A stretch of DNA of 64,000 nucleotides, taken from positions 622,501 to 686,500 of the forward strand of contig NC_089456.1 of the NCBI RefSeq assembly GCF_026210795.1, given 5' to 3'. Shown piece by piece: positions 1 through 64,000 of the stretch. Source of the stretch: Rhizophagus irregularis (Eukaryota; Glomeromycota; Glomeromycetes; Glomerales; Glomeraceae). The translations under genes were made by a program, and so were the position numbers. Every line of letters begins with the position of its first letter. Position 1 is the first letter of the stretch. Below the pieces are notes generated by a model that did not search any database, was not told the DNA's origin, and was given only the letters and a program-made list of their open reading frames with translations.

Positions 1-109
1 TAACTCTTGTCGAGTGAGAAAAAAAAAAATTTTTTTACCAAAAATTTTTAGTATTTATTAATAAAGATTTTTAGTCAATATAGAGTTACTTGTTTTAATG
101 TTTAATTAA

Positions 110-1657
110 TTATAAATCGGCGAAAAATGAATTTGTTTCGTTGCCTATATTTTTTCCTACTCCATTATTTCTACTTCCGCCTCTGCTTGGATTTTCATCC
201 ATATCCATGTTATCATTAATATTTTTGTCATCACCATTCTCCTCCTCTTCATAAAGATATCTTATATTCCAAAATTTTACGGTATTATCATGAGAGCTAC
301 TCGCTAATAAATTATCATCATGAGATAATCTTAAACATTCAATAGGAAATTCGTCATGATCTCCTATTACACCTAAAAACTTATTTGGTAATATACCAAC
401 AAGCCTAACAATACCGTCAGAAGAACCTGTACAAATTAAATTATCATTAATTTTAACTAATGTATCAATTGATTGTGGATGACCTATGATTCTATCAGAT
501 GTATCTCCCCAATCATTCCATGTATATAAATTCACTATTCCTTCTTGCGTTCCTACTACAACTTTTCTTCCATCCTGAGGGAGATGTGAAGGATTTGATA
601 AGATTACAGTGACATATATGCATACATTTAAAATGATATTCACCTTGACTACTGCGATAGACAGTAATTCATCATCTTGGTTATCTGACATTGCAACTAA
701 ACCCGGTCTGCGAATATCATATACTGATAATGTTCCATCCCCACTTTAATAAAAATGAACTTTAAAATGAATATTAAAGAATATTTTAATAAAGGAAAGA
801 ACTTAACGTACCTTGTGGATAAAAGAGTTTTTGTATCTAAACGAAATGCAAAATCAGAAATGAAATCGAGATGTTCAGAGTATTTCATAATTTCATTTCC
901 ATTTCTTATATCCCATAACTAAATATAAAATTTTTTTTAGAAAGAAGTATTTTAAATATATTATTAATTCTTTAAATTGTACTTTGATTATTCCGTTATC
1001 ATCTCCAGTTGCTAGCGTAGTTTCATTTAATCGTAATATACAATTAATCGGATAACTAATTGTAAATAAAAATTAGAAATTTTAATTGCTGAACGATGAT
1101 ATGACGATAACATAAAAAAATACTTTACTCGTGCGAATCAGCTTTCTTTACGAAAATTTTACCAGTTTCAAGGTTTATTACTTGTATTGATCTATCTTTT
1201 GATACACTAAACAAAGCTTAAATAATTAAAAGAAATTTTCTTAATGATATCATATACTGGATATATTTTTTCTTAAAAAAATAAATATAACATACAAGCA
1301 CCATCATGATTAAATTCTAATCCACGACAGGATTTTTTATGTGGACGAATTGACAACACATTTATATTTTCATTTGTATTATCAACTGTATATCGATGAC
1401 TAAATATAGAAAAGTTAGAATGAATAGAGGTTTTTTTCATTTTTTTTTCTCGTTTTTTAAAAGGTACCAGAATACTTCTCCAGTTATTAATCCTGTTGCA
1501 ACGATATTTTCAGATGGGTGAAATGCTAAATCGAAAATTTGATTATCGAATTCTATTGGATCTGGTTGTAAGTGAATTTGCGAGGCCTTATAATGTTTTT
1601 TTTCGTAAATAATAATTATTATATACAAACAAAATTAATTATTATATAATTTACCAT
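110..1657 (-). CDS. JIP5: WD40-repeat protein JIP5/WDR55-like
   Basis: Spliced gene of about eight coding exons. Conceptual splicing gives a WD40 propeller beginning MASQIHLQPDPIEFDNQIFD, the typical JIP5/WDR55 opening (acidic strand then FDLAFHPSENIVATG). Later blades show FSVSKDRSIQVINLETG, LATGDDNGIIKLWDIRNG, SGDGTLSVYDIRRPG, CTGSSDGIVRLVGI and ASSSHDNTVKFWNIRY. The tail is acidic and Asn-rich and ends FFADL. The family acts in 60S ribosome biogenesis in the nucleolus. The start chosen is the ATG at 1657, followed at once by GTAAAT; splicing to the AG at 1588-1587 joins M to ASQIHL in frame. An upstream in-frame Met in the intron would give a Lys/Ile-rich leader unlike the family. It is divergent from RIB7. 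Family recognition is firm; the one-codon first exon is inferred. Confidence 0.88.
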
Positions 1658-1720
1658 TTTAAAAATGAAAGTCGCGAAGGTTTTGTCTTAAAAAAAAAAA
1701 AATATCTAATCTCAAAAATT

Positions 1721-1740
1721 TCATGATCATGAGATCATGA
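1721..1740. promoter_or_regulatory. Inverted repeat in JIP5/RIB7 shared promoter
   Basis: The 137 bp between the two start codons contain TCATGATC, a 4-nt spacer, then GATCATGA, a perfect 8-bp inverted repeat. Its position between divergent genes would suit a bidirectional regulatory site. No known factor is assigned. Confidence 0.3.
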
Positions 1741-1794
1741 CCATTTATATCATTTATTTAATCAAATGTTTGATTAGACTAGATCGGCACAGAA

Positions 1795-2904
1795 ATGTCA
1801 ATTCATGAAAAAGTCAAATCATTTTTATCTCCCTATTACTCAAATGAAACATTCCTAAGCAATAATAGACCGTTTGTTACTCTAACATACGCTCAAAGCT
1901 TAGATGGTAAAATATCTGGAAAAGGTGGGAAACAACTTCGCTTAAGCTGCGAAGAATCAATGATAATGACTCATAGGTATGTAAAAGGGTAGATTTTTAA
2001 AGAGACTATTATTTAAATCAAAGTTTTTTTTTAGACTGAGGACTTATCATGATGGAATTATGGTTGGAATTGGTACAATCATAAACGATGATCCGAGACT
2101 AACAGGTATTTTATTTTTTCTTTTCTAATATTTACCTTTCGATCTAACTATTCTTTAATAATTAGCGAGGTTATTGGAAATTGGTGAAGAGTCAAAAATT
2201 AATCAACCCCAGCCTATAATTCTGGACTCCGAATTACGATTTCCTCTTTCGGCTAAATTGTTAACATCTAATGAATGTAAATCACCTTGGATATTTACCA
2301 GTCATAATTGTGACAACGAAAAACGAAAGGTTTGTATGTAGTTCATCTATTTAAATATTTTCTATACAAATCTTATGTTTTTTATACCTTTACAATAGAT
2401 TTTAGAACAATTGGGTGCAAAAGTTATACCTATCGATTCAGATCAAATTGGTAACTTTTCATATCTTTCCACGCGTTAATTAATTTATAATACAAATTTA
2501 ATTTTTATTGCCATAATATTCAATAAATTGCAGGTCAACTTTCACTTACGCATTTATTATCAATATTACATATTCAACCCTTCTCAATTAAACACCTAAT
2601 GGTAGAAGGTGGTGCGAGAATTATACAATCTTTCTTAAAAAATGAATTAATAGATTTGTTAATTGTAACCACTGCTCCCGTATTTGTTGGTCCAGAGGCA
2701 GTATCTGCTACCGGCGACAACAGAAAAACGATTGAGGTATCTATGATTATATAAGTATAGCATTAAATATGAAATATTACAATTGCTTAAAAAAAAATTT
2801 TGCTTTAGGGAAACGAAGCTGAAAATACATTTCCAAATTTGGAAAGTGTAAAATATGAACAACTAGGGAAAGATATTATTATGATAGCAAATATATTAAG
2901 ATAA
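1795..2904 (+). CDS. RIB7: RIB7-type diaminohydroxyphosphoribosylamino-pyrimidine reductase
   Basis: Six exons (1795-1976, 2035-2105, 2166-2329, 2399-2450, 2534-2736, 2809-2904) join in frame to 255 codons, the usual size for fungal Rib7. Motifs: RPFVTLTYAQSLDGKISGKG near the N-terminus (the conserved SLDGKI), YHDGIMVGIGTIINDDPRLT (GxGTxxxDDPxLT), and HLMVEGGARIIQSFL (VEGGxxI) near residue 180. These form the NADPH and substrate pocket of the RibD C-terminal reductase fold. In fungi this enzyme reduces the ribosylamino side chain in riboflavin synthesis before deamination, so a stand-alone reductase without a deaminase domain is expected. All introns are GT-AG. Divergent partner is JIP5; the gene is convergent with the next one at 3141. 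Confidence 0.92.
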
Positions 2905-3140
2905 ATTCTTTTATTAATGGACCGCCTAAATTTCCAGGATTTATTTTATAATTTCAGGTTCAATTAAATAATATAATTTCCGACATTTTATAAAGATTAA
3001 GGTTGGAACCCCAAAAACCTAAAAGAAAAATATTTCAATTTTAATATATATACATATGATAGTAAAACGAGGCCCGCGATATACAAAAAGCAAAGATGTT
3101 TCTCGAAAGAGAAAATTTTTAAAAGTTCTCCAATATCTCT

Positions 3141-4578
3141 TTATTCTTCTACATCTTCTATTATAGAATCCTCGTGTTCTGGTTCCCGCTGTCCATTATT
3201 ATTATTTGAAGATTCATCAACTTCGTCAAATCCAGAATCCATTCTTTCCTTTTTCTTTTGCTCATACCATCGATGCTTACGTTCTTTACTTTTCAAAGTA
3301 GTCAGCTCTTTATTAATTTCAATTCTCTCTTTTTCAAGTTCTTCTAATGATACTTGTGCTTTTTCTAAAGCTTCAGAATCATTATGTGTTGATTTAACTC
3401 TCACAAGTTCTATAGCTAGTTCATACTGTGTCTCTTTAACTTTTAATTTACGTTCTAATTCTGCAATTCTCGCATTTCTGTTTTCGCTATTTTGAGCAGC
3501 GTGTGCATTTCTCTTGGCACGAAGAGTTGCACGTGATGCTCTCGAGCCCGGTTTAGGGGCATTCGGATTTAATTTTGAACGTGACGCACCACGTTTGTAA
3601 CTATAGCCTCCGAGTAACAGTTTGGCTTTAGCCTTGTCAAATAAAGCTCCTTTGTTAGCTACTAAAGTTGGATCTTGAAGAGCTAACTCAATAGCTGCGC
3701 TATTGATGGCTTGTTCATATGAAGTCAATTGTCTTGGACTATTCTTTCCGTAAATAGTCGCATGATGTATAATTACATCTTTTGAAGCTGCAGAAGTATT
3801 GACTGTCATTGAACTTTGGCTTTCTGTTGAAACCATATTTGTGGGCTCCGATTTTACAGAATGAATATCTTGATGTGTTGGCTCATGTTCCATATATACA
3901 TCATCTTGCATTTGTTGATGCAAATATGAAGATTCATTGCTCAACGGATTATGGATTGACTTTGTAGGAGATAACTTTGTAGAAACAATATTTGAAGTAC
4001 TTGATATAGGTTTGTCAATTCTTTCCATGTACATAGGTATCTTATCTTTTGCTGGAGCGATATTTATTAGTTTACGTGGTGGACTTAAAGAACCCTGTTG
4101 AAGCTCAACAGGAGACTAAATTATTTTTTAATCAAGGATATTATTTAGAAACTAATTAAATGAATAAAATATGACTATATAAAGTACTTACGATAGGTGT
4201 TGAGTATGTTAAAGGTGTATAAGAATGGCCTGAAGATAACATTGGAGTATTTGATGAAAAGTTTTGTCGTAGTTCTCTAATACCTTTTTTAAACGCAGCA
4301 GAATGAAAAGGCTTCATAGATATTGCAGACATAACTTCTTTGAGTTCCGCTTCGTCAAATCCAAGTAACTGTTCAATGTCATTCTCTCCGACTCCGGCAT
4401 CAACGAATAGACCTTGATATTGCGATAAATTGAGCTGATTAAGAAAGGAAGTTAATGTAGGGCAACGAACGGAATGGCGAGGAGGAGTTGAAAATGACAC
4501 ATAATGGTTTGAACTTGAACTATAGTTTAAATCACCAGCAAGCGTATCCTCTTGAGTAGAAGAAGGTGTAGGCTCCAT
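3141..4578 (-). CDS. NAB-like (NCD1 domain) coiled-coil nuclear protein
   Basis: Two exons (4578-4192 and 4115-3141) splice in phase 0 to about 453 residues. After a Ser/Thr-rich leader, residues about 38-105 (TLTSFLNQLNLSQYQGLFVD and what follows, through LLGFDEAELKEVMSAI and MKPFHSAAFKKGIRELR) match the SAM-like NCD1 domain of NAB1/NAB2 transcriptional co-regulators. A second conserved block (ALQDPTLVANKGALFDKAKA, then LLLGGYSYKRGASRSKLNPN) is followed by a basic stretch, a long predicted coiled coil (about 330-420) and an acidic tail ending EDSIIEDVEE. Likely a nuclear adaptor or co-regulator; the metazoan role is repression through EGR factors, and no partner can be named here. NCD1 similarity is from memory of the family, so function is tentative. 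Confidence 0.72.
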
Positions 4579-5634
4579 ACTGCATTATAGCAATCAAATA
4601 AAAAATTAACCATAGTAGATTTGTTTAAATGATCAGTTAACTCTTTATTAAAGTTACCTTAATGTGAATCGACAAAAGAGAAGTTTTGAGTTTTGAGTCA
4701 AGCCAACTGCTCTGACGGTCTTTCGAGTGTCTTTTTTGTCGTTTAGTCGTTTTTTTGATTTTCTTAAGTCAAGGGGAAGGTCAGAAAGGGTTTAAAATGG
4801 TTCGCAGATTGTTTGCAAAACCATTGTAGCCAATAGATTTAAACTAAATTTGTAACGACACTACGGTCGCCGTGGCTTGCAATATTGAAAATCGGCTGAT
4901 CGTTGACCTCATGACTGTATAAGCAATATTTTTTGACTCATTATTGTAAGTTGAATTATATCAGTTACCGGTCACAATTAAAATTAAAATGGGCACGCGA
5001 AAATCGAAAATTTTATATTCCCAATTTCATAAAATAAATATAACGCTAAATAACCATCACAAGTTAGCTGTCCAATTGTTATTGGATTTAGGACATTTAG
5101 TATAAATAAAAATTTCAAGTACTAAAAAGTAAAATTTACTTTTGCCTAAAGTCAAAAAAAAATCTTTTTTTATGTGCTGTTAATAAAGCTTTACCTAAAA
5201 CTTCAAAATATTGTGGCTTTATTAATTAATATTAATAATTAATATATATTATATATTAATTATGAATCTTTTTTCTTTTTTTCTTTTTTTTTTTTTAATG
5301 ATTTAATTGATATTATATTAATTATGAATCATAATTAATAGGTTTTATATTTAAATACTAATTTTGAATAATTCTGAATATTGTATTGTATTAAATAATA
5401 AAATAAAATTTGGAATCAATATATTTTTTAAAAAAAATTACTTATATAAGTTAATATAAAATACTTTAACTGAAATGCAACCTTTTCTTTATACTGTATA
5501 TATAAATAAATCATTAAATAAAATTCTCTCACCTATAGATCCCATTTTCAAAATTTCTCAGAAAAATTGAAGTTATTTTTTGATGAAAACTTATAGGAAA
5601 AAGTTGACTTGGACAACTATATAATATATACATA
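4579..5634. other. Upstream region and AT-rich spacer
   Basis: About the first 300 bp is the upstream region of the NCD1 gene. Beyond 4950 the sequence becomes very AT-rich, with T-runs near 5270-5300, and shows no coding signal. Confidence 0.6.
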
Positions 5635-6182
5635 CAGCAAGCGATCAAAAGTATACAGACACCTCTCAAATTAAAAAAATTCTCATACATATAATATAAA
5701 ATAAAACTGAAAATATAAAGAAACATATTTATTTTATCTTCATTTATTGAATTACATAAAATATAGGTGCTAATAATTTAATTTATGGCAATAATTACTT
5801 CAATTTTTCATACATCATATTGATTAATTTTCTTATAATATTCTGAAGAAATGTTTTTTTTGTGCATTTTCTATTATTTTTTTTCAAGTTAAAATAATAG
5901 TAAAGTATATCAGGAAGTGGGTAAATAATTGTTTTTATATCTGCTAGAGGTTTTCAATAAGTTTAAAATTAGATTCCTAATCTTAATGTTTTTGATGAAT
6001 TTAGTGCAAATGATTTCATGTTTGATAAAAAATTAATTAAAAAAGGAAAGTCTAAAAAATTAAGTGCATTTGTTTATCATAATCCTAAATTCAAAATCAT
6101 GTGTTATTCATATCATATGACCATATGGTAATCTATATAATTTTGTAAAACAAGGTGTCCATATACTTTTGATCACCTGCTG
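5635..6182. mobile_element. Tc1/mariner-type MITE, TA-flanked
   Basis: The ends are inverted copies of about 30 bp: CAGCAAGCGATCAAAAGTAT on the left and, reversed, CAGCAGGTGATCAAAAGTAT on the right. Both ends abut TA (5633-5634 and 6183-6184), the target duplication of Tc1/mariner elements. The 548-bp body has no transposase-like frame, so it is a non-autonomous or internally deleted copy. Confidence 0.8.
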
Positions 6183-7204
6183 TAATATAGTAAAGTTACA
6201 ACTTGGTTTACAAATAGAAGGTTTTAGAAGCTTAAGTTTCTTTTAACAAGTATTTTAATAATCACTTACAACTTGAATAGTTTAACAACTTTAGGTTTCA
6301 TATCTTTGGACCTATCAACAAACTATAGAGAACCTTTTTAAAATGAATTCAAAGACTATTAATTACTGATAATGCAATTGTATAAGAAATATAGTATATT
6401 ATATATATATACATAACCATTTTAATAAAATTCTATCTGCATTTTGCTAAACAGGTTACTGCAGTACTTAAAGAATATACCAGTATTTTTTAAAAATACC
6501 AATTAGATAGCCTTAGAAGCAGCTAATATAAGTTTCATAATAGACAAAAAATATGCTGAAATTTTAAATTAATTACTAGATAAGAATATTTTAACTGAAT
6601 TAACATACTAATTAACATTAATACCATCTTTTACAAAGGAATCACCTATACTACCAGTTATTAAATTCAGATGCATATGTAAAAAGAAAAAACAAACTAC
6701 TAAAAAAGCTGCATTTATCAATTACATAATAAATAAAACTTCATAAAAGCAGAAAGTGGATAAACTGGCCTTTATAACAGGTAGTAAATTAGTAATATAT
6801 CCACCATGCACTTTACTCTAATACTAAAGTTAATAAAATTATTAAAAGAAAGACTGCATATATCATCATTGAATATCAATCAATAGAATAAAACTTGACT
6901 AATATCAATAATATTCTAATATATAATCAATGTTTTTTGATCTGAAAGAATACAGAATTATTGCAATATTTTAAATTATAGGATATGGTTATTTCTCTAA
7001 AAATTATAAAGCAAAAAAAATATATGACTATTTAAATTAAATTTAATGTTTCACATGAATCAAATTTTTCATTTAAGATTTGATTCAATTAAAATTTAAC
7101 TCAAATTTGATTTAATCTTCAAAAAATATTATTTCAAAATTTAGTAATATAATTTCAATGATTTTTTTTTTTTAACAAATACATTTTTATCTTTTGGAGT
7201 TAAT
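6183..7204. other. AT-rich spacer without genes
   Basis: Very AT-rich, all frames closed by frequent stops. No family-level similarity recognised. Confidence 0.5.
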
Positions 7205-7455
7205 CAGGATCATACTAGGACCCTGCTTACTTATAAGATAGGTTACCCCCAGGCCTAAGGTAAAAATCATATATAAAATTCTTTGCAGATCCTACTATAA
7301 AAGGAAATTTTATGTTACATTGTTATAATTTTTTTCCTTTTAACTAATTAACCAATAGAATTTAAGAAAAAAGTAAGGTAAAAACTATTAGTAAAGGGCC
7401 AATTTTATACAGTAACCTTTATTATAAGTAAGCGGGGTTCTGTCACACTATACTT
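7205..7455. mobile_element. Short inverted-repeat element (MITE)
   Basis: Left arm contains ACCCTGCTTACTTATAA followed by a GGTTAC motif; the right arm, read in reverse, contains ACCCCGCTTACTTATAA followed by the same GGTTAC. Terminal repeats are about 35 bp. A diverged relative lies near 28530-28640, sharing a CCTTTT-AATTAACCAATAG segment and an AAGCAGGATTCTG end. The target duplication could not be fixed. Confidence 0.6.
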
Positions 7456-8685
7456 CTCCGCTAATTAATTATGTCATATTTCGGTGAACAGACTAATTCA
7501 CTATTTATTATAAAATTACTATGAATTAATTACGTCTGTCAAAATATATTACGTCTGTCAAAATAAATTTAATTAGTATTTTGTCATTTTGACGAAAAGT
7601 ATATGTCACACTATATTATGAATTGATTCATGTAGAACACTAGTTAAATTTGAGATAAATTAACAATGTAAACTTTTATAGTACAAACGTATAGTAGTAT
7701 TAAAATCAGTAGGATAGTATTACTAAAAAATATTTCAGTTAGGTAGTTTTTTGCTATCTAGTCTCTTTATAAACAAAAAAAAAGAGATTTTAAGCTGCAT
7801 TATATAAAGTATTTAACTTATTTACAACTGGCTTTTTATTTTTTAATAACTAATTCCATTTGGTTTTAATATCAATTAATAAATACAAATCCTTTAAGAT
7901 TATCATCAGAATATAAAATTATCATTTATTTTAAAAAATGAAAAATTTCAGCAATTTAATAAGTAAAAATTTGAGATTGAAGATAAATTATACAATTAGT
8001 GTTATTATACTTCTCTACACTTTAACAAAAAATTTAAAAAAAAAGCAAAAAAACCTATCAGTTTTAAAGATTTTACAAAACCTTCAAAAAAGAATTCTGT
8101 TATTACAGAAGTTAATAGGATTTTTTTAAATACATATAAGTAAGATAAAAAGTATAAATTCAAGAAAGACAAAATTTTAAAAGGGCTTCTTAATCAGAAT
8201 GTAAAGTTAAAATAAAAAAATAAAAAAAAAAGAACTCTAAAATTTTCAAGCAAAAATTATATTAAAAAGTAATAGAATTAAGAGAAATTCTGACAAAATT
8301 AATGGATAGATTATAAACATTAAAAAATTATTAGTTTGGTCATATAAGAAATCAATTTCTTATTTTTTATTTTTTTATTTGGTTTTATAAAAAGAAATTA
8401 GAAATTTTTTTTACTTATTAGTTAATTCTTTTTCTTTTATAAGTTTTTTGTTGTATTAACATTTTTTTTTCTAGTTATATAGTACTGTTTATCCTATAGA
8501 ATTATAATTCAAATTTAAGGATGTTGAACTGATTAGATTTGTTCAAGTAGGAGTATTTAAAAATATATATATATATATATATATATAGATAAACAATGTA
8601 AATGTATATTATTATTAAACCTAAATGCTAAAATTTATATACAGTTAATTTAGAACTCTAGATATCTCTTATAAAACTTACAACT
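7456..8685. other. AT-rich spacer with a short tandem duplication
   Basis: An 18-bp unit ATTACGTCTGTCAAAATA occurs twice in tandem near 7528-7566. A Met-initiated 63-codon frame at 7938 is Lys/Leu/Asn-rich and looks like chance. A (TA)n run lies near 8564-8586. Confidence 0.45.
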
Positions 8686-8911
8686 GACTTTTTGCCAAAA
8701 AAAATCCAATTTGCTTTTTTTTTTATTTTCAGTTTTTTGCGATTATTTCAGCATCTAGTAATCTGATTTATGCAGATTTTTTTTTTATTTTGTAGAACTC
8801 AATGAGAGCTACAAAACAAAAAAAGTTCACATAAATTGAACTACTAGATGCCAAGATAATCGCAAAAATGTGATTTTTTTTTTGAAATTTAGGCCAATTT
8901 GCTAAAAAGTT
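8686..8911. mobile_element. Foldback element
   Basis: A long imperfect palindrome. The left half has TTTTTGCGATTATTTCAGCA followed by TCTAGTAATC; the right half reversed has TTTTTGCGATTATCTTGGCA followed by TCTAGTAGTT. Arms are about 100 bp, meeting at a short loop near 8808-8820. No coding content. Confidence 0.65.
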
Positions 8912-9156
8912 ATTTTGAGCAATTATCATACTTTCTCTCCCGTTGGGCTTTATCCATTTTTCCCAAGAAGTTTTGGATGAAAAATATAAGAACTTTTTGC
9001 CTTAAGTGATAGTAAAAGGACTTTTAGATGTTTTATGAAGATATTACTAAGGTTTTTAATTTCGCCTGAACTTCTTACAGCTTATATTGGGTTAGAACTA
9101 TTATCATGAATCTTGGAGTTATCAACAATAATGTAAAATGGCAGCTCTATATGAAT

Positions 9157-10649
9157 TAGAGATCCTGGGCAAAACTGAAATATTTAGTCATTTGACTAAA
9201 CCGAAATAGTTTAGACATTTAAAATTAAAAGACGAAATGCCAAAATTCAATATTCCATAATATTTCCATGGATTTTTTATAGATTTCCATGAATTTTTAA
9301 TTATAATAATTACTTATAAAAAAAAAAATAATAAATTTATATTAAAATATAATATTTTTTAAAGGAATTTATAAAACTATTTTATGTATAATATAATTTA
9401 ATATATTTTTATAATAAAATTATAATTTTATATAAATAAAATTTAAACTTAAAAAGGGGATCGACTACATTTCTCACCTGCTGATCACTTGGCCATTTTT
9501 CTAGCGGAAGTTGCTGAAGGAAAAATTTTGGTTTTTCTCACTCAAGTAGTTGTAGAGTGCTTTTATTATTTGATTTAGACTTCTCAGTCATTCTTTCAAG
9601 ACTCGAACGGGCCTTTAACTCGAAGTTTTGGTGGAGTTACAAAACTATGGAGTGGTTTTCACCAAAAGTAATTTTACTTCTGCAAAGCTTTTCTTCCACT
9701 GAGTTCCTGAAAGTTGTAACAGTTACGCATTGGGCGGCTGGACTTTGAACTCTGCACTAGTGTGAAGTTTTCCTGTTGGTTTCTTTACTTTTAGAAGTAT
9801 TGAAAAAGTTTTTACATGAAGTATTAGTTGAAGTAGAGGTGCTTGAGAAGTGGGCTTCTTCTTATTATTAGTTGTTGTTTGAGGGGTTTGAAGTGGTAGA
9901 CAAAGGCTTGATGTTTATTACCCTTTTTACTCAGTTTTTCCCTTAGGGGTTTTCTGAGATTATGACTTTCCTTTTTGTTTTCTAGTTTTTTCATTTTTCT
10001 GGAATTTTGGCATTTTTACTCTTAGTTTTTTTTTGGGGGAACTGGAGGTACTGGAATGTTGATCATCTGGGCTGGAGGTTTGGTGTTACTTAACTTTTTT
10101 GGATTTATGTAGATCGGTCTATTTAGGAGGGCTAATGGGATTGGTGGATTTTAGTTTTTAATTTTTACTAATCAAGTTGATCAGCAGTTGATTCATCAAA
10201 AGTACTAATATTAGATTGCTTACAATGTCATTGGCTGGATCTGGTATATCCGCTTGGATTTAGTAAAATACTGTAGCATTGGGAAGTGCATCTCCTATCG
10301 CTGTGGACTTTCATTCCATTCCATACCTCCTCTATATGAGGACTTCGTAGGGATTATGAAGGGGTTTGGCTTTTGTTTTTGTTTGTTTTTAATGTTAATA
10401 TAATGGTAATATGGATTACTGGAGATATTTGATGGTTGCATTCTTATGGGTGGGTATAGCTAGTTTAGAAAATAGTTTTCATTGTTGTTAACTAATTTTA
10501 ATGTAAGCATATATAAACCATCAAATTAAAATAAAAAAAAAAATTTTAACTTAAAAATATTACTATATAGTTTAGTCAATAACGAAACCAAAACTAGTTG
10601 GTGACGAAACTGAAATTTTTGGCAAAAAGAGTTTAGTCAGGTATCACTA
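9157..10649. mobile_element. hAT-type MITE split by a retroposon
   Basis: Ends read TAGAGATCCTGGGC on the left and, reversed, TAGTGATACCTGAC on the right, and the element is flanked by a perfect 8-bp duplication ATATGAAT (9149-9156, 10650-10657), as hAT transposases make. Removing the insertion at 9456-10543 and one copy of its duplication leaves about 391 bp. The uninterrupted relative at 57507-57875 follows the same sequence throughout (for example AATAGTTTAGACATTTAAAA and AACTAGTTGGTGACGAAACT). Confidence 0.85.
9456..10543 (+). mobile_element. Poly(A)-tailed retroposon insertion, family unknown
   Basis: A 1,088-bp insert interrupts the hAT MITE. It ends in a run of 11 A at 10533-10543 and is bounded by 14-bp direct repeats (9442-9455 and 10544-10557) differing at one base, the signature of target-primed reverse transcription by LINE machinery. 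GC content is higher than its surroundings. All frames carry stops. The reverse strand reads as low-complexity Ser/Thr/Lys-rich peptide, so the insert may be a 5'-truncated LINE, a SINE-like unit or a processed gene copy; I cannot choose. Confidence 0.7.
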
Positions 10650-10960
10650 ATATGAATATTTCTCTGGGCTTTCTAAAAGGTTGAAAAGTAGTATGTCTTA
10701 GTTTCTACGCCTTTAAAATCTAACTGGCCAAGTGATTAACAGGCTAGACTATTATTTCTTGAAAGAAACTTATTAACTAGTAAATTTCTTACCAGTTGAT
10801 ATTTGTTAATAGAATGTTTAGGTTTCTAATATAAGGAGACATAGTTGAGGCGTACATTTGGTATTTTTCTCAGGTTTTCCAATTGCCTTGCTTAACAATT
10901 GAAGTTTAATTTATGTCTTTATTTTTTGTTTTTTGTTTTTCTTGATCACTTTTTTTAGTA

Positions 10961-11132
10961 CAGTTAAACTTTGATATAATGAACCCTTGATATAGTGAAT
11001 TTTTTAGACAACTATAATAAATTTCCCCTCGCTATAATGAATTAACCAATCAAATCTCTTAAAATCTTCATTATAGCCTTATAGCAAAGTTGAAGTCTGA
11101 AACCTAGGGTTCGTTATAACAAGAGTTGACTG
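10961..11132. mobile_element. pogo-type MITE, copy 1
   Basis: A 172-bp unit with ends CAGTTAAACTTTGATATAAT and, reversed, CAGTCAACTCTTGTTATAAC, flanked by TA on both sides. The CAGT ends, TA duplication and ATATAATGAA-like subterminal motifs fit pogo/Tigger derivatives. Copy 2 lies in the opposite orientation about 200 bp away. Confidence 0.8.
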
Positions 11133-11336
11133 TATAATTTTATTTTCTTTAGGGATAAGAAATACTGGAAAATTTGATTGTTATGGTGACTTGGTGTTAT
11201 ATTTTCAAAATTGATGATCACTTAAGTGATAAGGAGTGATAGGTTGGGTACCGCAGTTTTTGTAGTATGTCGATTAAGGTGGTTACATGTTGAACTATCA
11301 TTGGATTGATTTATTTAAGTAGATCTTAGGCCAATA

Positions 11337-11520
11337 CAGTCAACTTTTATTATAACAAACCCTAGGTTCTAGACTTCAACTTTACTATAAGACTATAGTG
11401 AAGATTTTAAGAGATTTGATTAGTTAATTCGTTATAGTAAGGGGAAATTTATTATAGTTGTCTAAAAAATTCACTATATCAAGTGCCTTCGTTATATCGG
11501 CGTTCGACTTATGATTCGTT
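11337..11520. mobile_element. pogo-type MITE, copy 2 (inverted)
   Basis: The same unit as at 10961-11132 in reverse orientation: begins CAGTCAACTTTTATTATAAC after TA and shares the internal TAAGGGGAAATTTATTATAG block. The far end has decayed, so that boundary is approximate. Confidence 0.75.
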
Positions 11521-11591
11521 CGGTAAAAGTATAGACGTTCTCCGTTAGATTGATCGTTCAAAATTATGAGATGTTCCTATTAGAATTGTAT

Positions 11592-11949
11592 CACTATGAA
11601 AAAAAAATTCTTTAAAATATCTTTTAAAATATGCTATATATTTTAAAATATATCTAAAATGTACTTAAAATTTTAAATGTACTTAAAATATACTTAAAAT
11701 TGCAATTTTAAGTATATTTAAAGTATGAAATTTTATCTTAAATTATATTAAAATAAAATATCTTAATTGCAATTTAAATATAATTTAAGTATAATTTAAG
11801 TACAAAATTTTACACTTTAAATATACTTAAAATTGCAATTTTAAGTATATTTTAAGTATATTTTAAAATGTTAAGTATATTTTAGATATATTTTAAAAAT
11901 ATATAAGTATATTTTAAGTACATGTTAAAGAAATTTTTTTTTATAGGGT
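11592..11949. mobile_element. Near-complete ~360-bp palindrome (hairpin element)
   Basis: Built from reversed copies of TTAAGTATATTTTAAAAT-like units. Left arm terminus CACTATGAAAAAAAAATTC mirrors the right terminus (reversed, CCTATAAAAAAAAATTTC). The core ACTTAAAATTGCAATTTTAA occurs once in each arm near 11690 and 11830 with matching flanks. Centre is near 11765. Probably a hairpin MITE with a diverging loop; a possible GTAT duplication flanks it but is weak. Confidence 0.65.
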
Positions 11950-11955
11950 ATGACA

Positions 11956-12430
11956 CTAAAAAGTTCTCCTAGCGGCTAGACTGCATAATACTAAAAAGTT
12001 TTTGAAGGTCTTTTTGAAGTAAGTTTGTTATTCATAATATATAGTCAAATAGGGAAAATTGAATTTTGTGCGTTTTTGATAGTGCTAATGGTATTTAGCT
12101 TTGGATGCTTCAATCTTTAAATGTAGCAGGGATGCTTTGCTGAATATGTATAGCATAGTCGACTTTACTTTGTTTGAGATATAACTCAGGAAGTAGCTGT
12201 TGTTATTTATATAAAAAGGGTGTTAAGTTTATAATCTTAGCATTTCTTTTTATGTATTTTTTAGAAGATTATTTGTTCTTGTATTAGTTAGTTCTGCACT
12301 TTGTTGTGGTTCTTTCTTGAATACCTGGTATTTTCTAAAGTAGCTTATGGTAAAAATTAATAAAATTCAAGCGTATGCCTTTTACAAACCAAAAAGTTAC
12401 TCTCTGCCATCAGGAAATTATATGAAGTGA
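11956..12430. other. Decayed sequence of unknown origin
   Basis: Slightly more mixed base composition than the surrounding spacer. The reverse strand gives short protein-like stretches broken by stops; no family recognised. May belong to the same repeat class as the insert at 9456-10543. Confidence 0.3.
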
Positions 12431-12439
12431 ATATTAGCG

Positions 12440-12860
12440 TAAAGTTATCAAATATATATAATCCCTGAAAATTTACGCTCCATAAAAATCTATAAATATA
12501 CGATTTTTGTATAAATTACACTTAAACATAGTATTTAAAAAGACATATCTTAAAAAGTGGCATAAATTCTATATGAATAGGTAGTTTCAAAGTTTTACAT
12601 CTTTGAAAAAAATTCTTAAATATATGATTTTAAGTAATCTACATATAAAAATGATTTAAGAAATACTTCATCAATTTTGTATTTTAAAAAGTTTTATAAA
12701 TTCTATACATGTAGGTAGTTTCAGTAATTTACGTTTTAGAAATTTGCATAAATACATGATTTTGCATAACCTATACATGAAAATGTAAAAATATTTCAAA
12801 TAAATTTGAAGTTATGTAAAATTTATACAAATAGGTAACTTTGGTAATATATTTTCATAA
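12440..12860. repeat. Degenerate tandem array, unit ~125 bp
   Basis: About three diverged units, each with a phrase like ATAAATTCTATA..GTAGGTAGTTTCA, then TTTAGAAATTTGCATAAATA or a variant, a GATTTT-AA-CTATACAT motif and AATATTTCA. Units start near 12550, 12678 and 12808, with a partial one before. Non-coding. Confidence 0.55.
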
Positions 12861-12882
12861 TCTATACTTTAAAAGAATTATA

Positions 12883-13332
12883 CAGTTTACTCACTTTATA
12901 ACAAAGTGAGTGGTTTGGCCAATCAAACCTTCGTTATAAGAAAATTTGTTATTTCTATAATGAATTATTTGGTATAGTATTATAACATAAGAAAATTTGT
13001 TAAACATGACTGGAATAATCTGGTATGGCTTGGAAAATTTGGTATATTGCGGTATATTGTATAACAACATATAACGTATGCACTTATATTATACAAAATT
13101 TCTTCGTTATATTAAAAAAATTCATTATAAAGAAAAATTCATTATAATAAGAGTTATTTTTATATTATACGATCTATAGATTACTTCGTTAAATGGTATA
13201 CAGCATTTTATTAGTAATATTTGGTATAACAAGATTTTTTTTATATGTTAAAGTTAAAATCGGTACAACACTGAAGATCTGCTATATTAAGAAATCCGCT
13301 AAATCAAAATTCATTATAAAGCGAGTAAACTG
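12883..13332. mobile_element. pogo/Tigger MITE, 450 bp
   Basis: TA-flanked, with ends CAGTTTACTCACTTTATAAC and, reversed, CAGTTTACTCGCTTTATAAT. The subterminal phrase GTGGTTTGGCCAATCAAACC matches the reversed right end of the broken pogo element near 63300-63365 (GTGGTTTAGCCAATCAGACC), so it is probably a deletion derivative of that family. No transposase remains. Confidence 0.8.
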
Positions 13333-13424
13333 TATAAATACATAAATATAAAGGTAAAAGGTTTAGGCATGTCTTTATTCTAAGATAAATATAAAATATA
13401 ATATTAATAATTTTAAAAAAAAAA

Positions 13425-13580
13425 TAAATAGTGTAGTGGTTAGATAATGAGACTTAATATATTAATAATTTGTCTTGAGATATTTAGTTTGACTCTTAGT
13501 GTAGGTAAAAAAATAAATAAATAAAATCTAATTAATAGTTTGACTCTTAATATAAGTAAAAAAAAAATAACAAAATGTAG
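13425..13580 (+). mobile_element. tRNA-derived SINE remnant
   Basis: TAGTGTAGTGGTTAGATAAT (13429-13448) resembles the A box of Asp/Glu-type tRNAs. AGTTTGACTCTTAGTG about 55 bp downstream resembles a B box, and an A-rich tail with AAATAAATAAATAAA follows. A second B-box-like AGTTTGACTCTTAATA with another A tail follows near 13535. The tRNA body cannot fold as an intact cloverleaf, so this is a decayed SINE, not a tRNA gene. Confidence 0.5.
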
Positions 13581-15940
13581 AAAAATATCGAAAGATACGC
13601 AAGTAAAGGAAAGTTAGAAAAGAATTATAAAGAAAAAGAATTTATTATTTTTACTGTTAAACTACATTGTTTTTTACTATTAAAAACTATGTCATTTTTA
13701 AGAATACATTATTTTATATCATTGAAAATTTCTCTAAAATTTTCACACTCGTATATTATCACGAATGGTATAGATTTGCGTAGTTTTTCACATATGTATT
13801 ATTTTGTAGATCTACACTTATTTTATTCTCCTGATGGAGTTGTTGTATATGTAATGTCTGGGGTCCTGTTAATTTTTCTGAGTACATTCTCTTTAAGTAT
13901 ATATTATATGTATTATATATATTTTTTCTAAATTATTCAATTTTAAGTATATACTTACTATATAGAAATCATATAAAATTTTCTTCTTTAATTGCACTTC
14001 CTTTTTAAATGCATGTTTTTCAAATTTTCATTATAGTTCCAAGGAAATTAATGCATTTAGAAAGAGTTAACATATATATTTGATATAGTTTTAAAATTTT
14101 ACCAAAATTCCAAATTCCAATTTCAAATCATTGCCAAATACTATTGGTCAGTGTGTCATGTGATATTACACAAGACCATCAAAATGGAAATTTTTTACAT
14201 GTCTTCCAAAAAAGGAAATTTTTGTGTTGATCGCTTAATTCTGTCTGACGTTATGTGACCCTAATTGGCCAATAGAATTTAGCCAACAATTTGGGATTTT
14301 GGCAAATTGCCGAAAGGTATTTTGATTTCGGCATATAGCCGAAAAGTTTCGGCACCCAAGTTTGGGTATCATTCAATTAAAATGTTAGTGGTTGTGATAT
14401 AGATTTCAAAGAATTCAACAGACGTCAAATTTTATGAATTGAAATATTAAAAAATTAAAAAATTAATTTATTAAGGTAAATATTGATGAAAGTTGATATG
14501 CATAAATTTGAAATATTACATATTGATTGATTAATTATAAAGCCTTTACAAGAAACCACATTAGTTCCAAAGTGAAGTGAAAAATTAAGCGTAGATCAAT
14601 ATGCTGATACAGTATATGATGCGTTATAGTCAATTGCATCAGTATTAACCAATTTGTAATAAAAGGTGAAAACAACCTCTTACACAAATATTATATGCGT
14701 TAAATTTAAATAAGCTAGATTAGAGTAGCTTCTGTTTGTTAAAAGCAATTTTAGTGAACCTATAAAAAATTTTTCAGAAAATGACCACGTGTCTGAGTTT
14801 CTTCGGAATAAAACTAGAAAAATGATTATTTATCCGAATTTTTTTTATAGTGTGAACATATAAAAAAACACATAACAGTAATATTAAAAGAAGGCAGACT
14901 AGCAGGATATCATTATAGGATGCATAAAGCGAACAAAGAAATGGGTAAAGCTTTGGTGCACAATTATGAATCTTTCATATAGCATCAAACCACATTATAA
15001 ATTGCTATGACGAAATCACGATGTTGATTTTTGAAACGTATTATCATATGATACCTTAGCATCGAATCTGGTTGGATTTTCTAAAAATGGTGATTTGGGG
15101 AATTTTCTTTATTACGAGATTTACTGGTCCGCAATTCAAAAAATCGATCATTTTTAATGATCAAATATTTCGGCTGATCAATTTAACGCTGATTGGTCAA
15201 ATAACGATTCACAACACTTTAAAATTCATATGCTGTGTGATAAAATAAACGTCATACCAACGTTAGTCTTAATAATAAAAAAAAGGTTTACCGAGTGATA
15301 TAATACCTCTTTGTTCAAGGTTTGGCCGCGAAAACTTTCCCAGGATCTCCAGCCTAACTGAATTGGTTAGGATAACTTAAATTATTTAAAACAGATAAAC
15401 AAATAAACGCCAATTTACAAAATTTTCCTATCCTTATAAAAAAAAAATAATTCTTATCGGGCATTAATTATATACCGGACTCTCCATTCTGAAGCCGAAG
15501 ATGAGCCTAGGAGCAAAAAAAAAAATAGTATTTAAAAATTTATTATTAACTCATCGATCGAATGAAAATATCCCTTAAAAATAAATATTTATTATTAATT
15601 GTAATAATTAAATGATTAAAAAAAAACGCCGACTTACTAAATTATCCAGCATGGTGCGATAAACCAAAAGACTGAACCTAACCGTGTGATTAAATAACAG
15701 GAACCTCTTTACATTATAAACATCTTTAATTGCTTATTAGTTAAGCTTATTTATTATACGCGTAACAAATTTAAGTGGGCGTTTTTTCATACAGATGGTG
15801 AATTTTACGTCAGTAACCGTCACTGTAAAAATAATTCACACGTTCGCCACGACTGTCTTATTTATAAGAAATGCACGTATTTCTTTCTTTTTCCTCAAAC
15901 TCGCCCAAGTAAGTAATTAACAATTTAAACGAATATTACA
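13581..15940. other. Spacer with weak inverted-repeat remnants
   Basis: No coding gene supported. An 80-codon Met-led frame at 13689 is Phe/Tyr/Ile-rich and looks random. Near 14130-14290 CTATTGGTCA and, reversed, CTATTGGCCA bracket a possible small MITE with CATGTGA/CACATAA inner motifs; TTTCGGCA motifs cluster at 14310-14360. The last ~200 bp are the upstream region of the hemerythrin-like gene. Confidence 0.4.
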
Positions 15941-16878
15941 ATGAATGGGATGAGAAGTTTATTGAATTTTCGCCGTTTTTATGTTCAAGTTACCCCTTTT
16001 TCAAAGATGACGAAAGACATAGTTAGCGAAATCATTGATGACCACAAAATCATCAGGAATCTTGCGCAACGGTACGAAAATGAAAATAATACGGATGAGC
16101 GTCAAAAAATCGCAAACACCGTAATTCGCGAGAGTAGGATATTAAAATAGATAGAATATGTTTTAATATACGTGATAAATAAAAATATTTTCTTTTATAA
16201 ATTTTAAAAGTCGCAGTTCATTCAGCATGTGAGGAAATTAACTTATACCCCGCGTTTGAAAGGCACTTTACTAATGGCAAGGAAATCGCGGATCATAGCC
16301 GCGAAGAACATCTCCAGGTCAAAAAAGATCTTTACAAGTTGGATTCAATGAAAGTCACTGATAATGGATACCATGAATTATTCGGAAAGATGTTGAAGGC
16401 ATATATTTATTGATTTTGTATTATATCGCATAATCAATTGCATTAATGTATGCATGTTACGTGGTAATTTTTAGGAATTAGTACACCATATTGATGAAGA
16501 AGAATCCGATTTCCTGCCGAAGTTCAAGGAGACCATTTCTCAAAATGAATTAGAAAGTTTGGGTGCAAGTTTTGCCAAAACTCGTGTTACTGCTCCAACT
16601 CAGTTAGTAAAATTCCAAATATTAAATTCCTCGGGTTTATTGAAGATCTAACTTACCTACCACATGAATTTTCTTAGTCCTCATCCTAGTGCACCTGACA
16701 AACCACCAGCAGAAAGTCTAGGTAAGCATTTTTTTCGGATTATATATGTTTTCGAAAAATTTTTGTATTCTTGTTAATGCGTTAAATTATTTCTTTAGCC
16801 GGAATGACAGCCCTCCCTCTTGATAAAACACGTGATGCCGTGCGAGACTTTGTTGATACCGGACGCGATAAGCTTTAA
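15941..16878 (+). CDS. Hemerythrin (HHE)-domain protein
   Basis: Five exons (15941-16133, 16211-16398, 16475-16602, 16678-16721, 16799-16878) give 210 residues. A basic, Arg-rich leader (MNGMRSLLNFRRFYVQVTPF) looks like a mitochondrial presequence. Then come SEIIDDHKIIRNLAQRYENE, IAVHSACEEINLYPAFERHF, ADHSREEHLQVKKDLYKLDS and LVHHIDEEESDFLPKFKETI. The His and Glu positions (DH, HSACEE, DHSREEH, HIDEEE) are the di-iron ligands of the bundle. The tail is Pro-rich. The family binds non-haem iron or oxygen and is tied to iron and nitric-oxide stress; the substrate is unknown. The second intron uses a GC donor (16399-16400) with AG at 16473-16474; no GT nearby keeps the frame. Confidence 0.87.
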
Positions 16879-18242
16879 AATTGTTCTCCTTATATTTATC
16901 TTTCTTTGAGTGTTTAGGAAATTTTAGTGTTCGATATAATTTTTTTTTTTAATAAAAATGCTTATGTCTTAATATAAATGAATCAATAATGAATTATTCA
17001 AAATTTAAAAAAAAATAAGCCGCATTTATTAAAAACATGTAAAGTTTCGCCTGAATCAGTGAGAAGTTATATATCAGAAAAAAATAAGCACAGTATACAG
17101 TATGCTAGAAATTTCGATATACGCAATTTGGTATATATTTTTATGTGCATTAAAAAAAAAAGCTTTTTATATAATCGAAACAACTGGTTTAATGGTAATT
17201 ATTTTACGGAGTAATAAAATTGTTCTCAGTCAACTATGTTAAATCATAACAGTATCATAACTACAAATCAGGAAAAAAAATCAAACTATTAATTGTAAAT
17301 CATTAACAGAGAATCGGTTTTATATAGATCACAATATTAGAGATGTAATCGGATTTTGGCTAAAAAAATGCATTTTATTAACCGTCATAAAATCCGATGG
17401 AATTACAATAAACTATTTATTATATTATATTGTTAGGCATTTTACCATTAAAAAATCCGAAACCTTAAAAATTCGATAACTTGCGTTTTATTATGTTTTA
17501 AGTAGTGCGAAAAGTTCAATTGAATACATGAAAACTTATAGAACAATGAAATACCCTGTTTTTTGAAAATACTAAAAAAAAAGCTTTTTTTTTCTATGAA
17601 AGAAGTTGTCCTGAAATAGATTTTTATTAATTTCGAAGTGAAAATGAAAAAATCGGCCCATTTTATTAAAAGGATAGTTACTTGGAATGTCCTTGTCGAA
17701 ATTAGAGCGAAAATATTGAGAAAAAAATGTATCAATTTTAATAAAGTTTATTATAGTATTTTTCTGTATACCATACATAAGTTTTGATTTTATTAGTTGA
17801 CTGGCCACCCCAACGACACGTGAAAAAATCAATAGTAAAATTTTTTATCATCTCGATCAACTAATTGAGACCGTAGATCACACGATTAATTCTCAGTCTC
17901 GTTTTATTTGACCAATTTTAAAAGAATTGAACATAAAATTTTTACCGGGTCATCGGAATTTAAAAACTAAGTCTGTCGCCTTATTTGTTACTGTAGTAAG
18001 AAAGAACACCCGTGTACTCATTCTTAATTAACAAAGTACCGACGGTACACCGGAAAACTGTGAGGACATTTAATTTTTCCTTTTTTGCCATCTATCCATA
18101 AGATTTTCAATCATTTAAAAAAATGAGTTTATTACAGTATAAAAAATCCTATTTGATCTTAGTAATAGAATCGTTTTTACAAAAAAAATTTAACCCATTT
18201 TTTTTTATAATGAAGCTATTAAAAAACTATCCCTGAAGTTAC
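16879..18242. other. Spacer without supported genes
   Basis: Two overlapping reverse frames near 17448-17832 are Phe/Ile/Lys-rich with no recognisable domain and are probably chance. A small inverted repeat built on AATCGGATTTT and AAAATCCGAT lies at 17347-17400. Confidence 0.45.
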
Positions 18243-18244
18243 TA

Positions 18245-19250
18245 GCCCAGCCCCAGTGTCACCGACAAAAATTTTCGATCACGTGACATATTTTAAATTC
18301 ATCACATCGTCACACCCTAGGGGTGTGGGGGGTCCAACTGGTTGGTTACACAATATAATATACAATAAGTCTAATAAATCAAAACTGTCCTCCATATAAA
18401 TTCATATACGTTATTAGTAAATTACGATGATCGGTGAACAAAATACCCCTGCAATTAAAAAAACCAGCCACCCAATTATGTCATCCTTGAAACGTGATCT
18501 TTACGTCTGTTTTGTCGCGTCCAAGTACTTTAAATAATGTTTGGACCTTCTCTGAGAAGAAAAAAACAACATCGGCGGTTTTATTTTAGTATTTATGATG
18601 AATAAATCAATATTTAGAAGTCTAAAACAAGTAAAACAAGTTTATTTATTACAAGAAAACGTTATTTATATAGACTTTTAATTTATAATAACTTTTAAAC
18701 CTTTTTTTTTAAAAAAAAACTGAAAAAAATATTGTCTATAGTAAATGTCTACAATAAATAGTTGTATGCAGTTTTCACTAATAAAAGAGAATGTATTTAA
18801 TAAATTTTAATATAAAAGTGATATTTATTGTTAAAAACATATTTTTCATTGTTTTTTAAAAAAATTTTTTTAATACATATTTCGAAATAATAGTTTTTCT
18901 AATAAGCTATATTAAAACTTTGACCTGAGAAACCCAATAACGCTCTAATAGTCATGAAAATTTGCCAATATATGACTCTTACCAACACTAATCTACTCTC
19001 GAACATCGGCTTTTAGAAACGTTGTGCGTCAAAAGTTTTAGGCTTGGAATGTTGTCTTGGATATATTAAAATAATAAAATTCAGGGGTGACGGTAGTGGG
19101 ACAGTTTGGTAATACGAAATTATATCGTGTAACCAACCAGTTGGACCCCCCACACCCCTAGCTTATTCGTCACTGTTTATTTTCACGTGTTAGTCATAAC
19201 GCCGTAACGCCGGCCCTGCGCTAAATTTTTTATCGGTGCGACTGGGGTAC
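18245..19250. mobile_element. Outer MITE carrying a second MITE
   Basis: Left end GCCCAGCCCCAGTGTCACCG followed by ACAAAAATTTT, and the reversed right end GTACCCCAGTCGCACCGATA followed by AAAAATTT, form diverged terminal repeats, each beside TA (18243-18244, 19251-19252). Without the inner element at 18320-19158 only about 165 bp remain, typical MITE size. The outer copy is the more decayed, as expected if it is older. Confidence 0.6.
18320..19158. mobile_element. MITE with long, near-perfect terminal repeats
   Basis: Terminal repeats of about 33 bp, GGGGTGTGGGGGGTCCAACT then GGTTGGTTACAC, are identical at both ends in inverted orientation, and both ends abut TA (18318-18319, 19159-19160). 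The 839-bp interior is AT-rich and non-coding. Perfect ends suggest recent insertion, into the outer element. Confidence 0.82.
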
Positions 19251-19902
19251 TATAGTTCCCTGCGTATCCTGCGCCTCAAATTCGTTATGAAGGTAGATTA
19301 TGTTTATGCGCGTTGTAAAAAAGTTTCTCCTTAATAAACTTCTCATTCAAACTTATCACAACTTAAAGCATGTAGTATAATTTTAAAATTATAGAATATA
19401 TTTCCAAAAATATGTTTATATCTATTAAAACTTTTAAAATTGGTCAAATCGAATAGTTATCTTCCGAAAGTGGCCGAAAATTACTCGTGAGCGAGCGTTC
19501 TTGCAGAACTTGGATTAGCTTTAGTCATAACTGATCCATAAATTTAATTAACCTTATTATTATTTTTTTCTTTTCTTCTCTATAATAGAATTTTTAATTG
19601 AAAACTTAAGTAATAATAATGATGAATCGAGAAAATTTTATAACAAGCAGACACGAAACTCCCGGATGGAGTTATTTGGATCGAAGACGAGAACAAACAA
19701 TGATAACAATTAAGTTTATATAAACGCGAGATTATTCGATTTTTGGAAAGAATTATATTAAAAAAAACACAAAATACTCAACCAACCCTTTAGCTGTACT
19801 GTCTAACGGCATGGGGTAAAAAATCATTACAGTCAGAAATCATGTGTTCGTATCATGTGATTTTATTTTTTTTTATTTATTCTTTAGTGTCCTTAAAATA
19901 GA

Positions 19903-19963
19903 CCGGGGGTTCAGGTTCTTATCCTAGACCGCAACTGTTTAGGATAAAGAACCTGGACCCCCG
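19903..19963. repeat. Hairpin-forming inverted repeat
   Basis: GGGGGTTCAGGTTCTTATCC on the left pairs with GGATAAAGAACCTGGACCCC on the right around a loop of about 15 nt. It could be a tiny foldback element or a hairpin in an untranslated transcript. Confidence 0.5.
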
Positions 19964-20033
19964 ATTCAGGATAAATTTGTCCTATTCTTTATTCTCAGCA
20001 ATAAATAAATTAGATACCCACCTTTTTTGACTA

Positions 20034-20151
20034 CCCGGGCATTTCACCGAAAGCCATTTCGCCGAAAAATAATCTCTGGTCTGAGTATTTATAATGCTGC
20101 ATAATGTTGGTCCTATTTTTCGGTGAACCGTCCTTTCGGCGAAATGCCCCG
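20034..20151. mobile_element. 118-bp MITE, TA-flanked
   Basis: Ends CCGGGCATTTCACCGAAAG and, reversed, CGGGGCATTTCGCCGAAAG, next to TA at 20032-20033 and 20152-20153. The interior has further inverted pairs (GCCGAAAAATA and TATTTTTCGG). Non-coding. Confidence 0.72.
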
Positions 20152-20159
20152 TAACCATC

Positions 20160-20888
20160 AAATACCGAAACCTACAAAAATAAAAGATAAAGAACGTTAG
20201 AAACGTTCTTTTATAAAATAAAAAAAAATATTAAAGTTTCGTAACGAAAAATTTGTTACGAAACTTACCATTTACCCGCTTCAGAACTTTGGAATTATTT
20301 GGTGCAGTACGGTATAACGCATTACTAAGTGTCATTCGTGTGTTGTTTGAATAATAACCCGGTATTATACCCGGTTCTTATTATTTTAAAAATACGTTTA
20401 TAAAAGGTTATACATGTTCTTAATAAGTTGAACATTAAACAAAGGAAATATTGAAATTATCTACATAACTACATTAGATCGTGTTAAATTTTTATTGCTT
20501 GCAAAATTTTAGATTTCTATTGACAAAATTGACAAAATGATTAATTGATTTATTGCATCTTTGTATATACTAAAATATAATGTGAAAAAACATTGTAAAT
20601 ATATGAACCACTAAAAAAAGGATTAGGTCTAGATTTAAAACTCTTTATATATGAATAAGATAAAGAAAGAAACAATGTTTCTAAATCGCATAATCTCATA
20701 AATAGCGAAGAGAATCTCTGTGAATAATATATAAAATAAATTCCTGCTGAGCATCATAATCCACAAAACACGGAAAAAATATTTAATAAATGCTCATATT
20801 AAATCATAAGAGTTTTTCGCTGTACATAGTGAGAAAAAATGAGAGGAATTCTAAATCCAATCATTTGTCATACAATCTATTTAAATTG
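20160..20888. other. Spacer, 3' side of YRA1-like gene
   Basis: Small inverted repeats GAACGTT..AACGTTC (20191-20211) and AGTTTCGTAACG..GTTACGAAACT (20236-20267), then AT-rich sequence probably including the 3' untranslated region of the next gene. Nothing else recognised. Confidence 0.4.
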
Positions 20889-22305
20889 CTATGACAAATC
20901 CATTCCATTTTCTCCATTTACTCCCTTTGATGTATTTTGTGAACCCTACAGTATTAAAATTAAAGCTTTTATAAAATATGAATAGAATAACTAATAATAA
21001 AAGCTATTTCTTTTATCAAATTTACTTACATCATCAATGGCCATATAAGCATCTAAATCTGCATCAAGGTCATCATATGTGACAGGCTTACGATTAGACG
21101 GTTTTTGTGAATTATTACTGCCACGTCCACGTCCGCGACCACGACCTCGATGTGCTGCAGGTGAAGAATTACCTAGCCTTTCTCGAATATTTCCGCGAGC
21201 AGACTTACTATGTGATTGTAATATTTCAAGTAGAGAAGGAAAAAGTCAACGTGTCTGTATATGTAATATAACATACGGATTCATTTTTTGCAAAAAAAAA
21301 AATAATAATTGTGTATACTACTACAAATTTGATCTACTAAGTATTTTGTAGTAAAACAATAAGTAAAATATTTTAAACACATACACTGGTATACCACCTA
21401 AGCGATCCATAATTGAGCCGCCACCATTAGAGTTAGATGAACCGCGTATGGTTGCATTTTTTTGTGTAGGTTTCAACGGAGCATATTTAATTTTCATTTG
21501 AAGTCCTAAACGGACAAAATTAAAATATCAATGATAAAATATTAATTAAAAATTATAAACTTAAATATATCCATTACGATACAATACCATCAAGTGTCTT
21601 TCCATTATATTTCCGCAGAGCCGCTTCGGCTTCTGATGGTGTTTCGAAAACCACATCAGCTACACCAGTACTTCGACCGGCACGATCATAGTGTATATAA
21701 ACTTTCTTTACGGTACCACATTCAGAAAATAATTCCTACATAGAACAATTTTGTTAATAAAAATGATATATACACGTATATATTTGTATATTAACAATTA
21801 AAATTACTCTCAACCTCAAGATCTTCTTGAGTTACTTCATAAAATAAGTTTTCCACAATCAATTTATTATTTCCATTAGAGTTAGAAGTATTTCGTCGAG
21901 AACTGGTTGCATTTGAACGGCGACTGTTAGAGTTACTGTCCTCGAAAAGATCGTGGGACCATTGCCCATTTATATCACCTCTTGGAGGACGCTAATAAAT
22001 AAAGGTTTATGGATTTATTGATTAAATTTGAAAAAAAAATGCAAGCTGTCTTTTGAAATAGAACAATCTAATAACTCACCTATACAATACAAATAAACCT
22101 TTGTAATACTCTCTTTTAAGTAAATTGCGCTTTAAAACATTGAGAAGTCTATAGTTACCTGCCGTACGTAGGGGGCATTTCTAGTACGAGCACTGCGATT
22201 TGAAGTACTTCCGGAAGAAACACGTCCACCCCTTCGAGATGATCTCCCCTTTGGTTTTCTATTAGAACTATAATCATCAATTGCCATGTTTAAAGTACCG
22301 CTCAT
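20889..22305 (-). CDS. YRA1: ALYREF/Yra1 mRNA-export adaptor
   Basis: Six or so exons. The start MSGTLNMAIDDYSSNRKPKG carries the short N-terminal UAP56-binding motif typical of ALY/Yra1. An Arg/Gly/Ser-rich linker leads to an RRM (KLIVENLFYEVTQEDLEELF, then VKKVYIHYDRAGRSTGVADV and VFETPSEAEAALRKYNGKTL). A second RG-rich segment (AAHRGRGRGRGRGSN) precedes the C-terminal motif DDLDADLDAYMAIDD, again a UAP56/Sub2-binding signature. A last small exon encodes GSQNTSKGVNGENGMDLS and ends at 20889. The protein couples splicing and TREX to nuclear mRNA export. It is head-to-head with BUD13 across 264 bp. The intron after GGIPV uses a consensus GTATGT donor. Confidence 0.93.
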
Positions 22306-22569
22306 TTTAATTGAAAATTCTTAAAAAGTATAACTTCTATGTCCAGTTAATATGGTGCAAAAAAACCAATAATCAAAAATGAACGAATGGTGTTTTTGTA
22401 GGGATGAAAATAACTTTTTGTTTGTGACTAAAATCTAACAGATAAACTATTGTCAAATTAATTGACTCAGATAGGTCAAATGACCGCTAAATATATAATT
22501 TCATATAAAATCAACTAAACGCGCTTTTTTTTTACTTTATTTATTCACAAAAATACAACCAATAATCAA

Positions 22570-23978
22570 ATGACTTCTCTCAACGTCTATCTCGCCAAAA
22601 AATATGGCGCAAAATCTACAACTTCACAGATCGAAACTACAAAGAAAAAAAAGAAAAAAATAAAATCTACGCCTACAGCTGATAAGCTGGGAAGTGTGGC
22701 GATAATTGATGAAGAGGATATTACTGGACAGTGGAAAAATGTTCGTTCGGAAGACGAAGAAGACGAGAATGCTCCTATAGTCGGTAATTCATTGATATTA
22801 TCATTCTTTATGCTAAGGAGACTAGCTTATTGGTTATTCTATTCTAGAAGTTTCTACAGAATCGCAACAATCCAGCAAGTGGAAGCCTATTGTAGAAGAT
22901 ATAGGAGACGAAGCTCCACAAATTGGTTAGAAATTGTATGCTCGTTTGTAATAATAGAGCACATTTCTTATCTTACTGATTATTTTTTTATATTATAGTA
23001 AATGCCTCTAATGATTTATTTGAGTATATGAGTCATGAAGGAAATAACAAAGATAATTCTGAAGTTTCCGAGGAACCTATACCAAAACGTCATAAAACAT
23101 CTTCCTCACCATCTGTCAAAACGTCTTCAGGTTTAGACGTGGGTTTACACTCTTCTGACAAGGTGCGTAAAGATATAGAACGAGCTAAGAGAGATGAAAA
23201 GGATTTAGTGAATAAGATGGATCCTTCATCATCTGGTCGTGGTGCAGCTACTATATATCGCGATAATAAAGGTACGTATGCTTTAATAAATTTTCTATCA
23301 AATATTGCAACTTAAATATTAATACTCGACACACACATAATTCTTATAGGTACTAAAATTAATAAAGCAGCAAAAAGAGCAGAAGAACGACGTAAGATTG
23401 AAGAAGAAGAAAAGTTATTAAAATGGGGTAAAGAAGAGGAAATTCGTCGAGAGGAAGAATTACTAAATAAGCCTTTAGCGATGTAATATATATTTTTTAA
23501 TTTACTTTATAACCATTAATTTGAATTCTTTCTAACATCTCTTTTCTTAGTTACAAAGACGATAAAGATTTAAATGAAGAATTGAAGGCTAAGGAAAGGT
23601 GGAATGATCCAGCCGAAATGTTTTTAACTAAGGTATTTTCGTGAAATTAATTTGTGTTATATGTATCGTTTAAGGATGATTTATTCATACACATAAATTC
23701 ATAGAAAAAAAATAAAAAGAGAATTAATGAGAGACCAAGATATCAAGGTCCACCGGCACCACCTAATAGATTTAATATACAACCGGGATTTAGATGGGAT
23801 GGTATTGGTATGTAACAAAATGATTTGGTTTTGTTAGTTTAGTTCCTTATTAGTAGTATATTTATTTAATTACATTTCAGATCGTTCAAATGGATTTGAA
23901 AGACAATATTTTGAAAAACAAAACGCTAGAGCTACACTCGCTAATGAAGCGTATAAGTGGTCTGTGGAAGACATGTGA
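22570..23978 (+). CDS. BUD13: BUD13 homologue, RES splicing complex
   Basis: Seven exons (22570-22783, 22848-22925, 22999-23271, 23350-23482, 23551-23632, 23705-23807, 23881-23978) splice in frame to 326 residues. The N-terminus [15 protein letters not shown] and Lys-rich stretch, the acidic ENAPIVEVSTE segment, the basic/acidic middle ([20 protein letters not shown]) and the diagnostic C-terminus [20 protein letters not shown], then [20 protein letters not shown] and YKWSVEDM, match Bud13 across its length. Bud13 with Pml1 and Snu17 forms the RES complex that helps spliceosome activation and retains unspliced RNA in the nucleus. Length is similar to yeast Bud13 and shorter than animal forms. 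Confidence 0.95.
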
Positions 23979-24758
23979 TGTTAATCCATAACAATAATAA
24001 AATTATAAGTATACTAGAATGGGCATTACTTTTAATACTGTGTATGTATATTGTTATCATGTGAAACATAATAACATTTAAACAGAAGATAAAGCTTCTC
24101 AACAATTTGGCTCGAAAAGTAATAAATTTATAAGTTTATTGCTTCGGATGTGAATGTATCTTAGATGCTAAATATTTTTAAACAAGTGTTCTTTAGGGCA
24201 TAAACTAATTACCCACTAAATTGATAGTGATTCCACATGTTTATGTAAAGAAGACAGCCATCTTCGGAAAATACACAGCTTGAACAAATTCGTTTGCTTG
24301 ATTACATTTTATCATATTACAAACATTCTAAGAATATTAAGTAATTTTCTAACCTATAGACTATAGTATAGAGAATTAATTTTAAACATAATGTTAAGGA
24401 AAGTCAAAATTACATTATGCTTAAATAATTGATATTTATTGATTCTTTGATACTTCAAATTAATAAAAATTAATAAAAAAAACTCAAGTTTAATGTATTT
24501 CGCACATAAACTACCATCATATGATAAAAAAAACCTCTTTACTGATGATTAGCACTTCATAAATATAATCACTTTGAATGTCTCCCATAATGGGCTCAAC
24601 AACTTTTTGTGAATAATAAAACATGCTAATTTTGTTTTTTATCTTACCAATGATCTTTTCTCAATTTTAAAACATTCAAATTTCCTCGAAATCACACAAT
24701 CAAAATGTAGCGATTCACTTTTTGAGTAGGGAAGAAAAAAATATATATTTTTACAAAA
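23979..24758. other. Convergent 3' regions of BUD13 and MBF1
   Basis: AT-rich with no coding signal. Probably holds the two 3' untranslated regions and poly(A) signals (AATAATAAAATT just after the BUD13 stop). Confidence 0.5.
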
Positions 24759-25440
24759 CTACTTATGTTTGGGTTCCCCAACTAATAATAAAACAAATAA
24801 ATCATTAATTCAAAAAAAAAAAAGATAAATTTTAAAATCGGACTTATTTATATCTAGTGCTATACTCACTGTTTTTACCGCGCAGCTTAATATTAAGAAT
24901 ATTTTCCAATTTTCCAATTATAGCGGGATTTGGGATAGTTCTGCTCATCTCATAATCATTTATCTTACGAAAATAATAAGTAATTAATAATCAAATGATA
25001 TAAAAAAAGAAAATGTTTTCTGATGTTACTCACAATATTAGCTTTCTCGTTAATCTTTTGGCCGAGTTCTTTTTGTGTTAACCCTTTAGCTTGTCTAGCC
25101 TGTTGAATAGCTTTACCAACTGACAAACTAATTTTTGGTGGCGGAGCTACTTCATTTTCTCGATCAAGCTTGGCTATTTTTTGGTGATCTGTCATAGAAT
25201 GTCCTTTATTGGTACCACCGGTAGCTATAAAAACGAAAAATGTGTTAGTTTAACTTGTTCTTATAAAAAAACAAGAGGAATAATGTATTTAAACAGCCTA
25301 AGAACTGAGCCAGTACCTTTACGTTCTGTACCAACAACAGCACCAGCACGACGAGCTGCATTTATCGCCGCAGCACCTTTAGTAACCTTGGGAACCTCAG
25401 CTCTCTTACGAATAATAGTTTGTTTATCCCAGTCTTCCAT
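24759..25440 (-). CDS. MBF1: Multiprotein bridging factor 1
   Basis: Four exons (25440-25317, 25224-25034, 24963-24870, 24781-24759) give 143 residues. The N-terminus [20 protein letters not shown] is characteristic, and [20 protein letters not shown] precedes the HTH_3 domain ([65 protein letters not shown]). The last exon adds only IGEPKHK, giving the LRGKNIGEP ending that parallels LRGKDIGKP of other MBF1 proteins. It is a conserved coactivator linking TBP to bZIP factors; yeast Mbf1 also limits frameshifting on stalled ribosomes. If the last intron is retained the tail becomes SEYSTRYK. Head-to-head with the CoA-transferase gene over 193 bp. Confidence 0.94.
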
Positions 25441-25633
25441 TTTTATTTTTTAAAAAAAAGTGAAAAACAAGAAAATTGAAACGAGATAGTGGGATATTTA
25501 TATTTTACATACTCGACTAGAAGGTTCTAATCAGCTGTCCATTACGCAATTTTTGTTTATCACACAGCTTATACAACACGTGTTACGCTAAAAATCTATA
25601 AAATGTAGATTTATATCAATTGATTTCTTTAAA

Positions 25634-27467
25634 ATGATGAATCTGATCAATAAAAGACCCGGTTTAGCGTTATCAATTTCAAGAATTCGTTGTAATTTTG
25701 GTCGATATAAATCAGAAATTGCTATCAATTCTAAAGAAATTGAGCAAACACCAAATAACTTACCTTTAGCAGGATATCGTGTTGTCGACCTAACACGTAT
25801 TTTGGGTAAATATTATTATACATTGTACGGAATTTTTAATTTATATGTTAACTTTTTATTATTAAATGCTTCATTAGCTGGTCCTTATTGTACAATGTTG
25901 TTGGGTGATCTTGGGTAAGATATTTTATCTATAATTTCATCTTTTTAATGATTAATATAATTAATCCATTGCTCAGTGCTGAAATAATCAAAGTTGAGAA
26001 CCCCAAACATGGTGACGATTCGCGCACATGGGGTCCTCCATGGGCATATAATAAAGATCTTAATGATAAATCCAGCCCTGAAAGTGCATATTTTCTTGCC
26101 GTTAATAGAAATAAGAAATCTATCACAGTAAATTTTAAAACACAGTTAGGTGCTCAAATAATAAAGGATTTAATAAAAAAAAGTGATATATTAGTAGAAA
26201 ATTACATTCCAGGTAAATTAGATAAATTGGGACTAGGTTATGAAGAATTAAATAAAATTAATCCGAAGTTGATCTATGCTTCGATTACTGGTAAGTTTTA
26301 AAACTTAAATAACTCGCTATGTGACCATTATGTATAATAGGTATAAATTAAAATTGCCATCCTATCTTTTTTTTTAAAAAAAAAATTGTGAAAGGGTATG
26401 GTCAAACAGGCCCCTATGCAAAACGTGCTGGATACGATGTGATTGTTGAAGTATGTATTATTTATTTTTATGTTATTACGATATAAATTTAGTTATTAAT
26501 TTTTGAGGCTAGGCTGAAGCTGGCCTTATGCATATTACTGGTGAAGAAGGTGGCGAACCAGTTAAAGTTGGAGTAGCCATTACGGGTATAAAATAATCCT
26601 CTTAATAACTTAATATGAATATGATTATAAATTAATTTCTATATATTATAGATTTAACAACTGGTATGGAAATTGCAGTATCGAGGTCTTGATATATTAT
26701 TTTACTGAATTGTATATAAAATATAGGACTTTACACGCACGGTGCTATTATGGCGGCACTTATATCAAGAATGCGAACAAATCAAGGACAAAGAATTGAT
26801 TGTTCGTTAATTGAATGTCAAGTTGCTTCGTTAGCAAATATTGGCAGCAATTATCTTATTGCTAATCAAGAAGCAAGTCGGATGGGAACTTCACATATTT
26901 CCATTGTTCCATATCAAAGATTTAAAACAAAAGATAGTTTTATTATAATTGGAGCGGGAAATGATGGACAATTCAAAATTTTATGCAATGCCATTGAAGA
27001 AAGAACTTTATTACAAGATGAAAGATTTAAAACAAATTCAAATCGCGTCAAAAATAGAAAAGAATTGATTGATTTATTACAAAAAAAATTCATTGAAAAA
27101 GATACTGAATATTGGTTATCTGTTTTTTCTGATAAAGGTATTCCATTCGCTCCAATCAATAATATTAAAAAAACCTTTGAGCATCCTCAAGTTATTGCCC
27201 GTGGAATGATTCAAGAAGTTGAACATCCAAAATCTGGAAAGATTAAATTGACAGGTTAGAATTTCCTATATAAATATTGTGTAATTTAGAAAGTTCTTCT
27301 TATGCCTTTATATTATAGGAATACCTGTTAAATATAGCAAAGAAGATCCAAGAATAAGATTACCGCCTCCAACTCTTGGGCAACATACACATGAAGTTCT
27401 GAGTAATATTTTAGGTTATTCTGAGGATAAAATCAAAACTTTGATAGAAGGGCACATTATTAATTAA
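25634..27467 (+). CDS. SUGCT: CaiB/BaiF family CoA-transferase, SUGCT-like
   Basis: About nine exons. An N-terminal basic stretch (LALSISRIRCNFGRYKS) suggests mitochondrial import. The family core follows: LPLAGYRVVDLTRILAGPYC, LLGDLGAEIIKVENPKHGDD (catalytic-type Asp region), SRTWGPPWAY, LAVNRNKKSITVNFK, DILVENYIPGKLDKLGLGYE, YGQTGPYAKRAGYDVIVE, GLYTHGAIMAALISRM, SIVPYQRFKTKDSFIIIGAG and the C-terminal LPPPTLGQHTHEVL. The order and phrases (NYIPGKL, GSIVPYQ-like) fit human SUGCT, which moves CoA from succinyl-CoA to glutarate, so a role in lysine/glutarate catabolism is likely; other family members use formate or oxalate. A 12-nt exon (26652-26663) encodes part of TDLTTG. Confidence 0.9.
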
Positions 27468-27869
27468 ACTCATCATCAATAATACAATATAATATAATAA
27501 GGCAAATTTTTATTTAAAAATGCAATTCATATATATGTTTTTTCTTGAATTAAATAGTAATTAAATAATTTTTATTAAAAATTAAGCTTCTTTAATAGAT
27601 TGTAATATATTAATATGTTAAAATATATATAAAAAATCATAGTTAAATACTAAATTAACTATAATTTTGGTTATTGAAAACTTATAATATACAAAACATT
27701 TCAATAAAAATTGCTTTTATTTTAAGAAAAAATTTATTCGTCGCCTGGAGCGATAAATATTATACGTTGCCTTTATAAAATCACGTGATTTACGATAATA
27801 CTTTATTATTGAATTTTTATATAAGATTATCACTATACATTATCTATATATTATTTAATAAAACAATTA
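27468..27869. other. Spacer after SUGCT-like gene
   Basis: AT-rich 3' region, nothing recognised. Confidence 0.4.
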
Positions 27870-28420
27870 ATCATACTTTACATTTTCCTTACTAGGGCAT
27901 TTAGGAGTATAATGTTCCATTTTATGACATATACCACATTTACATCCTCCAATATTACTGTTTACTTCAATATTATCTTTTTTACAACTAACATTAGTAT
28001 ATTTCCTTTTAATATCCACTTTATTTTCTTTACTAAAAACTTTTAGTCATTTGTTAGGAGGCTACCCTTTACCATAATATACTAATGGATTTTTAATATC
28101 ATTAATATTATATACACATCCATCAGATAATTTTACAACATTATTTGAATTAGTATTTGTTAATTAAGAATCAGCTTCACATTTTGCTTCCTTATCAATT
28201 TTTTTTGTATATAATTTTGAACCTGAATTTTTTGAATATTATTGTAATGTTTAGAAATAAATTTTAATATATTATCATTTTGAGACTTTTGAATACATGC
28301 ATTAATAAAGTATATAGAATTAACATTTTCCTATACTTTGTCTTATAATCATTTTACCAGCATTAGTATAACATAAAATAATGCATTTTAATTTTCTACC
28401 ATCAACTTAAAAAAATGGCA
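27870..28420 (-). pseudogene. Broken C-terminal part of a MULE-type DNA transposase
   Basis: Reverse-strand translation has stops but shows SDGCVYNINDIKNPLVYYGK and PPNK-LKVFSKENKVDIKRK, then GGCKCGICHKMEHYTPKCPS, a C-x2-C-x4-H-x4-C zinc knuckle. This order (linker, RGRPPNKR-like basic box, zinc knuckle) is common at the C-terminus of MULE/FAR1-like transposases. No flanking terminal repeats were found and the DDE part is absent, so it is a decayed fragment. The family assignment is moderate. Confidence 0.5.
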
Positions 28421-28529
28421 GCAAATAATACTATGTAAAACTAATAATAAACATGTACAAAGATGAGTACTATCTTTAAATATAATTATACATTAATAAG
28501 ATTTTGTAACCAACTACACCAAGTTATTA

Positions 28530-28645
28530 TGATTTTTTTCCTTTTTAGATCAATTAACCAATAGGATTGCTGGTAAAATTACTAGTAAATTTGAAATTTT
28601 TTTCAGGGACTTCTATTAGGAATAAGCAGGATTCTGCCATAATAT
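28530..28645. repeat. Diverged relative of the 7.2-kb inverted-repeat element
   Basis: Shares AATTAACCAATAG, ACTAGTAAA-like and AAGCAGGATTCTG phrases with the element at 7205-7455, in the same order. Left end not clear. Confidence 0.4.
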
Positions 28646-28659
28646 TTCATAAGTTTGTA

Positions 28660-28812
28660 ATGTAATATTTTACAACTTTACAAATCATAATATTTTAAAA
28701 GTTCTGTAAATTTTTGAAAAATTGCATTAAGTATAAATATTTGAAGTATTACGCTGTAATATTTCATTATTTTCATAAATTTGTAACTTAAAAGTCCTGT
28801 AAACTTTCCATA
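28660..28812. repeat. Degenerate tandem repeat, left block
   Basis: Units contain TTGAAGTATTACGCTGTAAT, ATTTCATAAGTTTGTAATG and AATATTTTACAACTTTACA, with a period near 105-110 bp. The same units resume at 29672 after an inserted element. Confidence 0.6.
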
Positions 28813-29671
28813 TGGGCTGATTTGTCTACTCTGCATTATTGATTGATTTTCACAATTTTGTTACTTAAAATTGTTTTGTAATACCAAAAAATCATCTGAT
28901 TGATAATCACTTGATTAAATAATAAGTTGAACAAAAATTTACATTTGCAAAACTTAAATTATTAAATGTAAAAGAGCTGTGAAAAACCCCATTTCACTAA
29001 TAAAAAACCCATTTCTCATATATATGGAATTTTTAACATATATTATTAAAAAGTAAGTATATTTTAATAAAATATAAAGTAAAATAAAAATTTATATAGC
29101 CTTAGTAGCTATAAATGTTTATAAAAGTATAATAAAAATATCATATAAAAGATGGTATCATAATAAATATTTTCAAACAATAAAAATAATTATTTTATGT
29201 CAGAGTTTGTATTACCATCTTTAAACGCAAATATATCAAGATTCACTGATCCGTTTTCTATAATTTTAGGTTTGTTGGAAAGCCCTTGTTCTGGACTTTA
29301 TAGGCGAAAAAAGAGCTCACCGATTGAATCATTAGATCCGGAGATATTTACATTTAAAGTTGAGGTACAAACTTTTTAACATGCTTAAATGCAAATATCT
29401 TGGTCTATATGAACGAAAAAAGAGCTTGCCAATTGGATCACTGGATCTGGAGATATTTACGTTTTAAGTTAAGATACAAATTTTTAACATATATAGTAAG
29501 TGCTAAAAATTATATTAATTTAAAAGAAATATTTACCAAATTATAGTATAATAACATTAAATAAAAATTTTTTAATATTCATTTCCAATTTACTGTATAT
29601 TATATAGTATTTTGTATAATAAAAATGTAATAAAATTAATATTTTAATTAAAGGTAGATAAATCAGCCCAT
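28813..29671. mobile_element. Inverted-repeat element inserted in a tandem array
   Basis: ATGGGCTGATTTGTCTAC at the left mirrors GTAGATAAATCAGCCCAT at the right (one mismatch). Uninterrupted neighbouring copies of the host repeat run from ACTTTC straight into AAAAAATTGCAT, so the element split one unit. Inside, a segment of about 85 bp is repeated (29305-29387 and 29410-29493, sharing GAAAAAAGAGCT, CCGGAGATATTTAC-like and TTTTTAACAT). A 60-codon frame at 29197 spans the first copy and is not convincing as a gene. Confidence 0.65.
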
Positions 29672-29950
29672 ATTCAAAAAATTGCATTAAGTGTAAATAT
29701 TTGAAGTATTACGCTGTAATATTTCATAAGTTTGTAATGTAATATTTTACAATTTTTACAGATTATAATATTTTAAAAGTCCCATAAACTTTCAAAAAAT
29801 TGCATAAGTGTAAATATTTGAAGTATTATGCTGTAATATTTCATAAGTTTGTAATATAATATTTTATAACTTTACAGATCATAATAATTTAAAGGTCCTA
29901 TAAACTTACAAAATATTACAAAGATGTAAGTTTACGTAATATTATACCTG
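29672..29950. repeat. Degenerate tandem repeat, right block
   Basis: Two and a half further units of the array (TTGAAGTATTACGCTGTAAT, CATAAGTTTGTAATGTAATA, and a variant with TTATGCTGTAATATTTCATA), spaced about 120 bp. Confidence 0.6.
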
Positions 29951-30249
29951 ATTAAATTTTCTGATGTTACAAATATTCATCTCTTATTGCAATAGCAGCA
30001 AAATTAAATTATAGCTTTAAGTAAAACTGCTACGTAACAACAAAAAGTAAAGAAAATTCTTTTTAATGACAGCAGTATTTATTTGTATAAAAAGTAAAAG
30101 TTTATTGATTTTTCTTTTTTGTAGGCATCTTCTTTTATTTATAATAATTATGATATCTTTACTGCTATTCCTATTGTAACTTCTGGACAAGTGACTTTAA
30201 CTTTACTTATTACTTTTAATACATAAATAGGTTCTAATAAATAACAACA

Positions 30250-30726
30250 CAGCCGAAAAGCGAAAAATCAGGCACCAATCGGTGACTGATTGGCATTTTC
30301 GCCAAATACCGTCACTAATCAGGCAGTTTGCTAACTGAATCCAGTGATCAAAGGAAAAGGTTAAATATATTTCATTGGAATGTCTTTCAACAAGCACGAA
30401 TCTAATGGTAGTAAAATCGCATTTTTAGGATTAATACTTGATGAGAAATTAAGTAAAATATAAAAATAAAATGTATCATTTATATTTTATTTAATATTTT
30501 ATTAACTATTAATCCTAGAGATGCGATTTTACTACCATTAGATTCGTCTTGTTGAGACGATTCCAATGAGCTATATTTCATCCTTTTCTGATCACTGGAT
30601 CAAAAGTTAGCAAACTGCCTGATTGGTGACGGTATTTGGCGAAAATGCCAATCAGTCACCAATCGGTCACCAATCAGGTACCTGATTGGTGACTGATTGA
30701 TGCCTGATTTTTCACTTTTCAACCTG
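30250..30726. mobile_element. Long foldback element
   Basis: Arms of about 200 bp. The left arm runs AAAATCAGGCACCAATCGGT, GCATTTTCGCCAAATACCGT, CAGGCAGTTTGCTAAC, AATCTAATGGTAGTAAAATC; the right arm carries each in reverse order and orientation around a loop near 30440-30500. Outer ends CACAG/CTGTG. The right arm has gained an extra CACCAATCGGT-type unit. A reverse frame at 30203-30397 is an arm translated by chance. Confidence 0.78.
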
Positions 30727-31308
30727 TGCAAATCGATGGATTTCAGCTGAAGTCTAAATGCTTATTAAAGAGGTTGGACAATATTACAAAAGGTAAAAGA
30801 TTCAAAAGAAAAAAACAGAATTTGAATAAAATTATTTCAAATATACAAAACTTTAGTATTGCAAGTTCTACTTTAAAGGAATGTTCTAAAGCTTTAATAC
30901 TCAGTTTTAGACTTTTTTTGCTGAAAAGCTTTTAAGTTCAGATAAGTAAAATATGAAAAAACTACATTTGATGTAATTTGAGTAAAGGTTAAAAGGTATG
31001 TATTTGCTTGAAAACTCTATTTTTCTTTTTAAAAACTTTTTACATTAAAAGTAAAACAATAATTTTTTTACATTGAAGAGAATTTTGCTGAAAATTCATT
31101 ATTAAAAAATAGAGTGTGAGGTACAATAATGAAAAAGTATTATAAAAAATATGTAAAATTGGAAATGAGTTTGAGCATATTCTATCAATTGTAGATTATT
31201 AAAAAAAAAGGTGGTTTACAACTCATTTGTTTTTTCATTGAAATGGTAACTTTATGATATTTTTTTGGCCAATCAGATTATTCATCAGTCTATTAATTGA
31301 AACTACCC
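30727..31308. other. Spacer without recognised features
   Basis: AT-rich; a 69-codon frame at 30726 is Lys/Leu-rich without known domain. Confidence 0.4.
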
Positions 31309-31310
31309 TA

Positions 31311-31507
31311 GTGTACCCAAATAAAAGCACTGGTGGCCAGCATTATGCGGAATTATGCACTGTCACGTGAACAGTACAGTGACAAATAATGTGTGACAAA
31401 TAATTTTTTACCAACTCAAAAAACAGATAATTATAAACAATGAAAACACTGAGGGGCGTGATGATTTTTACATGGTCACGTGACAAGTGATTTTTTTTGG
31501 GTAACGC
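31311..31507. mobile_element. 197-bp MITE, TA-flanked
   Basis: Ends GTGTACCCAAATAAAAGCACT and, reversed, GCGTTACCCAAAAAAAATCACT are next to TA on each side (31309-31310, 31508-31509). Inner TCACGTGA-type motifs also occur on both sides. Non-coding. Confidence 0.68.
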
Positions 31508-31509
31508 TA

Positions 31510-32343
31510 GGCTAGATATCAATTGAGGCGCTCATAATTTGAGATTCATCACGTGAAATTATATCCAATCAGATTATTATCCGCATTCTTTCGTTAAAAA
31601 CGTCAAAGCTGATAGGTTCATGTGGGTTTAAATTTTTCTTAACCGCGCTTGTGCGTTCGCTAATCTGATTTTGCTGATTTGTAGAAAAATTTCCCTCAGA
31701 TGCCTCAGAGCAGAAAAAAGGGAAAATTCTTGCAAATTACCCTTGTGATTTCAAAATATTTAGACAATGTATACATTATTTTATCTGTGCGACATTCTCA
31801 CATCATATGATTACAAAGAAAAAAATTTTATAATCTTCCAATAATTTTCTGCCAAGTCTTTGTACATGGTTTCGCATGTGCTAATCGTGTCACTCAGTTT
31901 CTCTTAACTAAAAAGTTATTGTAAAAAATTGATCATTTTTTGTTCTTTCTTGATAACAAAGAAAATAGAACTTGATAAGAATCGGACTTGTAATTCTGAA
32001 TTTGGAGGATGGAAGAAAATGGCAAAAACTGTAAATGATTTGCAATATATGACCATTTAGAAGGTTGGTGACACATTAAATTTCTAAAGGAGGTGTCGAG
32101 AGTCGGGTTTCATGAAATGAGAGTAAGCAAATAAGGTTGTGTACGCTGTAATAACAATCTTTATGTAACTTCACACAATCAGTGTATCAAATAGTTTATC
32201 TGTGCCTATCAATAGATTATTTATAGTCCTCCTTTGAGCAAATTTTTTTACGATATAGTTTTTCTATAACTATTTCTTTTTTTTTCTTTTAATTTTTAAC
32301 GACTATAGTTTTATACTTATTTCTCTCTCTCGAAATAAATAAA
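31510..32343. other. Upstream region of YOP1-like gene
   Basis: Mixed composition with no frame of note. Pyrimidine-rich TTTCTTTTTTTTTCTTTT followed by TTTCTCTCTCTCG immediately precedes the start codon, a common fungal promoter/leader pattern. Confidence 0.4.
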
Positions 32344-33143
32344 ATGGAAGGTTTTCAAGCTAAACTCAAGTATTATAATGCTCAAGCTGATAAAGAGCTT
32401 TCAAAATATCCACAAATTATTAAACTAGAACAACAAGTCGGTGTTCCAAAAACCTATTTGGCCGCTGGTGTTGTTGGTTTCGTGTCCTTTTTGATCTTTT
32501 TTGATGTTTGGGGACAATTATTGTCAAATCTTATCGGCTGGCTTTATCCTGGTATTATGTTGCGAGAAACTTTATATGAATACTGCGGCAATGTCCTTCG
32601 TGGGAAAAGTATTAAATAATATTTTTTTTTTAGCTTATACTTCATTCAAGGCCATCGAAAGTACGGAAAAATCTGACGATACTCAATGGTTGACATACTG
32701 GTAAAGATTGATTTAGGTTCATTTTTTTTTGATTCCTTGTTTTTGTACTAATAAGCTTTTTTCAGGACTGTATTTGGATTTTTAAATATTATTGAATTCT
32801 TCTCCGACACAATCCTTTACTGGATTCCGTTTTATTACTTATTCAAAACCGTCTTTTTCCTCTGGTAAATTTATAATTCTTTTAATCCTCATTTATATGT
32901 AATATTTAAGATCATTTCTAAATGTTTTTCTTTTTTCCCCTCAATTTAAGGCTTTTCCTTCCTCCCTTCAAAGGTGCACAAGTTCTTTATGCCAAATTTT
33001 TGAGACCATTCCTTATAGCTTATCAAGGCGATGTTGATTCATCTCTCAACAAATTGAAAAGCAAAGTTAATGAGGCCACAAAAGAAGCAATGAACTCTGT
33101 AGTTGATTCTGTATCATCTGATAGATCTGATAAAACTGAGTAA
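32344..33143 (+). CDS. YOP1: YOP1/REEP-type ER-shaping protein (TB2/DP1/HVA22)
   Basis: Four exons (32344-32551, 32634-32700, 32766-32864, 32951-33143) give 188 residues, the usual Yop1 size. Two long reticulon-like hydrophobic hairpins are visible: TYLAAGVVGFVSFLIFFDVW with SNLIGWLYPAYTSFKAIEST, then WLTYWTVFGFLNIIEFFSDT with ILYWIPFYYLFKTVFFLWLF. The conserved PAYxSFKAIES, DDTQWLTYWTVF and LFLPPFKGAQVLYAKFLRPF motifs identify the family. The amphipathic tail (SSLNKLKSKVNEATKEAMNS) should help curve the tubular ER membrane. All introns are GT-AG and lie at conserved motif boundaries. Confidence 0.95.
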
Positions 33144-33380
33144 AATATGTAACTTAAACAACTTTCTATTTAGTTTTATTTTATATTACATAAAATGTTT
33201 TTATAGCTGTATAACCGTTATTTCAATAAAGTAAAAATGTTTGTAAATTTGTACTTGTTTAAGTAGAATGTCACATGATTTAGTTACAATAGTAAATTTG
33301 TGCCACATATTCTTCTGCAATATCATCTCTCGATTATTATTTTTACAATTTGATTCTTTCCGGGATTTCTGTTAAACCAA

Positions 33381-35831
33381 ATGAGTTCAATTTCAGACTC
33401 CAATTCGCTCTCTAATCTAACTATGCTGTCAAATTCCTTGCCAGCTAATAATTCCCACCGAGAATCTTTGATTTTTGATGATTCTTCGAGTCTTGAACAA
33501 CTCGCTTGTCCCATATGTAACGAACAAATGGTCTCCCTCTTACAACTTAATCGTCATTTGGACGACGAGCACATGGATACTTCTATCGACCAAAAAGATG
33601 GCATTATTAAATGGTTTAAAAATGCTCAAAGTACCATTATGAAGCCCCTTTCGAAAACAAAGAATAACATCTCGCAATTAGCTATGAATAAATTTAATGA
33701 ATTTGATATTAACGGGTTGGACAAACAATCCGAATTTGTAACGAAAGCTCATTGGAAACAAGATGTCGAAAATATCGTATGCTCGAACTCCGCTTGTGAA
33801 AAGTCATTGAACATTATAAACGGCAAACACAATTGTCGAAAGTAGTCATCATGATCAAACTCGTGTTCGTTAATCTATTTTTAGCTCCTATTATATTTTT
33901 ATATATAACAGATTGATTGATTCTTATTTCTTTTTTTTCATTTTTTTATAAATAATATAGGTGTGGTGAGTTCTTTTGTGAAGATCATTGTCGTTTATCG
34001 ATGAAATTGAATAGGCAAGCACAACATGATCCTGTCAATGGATATTTCTGCAGAGTATGCGATGATTGTTTTGTTTCTCGAGAAGGTTATTTAGATACTG
34101 AAGGTAATCATATTAAGGAAAGCTTTTCTTAGTATTATAAATCATTCCTAAATTTTTCTATTACCTACTAACAACAATATAGGGGTTACAAGAAGTTGTA
34201 CATCGATATTTATCAAATACCGGACAAAAGGGATTGAAAGAGCACATTTAGAAGGAAACCGGCTCGAACAACGTCTAGAAAAGGTGTGTGATTCATTATT
34301 TTTATTATATATAATGTATATTGTAATGCGTTTGCGTTGGTTTTCCATATATTTACATACTTTGTTTGTCGCATACAGCTTGCCAAAGTGTACATTACGC
34401 AAATTAAACAGGTGAACTCCACCCAAGGAGGATTGGCGCCTCCTTTGACTGCTAAACATCGAAGAAGAGGTAATATTCAACTTCTTTTATTTTATAAATA
34501 TTTATTTATGTTAAAATTGTTTCTTTCAAATTAGTTTCCGAACAGTCAATTGTTAAATGGCAGGACGATGCGTCTGTGACTAATTGCCCGTTATGTAGGT
34601 ATGTAATATGATATTTTTCTCAAATGATTTCATTAATAAAATTTAATCATGTTAAAACTTTCGTTTAGAACATCTTTTGGCAAGATAACTAATCGCAAAC
34701 ATCATTGTCGTCTTTGTGGACGCGTTATTTGTGAAAAATGTTCGTCAAAAATTCCTCTGAATCTAAATAACTATTCAGGTTTGTGCATTACTTAATTTAT
34801 TAATTATTAGAAAGTTTGGACTAATTTGCAAAAATATTTATATATAGAAGTGGCAGATCAAGACTCTATCGGCGAAATTCGCGCCTGTAAGGAGTGTCGT
34901 TCTGCTGTGTTTAGGTATTTAAACAACAGGAAGAATAGAAAAAATATAAGAATTTTCATGTTTTATTAATTTAATGCTCTTGTGTATAGGCGAAAAGAGT
35001 ATAACGAAGAAATAGCAAAGACACCTCCGGTCGTTATGTTATATCAGGTTGATGCTTCGATACTTGTTCATTTTCATTTTTCTTTCCTTCGGTTTGACTA
35101 ATACGTTATCAAATTTAAATTAGAAATTAACGAAAATCAGATCTGCAATTGATTCTACATTACCTAAATTTCAAGACATGCTTATTATGTTAAAGTTGTT
35201 TTTTAATTTCCAATTACCCAATTACGTAGTTTTGATCACTATAAATATCTAAAATTATTTTTTAATTGGTAGGAGTAAAGAAATAATTAATCAAACACAT
35301 GCGGATTATCAATTGGCTGCACGATCACGAAAAGAACTATTGGATAATTTTGCTCAGTTTGACGCGATCAGCAAAAGAATCAATTCGTTGCTTACCTATT
35401 CTGAATCCGAAAGACGTCTTCAATCCAATATTCACTTAGCCGCAAATCAATATCTACAACAAAATATGTTACCACTTTCAGTATTACCAAAAATGTTCAA
35501 AAAGGATCAAACTCAAAATACGAACGGCCAACAATATGGATATTTTGACGATGATGATGATTCGTCTGAAGCTATACCTGCTTTTGCTGCTTTTGCTAAT
35601 GGAAGACCTAGATCACTTTCAATGTCTTCTACCAAATCTGTAAAAGAAGAAGAGCAGCTTCGACAGCAATTAGAAGCATTTTTGGAACAAGAAAAGAGAT
35701 TAGAAGAGTTTATTCAAGAAGCTACTAGAAAAAGAAAATTTGATGATCTAAAGACATTAAAAACTTCGTTAGATGAAATAAAATTGGAAATTGACAAGAA
35801 AAGGAAAGAACTCGGTGATTTATGGCCTTGA
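33381..35831 (+). CDS. VAC1: Vac1/Pep7 (rabenosyn-like) FYVE protein
   Basis: A multi-exon gene of about nine exons. Order of domains: a C2H2-like finger (ACPICNEQMVSLLQLNRHLD, residues ~43-65); a first FYVE finger (CSNSACEKSLNIINGKHNCR then CGEFFCEDHCRLSMKLN and FCRVCDDC) interrupted by an intron at 33843; a second, canonical FYVE finger (CPLCRTSFGKITNRKHHCRL, CGRVICEKCSSKIPLNL, IRACKECRSAVFR); then a coiled-coil C-terminus (EEEQLRQQLEAFLEQEKRLE) ending ELGDLWP. This finger-FYVE-FYVE-coil layout is that of yeast Vac1/Pep7, the PI3P- and Rab5-binding tether for Golgi-to-endosome traffic. The second finger keeps the basic RKHHCR PI3P motif, while the first has GKHNCR. Exon edges near 35045-35310 are the least certain. 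Confidence 0.9.
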
Positions 35832-36571
35832 ATTCTATAGTTATTTAGTGTATATATATTTAAAAAAGACAAAAATATTATTAATTCGTTTACGAAAAAT
35901 TTTGATTCATGGAATATTAGGATGTATCGAATATATATTATTTTTTATTTTTTATTGCATTATTAATATATTATATAATTATCATTATTTTATTTTTATA
36001 TTAATATACTTTTTCGATGTCGGGGTTATTATTTATTTATTTTATTATACTGTGGTTTATTTTTATTGCCTAATTTTTATGATTAAATTTTTTGTATTTC
36101 CTTACTTCGTTCTGAATCGCTATTTTATGAAAGAAGAAAAAAAACACTAACAACAATTTAAGGTCTATTTAACCTATTCTCTCTGATAATGTAATTCCAC
36201 AGTTTTTTGTTTCAAAAAATAAGAACAATATGTTTTATATAAGCTTTTACTCCTTATTATATTTTATGTTCTAGTATTTGTATATAGTAATTTTTTATGA
36301 TGAGAAATTTATTAAGATTTAGTTTTTGAAAAAAAGAAATAAAACAAGAGAATATTAAGATTTAATTATTGAACCTCAATTTATTTATTAGTGACTTGAT
36401 ATTAAAAACTTCAAATTTGATTTTTTTATCGCAATAAATTGGACCATTTTATTGTCTGACAACTTTATATTTTTATATAGAAAAGATATTTAAATAATGA
36501 CTATTTCATTACTTTAATAAAATAAATATAAATGTTTTGTACTACTATTAGAGATCAAATTCCTAAGATTC
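35832..36571. other. Convergent 3' regions of VAC1 and enolase
   Basis: Very AT-rich; a 119-codon frame running past the VAC1 stop is Ile/Tyr/Phe-rich and not credible as protein. Confidence 0.5.
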
Positions 36572-38250
<1,679 letters not shown>

Positions 38251-38670
38251 TTTGAGATTTTTTTTAAAAAAAAAGGTTCGTCCAAAAAGTTTTTGACAGT
38301 TAAGTTGAATCACTCCGGGTTTTTTAAGTTAGCGATCGTAACACCGATGTAAATCCTGTGCAAGAAAAAAATTTTTGATTATCTTTTGCTTAAAAATAAT
38401 TGAATTTAAGATGTTTTTGGTAAAAAGTCGATTAAATAATAAATGAGCTGATTTTAGATTTATCGGTGATCATGTTCATTTTGTTGTAAAAACCAGATAC
38501 AATTTAGAAATCGGGTCAATCCGTCAAATTTTAGCAGGACAACCGATTTGATGCAAAATTTTAACGAAAGAAATGGAAAAAAATGCTATTTTTTTTATGT
38601 GAGCGGAAATATATAAATTATATAAATTCTATTTTGATAAATAAATAGTCTATAATTTAAAATACAATAA
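38251..38670. promoter_or_regulatory. Enolase upstream region
   Basis: Between the enolase start codon and the stop of the small membrane protein. A T-rich TTTTTTTAAAAAAAAAGG segment lies just upstream of the ATG. No specific site identified. Confidence 0.35.
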
Positions 38671-39051
38671 TTATTGTAATGCGCTATATTCTTCTTGATC
38701 ATTGTCCAACACACTTTCTTCATCATCGGCTACTCTAACATTATTTTCATTATTAGCATTGGCTAACATTTCCCATTCCTCCTCTTCCGTAGAAGCAGGA
38801 CTATATCTGTAATTCCTCATTCCCCTTCTTCTATTATTAGAAGAAGGTGAAAATCTCCCAAACCCAAACATTCTTAAAGTATCTCTTCCAACACAAGTAC
38901 CACAACAAAATAACCAACATATTCCACTAGAAAAAACTAAAACCATAAGAAAAATTAGAACATAAAACATTGGTCCATCTTCGGTTTCTTCGGATTCTCC
39001 TTGAATAGAAATTATTTGTTTTTCTGGTGAAGTTGGTAAAGGTAAATTCAT
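38671..39051 (-). CDS. Small single-pass membrane protein, unknown
   Basis: Intronless. I take the Met at 39051 (MNLPLPTSPEKQIISIQGES) as start, giving about 126 residues; an upstream in-frame Met at 39108 would add 19 mostly basic/aromatic residues. A single hydrophobic span, FYVLIFLMVLVFSSGICWLF followed by CCGTCVGRD, lies between an acidic lumenal-type segment and a cytosolic-looking Arg/Ser-rich then strongly acidic tail (VADDEESVLDNDQEEYSALQ). The CC motif by the membrane could be palmitoylated. The tail carries a YSAL sequence resembling a YxxL-type sorting signal. I do not recognise the family. It is divergent from the Hsp70-like gene. Confidence 0.7.
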   Translation of the reverse strand: MNLPLPTSPEKQIISIQGESEETEDGPMFYVLIFLMVLVFSSGICWLFCCGTCVGRDTLRMFGFGRFSPSSNNRRRGMRNYRYSPASTEEEEWEMLANANNENNVRVADDEESVLDNDQEEYSALQ

Positions 39052-39542
39052 TTTTTTTTTGAATTTTGAAATGAATTTGGAATCCTCGGTGAATAGTTCA
39101 AAGAACAAATATTCTTGGAGTAAAAGTGATTTAGATTAACGAAATGAGGTTAATTTCTTTGTTTCAAGCGAGACTTTTTTCAGTTATGCTCCATTTTCTA
39201 TTTTGCGTAATAATTATAAAAATGTCACGTAACACAATAACTGGTAATGTGGGCCACGGTCTACGGCACAACGATCAGCCATTAGATGCTAGATGAAAAA
39301 GGGTATGTAATTGAAGAATAAGGAAAAGATATTGTTCTCACTTAAATCAAAATTGAAACATAAATAAAAATAAATTACAATTGTGATTCTCTCGTTCTAT
39401 ATTTGCAACTTAAAATAAAATAATTTTGATCAATCAATTGTTGTACGAGCGTGTATTTTATTCATTTCTCTCAGTAGTAAGAGAAATAAGAGAAATAAAT
39501 TTTCGCGTAAAGCTTTTCTAATTAAATAATAATAATAAAAAA

Positions 39543-41613
39543 ATGGCAACTTCAGTATATGAAGTTGTGGTAGGTGTAGATTTTGGTACGTGTTCGAGTA
39601 CGTTTGCGTACTCTCACAAATCGAATAGCTTATCAGATATAGTTACAAATGATATATGGCCACAACAAGGACAACGTGGCGTATTTAAAACCAATACTAT
39701 TTTATTTTATAACTCACAAACTTGGAATGTTGTTGGTTGGGGCTCAAGTGCAATAACGCGTCAAGAGAAAAAGAAAAAGAAAAAAACAGATAATAATGGT
39801 CTACCCACTGGTGAACCTCCTACACTTTCAGTATCTTTGTTTAAATTATTCCTTGGAAATGCAAGAGAACAAGATAAACCTATTTTACCTCAGGGCCTAA
39901 GTTATAGACAATGTGTAATTGATTATCTAGCAGAAATGACCAAAGTATGTAACTGTTGATTGACTTCCTCGAATTCCTTCCTTCACGGATGATTAAAATA
40001 ATACTATATTTACTTATATTCAGCTAATTAAAACTACAATAGCAACAAGATGGCCAGGTGAATGTTTTTATTATATAGGCACTTGCTTGTAATAATACAA
40101 TAAGCTAACGTGTTTAATTCTTTATATTAGGAATAAATTTTTATAAGAACGTTTTGATTGTTTTAACGGGTAATTTTATAATTCATTATTTAAAAAAAAA
40201 ATTCTGTTCTAATTCCAAAATTGTAATTTATTGATTAGTTCCGGCAGATTTTTCGGAAAGAGCAAAGGCAATCATGCGTGATTGTGCATTTAAAGCCGGA
40301 TTATTACAGTTTGCAGATTCTCCAAATTTGGAATTTACTACTGAACGTAAGTATTTTTTTTAAATGAAAAAATAAGAGTTCTTGATTGTTATTACTAATT
40401 TATATATATAATTAGCCGAGGCTGCTGCTATACATTGCATTACCTCACTTAGACAATTAGGATTAAAATCTGGCGGTAAATATCACTTTTCAAATAATTA
40501 CGATTTAATTAATTAATTATACTAACTACAAGATTGATTATTTATAATATTATAGCTAATTTTATGATAGTGGATTGTGGAGGTGGAGCAGTCGACTTAA
40601 CGATGAGAAAATTGACAAGCAATAATCAGATTAGTGAAATAACCGAGAGGACAGGAGATTATTGTGGAAGTACTTTTGTAAATAAAGAGTTCTTAAATTT
40701 TCTTTATCAAAAATATAATTTATATCAATCAATACAACAACTTTATTATAATCATAATGATCAATTTCAATATTTAATAGAAGAATTTTGTAACAAAGTA
40801 AAATTACCGTTTACAGGAGATCAATCAGATTTTCAAAATATTTGTATAGATTTAGAAGATACTTGTCCAGATTTGATGTATTATGTTAATGATGAAATTA
40901 CAAGGCAGAGGATGGAACAAGAAGAATGGATAATTGAATTAGATTTCTTAAGTGTTATAAATATGTTTGATCCAGTTATACAAAGAATTAATTGGTTAAT
41001 CGGAAATCAATTAAATTCTTTTGGAAAAAAATGTTCTGCAATTTTTCTTGTTGGAGGTTTTAGTGAATCCATTTATCTAGTGAGACAAGTTAAACAAACG
41101 TTTAGTAAATATGTTCCTATAATCGAAGTACCATCTCAGCCTATAACTGCTGTAGTTAGAGGTGCTGTACAATATGGCTTAAATATGAGAACCATACAAA
41201 CGAGGGTCTTACGTTACACTTATGGCGTACAGGTTTTAAAGAAGTGGAAAAAAGGAGACGATCCTAGAAGAAAAACTCATAACGGGTTAAAGTTTTGTTT
41301 TCATGAATTGGCAAAAAGAGGAACTGAAGTCAAAGTAAATCAAACTTTTGGTTATGTGGCTAAACCTTCTAGTTTAAATCAGATTGATATGACTTTTAAT
41401 ATTTATGCTACAACAAATTTTGATGCTAAATATTGTGATGATCCTAATACAAAGCATTTGGGTACACTTAAAATAGATTTACCTGATATTCAACTTGGAA
41501 GTAAGAGATTAGTAGAATTCTATCTTACCTTTGGCACAATGGAAATTAAAGCAACCGCAAAGAATAAGAATTCTGGTTTGGTTTATCAAACAACGCTTAA
41601 TTTAGACTTCTAA
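39543..41613 (+). CDS. HSPA12-type Hsp70-family ATPase
   Basis: About six exons, the last one long (from about 40557). Nucleotide-binding motifs: YEVVVGVDFGTCSSTFAYSH (phosphate 1), FMIVDCGGGAVDLTMRKL (phosphate 2), AIFLVGGFSESIYLVRQVKQ (adenosine). Between them, VLIVLTVPADFSERAKAIMR and PEAAAIHCITSLRQLGLKSG match the HSPA12A/B-like branch. The C-terminus lacks an obvious canonical substrate lid and ends TTLNLDF. The branch is greatly expanded in Glomeromycotina, where most members have no known client. A Lys run (KKKKKKT) sits at about residues 77-83. Exons around the 40100-40560 introns are short (36-100 nt) and all join in frame. Confidence 0.9.
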
Positions 41614-41723
41614 TTTTTTATTCATTTTTTAGAAAGAAATATATACATTTTAAAATAGTACTATATTCAAAAGTAAAAATATATCACACTAGGAAATACT
41701 TACCTGTGACGAGAATATCTCAA

Positions 41724-42853
41724 TTAAAAAGACTTCGGTGGCAGCTCTATTTGATCTTGTTGGCTTGCTTCGAATTGCGCCAACAATTTAAAATCTTCCA
41801 TATAAGCCGCAATTATATCTCTATGTACCTAATAGTGTTGGATATTATTATAAGGGGTTCATTTATGGATTTAGCAAATACATTAAATAATATTTTACCT
41901 GCGTGGGTGTCCTTTGGGTGATTTTAATATTCTTGGCCCTATAAGATTTTCTTCTACGTTTATAATCGCGTTGTTCCGCTAATAATTCTTCCCGCGTTTT
42001 TTGTCCTTGACTTTGTTCTATAAAATTAAAAGTGTAAAAATATCATAAGCGAAAAGACACATGTAAAAAAACATTCTAAATAAAAACCTTTCATTTTTTG
42101 TATGGCTTCCCAAACTTGATCAAAGTTTTGATATATATCCTTTTTTTGTTGCTGATGTTGTTCACGAATTTGATCACACATTCCAATTTCTTTTTCGTAT
42201 TTTTGCAATCTTTGATCGACTGTTAAAGACAGTGGCCCTTCTTTAATTTCTGATATCTGTTGTAATTCTTCTGTTAAAGATTGGAAAAGACGCGTTAATA
42301 AATGATAATAAATAAATTAACGAAAGAAGTACAAACAACAAACCTTTATTCAAGGATATAACAGACGGAGAATTTTGATAAAAAAAATTTGAACTTGGCA
42401 ATTTCTTCCTCTAAATTATTTTTAATGAATTCAATGGGAAATTAATATTTTTGAACAAGCAACAAATAAATAACTACAATATATATATATATATATACGA
42501 ATCGCGTACCCTTCCAAGTTCATTATGTATGCCATGAAATTTCAATTCACATTTTCGAAAGTGTCGTCCAAAGGACTTAGAGGGAACTTTATGAGCTGGA
42601 TTAAATGGACAATTTACTAAAGACTTGATTTCCTTTTGATTGATAAAATAATTAAATAAAATAACAAATAGATAAATATTCAGAAAGTCTTAGACGAAAA
42701 CTTAATTGCAACCTGCTGCTGAATTTTAACATTTTCTAAATCTAATGATAGTTCATTCAGTAAATTTTCAAAATGTTTATTATACTCCTTTAATTGTGAT
42801 TCATAAGCTTCAATTTGGTTAAGCCGACTTTGTGAAGAATTCTCAATAGACAT
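41724..42853 (-). CDS. SNRNP48: U11-48K (SNRNP48)-like minor-spliceosome protein
   Basis: Six exons. The start MSIENSSQSRLNQIEAYESQ opens a coiled coil. A CHHC zinc finger follows (VNCPFNPAHKVPSKSFGRHF then RKCELKF), the type that in human U11-48K contacts the U12 5' splice site. After a helical middle (LTVDQRLQKYEKEIGMCDQI) comes the conserved basic block YKRRRKSYRAKNIKITQRTP, then VHRDIIAAYMEDFKLLAQFE, ending ELPPKSF. The KRRRKSYRAKN-xxxT-R-P block followed by an RDII helix is the family signature C-terminal to the finger. Introns are short GT-AG; frame is kept across all. It implies that this fungus retains U12-type splicing. Head-to-head with MIX23 over 237 bp. Confidence 0.85.
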
Positions 42854-43090
42854 TATTAAGTGAAAAGGTAGGTTGACTACGCGTACCGGTAAACTTTTTC
42901 AATACAATTTCACATGACTTTCAATGTCACAAGATTTCAAGATAAAAAATTAATCATAAAATAATAATTTTCGTTTCTCTTGTCAATATTGTAAACATCT
43001 TTTTTTCGCTGCCTAATACACGTTTTTGTATCTTTGTAGATATTATTAATTATTGTTGTATTATCTCGGATAAATCTTTTTAAAAGAAAT

Positions 43091-43754
43091 ATGAATGAAG
43101 TTAATGCTGATACATGTTATAACCTATCTTATTTCAAAGGTAATTAAATTCATTAAATCATCATATGAGTATTGTTTAAAGCAACCAATTATTCTTTTAG
43201 ATCTTATGAAAGAATATAGAAAAATAGATGATAATATTATGCTGAAATTGAACACAACTGATACGCATTCTAAAGAGGCTTGCGCGAATTTTTTCGTAGA
43301 ATTAGCTGATGCTTATCAAAAGAGAGAATATGCTATAGATAAATGTCTAAAAGTGTGTGATATTGGTTAAGCTACTATATTTTATTATTATTAAATTTAG
43401 AATTAGTTAATTAAATTAATAAAATTTAGTTTAGATTTTAGATGCTGAGTTGGAAAAAAAACATAAAGCACTGGAAGATGATCCATTTGATAAAGATTTA
43501 AAGAATCAAATGTTTGTTGATGAATCAAAGGTATTATAAATCTTTTTTATGTGTTTTCATATATATATATAATTTATATTATTAATGCATTTTTTTTTAA
43601 AAAAAAAACTAATATTAAAAAGAGACGAATGATTAATAATGAATTTACAGTAGAAGATATTGTGAGAGAAAGAAGTCTAACAGTATTTAAGAACAAATGT
43701 CGTATATTTCATATATCAAAGGAATTTGAAGAATTCATTAATAAGAGACGATAA
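43091..43754 (+). CDS. MIX23: MIX23 (CCDC58/Cid2 family) mitochondrial protein
   Basis: Four exons (43091-43139, 43201-43365, 43442-43530, 43623-43754) give 144 residues, the same size as human CCDC58. Conserved parts: LMKEYRKIDDNIMLKLNTTD, a Cys pair spaced around EACANFFVELADAYQKREYA and IDKC, and the C-terminal block FTVEDIVRERSLTVFKNKCR followed by IFHIS (cf. human [21 protein letters not shown]). MIX23 is an intermembrane-space protein imported through Mia40 that supports protein import. The third acceptor is AAG after an A-rich tract, chosen because it restores the frame into RRMINNEFTVED. Earlier literature on the fission-yeast member names it caffeine-induced death protein Cid2. Confidence 0.87.
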
Positions 43755-43991
43755 AAATAAACTTTCTTTTTTTAATGTAATAATTTATTAGCAAAAACAC
43801 GGAAATGCTCTATATTCCCTTAAATTTTTTAAATGGGTCGTAAACTCTATTAAAAAAAAAAAAATCTGTTTCCATAATTGTGTGATTAAGGAAATTGGTA
43901 ATAACTTTTATCTTCATATTTTTTTAATGTTTTTTTTTTATTGTACAATTAATACTTTTAACGAGCAATTATGTATTATTATGATCATTAT

Positions 43992-44193
43992 CTAATGATC
44001 AATATGTAAAAATTTACAATCATCGCCCATATTACACTTTCCTCGGGTATAATACCAACATTCCGAACCTCTACCCCTGTTTGGCCTAATCACACCATCA
44101 CCACCTCTATTTGGAGGTTGAAAGTTCTGTTGATTAGATGAAGGTTGAGGTTGATACCGCTGAGGAACAACATTTGAAGTTTGGTGATTATGT

Positions 44194-44243
<50 letters not shown>

Positions 44244-46811
44244 TTGCTGCTGTTGCTGCTGTTGCTGATGTTGCTGGTGTTGTTGGTGTTGTTGTTGCTG
44301 GATTTGCTGTTGCTGGATTTGCTGTTGCTGGATTTGCTGTTGCTGTTGCTGGTGCTGCTGTTGCTGGTGATGTTGCTGGTAATGCATCATATTTCCCTGA
44401 TTGAAACCCCATTGTGCGAGCGGCATTGGTGGTGGTGCAACTTGAGGTTGTGGTGGTGGTGCAGAGAAAGGTTGACCCGGTGGTATCATCATCCCCCTTG
44501 GTGGCATGTTTTGTACCATCTTTGGGGGTTCCGGAGGGAAAATATTTAAATTTTTATTTTGCATCGTTTCCCATTTTGGATAGACTTGATAAAGTACTCG
44601 CAATACTTCTTCATTATAGCCATTAAAGTCTAATAAATCAATATCTTTATCAACTTCATGTTTAAAATTTTCTTTATTTTCTTCAAGAAATAATTCTTTG
44701 GGAGATAATGACTGATTATATTTATTTATTTGATAATTATGAGGAGGTTCTGCAGGAGTAAAGGGAACTTGATCTGATGTAATATAAATTGTTTCAAGTA
44801 TCTGCCTTTCTCTTTCCTCTTGAATTCTCGCTTCCTCACTTTCAGCAGATTTTCGTTTTTTTATTTTTGGTCTAGAAGATAGATCAATTGTAAGTGGTAT
44901 ATGCCACTGAATAACTGGTGCTTTACGAACTCGTTTGAAAGCTGCACGACCTTCATTCCTATCAAGATCTCGAGCATTTCCGTAGTGATGTGGAGTATCG
45001 GCCGTAGTCGGCTCTTCATCAGAATCTTCAGGATCTATTACTTCAAATAATTTTACTTTTTCAAGTAGGCCATCAGGAGCAAATGTAACCCGTTTCCTTT
45101 TTTTAGAAGGAATAGATGATATTTCGGGCTCTTTATGTTTTTGAATAGATGAGCTATCGTCAGAAGTTTCTGCCTGCAGATTATGTGTAACCTGTTTTTC
45201 AATTTTTTGCTTTGAAGTCGGTATTAATTTCGATGGATCTTTTTGAGGTGGCCTAGGAATTTGTCTTTTGGACGCAGACGCAGCTAAATTACTAAGCAAT
45301 TGAGTAAAGATACTAGGTTTTTCGTTCTTTTCATTTTCATTCTGTGCATCAGCGGCTTTTTTCCTTTTTTGGTCGGCAGGTTTAGGTCTAACTAATTCTC
45401 TTCCGCTAGACGAAGTTTGGGTAGATTGAATTGTCGAAGGTTTGGCCAGATCCGATTTTGAATTAATTTTTTGATTGCTTTTTTCCACTTTTTCTAACCT
45501 TTTCTTTTCTTCGAGTGCTTTTTGTTCTTTTAATTCCTTTTGTTCTTTTAATTCTTTTAATTCTTTTTGTTCTTTTTGTTCTTTTAATTGTTGTTCTTCC
45601 AATTGTTTCTTCTCTTCGACCCATTTATCAAGGAGTTTTCCAGCTAACTTTGCAACCCCATCAATAGTAGATTCTTTTACGTTTCTATTATAGATGACCG
45701 TTCCAAGACCACTAGAACGAGATAAAGTGTAATCGATAGGTAGCAGGCTTACAATTTCGAGTAGCTCTTTTAAATTATTATTTTCATCAGTTTTTGTCGC
45801 TTCCTCCTTAATCCAATTTCTCAGTATGTAACTAACGCGTTCGCGTACAAGCGATTTCAAAATTTCCGGATGATGAGTTTGTTTTATAATATGTAAAATA
45901 ACGCCACGCGTATTTGGTGAAGTGTCTTTAACCTTTTTAAGAAAATCTTTGACAACATCAGTAGAAATTAAACCCAAATCATGATTTAGGTATGTCATTA
46001 TACTTGCAATAAGCTCTCTCGATTCATTGTTTTCAGAATTTTGATTAGAGTTTGTTTTTCGTGGTTCATCAAGTTTTACACTAGCTATAATATTGTTGTC
46101 ATAATTAATAGTACTTGGAAAATGATTAATACTTGTATTGTTATTAGCGAAATTGTTACTCATATTATTATTTATACTTGTACTATTACTAGAGAAATTA
46201 TTACTTGTCATTGTACTATTTGTGTTACTACTAGCGAAATTATTACTATTAACTATATTATTATTACCGTTACTCATATATTCAGGAGATATAAAATTAT
46301 TATAATATTGTAGTTCAGTTGGTATTGAGCCAGGAAGTAAATTGGCAGAAGTATTGTACATATTTTCTTGAGTTTGTTGAGGTGGATCTGATATATACAC
46401 GTAAACTTCATGATCTGGAATTGAGGACATTACTGGTCCTCCATCAAAAGGAGAAAAATATGGTGAGGTAGTTTCAGTACTATGTTCGATATTACTTTCG
46501 GCGGCAACGTTAATAAAAGGAGCTGTTGTAGTTGTGGTAGGTGTGGTAGTTGTGACAGTTGTGGTAGGTAAATTAGTGGCACCTTGTTCTCTTTGCAATT
46601 TCATTTCTTTCTTTCTTCTTCGTTGAAACCATTCGTTCACCTGGGATTCGGTAGCACCTATAGCGCCTGCAGCTTTAACTTTTTGTGATTTATCAGGATA
46701 TTTTGCCTGTTGATATATGCCCTCCAGCAACCCCAAGTGCTCTTCCGTAAAATGAAATCGTGGTCTTGGTTGTCGTTGTTGAGATACCTGCGCTACTCTT
46801 TGATCATCCAT
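43992..46811 (-). CDS. Homeodomain + TFIIS-N + RVxF + CCCH protein (LUMINIDEPENDENS/PNUTS-like)
   Basis: One uninterrupted frame of 939 residues. A homeodomain lies at ~16-75 (RPRFHFTEEHLGLLEGIYQQ through VNEWFQRRRKKEMKLQRE); the recognition helix has WFQRRR where WFQNRR is usual. An Asn/Ser/Thr-rich segment follows, then a TFIIS N-terminal (LW) domain at ~265-400 (TRGVILHIIKQTHHPEILKS, LLPIDYTLSRSSGLGTVIYN, VAKLAGKLLDKWVEEKK). A charged coil (KEQKELKELKEQKELKEQK) leads to KKRKRVTFAPDGLLEKVKLF at ~572, an RVxF PP1-docking motif in the position PNUTS uses. A Pro/Gln tract with 26 or so uninterrupted Gln (~807-870) precedes a terminal CCCH finger (CWYYTRGKCNMGDDCKFLHI). TFIIS-N, RVxF and CCCH are the PNUTS order; homeodomain plus TFIIS-N is the plant LD order. 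A role in the phosphatase module of the cleavage/termination machinery is inferred. Confidence 0.88.
44196..44380. repeat. CAG/CAA triplet tract
   Basis: On the coding (minus) strand, long runs of CAG and CAA with interspersed CAT and ATC encode poly-Gln with His and Ile interruptions, including repeated IQQQQIQQQQIQQQQ. Mixed CAG/CAA use argues for selection on the Gln tract. Long open frames on the opposite strand here are by-products. Confidence 0.85.
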
Positions 46812-47259
46812 TATACTTTTTTTTTCTTTTACGAGAGACGAAACTAATTTTTATTACTTTTGATCAAAAAATTCAAATTACCAGTTTATTTATCATATGA
46901 TTGAAAAATTGCACGTGTATGTTAGTGTTGATCGTTAACCTTGAATTCCGTGGAATTTTGGATTTAATATCGAGATATATGCCTTCTAAATACAATTACG
47001 CAATACAATTGAAAGCAAAAATTACTGTATCACTTAAATGTAATACAAAATATGCTAGTCAAAAGATAGTAAAACTAGAATAAAGTGGATCAAAAATTGG
47101 ATCAATATAGACTAAAAATAAACTCGTTATCATCTGATATCACTAATGTATTAATTATTAATTTCACTTTGTTTGTTATGAAAACGCGCGGAAACTTTAG
47201 TTATAATTGCGTTTACATTTTTTTCCTTTTTCTCTCGTTTGTATGATAAATTTAAAATA
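46812..47259. promoter_or_regulatory. Divergent upstream region, PNUTS-like / CBS gene
   Basis: Separates two divergent start codons. A TTTTTTTCCTTTTTCTCTCG pyrimidine tract sits just before the CBS gene. A 60-codon frame at 46901 has no recognised domain. Confidence 0.35.
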
Positions 47260-48361
47260 ATGTATTCTACACCACAACATATTAGTTTTTTAAAAGGACA
47301 AACCATAGACTCTGTTATTAAGGAAAAACAGAATATTTCGCAACTTATTGAAATTCCTATTACTGCTACTATTGAAGAAGCTTTTGATGTTTTATTGGCG
47401 GAAAATATTTTAAGTGTCCCTGTTTATAGACTTTGGAGAGGTCACAAGCAACCTATTGCTATTGTTAATGTAGTCGATTTAGTTGCTTTTGTTTGTTTAC
47501 AGGTATGACAAAGGTTAAATAAAAATAATAAATTTTTGAAAAAAAAAGTAAAAAAGATTAATTTTTTTTTTTTTCGCTGTTAATAAGCCAATTTTCAATA
47601 ATGGAAATGGTTGCGAATCATCAAATTTTAATAGTAAATCAATTTTTTTACAAAATTCCATTGGTGAATTAATCGGGTTATCAGCCGAAAGTACACATCT
47701 TACAATATGTCATCCAGATGATTTATTAATTGATACATTGGAATTATTTACTCGAAAACAAGTTCATAGAGTTTTAGTAACTGAACGAAGACCAGTTGAA
47801 GATCAAGACGGAGAAGAAGTTATTAACGAAGATGAAGTTAAACCTTGTTTTGTATCACAAACTGATATTGTAAGATTTTTATTCCAACATAATCATCAAT
47901 TAGGTAAAATTTTGGATACTTCTGCATCCGAAGTATCTAATAGAACGATTCGTTTAATTGGAAGAAATAATTTATTGGGACAACCCTCTTCTATTACAAT
48001 TCATGATCAAGCTTTAACAGCCTTTAAAAAAATTCATCAAGATGGAGTTAGTGCTGTTGCCGTTGTTGGAGATGATGGAACATTAGTCGGAGAAGTTAGC
48101 GCTGCAGACTTAAGAGGGTTGAATAGAGAAAGGTTATCTGATTTAACAAAACCCGTAATTATGTTTTTAAAGAGTTCTAAAGGAGATTTAACCAAACCTT
48201 TAACTTGTCATGGTAAATTTACCCTCAGTCAAGTTATGGCAGGAATTATCCGCAGCAAAGCTCATAGAGTTTGGGTTGTTGATGAAGATGATGTCCCTAT
48301 TGGTGTTATTACTCTTAGTGATATTCTTTCGATGTTTTTACCTGATGTTAATGGACAATAA
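47260..48361 (+). CDS. Four-CBS (tandem Bateman) domain protein
   Basis: Two exons (to 47502; from 47588) splice in phase 0. Start taken at Met 47260 (MYSTPQHISFLKGQTIDSVI); an upstream in-frame Met at 47239 would add seven residues. Four CBS modules are seen: IPITATIEEAFDVLLAENIL with SVPVYR; ICHPDDLLIDTLELFTRKQV with HRVLVTERR; SSITIHDQALTAFKKIHQDG with VSAVAVVGDDGTLVGEVSAA; and TCHGKFTLSQVMAGIIRSKA with HRVWVVDEDDVPIGVITLSD. Such twin Bateman units bind adenine nucleotides. The architecture is that of AMPK-gamma/Snf4 or Sds23-like regulators, but it lacks features that would let me pick one, so I leave it unnamed. About 338 residues. Confidence 0.85.
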
Positions 48362-50147
48362 TAATATTATTATTGCTTAATATTTAATTTCATTATCATT
48401 TCTTGTATGATTCTTATGATTTTCTTACAATTTCCACATTAAACCTGTACGTGTATATAGTCGAACAATAGTTTTATTATTTTATTTATATTATTTTTAG
48501 GGATAAGGGAAAATTTTTGTGTACTAAGTATAAACATTATATATAAAATTCAACTTTTATTTTCCCGCTTGAAAAAAGGTAGGGTACCCTTTTTAAAGTT
48601 GTACAAATAGTCAAAATGAGGCAAACACGAAGTTTTATAAACGTCTGATCATATGATCGTAGAAATAACATGGGAAGTCCCGAAATCGTTACACAAAAAT
48701 AATCAAACACGAAGTATATTAAATTATGAAAAATAGCATGATAACGGAAATTATGTTCAGCCTTATTCACTACTTCTACCTAGCCTTTTGGAACAAATAT
48801 AATTAATGTTTTATCAAAATCGAGTCACTATAGCTTTCTAAGGATTCAAGGCTTTATTATGTGAATTTTGAGTTTAAAAGTAAATTTTGGGTTCAATGTC
48901 TTACTTTTCTGCAAAAAATTGCCCTCTCGATATGAGGAAATGATTTCTTTCGGGCTAGAAACGCGTCGAGTATGTGATTTCATCATGTGATTAATAAGCA
49001 AGAGTGAAGGGTTGCGGCTCTGCTGGTCTATATATAATGTAGGCTAGATAAATAATTAGTTGGATTTCCTTGACCTATCCGCTTTTTTATATACGCTTTT
49101 CCTGTTTCTAAATAAAAATGAATAGAATATTGTCTTAATAATTGATTATTAAAGTGTCAATATTTCACTATTTCGGTATATTATTCTTTTTTTAACTTAT
49201 TTTGATTGGATTGATCGCTTCAATTTTAGATCGTCTATTTTAATTATTTGTTTTTAGCTATTTGTATTTCCAAGTAATTAGTTCGCTAAATACATTTTGT
49301 TACGGTATTGCCGCATTGATGCAACAAAACTTAAATGGCTCTTTTCGTATCATATTGATCTTTTAATATCCTTTTCTCGTCCCTTAACAGTCCCTTAACA
49401 ACATTATTATCACTAAAAACAATAAATGTTTCTTTTTTAATAGTCTAGTATTATGTTATGTTTGATATTCTTTTATGATAATCATAATTTGATCTACGAT
49501 AGAAATTCTAAATATAAACAAAATAAAATAATGAAATTGGATTAATATAGCGAATTAATCTTTATATTTGTAGGTTAATGTATGTCCAGCTAATGATCTT
49601 ATTAATACACGTATTTAAACTATCGGAATATGGATCCACTCCAATGAAAAAGTCATTGGAAATTTTCAAGGACATAACTTCAAAATATCTTTTGACCGGT
49701 CAACTCGCTTTATAATGAACTCGTGTTATACCGAATTTTACAGTTTAATAGTGTAGTACCGATTTCAACAGTATAAAATCTATAAAACCGTATAATAACG
49801 ACTCTTATTAAAGTTATTTTGTGTGATATACGTTTTGTATAATATACCGAATTTTTCCTGGAAACTGTATTGTACCACATGCGAGTCAAAAAAAGTAAGG
49901 TATACAGGTCAGTATCCAAAAATAAAACAGAACTCCAATATAATCATTAATGCAGTTGAACTTTTATGTAAAAATGATCCTATGTTGATCTGAACTTGGA
50001 AAGATCAGCAATCTAATCAGGGTTTGCTTATTAAAGTTTTTTAGAACATATTGTGCTTATTAAAGCTTTTTTTTTTTTTTTTTTTTTTTTTTCAAAAAAA
50101 ATTTTTTTTTCTTTACTCCTCAAAAACTCGAAATACGAAAGTCATCA
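48362..50147. other. 1.8-kb spacer with pogo-like debris and poly-T promoter tract
   Basis: No coding gene supported. At 49700-49910 phrases such as CTCGCTTTATAATGAACTCG and GTTATACCGAATTTTACAG resemble termini of the pogo family seen elsewhere here, but paired ends could not be matched. Immediately upstream of the isocitrate lyase start is a run of about 25 T (50068-50092) followed by A8 and T9, which may keep the promoter nucleosome-free. Confidence 0.45.
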
Positions 50148-52005
50148 ATGTCATCCAGAGACTTTATCGCTCAAGAACAAGCAGCTTTCGAATATGAAGT
50201 GGCTGAAGTTGAGAGGTGGTGGCAAAGTGACCGTTTTCGTCTTGTAAAACGTCCCTATACTGCTGAACAGATAGTCTCAAAGCGTGGTCTTCTTAAACAA
50301 CAATATGCTTCTGATGCTCAGGCTAAAAAATTGTGGTCTTTGTTCAAACGTCATCAAAAAAATAAGACCGCTACGCATACTTTTGGTGCCTTGGATCCTA
50401 TTCAAGTAGCTCAAATGGCTAAATATCTTGAAACCGTATATGTATCTGGTTGGCAGTGTTCCTCCACCGCTTCCACCTCAAATGAACCAGGTCCAGATCT
50501 TGCTGATTATCCGATGGACACTGTTCCAAATAAAGTTGAACATTTGTTTATGGCTCAGCAATTCCATGATAGGAAACAACGTGAATCAAGATTTAGTATT
50601 TCTAAAGAAGAAAGGGCAAAAACTCCTTTTGTTGACTATTTGCGCCCAATCATCGCTGATGCTGATACTGGTCATGGTGGTATTACTGCCATATTAAAAC
50701 TCACTAAGATGTTTGTTGAACGTGGCGCTGCGGGAAGTAAGTGATCCATTTTGCGCATCATTACAAAATGAAATAATTATTAATTATCGAAATTAAAATC
50801 AATTTTTTTAAACTCAGTTCATGTTGAGGATCAGGTAATTCTTCTTTTCAATATTTGTTTTAAATTTAAGCTTAAATTTATATATATCTTAGTATAATAT
50901 ATACGTATTATTTATTAGTCACCATCTAATAAAAAATGTGGTCATATGGCTGGAAAAGTATTGGTGCCGATATCAGAACACATCAATCGCTTAATTGCTA
51001 TTCGTGTTCAGTTTGATATCATGGGTGTCAATAATTTAATTGTCTCTCGTACTGACTCTGAAGCTGCTACTCTTCTCACATCTAACATCGATGTCCGAGA
51101 TCACGCGTTCATTCTTGGTTCAACCAATCCTAACCTTCGCCCTCTTGCAGAAATCATGCAAGAAGAAGAAGCGAAGGGTGTCTCGGGAAGTCAACTTGCT
51201 GCGATAGAAGAGAAGTGGTTGAGTGACGCAAAACTAAAACTTTACAATGATGCCGTTATTGATGCCATTAAGGCTTCCATCCTTCCTGATAAAAATTCTC
51301 TCCTTCAAAAATGGTCATCTCAATATCAAGGATTGTCTCACTATAATGCCACCAAATTAGCCAAGTCATTGGGTGTTGATGTGTTTTGGAATTGGGATAC
51401 CCCAAGAACACGTGAAGGTTTGTACAGATATCAAGGTGGCACTAAATGTGCTATTAACCGCGCCATAGCGTATGCCCCATATTGTGATTTGCTTTGGATG
51501 GAGACTGCAAAACCTATCAGAGCTCAAGCCCAAGAATTTGCCGAAGGCGTTCACAAAGTGCATCCTGAAATTATGATGGCTTATAATTTAAGTCCTTCGT
51601 TTAACTGTGAGTATTAATTTTTATTTCATTCTAATTTAATATGAAAATTTACAATTTTTTTATTTGATTTTAGGGGACGCCGCCGGTATGACAGATGAAG
51701 AAATTCGCACCTACATTTCTGACTTGGGTAAGCTAGGTTTCGTATGGCAATTCATTACACTTGGTGGATTTCACTCGAATGCACTCGGAGTGGATACCTT
51801 TGCTAGGGATTATAAAGAACGTGGTATGCTTGCATACGTTGAAGGAGTACAACGAAAAGAGCGTGAGCATGGTGTTGAGACTCTTCAACATCAGAAATGG
51901 TCTGGTGCCCATTATGTTGATCGATTAATATTGACAGTTACGGGTGGTGTCAATGCGACAACTGCCATGGGTAAAGGTGTTACCGAAGATCAATTCAAAA
52001 AGTAA
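50148..52005 (+). CDS. ICL1: Isocitrate lyase
   Basis: Four exons (50148-50736, 50818-50834, 50919-51606, 51674-52005) give 541 residues. Blocks: [63 protein letters not shown] (the catalytic KKCGH signature), [40 protein letters not shown] and [17 protein letters not shown]. The catalytic Cys is present, arguing for a true lyase and not a methylisocitrate lyase. It splits isocitrate to succinate and glyoxylate, needed to convert lipid into sugar, fitting a fungus that lives on host-derived fatty acids. The C-terminus QFKK is not a PTS1. A 17-nt exon encodes IHVEDQ. Confidence 0.97.
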
Positions 52006-52588
52006 AGTAAGTACAATTGTAGTGTTTTAGTATTTTCGTTTATAATTATAAATGTTATGGAGAGAAACAAAAAGAGGAAGAGAGTTTAGTGTATTTATTT
52101 TTTGTATTTATTTTTTGTATTTATTTTTTTTTGTATTTAATAAAATCCATATTTAAAAATTCCGCTTCTATGGGATAGATTTTTTTTTCCAACCTGAATA
52201 CAAAATGTTGACAGCGACTAAAGTTATAATAGCGATAAAGTTACGTAATTATGAGTACTCTTTGACTTACGTGATTTTACTGAAAATGTGTTTGTCAACA
52301 AAATGTGACTAAAAAACTTTATCTATGCAAATTTGACAGATATATTTAAACGTTTTGAAACTTGTGTATAATAATTTGAATAAAGAAATTAATTGAAGAA
52401 AACAGGCCACTCCCCTTTTGATGCTATTATTATGAAAGATACTATCAAAATGTCCAAAAAACAACATCTATAAATAATAAAAAATAAAAAAAAAGAAAAA
52501 GAAAAAAAAATCCTCCAAAAAAAAAATTATTAATAGAATGAAATTAAAATATTAGCACATTTATCCGAAAAGAATTAAATTACTAATT
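52006..52588. other. Convergent 3' regions of ICL1 and PRPF38B
   Basis: Three near-copies of TTGTATTTATTTTT lie at 52100-52140. A/T-rich, no coding signal. Confidence 0.45.
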
Positions 52589-54280
52589 TTAACTTCTTGG
52601 ACTTCTGCTTCTACGACGTTCGTATCTATCATCATCATGCCTTCTTCTTCGATCATCGTCATACTTCCTATCGTGATCATAACTACCACGACGATCATAA
52701 TCATGGCTACCACGACGATCCCGATCTTTACGATCGCGACTAGAACTTCTATGTCTTCTGTGACGACTACGACTTCTACTGCGTCGACGGTCGCGGTGAT
52801 CACGGTCACGGTCACGATCGCTATCTCTATCTCTATCTCTACGTTCTCGACGACTACGTTCATGTTCATAATCTCGAACCCGGTGAGATCTTCTTTCAGC
52901 ACTGCGGCTACGACTGCGTCCATAATTTCGATCATCATCTTCACGTCTTATAGAACGTTCTGCGGAACGTTTAAGTTCTAAATCATACGTAGGAGATTCT
53001 CTCCTAGTTTATTAATTAAATAACGAATTGTAAGAATTAACAACAAAGAAACAGACTTTACATGTATTTTAAAAACTTTTGTCTCTATTTATTCTTTTTT
53101 TTTCTACCTCATTCCTCAGGAAAATCAACTTTTTAAAATCCAAGTCGCTTTTTTTTTTGTAAATGCGTTTTAAGGAACTAATGCGTAACCTGATAACAAA
53201 AACGATAATATAAAAACAATGACTATAAATAAATAAAAGATTTCCTACCTTGGTGGAAGAGGAGGTTGAGACTTTTCCTTTAACTTTTGTTCAATTTCGC
53301 GGGCGATTGGTACTGGAATGCGAGGTAAAATAGTTCCAAGCCATTTTTGCTCCGTTAACAATTGGCGACACATTTTTCCGATAGTTCTAACATAGATCAA
53401 TTAAAGTTGGTCAATTTTTTTTAAACATTCTAGTTAATAAACAGCAAATGAATTCATCGCAATCATGAATAACTCACGATTAATAATTGTAGTGTACAAT
53501 TAATTCCATATAATATACATACATAATGACTGGGCGAGGACCGCCTTGGATTTGGACTTCTTCCTCGTCATCTAAATATTCCTCAAACCATTCCCATAAA
53601 TGAATTGGCTTACACACATAACGAAGATAAAGAAACCCTAAAGCGCGTATATGTCTAAACAATAATAGTAATCGGTATAAGACACGACATAAATTTTATT
53701 GAATTAACTAATAATGAACGAATAATACATACGGAGAATCGGTATGTTCAATCAATCCATTAACTTGTTTTACTGTTAGTCGTAAAGTCCAAAGTTTATA
53801 AAGTAAACAAAAGGCAGTTGATGCTGTTGTCCCTTTAAGAAAAGGTTCTGTCAACCAAAAAATTTTTGATTGAATTTATGATTGCGTTATATAATACGAT
53901 CAAATTTGCGTATAATAAAATATTTTGACGTTGTTTACCTACCGAGAGACTCAACTATATTGTTTTTTTTGTTTTTAAAAATGAAATAAATAACGTTAAC
54001 ATAGATCAACGAACCAAGTATATTCAATATAATAAATAAATGGCTTACCGTGATTAAAAATTTCATCGATAACTTCATGATAGGTTTTTAATTCACTAAA
54101 AGAAAGCAAAGAAAAAAAGATCAAAAATTGTTTTTCATAAAACTAACACCAAAGTTGAGGCCAACATACTCACTAAAGATGTTTAAAATAAGGTGAAGCT
54201 TGAATGTTTTGATATAAAATGTTGTTTAAGTTCATAGTGGTTTCGCTTCCCCATGTTTCTAATTTATTTGATTGTTTCAT
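52589..54280 (-). CDS. PRPF38B: PRP38-family splicing factor, PRPF38B-like, with RS/RD tail
   Basis: About seven exons. Start MKQSNKLETWGSETTMNLNN; then ILYQNIQASPYFKHLYELKT, YHEVIDEIFNHVESLEPFLK, TASTAFCLLYKLWTLRLTVK, QVNGLIEHTDSPHIRALGFL, YLRYVCKPIHLWEWFEEYLD and DEEEVQIQGGPRPVIITIGK form the PRP38 domain in the order of PRPF38B. The last exon, in the frame set by the acceptor near 53007, encodes an Arg-Asp/Arg-Ser tail (GRSRSRSAERRSHRVRDYEH, RRDRDRDSDRDRDRDHRD) ending RRRSRSPRS. Two other frames stay open over this exon because of codon repetition and are by-products. A 12-nt exon (53943-53954) encodes VESL. Prp38 proteins act in spliceosome activation. Head-to-head with SLY1 across 184 bp. 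Confidence 0.92.
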
Positions 54281-54464
54281 TTTGCTCAACTGAAGTTCTT
54301 TGAGTAGAGTATAAAAACTCAAAAAAGTAGGTAATCAAGTGGTAATCATCAGGTTTTTACGAAATCATTGGCCAATCACTTTTCAATAGAATATCAGCAT
54401 TTTGTCCGTCAGATCTTTTCTTTTTTTTAAAAAATATTTACTTTCGATTTTGGCTTGCATCATA

Positions 54465-56867
54465 ATGGGTAGCGTTCCAAAAGAATCAACATTACGAGAT
54501 CAACAGATCGGTAATTGTTATTTATTTTAATTACTATTATTTTTTTTTACCTTGCATTCAAAAAAAAAAAAATTTAATGGTAAATTTAATAGAGTCGATT
54601 GTGACAATGCTTAACCTTAATAATAAGCAAGAAGTTATACCAGCTTCATCAGAAAATTCGTTAGTTCCTTCGGCAAACAATGAACCCGTATGGAAGGTTT
54701 TGATATTTGACGATTTTGGTCGAGATATCATTTCTTCCGTCCTTAAAGTTAACGATTTACGCGAAAATGGTGTAACGGTTCATATGTACGTAAACTATTC
54801 TGAAAATTTTTTGATTATGCGGTTAACCCGTAAATTAACGTATTTTTAAATATGACTCAGTTTTTTCAATGGTTTGATGATTTATATAGGTTGTTAAGAA
54901 GTGAAAGACAACCTATTTCTGATGTTCCGGCAATTTATTTTGTTGAGCCCACAACGGAAAATGTACAAAGGATTAGCGAGGTTAAATAATTTCTTTATTT
55001 TTATTATATAATTATGATTTTTAAATTTTAAATAAAATTGTTGAAATTTAGGATTTGGCCAAAAATCTTTACGAATCATATTATATTAATTTTCTGACAG
55101 CTATTTCACGACCTTTACTCGAAGAATTGGCAGCTGCTACAATACAAAATAACACATCAAATTCAATATCACAAGTCTATGATCAATACTTGAATTTTAT
55201 TGTTTCCGAACCGAATCTTTTTTCACTCAATCAGCCCAATATTTATTATTTATTAAATGATCCAACCACTGCAGAAACAGCTATTGAGCGAGCAATTGAC
55301 CGCACGGTCAGTTCTCTATTCTCCGTATTAGTCACAATGGGAGTTATACCAATCATCCGTTGCCCAAGAGGAAATGCAGCTGAAATGATTGCACAAAAGC
55401 TTGATAATCGATTACGAGATCATGCATTAAATTCGCGGAACAATCTGTTTTTGGAGAACTCCAAGTCTTTAAATTTTCAGAGACCTGTTTTGATCATCCT
55501 TGATAGAAATATTGATCTTGTACCAATGTTGAGCCATTCATGGACTTATCAAGCGTTGATTCATGATGTCTTGGATATGCATTTGAATAGAATTACTATT
55601 GAAACAGAAGAAATAGGACTAATATCAAAGAGAAGTTATGATTTAGACAACAAAGATTTCTTTTGGGCAAAAAATGCATCAAATCCATTCCCGCAAGTAG
55701 CCGAAGATATTGATGTGGAACTTAATCGTTATAAAAGTGATGCTGCGGAAATTACTAAACTTAGCGGAGTAAACTCATTAGATGACATGGATCAAGTTGA
55801 TTTTTCTCATAATACTCAGCATTTGAAATCAGCTATTACAGCATTACCAGAGCTTACTGCAAGAAAACAAACACTGGATATGCACATGAATATTGCAACA
55901 TCTTTATTAAAAGGGATCAAAGAACGTCAACTTGATACATTCTTCCAAATGGAGGAATCTATAACTAGACAAAATAAATCAGCTATATTAGAAGCAATCA
56001 GGGACCCAGAAAAAAAACCAGAAGATAAATTAAGGTTTTTCATAATCTATTATTTATCCGCTGAAGAAGTTCTTAAAGATATGGCTGAATATGAAGATGC
56101 ATTACGCTCTGCCGGTTGTGATTTGGGTGCATTGAATTATGTTAAAAAGTTGTCATATTTTTTATTTATCGAAAACTGTTTAATTAATGTCAGAAAATTT
56201 AAATTAACCTTCATGTATTTACTATTATAGAGTACGTGAAATCACTAGGATGACTATGATGACAACTATGGCTCCTCAAAGCTCTGGTTTTGCTCAATCT
56301 AGTCAACTTTTTCAAGGATTTAGTTCTATAGGAAATAAGGTAATAATTATCTGCTTGAATTTCCAAGAAATGAAACAAATCTTAACTAATATTTATTTAC
56401 AGCTGAAAGAAGGTGGTCTTGGAGGTGGCTTCGAGAATTTAATATCAGGTGTCAAAAATTTGTTACCTACACGCAAAGATTTAACCCTTACAAAAATTGT
56501 AGAATCTATTATGGAGCCAACTGCAAGTGGAACAAATGAAACAGAAGATTATTTGTATTTTGACCCAAAAATGGCAAGAAGCTCTAGTACAAATAAACAA
56601 AGTAAGAGTAAAATTTCATTTCAAGAAGGAATTGTATTTGTAGTTGGTGGCGGAAATTACATTGAATATCAAAATTTACAGGAATATGCTCAGGTAATTT
56701 ATTGAGAAATGCTTTATCTTTAATTTTTTGATTTTATTGATTTTTTTTTTATATATATATATTTTCTTCTGCAGCGTCAAGCTATTAAGAAAAGAATTAT
56801 TTATGGTTCTACAAATATTTTGAATCCACATGCATTTTTACAAGAACTTGCAAATCTTGGACTATAA
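54465..56867 (+). CDS. SLY1: SLY1, Sec1/Munc18-family protein
   Basis: About seven exons; start [20 protein letters not shown]. Conserved Sly1 phrases: [180 protein letters not shown] and, near the end, [20 protein letters not shown]. Total about 620-640 residues, as in the family. Sly1 clasps Sed5/syntaxin-5 SNARE complexes for ER-Golgi fusion. The first intron is at codon 15-16, and the reading [16 protein letters not shown] parallels yeast LRDMQISAILKMLFLN, supporting that junction. Confidence 0.95.
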
Positions 56868-57260
56868 ATAATTCAATAATATACATTAATTCACTAATAG
56901 AGGAAAGCAGATTAATTATGGATAATATATTAATATTGAATAATGGTATTTAGTAACTTAATTATGTATTATAATTCAAATCAAAAATTATATAATTTAT
57001 ATATGCTGATAGGATTAGAGTACCAGAAGTATGATTTGTAATATAGTATATCTTCCTATATAATATATTACATAAAATCATTTTGTTTTTTGGATAAAAA
57101 TAAAAAAATACAAATTTTATTTTTTTCTCTATACAAGTAAAATTATATTATTATAATTATTCCAGCATCAAGTCAAATAGTACTAATTTTACTATTAATT
57201 TGAATCAGATTTTAATATTAATAAATAACAATATAATTTAATTAATAATCTGCCAGTCAA
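56868..57260. other. AT-rich 3' spacer of SLY1
   Basis: Nothing beyond 3' untranslated-type sequence. Confidence 0.4.
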
Positions 57261-57267
57261 GTAGAAA

Positions 57268-57501
57268 AAAAGGTAAATGTGACATGTATTTAAGATAAAG
57301 TTTAGCAGGAAAAAACTTTCATACTGGTAATTTTAGAGTAAGAATCCTGTAGAAATTGCCCATGATTTATACTATTTTTAGTTAGATTAAAGTTGTTATG
57401 TCACAAGATTTTACTATAAAAAGGTAAATATAGTGTACATTCAAAGTAAATTTAGTAGGAAAAAACTTTTATATTAATAATTTTAGAGTAAAAATTCTGT
57501 T
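57268..57501. repeat. Diverged direct repeat, 83-bp units, 150-bp period
   Basis: 57268-57353 and 57418-57501 share AAAAAGGTAAAT, AGGAAAAAACTTT and AATTTTAGAGTAA-AAT-CTGT. Lies directly left of the hAT MITE. Confidence 0.55.
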
Positions 57502-57506
57502 AATCT

Positions 57507-57875
57507 TAAAGATGCTGGGTGAAACTGAAATATTTAGTCATTTAACAAAACTGAAATAGTTTAGACATTTAAAATTAAAAAACGAAATGCCAAAATTCAA
57601 TATTCCATGGTATTTCTATAGATTTTTCATAAATTTTCATGGATTTTTAATTATAATAATTATTTAAAAAAAAATATTTTTTAAAAAGAATTTATAAAAC
57701 TATTATAAATATAATTAATTTTATATATTTTTATAATAAAACTATAATTTTATATAATTAAAATTAAAATTAAAATTAAAAATTATTATTATATAGTTTA
57801 ATTAATGACGAAACCGAAACTAGTTGGTGACGAAACTGAAATTTTTTGCAAAAAGAATTTAGGCAGGTATTACTA
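57507..57875. mobile_element. hAT-type MITE, uninterrupted copy
   Basis: Same family and orientation as the split copy at 9157-10649. Shared text includes GAAACTGAAATATTTAGTCA, AATAGTTTAGACATTTAAAA, CGAAATGCCAAAATTCAATA and AACTAGTTGGTGACGAAACT. The 8-bp duplication is blurred (GTTAATCT left; CTTAATCT two bases beyond the right end). 369 bp. Confidence 0.82.
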
Positions 57876-58144
57876 GACTTAATCTTACTGCATTTTGATG
57901 AGATAATTCTAATAAGCTATAGTTAATTGATTTCTATACAATCACTAGTTATAAATTATTCCAATTTTTGCATTTTTAAAAAAATTAGGTAGAATTAAAC
58001 TAAACTGGATAGTTCTAATTCAGTTTTTATTTAGTTTCAGTTCCTATTTAAACCAAAAAAAATACTATACTATTGAGGTATGCCAGAAATTATGTGATTT
58101 AGTAAGTGGATGGAGATCAAGTCCTGCAATCAGATGTCATAATA
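57876..58144. other. Short spacer between repeats
   Basis: AT-rich; no feature recognised. Confidence 0.35.
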
Positions 58145-58489
58145 CAGTCTGCCCTCGATATAACGAATTTGGTGTCCGGGCCGATCAGGCCTTCGTAATA
58201 CAAAAATTCGGTAACACTATAATGAAATATTCGGTATATCATAGCGAATAATCGGTATGCCACTATAACGAATTTTCATTATATTATACCGAATATTCAT
58301 TAAAAATTTATTATTATTTATTTTAAGAGATAACTATAAATAATAAATTACGCGATTTTTAAATTTTTAACAACATTTTATTATACTGAATTATTTATGA
58401 AAATGTAACAAAAATTGAGCCTCTTAATTACACGAATAAATTTACTCAATTATATTAATATAACTATCAAGATTAGTCTGTTTTGCAGA

Positions 58490-60178
58490 AATAAACCGTT
58501 GTTTTAAAGCTTCTTTTTTTAGCTTTTTAACAAATTTCAACTCTTCTTTTTTTGTATCAAAACCGTCTTCCCTGTTGCTCCAAATATAAAATCACCTTAT
58601 CATAAAATTCAATAGCTTCATTATGAGTAATGGTTGGTAAAGGAATCTCCTCTACTTCCTCTTCGATTATTATTGGGAAGAACGGTTTTCAAAATTTCTT
58701 CATTGGATATCATTTCCGTTGTAATTTCTTCCCTATCACATCAATAAATTCTTCAGCAGTAAAAAGGTTTTTCAAAATCAAGTTTATCAATCAACATTTG
58801 AATCTCTTCCAATTCCTTAATATGTGTAAGATAAATTTGAGTATCGGTCTAATATTGGAGTCATGGTCATCATGGACACGATCATCATGCTCACGATCAT
58901 CATCTCTAACTTCGTCTCCATCATCATCTTTAGGCAGGATATCCGCTTTTAGCCAACAGTTTTCAATGGTAGTTTTTGTAACACTATCCTATGCACGTGC
59001 AACATATTTGATGCATTTTTTAATATTAATTTCAACGGGTTCAGTGCCATATTCATTAAAATTATCATATGATTTGACTCGATTGTGTAAATATAGCTTT
59101 CGATATTGTGCCTAAAATAAACAACGAATTTTTAAAATTTCAAGTATAAAACATTACTACATTCGAATTGAATGTTCATTAATTAATTCTAGCGAAGCTA
59201 TTTATAATGCTTGATCGCATGGTTGGAGGTGTGCAGTAGTGTTTGGAGGAAGAAATTCAAGCGTGATATTTGTAAGGCGTGTGGTTTCAAATAGGGCATG
59301 AGTTGGAGGCGTTGTCGATTAAAGAAGAATATTTCGACCTTGTGTTCTCATTCGACATCAAGTTTTTTAAGATATTGGTTAGATCGAAACTTGCATCCAA
59401 CTTTTTGGATTCCAGTGATAATCTACTGGAAGAGTTTTCTTATTGATGTTTTTGAGGGCTCGAGGGTTTTCATATTTGTGTATGAATAATGGACATAATT
59501 TTTCACTCCCAGTTGCATTGCAAGTAAGCAAAACAGTTACACGATCTTTTGACTGTTTTGTTCCAGAAATTGGGGCATTAGAAATTGTACGACTAGGTCA
59601 CATTTTCCAAAAAAGACCTGTCTCATCACAATTAAAGATGTCTTCAGCATAATTCTTTAAAACTCTACGAATTTCTTCACGCATTGTATCAAGTTCTTGA
59701 ACAGGTGCACTTGCTGCTTCTCCATGCATGTTGTATTGCCTAAGATTGTGCCGCTTTTTGAAATTGTCAACCCAACCATTTGACCCTTTGAATTTATCTT
59801 CTCCACACAAAAGCTCAAAGTGAAGGCGCCTTGTTAAAGAATATCATCATTGATGATAAGACTGGCTTGAAGTGCACTTTCTACCCAAAGAGTTAAAGCC
59901 TCTTCAATGATAGGAAAAGGAATCTTTTTTTCGCGTCGTAATCCAGCTTGATGTGAATCAAGCATCTACAACAAGCCAACGGTCTTTTTCCTTTAAAATA
60001 TCACTGATCATTCCTTCACTAACCTCATATTCGTCAAGGCTTCTTTTTGTTTTAAGGAGGGAGTAGAAATTTTTTTCAAACAAATTTCTTTCTTTTGTGC
60101 TGCTGTAAGAGATTTACGTTTTCTGGGGATTCCATTAAGTTGTTTATTACCAGGTTTTACAGATTTGGCTTTTGGCAT
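58490..60178 (-). pseudogene. Tigger transposase remnant
   Basis: Readable pieces: HTH N-terminus (60008-60178), DNA-binding/DDE start (59598-59810, Met-led frame ending FWKM), then a C-terminal half over about 59100-58490 with YDNFNEYGTEPVEINIKKCI, ENCWLKADILPKDDDGDEV and TITHNEAIEFYDKVILYLEQ. The DNAPxH-type second Asp region is badly decayed. Frame changes occur between pieces. The second, separate pogo copy at 61680-63120 retains homologous C-terminal text (ITHNEAINYYDKVILYLKQQ). Confidence 0.8.
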
Positions 60179-60472
60179 TTTTAAAAAATATCCAGAGAAC
60201 AATGAAGTGTAAAATAAAATATGAAGTATGAAAGTATCCATTATAAATTAATTTTATGATGTGTGGTTACTACATTGAGAAAATATTTCATGATAAATAG
60301 TCCTTTATAGTAAGATTCATTTCGCAAAAATTCTTCGGTATATTCATAAAAATTCAAAAAATTCGTTATAAAAAATAATTCTTCGGTATATTCATAAAAA
60401 AATCAGAAAAAATCCGTTATAAAAAAAATCCGTTATAAAAAGGATCATTTTATATAAGCATGTTCACACACT

Positions 60473-61211
60473 TAGTGTTTCGATCCGTATTCGGGTCCAA
60501 CCGGTTGAACCCGGATAATTTTATTTTTCGGATATCCGGATAATCGCGGTTTTTACCCGGATAAATATCCGGTTAAAAAATATCCGGTTTTCAATTCGGA
60601 ATCCGGATAATGAAAATAAAAAAAAGTTTTTCTTAAATGTTTAAATTAGTTTTCTTTCTAAATTTTTATTCAGAAGGATTGAAATCAATTCCCAAAATAA
60701 GAATTGATTTTTAGAAGTCAATCAATCGTAATTATTATTCATTTCTTAAGTTTCAATTCTAAAATTCGGTTTATTATTTTGACTTATTGATATTAAGCCA
60801 TTTTGTGCACTAAAAGCATGCAACAATCTTGATGATCACGGACAAAAAAAAAAGTTCACATTTTCTAAAAAATTTCGGAAAATCAAACCTACAGCATAAT
60901 TTGGGCAAAATTCATAGTGCCGGCCGAAATTAGAGTTTCTAACCTTAATTTAAGATCTACGATTTAATTAAATAAACGCCACCAATTTAATCAAATTTGT
61001 TACTAAACTTAATTAAACTTATACCATGAATTTTATTTAATATATGCCATGAATTTCCCAATCTATAAAAAAAATTAATATTAATTCTATCCGGATTTCG
61101 GTTTCTATCCGGATATATCCGGATTTTTATCCGAGGCGGATAATCCGGATAAAAACCGGATAATTTTTTTAATTTATCCGGGTAACGGTTTCTACCCGGA
61201 TCGAAACACTA
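60473..61211. mobile_element. hAT-type element nested in the Tigger copy
   Basis: Ends TAGTGTTTCGATCCG and, reversed, TAGTGTTTCGATCCG are exact inverted copies over 15 bp, flanked by a perfect 8-bp duplication CACACACT (60465-60472, 61212-61219). Subterminal CCGGATA/TATCCGG motifs are repeated more than ten times near both ends, probable transposase-binding sites. The 739-bp interior has no coding frame. It inserted after the Tigger element. Confidence 0.88.
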
Positions 61212-61367
61212 CACACACTTTATTTCGTTAAACGTTGTACGAAATTTAATTAGTAAAGTTCGGTTTGACAAGGTTTTTTTCATATGTCAAAATCTGTACC
61301 ACGCTAAAGATCCGCTATATCGTGTTATTCGTTATATCAAAATTCGCTATAAAAAGGGCAAACTGTA

Positions 61368-61679
61368 TACTGTACCTTTTATGATAATAATATATCTTTT
61401 ATAATAAATAATATATAATTAATTTATTTATTAAGAAGTTTTTTTTGCAATTATTTTACTATTTAAAAGTCCAATTTCAATGAATTTTTTTTGTTTTATA
61501 AAGTATAAAGATACCTACAAAAAAAAAAGTTTATGCAAATTGGATTAATAAATAGTAAAATAATTAAATTATAACCAATAGTAATCATCACCAGTATTAC
61601 AATTTTCTATATTTAAAAACAAAAGACCACTAGCTTGCTATAGATCTTAACTCATATCAAGCTGATTTGCAGTGCAAAA
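61368..61679. other. AT-rich spacer between two pogo copies
   Basis: May include the lost 5' end of the next element; no terminal repeat found. Confidence 0.35.
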
Positions 61680-63365
61680 AAAAGCTTCCTTTTATTGCTA
61701 TTAAAAAAACTTTGGCTCTTTAGATAGAACATGCACTTGAAGCTAATCTTAACCTTAATGATGATATTCTTTTAATTAAAGCTTTAGAATTTGCTTTTTT
61801 GTGTAATGAAGAAAATTTAAAGGATCCAATGGTTGGATTACCAATTTTTTAAAAAAATATAATCTTAAGCAGTACAATATACAGTATATAAAGATGCAGC
61901 AAATGTGCCACTCCAAAATCTTAATGCAATGCATGAAAATCTTTATTAAACACTAAAAAATTACAGTCCTGAAGATATTTTTAATTGTGATGAAACAGAT
62001 CTTTTTTGAAAAATATGTCCTAATCATACAATATCTAATGATCCAGTTGCTGGTACAAAATAATCAAAAAATCATGTAACTGTTTTGCCAACTTGCAATG
62101 CAACCGGTAGTAAAAAAGTGTGCCTACTATTTATCCATAAGTATGATGAAAATCCTCGTGCTCTTAGAGGTATTAGCAAAAATACACTTCCAGTAAATTA
62201 TTACTGGAATTTAAAAAGTTGGATATAGGTGTCAATCTGGAATGATTATCTCAAAAAACTTAATTCATGAATGAAAGCACAAGGTCAAAATATCATCCTC
62301 CTAGTTGATAATGCTCCAATCCATTCTTTGTATAAAAATACATATCTTACTAATATTATAATTGAATATTTCCCTCTAAACACTACAGCGTATTTACAAT
62401 TATACAATCAAGGGATTATTAATAGTTTTAAGATATTTTAATCTATTAATATTTTAAAATTTTAATATACAATAATAATAATATTTTAATAAAAATAATT
62501 TCTTTAATAATTAGGTATAATATCGAAAACTATTATTAAGAAATAAAGTTAAAACCTATGATAACTATAATGAATATGACATCTAACTCACTAAAATTAA
62601 TGTCAAAAAATGCATCAAATATGTTGTGCACGCATGGAATACAGTTATACAAACTACGATTAAAAATTGTTGGTTAAAAGCAGACATTTTACTAAAAAAT
62701 GAAGATAATAAAATTGATATAGATTTGAAAGAAAGGTTTATAATGCACATACAAAAGAATTGGATGAAATTCAAGAATTAATTGATAAACTCAATATTGA
62801 AAATCCTTTTATAACAGAAGAATACATTCAATATGATGATTCTGAAGTTATAACAGATATGATATCTAACGAAGAAATTTTAAAGGTAGTTTTTTCCAAT
62901 AATAATAATCATCAGAAGAAGGGAACAGAAGATTCAGATCCCTTGCCATCTATTACTCATAATGAAGCTATCAATTATTATGATAAGGTAATCCTCTACT
63001 TAAAGCAACAAGAAAATATTTTCAGTTCAAAAAATAAGGAACTGAAATATGTTAAAAAGCTAAAAAAAGAAGCTTTAAAACAACATTTTTTTTTCTGTAA
63101 GATAAACCAATCTTAATAGTTTTATTAATGTAATTTGATTCATTTAAGAAAGTTTTTACATTGTTGCAACATGTAATATTTCTATAATATGATAAATTGT
63201 AATACAAATACGATCTACATTTAAAATTACTTTAAAATTTAATTTGACTTCTTAAATAATTTATTATAGATATATAACAGATAATTTGTTATAATATTAA
63301 TGGATTTTTTATAATGAAGGTCTGATTGGCTAAACCACTGACTTCGTTATATCAAGAGCTTACTA
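61680..63365 (+). mobile_element. Second pogo-family element, 5' end unclear, broken
   Basis: Plus-strand transposase pieces: LPFIAIKKTLALWIEHALEA, LNDDILLIKALEFAFLC, an NCDETDLF-like first catalytic Asp (with a frame change), then LLVDNAPIHSLY, the second Asp region, and a C-terminal frame at 62760-63116 (MDEIQELIDKLNIENPFITE through KNKELKYVKKLKKEALKQ). The right end, reversed (TAAGCTCTTGATATAACGAA, then GTGGTTTAGCCAATCAGACC), matches the 12883-13332 MITE terminus. Many stops; inactive. Confidence 0.75.
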
Positions 63366-63532
63366 TATATGTATTTTTTTAGCCAATTAGAATTCAATCA
63401 CATGGGTGTAGGAGTGTAGAAGAATCAGATCTCTAATTGAGCATAATTATGTGATTTTTGGTACACATTAAACTGACCTGTTTAAAGCTTTATTTAAAAT
63501 ATTATGAATAAAATTAGAGTATAAAATTAAAG

Positions 63533-63596
63533 TAAGTAGATAGATTAAGTAGACATCACTATATATATAGTGATGTCTACTTAATCTATCTACTTA
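63533..63596. repeat. 64-bp perfect palindrome
   Basis: TAAGTAGATAGATTAAGTAG then ACATCACTATAT is followed by its exact reverse complement, with no loop and no mismatch; centre 63564/63565. A related half-unit TAGTGATGCCTACTTATAGAT follows at once (63601-63622). Confidence 0.92.
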
Positions 63597-63622
63597 TATC
63601 ATAGTGATGCCTACTTATAGAT

Positions 63623-64000
63623 ATTGATGCATACTTACTTATTTTTACGTGTCTATGCCCCTTCTGATGCTTTATTGCTATCCATCTGTTTTCACTGGTC
63701 TATGACTGTTTGGTCGCTAAGCAGGGCAGAGGTTTGTTTTTCCATTCTGAAGCCTTTTAACAATTGTATAGGAGTAAAATTAGTTTTTTCACTCTTTGAC
63801 CCTTTTGGTTACCATATTTGAAGTCAAGGGTGTGTCCCATTTTCTGGCCTTTTAAGTTGCTAAAATGGTGTAAAAAAATCGTCAGGTGGCACAGTAAATT
63901 TGCAGTTCAGATTTTGGCTGGCTTTATACCATAATTTCAGCCGATCTTTGGAAATTAGCGCCATGGTAACATCCTGGTAGCGTCCTGGTAGTATCCTGGA
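63623..64000. other. Repeat-like sequence at window edge
   Basis: GC content rises. Short repeated phrases include ATCCTGGTAGCGTCCTGGTA and GTATCCTGGA at the extreme right, and CCATTCTGAAGCC, which also occurs near 15484. Probably part of a dispersed repeat continuing outside the window; a 65-codon frame at 63624 is not supported as a gene. Confidence 0.4.

Follow-up and report, generated by a model that had tools for sequence, protein, structure and literature searches.

A fungal protein with a homeodomain and PNUTS-type domains as the probable regulatory subunit of the 3′-end processing phosphatase module

Introduction

The stretch of Rhizophagus irregularis DNA analysed here (the window, 64,000 nucleotides) contains a long open frame whose domains recall both the animal phosphatase scaffold PNUTS and the plant protein LUMINIDEPENDENS (LD), and the question that it raises is to which machinery the encoded protein belongs and how it came by its homeodomain. 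A preliminary description, made from the sequence of the window, had placed in this one frame a homeodomain, a TFIIS N-terminal (TFIIS-N) domain, an RVTF motif with an acidic stretch, a Gln tract and a CCCH finger; reading of the open frame, together with Pfam and phmmer searches, confirms that set and its order, running from the homeodomain through TFIIS-N, the RVTF motif with its acidic tail and the Gln tract to a C-terminal finger. On the sequence comparisons reported below, the product of the gene is very probably a regulatory subunit of the PNUTS/Ppn1/LD type, serving the phosphatase module in the 3′-end processing (CPF/CPSF) machinery of this fungus. What appears to be new is a single fungal protein holding both the PNUTS and the LD architectures, the family itself being already known: LD was equated with PNUTS/Ref2 in 2024 on the basis of partners, shared domain layout, predicted complexes and low sequence similarity (PMC7616277; papers are cited throughout for the excerpts drawn on here). 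The main text of that paper contains none of the terms homeodomain, fungi and fungal, and a literature search covering titles and the beginnings of abstracts among the matches listed showed no description of a fungal homeodomain PNUTS/LD protein.

Results and discussion

The frame carries a coding-like base composition as a whole, linker included, with GC contents of 0.504, 0.340 and 0.247 at the three codon positions, compared with 0.233 in the flanks taken. The genome (146.7 Mb; 146,748,485 bases in 32 contigs) holds one match to the whole 939-residue protein, and searches of viral and prokaryotic collections gave no relatives of it, as expected for a fungal gene. Among 2-kb stretches of the window, positions 44001–46000 are one of the two with the lowest AT content. 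The features of the frame are collected in Table 1.

Table 1. Features of the 939-residue protein and their positions in the window.
Feature	Position	Strand	Basis
Complete open frame, ATG to stop, 939 aa	43992..46811	-	ORF reading; genome search; codon-position GC
Homeodomain, aa 16-69	46605..46766	-	PF00046; predicted fold; Foldseek and VIA-align
Arg64 at the usual Asn51 place	46620-46622	-	Ungapped alignment with PITX2
PNUTS-type TFIIS-N domain, aa 263-398	45618..46025	-	phmmer (6zv2); reverse genome search
N-terminal half of TFIIS-N, aa 263-325, corresponding to PNUTS helices 1-4	45837..46025	-	Alignment and shuffles; cut between halves chosen by the authors
PP1-docking stretch, aa 570-596 (basic patch, RVTF, Leu583, VK586-587, Phe589, Glu595)	45024..45104	-	Sequence comparison
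Candidate WDR82/Swd2-binding stretch, aa 630-705 (KAPVIQWHIPL ... SLSPK)	44697..44924	-	Likeness to provisional PNUTS and LD sequences
Gln-rich tract, aa 816-873	44193..44366	-	Sequence reading
Short RGG/RGRG stretch, aa 902-915	44067..44108	-	Read from translation
CCCH finger, aa 918-936	44004..44060	-	PF00642

The neighbouring gene at 47239–48361 (+) is divergent from this one; it includes a frame with CBS domains (Pfam; 47738–48361) and, by eye, resembles an AMPK-gamma-type protein. Isocitrate lyase exons (PF00463; 50148–51617, +) lie in the other least AT-rich 2-kb stretch. Elsewhere in the window are exons of ordinary cellular genes, for enolase (36881–37462, –), a Sec1-family protein (55055–56230, +) and a family III CoA-transferase (26750–27259, +), as well as an open frame at 40534–41613 (+) that has no Pfam match at an E-value of 0.001 and that resembles, by eye, an Hsp70-type ATPase; a frame at 39543–39959 possibly matches it.

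The homeodomain

The N-terminal domain is a homeodomain by both profile and fold. When aa 1–80 were scanned alone, PF00046 gave 43.7 bits (cut-off 22.9), and a six-frame search of the genome gave 43.4 bits at this gene, although the profile was not listed in the scan of the whole 939-residue protein. The predicted model has three helices over aa 21–70 (pLDDT 86–92), and homeodomain structures match it in Foldseek and VIA-align comparisons. Asn51 is the usual contact of the homeodomain recognition helix. Here, a feature absent from the preliminary description, position 51 is Arg (Arg64) rather than the Asn of a classical DNA-binding homeodomain, and any contact made by the domain is therefore probably not of the classical sequence-specific kind. 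The PF00046 search of the genome found 11 homeodomain matches, nine of them above the cut-off and one (L011) being this gene; all seven of the others that cover the site (L005, L006, L007, L008, L009, L010 and L013) have Asn there, L012, L014 and L015 having been dropped because they stop short of it. One of these shortened pieces, L014 (G000:C32:1401784–1401873), lies in a 41-codon frame below the Pfam cut-off and is closely similar to L005 and L006; it may be a disrupted copy or a single exon.

The plant counterpart was compared by means of a provisional LD sequence, one not drawn from a database record, whose homeodomain passes PF00046 at 25.3 bits. The fungal and provisional LD homeodomains score 58 against each other, a value reached in none of 1000 shuffles, and in the ungapped Pfam register position 51 of the provisional LD sequence is Thr, so that neither protein has Asn. 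Should the provisional letters prove correct, LD and the fungal protein would have in common a homeodomain that is both aberrant and placed alike, ahead of TFIIS-N.

Such a homeodomain could have been inherited or gained. It is a possible, if somewhat doubtful, reading that, with no connection to plant LD, a fusion in this fungal lineage gave a PNUTS orthologue an ordinary homeodomain. No homeodomain is described for animal PNUTS or fission-yeast Ppn1 in the excerpts of PMC12278311, PMC7990198 and PMC4063703 drawn on here, and, among the four of the seven other genome homeodomains used for scoring (L005, L007, L008 and L009), two are closer to the present domain (80 and 70) than is the provisional LD sequence (58), with one equal (58) and one lower (56). 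Against a fusion, the provisional LD homeodomain scores only 21 to 28 with those same four, well below its score with this domain, and the shared position and, in the same provisional letters, the shared absence of Asn51 point the same way. The occurrence of the PNUTS and LD architectures in one protein makes an ancestral homeodomain plausible, and we think inheritance from an ancestor shared with plant LD more likely than gain, though at odds of about even; it is a lead drawn from provisional LD letters and from one fungus.

The TFIIS-N domain

In a phmmer search of the PDB with aa 262–403, the best match was PNUTS (6zv2, PPP1R10; 2.4e-5), followed by three further PNUTS sequences, and the second family with a TFIIS-N domain was IWS1, at 0.14. 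No TFIIS, elongin or Med26 sequence was among the nine PDB rows with E-values up to 10, in a PDB copy that includes TFIIS and IWS1 chains; S. pombe Ppn1 was absent among the matches listed in the PDB searches (in one of them, the best 60 of 142). Conversely, the human PNUTS TFIIS-N domain, when searched in the genome, found this gene at 6.4e-4 and the next place at 7.24. The family profile PF08711 is borderline, giving 15.4, 20.0 and 20.1 bits (20.7 with neighbours) against a cut-off of 20.6, so that two of the three scans leave the domain under the cut-off and the third puts it only just above. The AlphaFold model of this domain is poor (pLDDT 49) and was left unused.

The two halves of the domain differ in their likeness. 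The N-terminal half, aa 263–325, scores 64 against PNUTS, a value reached in none of 2000 shuffles, with 17 of 59 columns identical; the corresponding four helices of PNUTS, which precede the TFIIS-N core, have been described as lacking in all other known proteins with this domain and form the Tox4-binding subdomain in animals (PMC12278311). The core alone scores 48 against PNUTS (reached in three of 2000 shuffles in one run and none of 1000 in another) and 68 against an IWS1 piece (none of 1000 shuffles), although human PNUTS itself scores 67 against the same piece. Over the whole domain the order is reversed, PNUTS scoring 99 and the IWS1 piece 74; as that piece covers the core only, the comparison of N-terminal halves cannot show that IWS1 lacks this half. 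The preliminary description had taken a grouping with IWS1 as telling against a PNUTS-type domain, and the outcome is divided: the whole domain and the reciprocal match favour PNUTS, whereas the core by itself is nearer IWS1. This gene was rejected as the genome's IWS1 orthologue, because contig C17 holds a separate gene with a far stronger IWS1 match (3nfq, 1.4e-29); an exon with TFIIS as its best match sits elsewhere in the genome (weak, 0.025).

Comparison with the LD TFIIS-N domain, again in provisional letters that fall short of the PF08711 cut-off at 13.9 bits, gave a weak score with the fungal domain (44, reached in 11 of 1000 shuffles) and a strong one with that of PNUTS (99, none of 1000).

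The PP1-docking stretch

The RVTF motif occupies aa 574–577 and is followed by an acidic stretch, FEVIDPEDSDEEP, at aa 589–601. An RVxF motif alone is common. When aligned without gaps to the human PNUTS dock, the letters of which were taken from a solved peptide (4moy_B), aa 572–595 are identical at nine of 24 positions, for a score of 38; elsewhere in the protein no placement exceeds 15, and none of 2000 shuffles reached 38, the best being 36. For the part after RVTF, taken by itself, sequences drawn at random from the local residues did as well in 14 of 20000 trials. V575, F577, L583, V586-K587, F589 and E595 correspond to V399, W401, L407, Y410-F411, F413 and E419 of the human protein, but the salt-bridging Glu and the Arg motif are not kept, E405 being replaced by Gly581 and R420 by Asp596. 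These are among the contact positions described between human PNUTS and PP1, and the same source counts VK among the accepted Phi-Phi pairs (PMC10731240). Since the Arg-motif contact is not predicted in Leishmania PNUTS either (PMC10731240), we do not take that motif as defining the family. The spacing of eight from V to L is also that of Ppn1 (V508–L516), to which the basic patch fits as well (PMC7990198, section 12). PNUTS was not recovered in phmmer searches of the PDB made with the dock by itself or with the central region.

These results bear on the view that the protein is a homeodomain transcription regulator with an IWS1/TFIIS-type TFIIS-N domain, in which RVTF is a chance match and there is no PP1 scaffold. 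That view could draw on the IWS1-like core and on the frequency of RVxF motifs, but with IWS1 encoded by its own gene, PNUTS favoured over the whole TFIIS-N domain, its N-terminal half matched and the extended dock unmatched by shuffled sequences, we regard it as improbable. It is more improbable still that a homeodomain gene and an adjoining PNUTS gene have been read as one frame, for, although a long Thr/Asn/Ser-rich linker parts the domains, no stop falls between the homeodomain and TFIIS-N parts across the 939 codons and, as noted above, the composition of the frame is coding-like.

The C-terminal parts

A candidate WDR82/Swd2-binding stretch, aa 630–705, lies C-terminal to the PP1 dock, on the same side as the parts of PNUTS and Ppn1 that bind WDR82/Swd22. 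It scores 91 against the provisional letters of an LD stretch (none of 1000 shuffles reaching this, the best 56) and 61 against those of a PNUTS stretch (reached in one of 1000 shuffles, the best 62), only the 38 residues of the provisional PNUTS stretch that are covered by 4moy being confirmed. The two provisional stretches presumably fall within aa 566–661 of LD and aa 380–530 of PNUTS. Those segments have been modelled with their respective WDR82 proteins (PMC7616277).

The Gln-rich tract contains six runs of at least four Gln, the longest of 25, which is encoded by mixed CAA and CAG codons. The terminal finger has the spacing CX7CX5CX3H, counted by eye, and reached 21.4 bits with PF00642 when scanned as a piece (cut-off 20.5), compared with 16.3 bits in the scan of the whole protein.

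Candidate partner genes

Candidate genes for both expected partners, a WDR82/Swd2-like protein and PP1, are present in the same genome as the 939-residue protein. Four pieces at C8:2664475–2665778 match a provisional human WDR82 query at 40–69% identity (best 2.8e-5), and the gene was chosen as WDR82-like for that reason, although other WD40 genes beat it in single-exon E-value (for example on C2, 27% identity, 1.3e-9); in the six-frame translation, a TAA falls inside one of its pieces. When its exons were joined by hand and searched against the PDB, S. pombe C824.04, which we take to be Swd22, was one of two sequences within 1e-15 (9scd_D, 9.6e-49). For PP1, a provisional query matched two exons at C4:5663378–5663938 at 89% identity, and this gene was taken as PP1; the best-scoring match was a gene on C21 (68%, 3.9e-80).

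A possible mode of action

The preliminary description had cast the protein as the PP1 scaffold in transcription termination. This role is well supported by the reciprocal TFIIS-N match, the PNUTS-type N-terminal half, the register of the dock and the candidate partner genes, with the greater likeness of the TFIIS-N core to IWS1 standing on the other side. In such a scaffold the stretch formed by the basic patch, RVTF, Leu, VK and Phe would wrap PP1, and the stretch just after it would hold a WDR82/Swd22-like protein. The TFIIS-N domain may recognize short motifs in elongation factors, and its first helices perhaps contact a fungal partner, while the RGG-CCCH end could bind RNA and the homeodomain might add a contact with nucleic acid or protein. 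So placed, PP1 would remove phosphates from RNA polymerase II and from elongation factors in the neighbourhood of poly(A) sites, and would promote termination.

A wider reading, which we judge evenly balanced between true and false, is that a PP1 termination scaffold carrying a homeodomain, a TFIIS-N domain, docks for PP1 and WDR82 and a CCCH finger was already present in the common ancestor of plants, fungi and animals, that the homeodomain was lost in animals and in fission yeast and the finger in plants, and that this fungus retains every part. If this is so, the homeodomain would serve transcription termination rather than act as a gene-specific factor of the classical kind.

Comparison with known systems

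Budding-yeast Ref2 resembles the fungal protein in its TFIIS-N domain and in binding Glc7 through an RVxF motif, there non-canonical (SIKF), but no homeodomain is mentioned for it in the excerpts drawn on, and low conservation with PNUTS and LD has been reported (PMC7616277). Fission-yeast Ppn1, of the DPS module of CPF, is closer: it shares the TFIIS-N domain, the basic patch, the VxW motif and Leu at the same spacing, and then a Swd22-binding part (PMC7990198). Unlike the fungal protein, its N-terminal 172 residues are described as disordered, ahead of TFIIS-N, and the excerpts make no mention of a homeodomain (PMC7990198, PMC4063703).

Animal PNUTS (PPP1R10), the scaffold of PTW/PP1, differs in having its TFIIS-N domain at the very start (aa 1–160), with no homeodomain mentioned in the excerpts of PMC12278311, and in the Arg motif of the human protein. 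It has in common with the fungal protein the extra N-terminal helices of TFIIS-N, the RVxF-PhiR-PhiPhi-F dock in the same register and a CCCH finger at the C-terminus; RGG repeats precede the finger in PNUTS, where the fungal protein has a much shorter RGG/RGRG stretch.

Arabidopsis LD, which acts with APRF1 and TOPP4 in a module resembling that of WDR82 and PP1 (PMC7616277), has an N-terminal homeodomain and a TFIIS domain, and binds DNA without sequence specificity (PMC7334503). Further motifs of the LD class go by the names LUMI, LD1, LD2, LD4 and LD5. A CCCH finger is unmentioned for LD in the excerpts of PMC7616277 and PMC7334503, and the fungal protein has one; the LD-type order, with the homeodomain N-terminal to TFIIS-N, is present in both. 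A fungal protein that has an N-terminal homeodomain, like LD, and also PNUTS-specific features would lend independent support to the link between LD and PNUTS/Ref2.
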